This document shows positions 1 to 10,731 of a DNA stretch of 10,731 bases, in pieces. The DNA comes from Akkermansiaceae bacterium (lineage in GTDB: Bacteria; Verrucomicrobiota; Verrucomicrobiia; Verrucomicrobiales; Akkermansiaceae), in contig JAQGPE010000643.1 of assembly GCA_028293225.1 (NCBI GenBank), forward strand, positions 1 to 10,731, in the 5' to 3' direction. The position numbers and the translations under genes were made by a program. The notes beneath the pieces are model-generated. The model was not told the origin of the DNA, made no database searches, and saw only the letters and a program-made list of their open reading frames with translations. Numbering within the stretch: the first letter of the stretch is position 1; each line of letters opens with the position of its first letter.

Positions 1-525
1 GCCCGGGGAACCGCCGAAGGCAGTGCGCAACTCGGCCCTCATCTCATCCATGGGCCGGGCGGAACCGGCGTCCAGCGGTGAGAAATGATAGACCTTTTGA
101 CCGATTGGGTCAGCGGAGTCCTCCTGCGCAAGGACCAGCCTGGAAAGCAGGGCGTCCGCTGAGAGCCGGCGATATTTGCCAACGATTCCTGTCGCTTCTT
201 CCAGGCGTTCTCTGGCGATGCCCCGGCTGGCCAGCCACTCCGGATCGAGAGCGCCTGACTGCTGATCAAATGGACTCACTTCCTTTCTCCCCGGAGCGGT
301 GGAGGGGCGAACCGGCCGAGCTTGGGGCGACGGAAAAGGATCGGACGATGAAATGCCATGCTCGGACCGGCTTTGGCGGGAGGTCCCGGAGTCGCCATGT
401 GACCCGTGGAGACCGTGTGGCCGCTGCCACATGAGGATGGCGACGATGGCGGCCAGAACCAGGAAACCTGCCGAAAGGAACAGGCCAATGGAGCGACGAC
501 GGCTGACGGAATTCAACGACGCCAT
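1..525 (-). CDS. Single-pass membrane protein of unknown function, N-terminal part (runs off the window)
   Basis: The minus strand stays open from the ATG at 525 to the window edge, giving 175 codons with no stop. Residues 1-12 are basic (SRRRS near 8-12). A transmembrane helix spans about 13-33 (SIGLFLSAGFLVLAAIVAIL) and is followed by MWQRP. A Ser/Pro/Gly/His-rich linker covers about 36-88. A more ordered, charged and probably helical part begins near residue 90 (SGALDPEWLASRGI) and contains RERLEEATGIVGKYRRLSADAL. The layout suggests a short cytoplasmic N-terminus and an extracytoplasmic C-terminal domain. I do not recognise the family. An in-frame ATG at 606 would add 27 residues, but 525 is preferred because it has a weak AAGG upstream and places the basic stretch just before the membrane helix. 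It lies 114 bases downstream of the 75-residue membrane protein on the same strand, so it is probably the same transcription unit. Confidence 0.72.
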   Translation of the reverse strand, partial: MASLNSVSRRRSIGLFLSAGFLVLAAIVAILMWQRPHGLHGSHGDSGTSRQSRSEHGISSSDPFPSPQARPVRPSTAPGRKEVSPFDQQSGALDPEWLASRGIARERLEEATGIVGKYRRLSADALLSRLVLAQEDSADPIGQKVYHFSPLDAGSARPMDEMRAELRTAFGGSPG

Positions 526-639
526 GTTGCCTTGTTCGCCCGGCAGAGCAAGCCTCTGTCCGGCCGGAGGCGACCCGAGTACGACCGATCGGATCAGCCG
601 CCACATGAATCGATGAAGGGCTGGTGAACAGGGGGGAGC

Positions 640-867
640 TTACAAATACACGCCCATCAGGCCGCTGGCTGAGGGATGGGGCGAGGTGTTGTCGCTGGTC
701 TTCTGCGGGACGAAGGGCTTGTTCTTTTGGCGCAGCTGGTTCTCTTCATCGAGCTGGCGCTTCAGGTTCCGCTCGCGCTTGTCGTAGCCAGCGCTCTGCC
801 ACCAGACCAAGCCGGCGATTCCCAACAGGACCGCGATGAGGATTCCGATCAGAAGCGCCTTACTCAT
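640..867 (-). CDS. Small single-pass membrane protein, unknown function
   Basis: This 75-residue protein begins MSKALLIGILIAVLLGIAGL, a clear transmembrane helix at about 4-23 ending in a WW pair at the interface. A strongly charged, probably helical or coiled stretch follows at about 29-49 (KRERNLKRQLDEENQLRQK). The tail is polar, with Ser, Thr and Pro, and ends LMGVYL. No enzymatic motif is visible and no family is recognised. It lies 96 bases downstream of the 404-residue repeat protein and 114 bases upstream of the next membrane protein, all on the minus strand, which suggests cotranscription. Its make-up would fit a small adaptor or stabiliser of a membrane complex, but that is inference from layout only. 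The start has no good ribosome-binding site: a GGAG lies about 16 bases upstream, which is too far. Confidence 0.75.
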   Translation of the reverse strand: MSKALLIGILIAVLLGIAGLVWWQSAGYDKRERNLKRQLDEENQLRQKNKPFVPQKTSDNTSPHPSASGLMGVYL

Positions 868-963
868 GACGCCAGCCGTTCTCCGCGAAGAGGCGGCGTT
901 CTCAAGCTCAAATGGCTGAAGGAAATGGATTCCAGGAAAACGCGGAAACCCGGAAATGCAGCG

Positions 964-2178
964 CTACTTCTTTTCGAACCGCTTGCGGACTTCTTCCGGC
1001 ACTTCGTGGGCGTCCAGCCATTTTCCCGCAGCATTCGCATCCTTCTCTGACCAGACGCGTAGTAATTCACCATAGTATTCGGCCAGATCGCGATCCGGCG
1101 GCATGTGGGAGAGAAGGTCCAGGGCAATCGCGGGTTCCTTCTCATAGGTCAGGGCGATGCCGCGGTAGACGAGGAGGAAATCCAGTTCCGCGGGGTATTG
1201 ATTCAGGAGGGCCGCGAGGGCCACGGGATCCTGCTTCAGCGCCTGTCCCTCAATCAGCCCCTGAAGAGCCTCGCGATGCACGCCGGTGCCTGGCTCCAGC
1301 GTGGCGAAGGCCTCCCGGGCGGCCGCGGGGTCGCGGTCGCTCCAGGCGGTGAACAGGGCGGTAGCCCCGGTCGCAGGAAAACGACTGCCCAGATCACCGG
1401 AATACTTCCTGAGCCAGGGCAGGGCTTGCTGTGGATGGTCGACGGAAATATTTCCCACCACGGCTGCCAGCGCCTCCTGACGGGGGCGGCCGGCGGCAAA
1501 GGAGTCGAGCCAGTTTTCAATTGCGGCGTCACCGCCTTTCATGATCTCCGCGGTGATTCCCGGAAGGGTCGCCGTGCGGGTCGCTTCGTCGAGTTCGGAC
1601 AGTTTGGCAATCGCCGACTCAGGGTGACCGGCGGTGATGGAGGGAATGACGAGCGGCAGCAACTGATTCGCCAGCTTGCCGGTGGCGTGACGATCCACCC
1701 AATCGAAAGCGGCCTGGGGATCGAGCGAACTCCAGGCGGCGATCACGATCTTCAGCGCGGGCGGATCTCCGGCCGCGCCGTCAACGGCGGCCGTGGGGTT
1801 GATCTTCGTCCAGGCGGCCAGGAGCAGGCGACAGATGTCGGCATCGGCGGTGAGATGCATTTCCCGGCAGGCAGCGAGCAACGGCGGAAAATCCGCCGGT
1901 CCGAGGTCGTCCACCAGCAGAAGAAGGGCGCGGCTGCGGGCGAGAGGATCGGTGAGGGCCGCGAGGCTGCGGAGCCTGCGCTCTTTGGCGGCGCGCGCGG
2001 CCGGAGATGAGGAGGACTCCCCGGGAACGGCCGGCCCCGTCCATGCAGGAAGCCTTGCAGGCCCGGTTAACTCCGCTGTCGCCGGAGCGGAGAGCGCGGC
2101 ACGGTGGCGCAGCAGCATTGCCGAGGAGGCGAGAAGCGAAATACCGACGATGCCGGTGGAGAAACGGGAGGGTCTCAT
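964..2178 (-). CDS. Membrane-anchored alpha-solenoid protein of the DPxxA repeat family
   Basis: The protein has 404 residues when started at the ATG at 2178. A hydrophobic anchor or uncleaved signal spans about 8-23 (TGIVGISLLASSAMLL), followed by an Ala/Pro/Ser-rich linker to about 65. From about 125 onward a motif like DPxxAxxW/L recurs at residues 127, 153, 185, 217, 248, 283, 317, 348 and 380, a spacing of 31-34 after the first. This looks like a helical-hairpin solenoid comparable to TPR or HEAT folds. The C-terminus (WSEKDANAAGKWLDAHEVPEEVR) closely matches the end of the sigma factor encoded just upstream: 12 of 23 aligned residues are identical. The gene starts 16 bases after the sigma stop codon, so translational coupling is likely. 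The frame stays open for 234 bases upstream into the sigma gene, but that extension has no anchor at its start and overlaps clear coding sequence. Function unknown; partner of the sigma factor by inference. Confidence 0.85.
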   Translation of the reverse strand: MRPSRFSTGIVGISLLASSAMLLRHRAALSAPATAELTGPARLPAWTGPAVPGESSSSPAARAAKERRLRSLAALTDPLARSRALLLLVDDLGPADFPPLLAACREMHLTADADICRLLLAAWTKINPTAAVDGAAGDPPALKIVIAAWSSLDPQAAFDWVDRHATGKLANQLLPLVIPSITAGHPESAIAKLSELDEATRTATLPGITAEIMKGGDAAIENWLDSFAAGRPRQEALAAVVGNISVDHPQQALPWLRKYSGDLGSRFPATGATALFTAWSDRDPAAAREAFATLEPGTGVHREALQGLIEGQALKQDPVALAALLNQYPAELDFLLVYRGIALTYEKEPAIALDLLSHMPPDRDLAEYYGELLRVWSEKDANAAGKWLDAHEVPEEVRKRFEKK

Positions 2179-2194
2179 GGCGGGCGGGAGGAAA

Positions 2195-4093
2195 TCAGCG
2201 GGGTTCGAAATTGCGCACGTCGTCGGAAACCTCATGGGTCTCCAGCCAGGCCCGGGCCGCGGCCGGGTCCTTCTGCTTCCACAGGTAAAGACTGGTGCCG
2301 CAGAAGCCGTCGCGGACTTCCCCTGGCTCGGTTTCCCAGGAAATCTGTGCCACGCGATCGGGACGGCTCTCCAGATCCACCGCTTCTCCGACATCATGAA
2401 CGATCCCGCCATTCAGGCCTGCCTTGTATTGCTCCATGAGCTGGATGGCGGCGTGGAGGTCCCGATAGGCGGTTTGACGGGCCACTCCGTGGAGAGCGGC
2501 GGAGAGCAATTCTCCAGGAACCGTGGCAAGTGAGGCGCCCGCAGCGGCATCGTCCTCCATCGCCCACCTCACGAACACCAGGGAGACTTCAGAGGCTTCA
2601 GCGGCTTGCGGGTGCTCCATGAGCAGACGGGCGGCGGCGGCGGGATCGCTTTGCGATTTCGCGAGAGCGGAGGCGGTGATGAGCGCGCCGCGCTGGTCGT
2701 CGTCCTTCGTGACGGCGAGCAGGCTTTCGAGAGGATCGGAGTCGCGGGTCATGGTTTCGAAGAGAAGGCGCAGGGCGCCGCGGCGCTCCTCCTTTGGCAA
2801 CTCCGAGACCATGGACATCGCACGGGACGGATCGACGCGGGCGATGCCTGCCAGGACATAGGACAGGCGGACATTGCCACCGTCGCGGCTGCCAAATTCC
2901 TCTTTCTGGGAATTCGCCCTGGCCCAGGCGACGGCGGCGTCCGGATCGAAGGCCGCCCAACAGGCGGCCATGTCCTCGATGAACTGAGGAGTGGTGGCAA
3001 GCGCGGCTGCCAGGGCGGAGGGAGCATCGGCCCTGGTCCAGGCGAGCATCATGAGTTTGCGCTCGTCCGTGCGATCGACCCGGTCGAGGGATTTGAAATG
3101 ACGGGCGATTTCCTCGAATTGGGCGGGAGGCGTCTTTTCCAGGAAAGCGACCAACTCGCGGCGGCGCTCGATGAGATCGCCGATGGCGAGGATTTCCCGC
3201 AACCGCTCCAGCCGGCCGGCGGGGGAAGCAGGCAGTCGCTCCGTGCGCGAGCGTGGATGGCTTTCACCGGCCAGCGGTGCGAGTGAAGGCACTGTGTGGG
3301 GGCGGGCAGCGGTGAGGTCCTGAGGGGAGCGCCACGGGGTGGTGTAGGCGGCGGTGCTGAGGAGGATGAGCAGCGCGGCGCCGGCGGCGAGCTTATGAGC
3401 TGAGGTCATGGCGAGGAGGTTCGAGAAAGGCCCGGGAGGGAGGGCGGGCAGAATGCCGTGAGCGGCCTGGCAGACGGAGGTGGCGAGAAAGGGCGGCGCG
3501 AGCTCCGCGGCATGGGCGGGCAGCAGCATCCCCAGCGCGGCGGCGGAAGTGGCGATGCCGCGGCGGGCGAGCAGCGTGCGGAGCTTTTCCACGGCGCGGG
3601 AGGAGCGCTTGCGGGCGGCCTCCTCGCTGAGGCCGAGCATTTCGCCGACGGCGACGTGGGAGAGATTCCGGTAGAAGCGCAGCAGGACGATCTCGCGATC
3701 CCGGGCGGAAAGCCGGTCGACGAGTTCATCGATCACCGGGGCCAGTTGCGCCCACTCGGGCTCGGTGGAGGCGTCCATGGACGATTGCGGTTGGGCGGCC
3801 TTGCGTTCGCGCAGGCGGCGGCGTTTCTCCGAGCGGACCAGGTCGATGGCCAGCGAGCGGCAGGTCCGGTGCAGCCAGGCGGTCAGCGCCAGCTCACGCG
3901 GGATGAGGGTGGCGCGGCGAGCGAGCCGGATGAAGGTGCTCTGGGTGACGTCGCGCGCCAGATCATCACTGGCGGTGATGCGGCGGGCGGCGGCGTGGAC
4001 CAGATTCAGGTGGCGACGGACCAGGGCCTGAAAGGCGGCCTCATCGCGCCGGGCGATGAAGTCGTGGAGGAGTTCGTGGTCCGGTCGTTCCAT
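2195..4093 (-). CDS. ECF-type sigma-70 factor fused to a transmembrane segment and C-terminal helical repeat domain
   Basis: The protein has 632 residues, about three times the usual ECF sigma length. Sigma region 2 covers about 17-92, including DEAAFQALVRRHLNLVHAAA, DDLARDVTQSTFIRLARR, and TAWLHRTCRSLAIDLVRSEK with the basic RRRLRERK. Region 4 covers about 118-178, with LSARDREIVLLRFYRNLS and the helix-turn-helix VAVGEMLGLSEEAARKRSSR. A hydrophobic Ala/Pro-rich linker at 180-230 follows. One transmembrane helix spans about 233-252 (HKLAAGAALLILLSTAAY). The rest, about 255-632, carries degenerate DPxxAxxW/L units near residues 356, 383, 421, 453, 483, 514, 545 and 609. The predicted topology puts the sigma domains in the cytoplasm and the repeats outside. 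No separate anti-sigma gene is seen, so the extension may hold or sense in cis. The start at 4093 gives the intact region 2; no Shine-Dalgarno is visible. Sigma identity is firm; the role of the extension is inferred. Confidence 0.93.
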   Translation of the reverse strand: MERPDHELLHDFIARRDEAAFQALVRRHLNLVHAAARRITASDDLARDVTQSTFIRLARRATLIPRELALTAWLHRTCRSLAIDLVRSEKRRRLRERKAAQPQSSMDASTEPEWAQLAPVIDELVDRLSARDREIVLLRFYRNLSHVAVGEMLGLSEEAARKRSSRAVEKLRTLLARRGIATSAAALGMLLPAHAAELAPPFLATSVCQAAHGILPALPPGPFSNLLAMTSAHKLAAGAALLILLSTAAYTTPWRSPQDLTAARPHTVPSLAPLAGESHPRSRTERLPASPAGRLERLREILAIGDLIERRRELVAFLEKTPPAQFEEIARHFKSLDRVDRTDERKLMMLAWTRADAPSALAAALATTPQFIEDMAACWAAFDPDAAVAWARANSQKEEFGSRDGGNVRLSYVLAGIARVDPSRAMSMVSELPKEERRGALRLLFETMTRDSDPLESLLAVTKDDDQRGALITASALAKSQSDPAAAARLLMEHPQAAEASEVSLVFVRWAMEDDAAAGASLATVPGELLSAALHGVARQTAYRDLHAAIQLMEQYKAGLNGGIVHDVGEAVDLESRPDRVAQISWETEPGEVRDGFCGTSLYLWKQKDPAAARAWLETHEVSDDVRNFEPR

Positions 4094-4115
4094 GTTTCGC
4101 GGGGTATTCGAAACA
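4093..4115. promoter_or_regulatory. Inverted repeat abutting the sigma factor start codon
   Basis: TGTTTCG at 4093-4099 and CGAAACA at 4109-4115 form perfect 7-bp arms around a 9-base spacer. The first base of the sigma ATG is the last base of one arm. In mRNA this could fold into a hairpin touching the start codon. In DNA it could be an operator for autoregulation. About 20 bp further upstream of the gene, an AT-rich patch (AATATT at 4135-4140) reads TATTCT on the minus strand and could be a -10 element, but no convincing -35 is seen. The repeat is directly visible; its function is inferred. Confidence 0.4.
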
Positions 4116-4232
4116 GCGGAGACAAAGCGGACAGAATATTTTCAGGGAAGTGGCCGGAAAGAGGACGCTTGCCCGTGGCCGGGCGGCGGCATGGGGAAGG
4201 CAGGCTGTTTGGTCCCGGCTGAGAAGCTGTGC

Positions 4233-4727
4233 TTATTTTTTCGGCAGGTACTTTGCCCGCTCCTCCTCCGGGATGAACTCCGGGTTGTCGTAGAGCAGGA
4301 AGAGGCTGCCGTTTTTCCCGGGGGAACGGTAGGCGCCCTCGGCCTCCAGCAGGCGGGAGGCGATGGCGGTCATCTCCCAGGCATCGTCCTCGGTGCCGGG
4401 CCAGGTGGGATCGGTGAGCTTGGCGATGCCGGCGTCGGCGCCGAACTCGCGAACCTGGGCGATGGGACCGATGTCGACGTCCTGGAGGTGCGGATTGGCC
4501 CATGACCACATCCAGGTATCCGACTCGGCCGAAGTGGAGCCGACGATGGTCACCTGGGCGCGGACCTTCGGGACGCCGGGGTCGCTCCACCAGATCTCAC
4601 GGTTGCGGAGGTCGTATTGGTAGAAAGCGCAATCGCCGATGCCGAAGAACCGGTTGACCTTGGTGTTGGCGGCCTTGAGGTAGGCCGTGGCCTGGGCGAC
4701 GAGTTCTTCGTATTCGGTGTAATCCAT
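4233..4727 (-). CDS. DUF6882-like protein of unknown function
   Basis: The protein has 164 residues, no signal peptide and no membrane segment, so it is probably cytoplasmic. It is acidic and aromatic-rich. Notable segments are FFGIGDCAFYQYDLRNREIWW at about 27-47, TIVGSTSAESDTWMWSWANP near 60-79, VREFGADAGI near 92-101, and EMTAIASRLLEAEGAYRSP near 118-136. The tail is charged and ends KYLPKK. The tryptophan-rich WMWSWANP block, the following VREFG and the late AYRSP resemble, from memory, the DUF6882 family, which has no established biochemical role. No catalytic motif is evident. It lies 139 bases upstream of the sigma factor on the same strand and is divergent from the repeat protein at 4865. 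It may share the sigma factor transcript, or be a chance neighbour. Its start has a C-rich leader (CCCCCACTCACC) and no Shine-Dalgarno. Confidence 0.82.
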   Translation of the reverse strand: MDYTEYEELVAQATAYLKAANTKVNRFFGIGDCAFYQYDLRNREIWWSDPGVPKVRAQVTIVGSTSAESDTWMWSWANPHLQDVDIGPIAQVREFGADAGIAKLTDPTWPGTEDDAWEMTAIASRLLEAEGAYRSPGKNGSLFLLYDNPEFIPEEERAKYLPKK

Positions 4728-4864
4728 GGTGAGTGGGGGCGATCGCTAGCGGCGGATGACCGGTAGGGAATACGAGCACATCCTGAGCCCCGGGCAAGGG
4801 CGGATGGGGTGTGCAGGGAAATCTCGACTTGGCGGGGCGGGCGTGGCCAGATGGGACCCTCCTC
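4728..4864. other. Divergent intergenic region between two opposite gene blocks
   Basis: This 137-bp gap separates the minus-strand block from the plus-strand repeat proteins, so promoters for both directions should lie here or just inside the genes. It is GC-rich and I see no convincing -35/-10 pair. The only notable sequence is the palindrome GCGATCGC at 4739-4746, which by itself is unremarkable in GC-rich DNA. Confidence 0.4.
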
Positions 4865-6277
4865 ATGAAAAAAGCAGCGCTCCTCCTTTCGGCGTGCGGC
4901 CTGGTGCTGGGCGGGTATCTGCTGGGCCGGGCCTCGTCGATCTCCACCGCCGGCGCAGGCCTGGACGCCACCGCGACCGCCGCTGCCGGGCGGCCGTCGC
5001 GCGAGACGGCCGGGGAGGAGGGCGGGAGGAAAACCGCCGATCGCGGCCAGTCCGCAGCGCCGCGGAACCGTCTGGCGCAGGCCCATTTCTCCCCCGGCGG
5101 AGCCCGCCAGTGGATGCGCGAGGTGCAGCGCGGCGCGGGCGATGGCAACTCCCTGCTGAGCCGGATGCGGATCCTGGAAACGTGCTGCGCCATGGATGCC
5201 GCCGATGCCAGGGAGACGGCGACGGAGGCGCTCGCGATTCTCCGCAGTCTGCGGGAGGACGATCCCATCGCGAGGGCCGATTTCCCCAGTCGCGACCTGC
5301 AGATGCAGATGGCGAATGCGGCGCTCTACCGGCTGGCGCAGCTGGATGCCGGAGCGGCGCTGGATTTCGCGAAGGCGGACCCGGCCTTCAGCAAGAACCA
5401 CGATTTCATGCAGATGATCTTCACCAGCATGGCGGAGCAGGATCTGCCGAAGGCGACTGCCGTGCTGGCGACCCTGGAGGGCCAGGAGCTTTCCGGATCG
5501 CTGGAGGGGGTCATGAACCTGCTGGATCTCAGCGACCCGCAGGCGGCGGCAAAGTTGCTGGAGGGTTTCCCGGACCCAAGGCAGGACAACGAGCGCAAGA
5601 AGCTGATCGAGCGGGTGGCGGCATCCGATCCGGCCCTGGCCCTGAAGCTGGCAACCGGCTACGTGGCGGAGGGCAAGAGCGCCGAACTGCTGAGTGCGGC
5701 GCTGGAAAAGGGCGGCAGCGGGATGCGGCAACAGATCTCCGCGTGGGCAGCCACCTATGACGGACCGAATGCCGGGGCCGTGCATGCGGCGGTGCTGAAC
5801 GAGACGGCAAAGACGGATCCGGCGGAAGCCCGGGCGATGTATACCGAACATCAGCAAAACATCCCGCCCGGCGATCAGGAACGCTCGGCCAGGATCCTGG
5901 CGGAGAGCCTGGTCAAAGCGGACCTCGGCCAGGCGGTCGAGTGGACCGGCGGCCTGGATGACGGAGCGGGCCGCAAGGCCGCCGAGCAGACGGTGGCGAA
6001 GGCGTGGCTGAGCAAGGATCCCGACGCCGCCGTGGCGTGGATCGCTACCATCGAGGATCCCGTCAGCCATGACGACGCCGCGGAACAAGCCGCCTACGTG
6101 CTGTCCAAAGACCGCATCCAGGATGCCTTTAAACTCCTGCCCACCATGCGGGACGAGGAGCGCGGCGGGAAGACGTTTGACCGGCTGGTCGCGATCTGGT
6201 CGGAGACGAATCCCCAGGCCGCCCATGCCATGATGATGACGGCGCGGGCCAGGAAGCCGAGGCCCGCGAAGCCCTAA
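4865..6277 (+). CDS. Exported or membrane-anchored alpha-solenoid protein, DPxxA repeat family (first tandem copy)
   Basis: The protein has 470 residues when started at ATG 4865, which gives a normal N-terminal signal or anchor (MKKAALLLSACGLVLGGYLL). The longer frame from 4811 would bury this signal behind 18 residues. A low-complexity Ala/Gly/Thr/Arg linker covers about 23-75. The ordered part begins at GGARQWMREV near 78. A roughly 32-residue unit with an Asp(-Pro)xxA core recurs near residues 161, 193, 224, 255, 318, 352, 385, 416 and 449, consistent with stacked helical hairpins. The last unit reads IWSETNPQAAHAM, followed by a basic tail. Cys at 11 lacks a good lipobox, so a lipoprotein is doubtful. 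There are no catalytic motifs. It is a collinear paralogue of the next gene 36 bases downstream, and is related to the sigma factor extension and its neighbour. Probable role: envelope-located binding scaffold; ligand unknown. Confidence 0.85.
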   Translation: MKKAALLLSACGLVLGGYLLGRASSISTAGAGLDATATAAAGRPSRETAGEEGGRKTADRGQSAAPRNRLAQAHFSPGGARQWMREVQRGAGDGNSLLSRMRILETCCAMDAADARETATEALAILRSLREDDPIARADFPSRDLQMQMANAALYRLAQLDAGAALDFAKADPAFSKNHDFMQMIFTSMAEQDLPKATAVLATLEGQELSGSLEGVMNLLDLSDPQAAAKLLEGFPDPRQDNERKKLIERVAASDPALALKLATGYVAEGKSAELLSAALEKGGSGMRQQISAWAATYDGPNAGAVHAAVLNETAKTDPAEARAMYTEHQQNIPPGDQERSARILAESLVKADLGQAVEWTGGLDDGAGRKAAEQTVAKAWLSKDPDAAVAWIATIEDPVSHDDAAEQAAYVLSKDRIQDAFKLLPTMRDEERGGKTFDRLVAIWSETNPQAAHAMMMTARARKPRPAKP

Positions 6278-6313
6278 CTCGACGAGGTGCGGGAGCTCCG
6301 CTAGAAGCGTGGC

Positions 6314-7705
6314 ATGAAGCGACCGGTCCTCCTGATTTCCGCGGCGGCGGCTGTTTTCGCGGCGGGATATTTCACGGGCCACCCGCGGTTGGGCGGAGAA
6401 GGCCGGGGAGGGTCTGAAACGGGGAAGCCGGGAGTTTTTACCGCGGGCGATCCATCGTCGCGGACTGACGATGGCGGAAACCGCGGCAAGACAGGGCTCC
6501 GCACCCAGGCTACAGCCGCGCCGGGCAAGACGCCGCTGTTTGTCCCGGGACAGAGCCGCCAGTGGATCGAGGAAATGGCCAAGCGTTCGTGGGATGGAGA
6601 TATGGTCGGGGCCATCGCTCTGGTGCAACAATGCGGCGCGCTGGATCCGGCGGCCGCTCAGGAAATGTCCGAGACCGCGCTGGAGATGATGAAGCAACTC
6701 AAAGCGGGCGACCCGGCGGTGGAGGGGCTTTTCAAGACTCCTGAGATGCTGGGGATCACCCTCATTTCCTCGATTTTCCGATTTTCCCAGAGCGATCCCC
6801 AGCGAGCTCTTGAACTTCTGGGCAAACCCCTGCCCGAAGAGGACTCCGAACTCCGGGAAATGCGCCAGATGATCTATGCCAACATGGCGAAGGTGGACCT
6901 GACCCAGGCTCTGGCCAATCTGGATACGCTGCAGGGCGGCGAGCGGGTCTCGGCGATGGATGGCGTGATCCGCTCGCTGGGGGCGAAGGACCCGCAGGCG
7001 GCGGTCGACCTCCTGCTGAAAAACTCCGGGGCGGAATATCGCGACCAGCGGCGGATGCTGGTCGAGAGGCTGGCCGCCACCGACCCCGAGTTCGCCCTGC
7101 GGGCAGCTACGAGCTTTACTGTAGGAGGGGCGGACCAGGGGCTTCTGGGCAGACTGGTCGAAAACGGTCCGCCGCAGCTGGCGGAGCAGGCGCTGGCGTG
7201 GGCAAAGGACTATAAGGGTGAGGACCGGAACGAGGTCAGCAGCCGCCTGCTGCAAGCCGTGGCGGCAAAGGACCCGGAACTGGCCGTGCAGTATCTGGAC
7301 CGGCTGGGCGCGGGAATGTCCGACGATGATGTGAGCCAGATCACTATCAATGCGGTGAATTCGCTGACCCGGAAGAGTCCTGAGGACGCCGCCAGCTGGG
7401 TGCGTGACCTGAAACCGGGACCGGTCCAGGAGGCCGCACGCCTGGCGCTGGTCCAGAGCATGATGGAGAAGGATCTGGGTGAAGCGGGTGACCTGATCAA
7501 TACCATGCAGGATGGCCCGAGAAGGGATAGCGCAGTCGGGGTGCTGGTGGGCCGTCTCGCCAGGGACTCGCCGGAAGAAGCGCTGAAATGGGTGGATACG
7601 ATGCCTGAAGGTGGCGAAAAGAAGACCCAGCGAGCCAAGGTATTCTCCGAGTGGATGCTCAAGGATCCCGACCGGGCGGCCGCGGCGTGGAACAGCGGAC
7701 CGTGA
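6314..7705 (+). CDS. Exported or membrane-anchored alpha-solenoid protein, DPxxA repeat family (second tandem copy)
   Basis: The protein has 463 residues. The N-terminus MKRPVLLISAAAAVFAAGYF is a signal peptide or anchor, followed by a Gly/Thr-rich linker to about 75. The ordered part starts with GQSRQWIEEM, equivalent to GGARQWMREV in the preceding protein. Repeat cores lie near residues 111 (LDPAAAQ), 161 (SDPQRAL), 195, 226 (KDPQAAV), 257 (TDPEFAL), 320 (KDPELAV), 355, 387, 418 and 451 (KDPDRAAAAW). From 161 on, each is within 0-3 residues of the matching unit in the upstream paralogue. A weaker unit, GPPQLAEQAL, fills the gap near 287. The two genes are therefore a tandem duplication that has diverged substantially but kept its register. 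The gap to the upstream gene is 36 bases, so they are probably cotranscribed. No enzyme motif is seen; a protein- or polymer-binding solenoid is likely. Confidence 0.86.
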   Translation: MKRPVLLISAAAAVFAAGYFTGHPRLGGEGRGGSETGKPGVFTAGDPSSRTDDGGNRGKTGLRTQATAAPGKTPLFVPGQSRQWIEEMAKRSWDGDMVGAIALVQQCGALDPAAAQEMSETALEMMKQLKAGDPAVEGLFKTPEMLGITLISSIFRFSQSDPQRALELLGKPLPEEDSELREMRQMIYANMAKVDLTQALANLDTLQGGERVSAMDGVIRSLGAKDPQAAVDLLLKNSGAEYRDQRRMLVERLAATDPEFALRAATSFTVGGADQGLLGRLVENGPPQLAEQALAWAKDYKGEDRNEVSSRLLQAVAAKDPELAVQYLDRLGAGMSDDDVSQITINAVNSLTRKSPEDAASWVRDLKPGPVQEAARLALVQSMMEKDLGEAGDLINTMQDGPRRDSAVGVLVGRLARDSPEEALKWVDTMPEGGEKKTQRAKVFSEWMLKDPDRAAAAWNSGP

Positions 7706-7795
7706 CAGCGGGATAAACCGGAGGGCTGGGTGGAGACGTAGATTTGATTCGCGCGACCTCGCGAAGGCGCTCTATTCTCCCCTTCCCCAACGACG

Positions 7796-8230
7796 ATGCC
7801 TCACGATCCCAAGCACCAGATGCTCCATGCCCGGCCGAATGTTCAGACGGTCTGGCAGATCTACGCCGCCTTTCAGCTGCGGGACCTCCCGACCGTTTTT
7901 GGCCTTTTCAGTCCGGAGATCGAGATCGTGCAGTCCGGGGAACTTCCCTGGGGCGGCATCTATCACGGGCACACAGGCGCGCAGCAGTTCATGGAGAAGC
8001 TGACCAGCCACGTCACCTCCGCCGTGCTGCTGGAGCGTTTCATCGATGCGGGTGACAGCGTGGTGGCGATCGGACGCACGCAAGGGACGGTGAACGGGAA
8101 CGGGCAGGCTTTCGACGTGGCGATCGCGCATGTGTGGACGCTGAAGGACGGCCTGGCGGTGAAGGCGCAGTACCACATCGACCACCCGGCGATGCTGAAG
8201 GCGCTGGCGCCGCCGGAGGATGAGGAGTGA
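7796..8230 (+). CDS. SnoaL-like / NTF2-like fold protein
   Basis: The protein has 144 residues, has no signal peptide and is probably cytoplasmic. The pattern is typical of the SnoaL-like branch of the NTF2 superfamily. An N-terminal helix (NVQTVWQIYAAFQLRDLPTV, about 14-33) leads to LFSPEIEIVQSGELPWGG, then YHGHTGAQQFMEKL, and strands around RFIDAGDSVVAIGRTQGTV and AFDVAIAHVWTLKDGLAVKA, ending with YHIDHPAMLKAL. The cone-shaped fold serves as an isomerase, a hydrolase or simply a ligand-binding pocket, so substrate cannot be named. It starts 90 bases after the second repeat protein on the same strand but has no clear link to that system. The leader is C-rich (CTTCCCCAACGACG) with no Shine-Dalgarno. 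Confidence 0.87.
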   Translation: MPHDPKHQMLHARPNVQTVWQIYAAFQLRDLPTVFGLFSPEIEIVQSGELPWGGIYHGHTGAQQFMEKLTSHVTSAVLLERFIDAGDSVVAIGRTQGTVNGNGQAFDVAIAHVWTLKDGLAVKAQYHIDHPAMLKALAPPEDEE

Positions 8231-8309
8231 CGGCCTTTTCCGGAAATGATGGAAACGCAAAGTCCGGAAAGTTCTGAAGCCTGGGCGGAGACCGCCTGAA
8301 ACGGAGGTT

Positions 8310-8395
8310 CGGGCTATCGGTCACTCATTGGACTGATTTTCTGATGCACTGATTTTAATAAAGCGGAAAATCGGATCTCCAGCCCCGGGCTATCG
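8310..8395. repeat. 10-bp direct repeat bounding an AT-rich segment
   Basis: CGGGCTATCG occurs at 8310-8319 and again at 8386-8395, in the same orientation, 76 bp apart start to start. The segment between the copies is AT-rich and contains the doubled ACTGATTTT (8332-8340 and 8348-8356). This could be a duplicated module of an intergenic repeat family, or the footprint of a small insertion, although 10 bp is longer than most target-site duplications and no transposase remnant is present. Confidence 0.45.
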
Positions 8396-8469
8396 AGCTG
8401 ATCTGAGGGGACGGACAAATGGATTTCTCCTCTTGTTCATCGTCTTTAATCCGTTAATCAGAAATCAGT
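8332..8469. repeat. Imperfect inverted repeat, arms 14 and 13 bases
   Basis: ACTGATTTTCTGAT at 8332-8345 is matched on the other strand by ATCAGAAATCAGT at 8457-8469, whose reverse complement is ACTGATTTCTGAT. The arms differ by one T. Each arm also contains internal repetition: ACTGATTTT again at 8348-8356, and AATCAG at 8456-8461 and 8463-8468. The arms are about 110 bp apart. Similar ATCAGTG-type repeats occur, from memory, in intergenic DNA of Verrucomicrobiota, but I cannot verify that here. Confidence 0.45.
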
Positions 8470-8503
8470 GATCCTGGGCCCGAACCTATCAGGATCTCTT
8501 CGA

Positions 8504-8530
8504 AGCTTTGCGCACTTTGCGTTCTTTGCA
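8504..8530. repeat. Three tandem 9-base units with a CTTTGC core
   Basis: The units are AGCTTTGCG, CACTTTGCG and TTCTTTGCA, directly adjacent. The last five or six positions are conserved and the first two vary. The array ends 47 bases before the oxidoreductase start codon. Variable-prefix CTTTGCG strings of this kind are, in my memory, a dispersed intergenic repeat in several environmental bacterial genomes. A direct role as an operator for the following gene is possible but unsupported. Confidence 0.5.
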
Positions 8531-8577
8531 TTTCAATTTTCCAGGCTGTTCTAACACCCCACCCATCCAACCAATTC

Positions 8578-9975
8578 ATGAGCTCATCCAGCGACTCGCC
8601 TGAAGAATACGACATCCTGGTGCTCGGCAGCGGCGAGGCCGGGAAATACATCGCCTGGACGCTGGCCAAGCAGGGGCGGCGGGTCGCGGTGGTGGAGCGG
8701 AAATACATCGGCGGCGCCTGTCCGAACATCGCCTGCCTGCCGACCAAAAACGTGGTTCACAGTGCGAAAGTGGCCGACTATTTCCGCCGCGGGGCGGAGT
8801 TCGGCATCACCGTGCCGGAGTGGCAGGTGGACATGGCCACGGTGCGGGAGCGCAAGCGCCGGATGGTCGGGGACCTGGTGGCGATCCATGTGCGGAACTA
8901 CGAGGGCAGCCATGTGGAGTTCATCACCGGCAGCGGGAAATTCGTCGCGCCGCTGACTCTGGAGGTGACTGCGGCAGATGGCGGAACCCGCTTTGTGAAA
9001 GGAACGGAGGTGGTGATCAATACCGGCACGCGCGCGACGCTGCCGGAAGTCCCCGGTCTGCGGGAAGCCGCGCCGCTGACGCATGTCGAGGCGCTGGAGC
9101 TGGACGTGGTGCCGGAGCACCTGGTGATCCTGGGTGGCGGCTATGTCGGGCTGGAGTTCGCGCAAGCCATGCGGCGCTTCGGTAGCCGGGTGACGGTGCT
9201 GGAGCGCGGGCCGCGGCTGCTGGGCAAGGAGGATGACGATGTTTCCGCGGCGGTTCAGGAAGCGCTGGCGGCCGAGGGAATCGAGTTCGTAATGAATGCG
9301 CGGGTGGCGGAGGTCGGCGGAAGATCCGGTGAAACGGTGGCGCTGACCCTGGGCGACGGTGAGGTGATTTCCGGCAGCCATCTGCTGGTCGCGAGCGGGC
9401 GGACGCCGAACACGGAGGGCATCGGCCTGGAGATCGCGGGCGTCGCGACCGGCGAGCGCGGCTACATCACGGTGGACGAAACGCTGCGCACCACCGCGCC
9501 GCATGTGTGGGCGGCGGGCGACTGCGCGGGCAGCCCGCATTTCACGCATATCTCCTTCGACGACTTCCGGGTGATCCGGGACAATCTCACCGGCCACGAG
9601 CGGGTGACGACGGGGCGGCAGGTGCCCTTCTGCATGTTCGTCGATCCCGAGCTGGGCCGGATCGGCCTGAGCGAGAACGAGGCAAAGGCGGCGGGAATTT
9701 CCTACCGGCTGGTGAAGGCGCCGATGGCGGCGGTGCTGCGGACCCGCACGCTCTCCGAGACGCGCGGCTTCATGAAGGCGCTGATCGCCGCCGACAGCGA
9801 CCGGATCCTGGGTTTCACGGTCTTTGGCACCGGGGCCGGGGAGATCACCGGCGCGGTGCAGATCGCGATGCTGGGGAATCTGCCGTATACCGCGCTGCGG
9901 GACGCGGTGCTGATCCACCCGACTCTGCTGGAGGGGCTGACGGTGCTGTTTTCGGCCGCTCCAAAGGCGCCTTGA
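8578..9975 (+). CDS. Class I pyridine nucleotide-disulfide oxidoreductase (FAD-dependent, mercuric reductase-like annotation)
   Basis: The protein has 465 residues, the normal length for the family. An N-terminal FAD dinucleotide fold (LVLGSGEAGKYIAWTLAKQG, about 14-33) leads to the redox site GGACPNIACLPTKN with Cys48 and Cys53. The second Rossmann motif LVILGGGYVGLEFAQAMRRF at 182-201 binds NAD(P)H. ASGRTPNTEG near 272 and the FAD-contacting WAAGDCAGSP at 311-320 follow. The C-terminal dimerisation domain ends with HPTLLEG, His447 and Glu452 being the expected catalytic dyad. The protein is cytoplasmic and probably a homodimer. It lacks an N-terminal metal-binding domain and a C-terminal vicinal Cys pair, so true mercuric reductase activity is unlikely. 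It also lacks a nearby lipoyl-enzyme operon, so dihydrolipoamide dehydrogenase in a 2-oxoacid complex is not indicated. Substrate unknown. The start at 8578 is preceded by a C-rich leader without Shine-Dalgarno. Confidence 0.92.
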   Translation: MSSSSDSPEEYDILVLGSGEAGKYIAWTLAKQGRRVAVVERKYIGGACPNIACLPTKNVVHSAKVADYFRRGAEFGITVPEWQVDMATVRERKRRMVGDLVAIHVRNYEGSHVEFITGSGKFVAPLTLEVTAADGGTRFVKGTEVVINTGTRATLPEVPGLREAAPLTHVEALELDVVPEHLVILGGGYVGLEFAQAMRRFGSRVTVLERGPRLLGKEDDDVSAAVQEALAAEGIEFVMNARVAEVGGRSGETVALTLGDGEVISGSHLLVASGRTPNTEGIGLEIAGVATGERGYITVDETLRTTAPHVWAAGDCAGSPHFTHISFDDFRVIRDNLTGHERVTTGRQVPFCMFVDPELGRIGLSENEAKAAGISYRLVKAPMAAVLRTRTLSETRGFMKALIAADSDRILGFTVFGTGAGEITGAVQIAMLGNLPYTALRDAVLIHPTLLEGLTVLFSAAPKAP

Positions 9976-10007
9976 TTTCGCGGAGCCCCGCGGCACTTTC
10001 CGGCTCC

Positions 10008-10731
10008 ATGAAAGCCATCAGCTTCGAACGCCCGCTGCCGGTCACCGATCCGGCCAGTTTCATCGAGGTCACGCTCGATACCCCTATCCCGGGTCCACGC
10101 GATCTGCTGGTGGAGGTGAAGGCCATTTCGGTGAATCCGGTGGATACGAAGATCCGTGGCGGCGGCGGGCCGGGCAGCCCGGCGGGAGAGTGGAAGATCC
10201 TGGGCTGGGATGCCGCGGGCGTGGTGACGGCAGTGGGCGCGGAGGTGACGCGCTTTGCTCCGGGAGATGAGGTCTACTATGCCGGGGCAGTCAACCGGGC
10301 CGGCTGCTACGCGGAGTACCAGGTGGTGGACGAGCGTCTGGTGGGCCGCAAGCCCGCGACGCTGGACTTCGCGGAGTCTGCCGCCCTGCCGCTGACGACC
10401 ATCACCGCGTGGGAGATGCTTTTTGACCGGGCCCGGATCCGGCGGGAGGAGACGGGTACGATCCTCATCGTAGGTGGGGCGGGCGGGGTGGGATCGATCG
10501 CGATCCAGTTGGCGCGGCAATTGACCGGGCTGACGGTGATCGCCACCGCCTCGCGGCCGGAGACGCAGGAGTGGTGCCGGAAGATGGGTGCCCAGCAGGT
10601 GATCGACCACTCGCAGCCGCTGGCGGAGCAGATCGCAGCGATCGCGCCCGGCGGCGTCAACTATGTGCTGGCCCTGACCAAGACGGAGGAGCATCTCGAC
10701 GAAATCATCGCTGCGATGGCGCCGCAGAGTG
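10008..10731 (+). CDS. Zinc-independent MDR-family quinone oxidoreductase / alcohol dehydrogenase, N-terminal part
   Basis: The first 241 codons are present and the window ends inside the gene; full members are about 335-340 residues. The start MKAISFERPLPVTDPASF, then RDLLVEVKAISVNPVDTKIR, ILGWDAAGVVTAVG, and ESAALPLTTITAWEMLFDR match, from memory, the zinc-binding alcohol dehydrogenase family TIGR02817. The NADPH-binding Rossmann motif is ILIVGGAGGVGSIAIQLARQ at 152-171. The catalytic-zinc GHE motif of classical alcohol dehydrogenases is replaced by GWDAAG, and no structural-zinc Cys cluster is seen, so it should act as an NADPH:quinone or enoyl-type reductase despite the family name. It begins 32 bases after the oxidoreductase stop codon on the same strand, so the two redox enzymes may be cotranscribed. 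The natural substrate cannot be told. Confidence 0.9.
   Translation, partial: MKAISFERPLPVTDPASFIEVTLDTPIPGPRDLLVEVKAISVNPVDTKIRGGGGPGSPAGEWKILGWDAAGVVTAVGAEVTRFAPGDEVYYAGAVNRAGCYAEYQVVDERLVGRKPATLDFAESAALPLTTITAWEMLFDRARIRREETGTILIVGGAGGVGSIAIQLARQLTGLTVIATASRPETQEWCRKMGAQQVIDHSQPLAEQIAAIAPGGVNYVLALTKTEEHLDEIIAAMAPQS

Follow-up and report, generated by a model that had tools for sequence, protein, structure and literature searches.

How a sigma factor could serve as its own membrane receptor is the question raised by one open reading frame (ORF) in the window, i.e., the whole stretch of DNA analysed here (10,731 nt of contig JAQGPE010000643.1, assembly GCA_028293225.1, Akkermansiaceae bacterium). 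A sequence-only reading had described its product as a sigma factor with ECF regions 2 and 4, one transmembrane helix, and a domain of helical repeats outside the cytoplasm. The features of the locus, all on the reverse strand, are as follows:

2195..4093 (-): sigma ORF, predicted one-piece transmembrane ECF sigma factor; 632 aa, ATG start, intact
3818..4024 (-): Sigma-70 region 2, residues 24-92 (Pfam PF04542)
3578..3718 (-): Sigma-70 region 4, residues 126-172 (Pfam PF04545 and PF08281)
3395..3559 (-): conserved linker from region 4 to the membrane, residues 179-233 (homologue alignment and low-confidence short helices in AF2)
3338..3394 (-): predicted single transmembrane helix, residues 234-252 (AF2 and insertion free energy)
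3224..3337 (-): predicted stalk outside the membrane, probably disordered, residues 253-290 (pLDDT <50 at 246-284)
2213..3223 (-): alpha-solenoid, predicted outside the cytoplasm, residues 291-627 (AF2 on the isolated domain)
4105..4138 (-): promoter-like element TATTCTGTC-N19-CGAATA; its end lies 11 nt upstream of the sigma start codon
964..2178 (-): twin partner gene, predicted anchor at residues 5-24 followed by the same solenoid; 404 aa, starting 16 nt past the sigma stop codon

Both sigma regions were recovered above their cut-offs in the Pfam scan (Sigma70_r2, 43.4 bits against 24; Sigma70_r4, 48.5 bits against 24.1), as was the NCBIfam model TIGR02937 sigma70-ECF (83.9 bits against 42.9). 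The ORF stays below the cut-off of TIGR02989 Sig-70_gvs1, which describes a Rhodopirellula/Verrucomicrobium family (42.5 against 124.55 bits). The region 2 and region 4 matches are 33 residues apart, and neither region 1.1 nor region 3 was matched in Pfam at E up to 1, which leaves regions 2 and 4 alone. By all features tested, the product of 2195-4093 (-) is an ECF sigma factor.

The AF2 model of the full-length protein, computed with 16 homologues, has a mean pLDDT of 74 and pTM of 0.47. Its order is region 2, region 4, three short linker helices of 8-11 residues and low confidence (184-193, 201-211, and 220-227), a helix at 231-251, an unstructured part to about residue 290, and the solenoid at 291-627. 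Ten-residue pLDDT means are 32-49 over residues 191-280, a range of low confidence that takes in most of the linker, the helix, and the stalk. Modelled alone, the solenoid reaches pLDDT 90.7 and pTM 0.81. Structure searches led from the N-terminal part to ECF sigma structures and from the tail to generic solenoids only (PPR/TPR comparison), and the tail matches no Pfam family at E up to 1. The earlier estimate of nearly 380 residues of helical repeats holds for the repeats and not for their length: the repeats span about 337 residues (291-627), and the stalk that precedes them takes up about 38 (253-290). Artificial joining of two separate genes by a sequencing error, raised in the sequence-only reading as a possible flaw, is ruled out, as the same layout is encoded in whole genomes. 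Homologues with 34-74% identity over 97-100% of the length lie on contigs of up to 6.4 Mb, and full-length copies of the sigma, helix, and solenoid layout were found in genomes G003, G006, G009, and G015.

Transmembrane segments were called on a positional insertion scale, with coefficients entered by hand, when below 1.5 kcal/mol. The best segment of the sigma ORF is 234-252, with a predicted insertion free energy of -0.41 kcal/mol; the best segments of the linker, sigma core, and repeat domain have 2.6-3.5 kcal/mol. This agrees with the helix at about 233-252 proposed earlier and with the AF2 helix at 231-251, the pLDDT of which is only about 48. The Kyte-Doolittle value of 1.63 is just above the line (>=1.6 over 19 residues), and 107 of the 120 listed homologues, taken from at least 135 matches, passed the same test. 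Among P0001-P0021, the closest homologues among the matches listed, the helix segment is below 1.5 kcal/mol in 21/21, with no such segment in the linker (0/21) or tail (0/21). The soluble sigma core, used as a control of the scale, was called in 1/21 of these and in 4/99 of the other listed homologues, and the rest of the tail in 0/21 and 9/99, which indicates the false-positive level of the scale. Overall, a helix segment within 110 residues was called in 119/120 listed homologues (21/21 and 98/99), P0059 being the exception.

The side of the membrane on which the tail lies is not indicated by charge, as K+R counts before and after the helix favour neither side (0.9 and 1.1 in the 21 closest homologues, 1.6 and 1.6 in the other 99). 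The domains that relatives carry in the same place are a better guide. Ten scanned relatives have, one each, LysM, TonB_C, Secretin_N, thioredoxin_2, CarboxypepD_reg, RCC1, TPR, WD40, SBP_bac_10, and erythromycin-esterase tails. LysM, TonB_C, Secretin_N, and thioredoxin_2 domains work extracytoplasmically, and one segment below 1.5 kcal/mol precedes each of them (P0048, P0047, P0096, and P0083, respectively) within the stretches tested after region 4, with a borderline linker value of 1.57 kcal/mol in the LysM protein. Their position past one predicted helix points to a tail outside the cytoplasm. The CarboxypepD_reg and RCC1 proteins are of no help for the topology, since the former has two segments and the latter a weak second one. 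Together with the single helix and the N-terminal anchor on the separate solenoid copy (see below), the relatives' domains make a one-piece membrane-anchored sigma factor with its repeat domain outside the cytoplasm, as had been suggested, well supported by computation.

The 55-residue linker is rich in Ala and Leu and has one cysteine. G179 is present in 120/120 listed homologues, L187, P200, and L203 in about three quarters, and M and K ahead of the helix in about half or more. Across these 120 homologues the linker is the part kept outside the sigma core, whichever domain comes after; the tail diverges much faster than the core. Similar layouts recur within the draft genome of the window, which is 61.8% complete and gave 46 matches, the counts here being taken from the loci examined, a part of these. 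There, 34 genes match the sigma model and 26 of them have tails of 100 aa or more; the remaining eight comprise seven with short tails and one cut by a contig end. All 26 tailed genes have a helix segment below 1.5 kcal/mol, starting 44-69 residues past the end of the sigma model. The sigma factor is a member of a large family of such putative switches in soil Verrucomicrobiota.

The earlier statement that no anti-sigma gene lies beside the sigma gene is right insofar as no anti-sigma family was found there; it overlooked the adjoining anchored solenoid paralogue at 964-2178 (-). The solenoids of this partner and of the sigma factor align over their whole lengths and share the conserved domain end W...DP.AAR.WL..HE.P..VR. 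No MucB/RseB domain and no Pfam family was matched at E up to 1 (964-2181 scanned). The predicted N-terminal anchor (5-24) has 0.86 kcal/mol and is the weakest among 18 N-termini of stand-alone solenoids and sigma neighbours measured, all 18 of which are at or below this value; five neighbours with uncertain starts were left out of this count, and L102, one of the 18, had no solenoid match.

In the examined loci, which were chosen by family match, the solenoid was found at E <1e-10 in 22 tailed sigma genes. The next gene downstream is a same-strand stand-alone solenoid gene in 15 of the 19 that could be tested, L042, L045:159, and L049 being left out for contig ends and L099, one of the 15, being split over two contigs. 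Six of the 15 partner genes overlap their sigma gene by 1-19 nt. The four without a partner are L045:2797, L053, L107, and L108. Weaker solenoid neighbours were present in 6/17 other tailed genes with downstream sequence. L026:1318, L022:2608, and L104:12643, from the other deep sigma clade, each overlap by 4 nt a downstream gene that weakly matches the solenoid model, and the two-gene arrangement may therefore predate the solenoid type. Luteolibacter luteus (G009, single contig, 6.41 Mb) has at least five stand-alone solenoid genes at E <1e-45, three of which are the neighbours of the three solenoid-type sigma genes of this genome (best 150 of 185 candidates).

Other solenoid matches were noticed at several places. 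In L. luteus, weak matches cluster at 235702-260502 and 99487-103997, suggesting arrays of stand-alone genes. Locus L045 (G000:C15) has two consecutive same-strand solenoid-type sigma genes with no stand-alone partner between them, and G015:C63:136629-138312 has a sigma match, an in-frame TAG, and then a solenoid match, possibly a decayed copy. In the window, 4865-6277 (+) and 6314-7705 (+) encode tandem, N-terminally anchored, distantly related solenoid proteins of 470 and 463 aa with partial model matches, which with the sigma factor and its partner makes four solenoid proteins within 7 kb. A search upstream of these two genes gave no sigma-type promoter element. The edge-cut ORF 1-606 (-), downstream of the partner on the same strand, has a hydrophobic stretch near its start and could be a member of the operon.

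A tree was computed from 15 sigma-borne and 15 partner solenoids plus two unpaired ones. The sigma-borne domains group together at 100/97 and the partners weakly at 84/77, with a warning of the tree tool that the long partner branches C233 and C488 may join falsely. Branching among the partners largely mirrors that among the sigma-borne domains. Distances within the two sets correlate at 0.78, a value reached in 0/20,000 permutations, and nearest neighbours agree in 13/15 pairs; the window's partner is nearest to the partner of sister C172 by distance and is not grouped with it by the tree. By this comparison, sigma gene and partner gene are copied and inherited as one unit. Mirrored trees speak for a lasting unit and not for contact, because linked genes are co-inherited anyway; that the two solenoids pair physically we infer.

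Solenoid-type genes share an upstream element TTTCC(T/G)GTC-N18/19-CG(G/A)ATA about 11 nt before the ATG. The copy at 4105-4138 has two mismatches to TTTTCTGTC-N19-CGGATA and is the only match to it in the window at up to three mismatches (0.15 expected). DUF6882 protein 4233-4727 (-) of 164 aa is encoded directly upstream of it on the same strand. In five genomes, TTTCCTGTC-N18/19-CGGATA at up to two mismatches gave 82 matches, against 71 in the backward control. Fourteen of the 82, nine of which come from the consensus-building set, end 8-19 nt before start codons of tailed sigma genes, where 0.008 are expected by random placement; the window copy, with three mismatches to this pattern, is outside the 14. 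Three of the other five were known before the search (including L102, with a borderline helix of 1.51), and two were previously unseen (G009 4624388 and G006 678266), both at genes with a helix. The other 68 matches are not above the backward control, and a wider regulon is not visible in the five genomes with this consensus. As the 14 elements stand just before tailed sigma genes and the remainder is at the control level, the simplest reading is that these genes are probably self-activating. No further promoter targets stand out in the five genomes, so that the cassettes may chiefly control themselves.

TT..(T/G)GTC at the right distance was found in the 70 nt before the start of 23/32 tailed sigma genes, 12/280 other genes, and 6.5% of shuffles, the 280 being other predicted genes of the same loci, unfiltered for operon position. 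The strict form, absent from the window gene, occurs in 15/32, 1/280, and 1%, respectively. The -10 sequence CGGATA/CGAATA with close variants belongs to 17/21 genes of one deep sigma clade and 0/10 of the other, four of whose ten genes have GTGTC-type forms that do not cluster on the tree; ten of the 31 genes fit neither -10 class, and the classes were set by eye after reading the sequences. The element at 4105-4138 is a candidate autoregulated, nearly leaderless promoter.

One-piece transmembrane ECF factors have been described before. In ECF52 (SCO4117 of Streptomyces coelicolor), an ECF sigma, a helix, and a C-terminal extracytoplasmic part form one polypeptide, for which the authors suggest positive autoregulation and for which proteolytic release has been proposed (PMC5826349, PMC8999054). 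According to the parts of these papers available, ECF52, ECF48, and ECF53 have a zinc-finger between sigma and helix, ECF52 has a carbohydrate-binding domain after a proline-rich stretch, and ECF52 is exclusive to Actinobacteria (PMC5826349, PMC8999054). Compared with those accounts, the window sigma shares the one-piece order of sigma and C-terminal helix (234-252 here) but has no zinc-finger match (Pfam E up to 1; one linker cysteine); unlike ECF52, it has an alpha-solenoid tail in place of a carbohydrate-binding domain, a Verrucomicrobiota host, and a twin gene. WD40-tailed ECFs (ECF57 in part) include homologues with the same sigma, linker, and helix, e.g., P0067, and others by precomputed Pfam lists; their tail is a beta-propeller, whereas that of the window sigma is a solenoid. 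In the RpoE-RseA-RseB system, the gene for the extracytoplasmic protein RseB lies beside that of the sigma factor. Like RseB, the partner is predicted to be extracytoplasmic, is encoded beside the sigma gene, and could guard or trigger release; here, however, sigma and anchor are one protein, and the partner is a paralogue of the sigma factor's own domain with no Pfam family.

IutY has a FecR-like tail, and the window sigma has no FecR match at Pfam E up to 1. IutY of Pseudomonas putida (ECF243) is a membrane-bound fusion of sigma and anti-sigma in cell-surface siderophore signalling and, according to the part of the 2022 review available, the only one with experimentally characterised proteolytic activation, by Prc and RseP (PMC8999054). 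The window sigma resembles it, as there described, in being a predicted one-piece membrane-bound sigma. ECF42 has an alpha-helical TPR tail of about 200 residues that is thought to bind other proteins (PMC8999054). A C-terminal alpha-helical repeat tail is common to both, but the window sigma has no TPR match (Pfam E up to 1) and has a predicted membrane helix, which the available part of that source does not mention for ECF42. By the features tested, the window sigma is not a member of ECF52, IutY, or ECF42, although its layout resembles ECF52 and IutY.

Computation thus gives an architecture with one predicted helix and an outer tail, a partner gene inherited jointly, and a promoter-like element, and the mechanism that we consider fairly probable is built on these. 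Regions 2 and 4 would be cytoplasmic, with the 55-residue linker leading to the helix and on to a periplasmic stalk and alpha-solenoid. The downstream gene would supply a second, separately anchored solenoid, most likely pairing with that of the sigma factor as co-receptor or brake. When off, the sigma would be held at the membrane; a periplasmic signal would change the solenoid pair and let the sigma reach RNA polymerase. Release would most likely take place by proteolysis in two steps, first in the stalk and second within the membrane helix, and this is the first choice because of the analogy with IutY (Prc, RseP) and the proposal for ECF52. Once free, the sigma would use the element 11 nt upstream of its ATG to transcribe the operon that encodes it, giving more sigma and partner; the signal, the cleavage, and the reading of the promoter at 4105-4138 by this very sigma are parts that we infer. 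The draft genome encodes one protease domain of the M50 (site-2-type) kind, which says little, since M50 proteases are present in 14/14 control genomes.

The main rival to proteolytic release is that the sigma works while tethered, in the manner of ToxR/CadC-type one-piece regulators, which act while in the membrane. An uncut helix would pass the solenoid signal to the linker, regions 2 and 4 would open, and polymerase would be recruited to membrane-near DNA. A sigma factor normally departs with, or from, the moving polymerase, which fits poorly with tethering. The linker kept in 120 listed homologues whatever domain follows is what would be expected of a transmission element, but it fits a built-in inhibitory element equally. 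In the planctomycete Tuwongella immobilis, some ECFs go with the membranes on fractionation, and several came out in detergent (Triton or SDS) fractions alone (PMC8567305). Membrane-associated ECFs are thus known from a related phylum; which of them carry such a helix is not stated in the part of that paper available. On this evidence tethered action is judged unlikely. Rather doubtful, too, is that linker and helix are a fused anti-sigma, as in ECF52 and IutY, with the solenoid as its sensor, a reading compatible with proteolytic release to which it would add direct inhibition by the linker. The linker occupies the place of the anti-sigma domain, and the order of sigma, inhibitory module, helix, and outer domain is that given for ECF52 in the available parts of the sources (PMC8999054, PMC5826349). 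Zinc-finger, FecR, and other anti-sigma families are, however, without match at Pfam E up to 1, the linker has a single cysteine, and its AF2 model shows short, low-confidence helices and nothing compact.

There are two further readings. If the hydrophobic, Ala/Leu-rich linker also crossed the membrane, the resulting hairpin would leave the solenoid in the cytoplasm, where it could act directly on the sigma. Linker segments below 1.5 kcal/mol in 20/98 more distant relatives and two candidate segments in 11/120 listed homologues, including the CarboxypepD_reg protein P0027, make hairpins possible in some members. For the window sigma this is very unlikely, as the linker is never below 1.5 in this protein and its 20 closest homologues, AF2 linker helices have 8-11 residues, the LysM (linker borderline), TonB_C, Secretin_N, and thioredoxin relatives have one candidate segment, and the stand-alone solenoids carry export anchors. 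In the other reading, the fused tail has decayed or serves no purpose and the sigma acts in practice as a plain soluble ECF, which would agree with the fast divergence of the tail. Open frames, the domain end conserved in sigma and partner, the helix kept in 26/26 tailed copies, and joint inheritance over 15 pairs make this extremely improbable.

Proteolytic release of a membrane-held sigma remains the preferred reading for this locus, and at the scale of the family a broader one may be advanced tentatively. These genes would form a plug-in class, in which a generic module of region 2, region 4, linker, and helix is combined with interchangeable outer sensors and has reached 26 or more copies in one genome, each self-activating from a near-leaderless promoter of its own; the solenoid type would be a two-gene cassette that includes a twin of the sensor domain. 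Histidine kinases elsewhere have multiplied similarly within genomes. One-piece transmembrane ECF factors as such are already known from ECF52 and IutY, and the apparent novelty lies in the solenoid, the twin gene, and the plug-in scale: no description of them was found in the literature searched, the main ECF classification lying outside that search. Transmembrane-receptor sigma factors have been described in a few groups, and here at least 26 are predicted in one draft genome. If the plug-in reading is true, on and off would be set by pairing of the attached with the free copy of the same domain. The shared linker, the recurring promoter element, and, for the solenoid type, the built-in partner offer a way to study how one protein can be both sigma factor and membrane receptor, as well as an entry to autoregulated operons in a phylum that has received little study.
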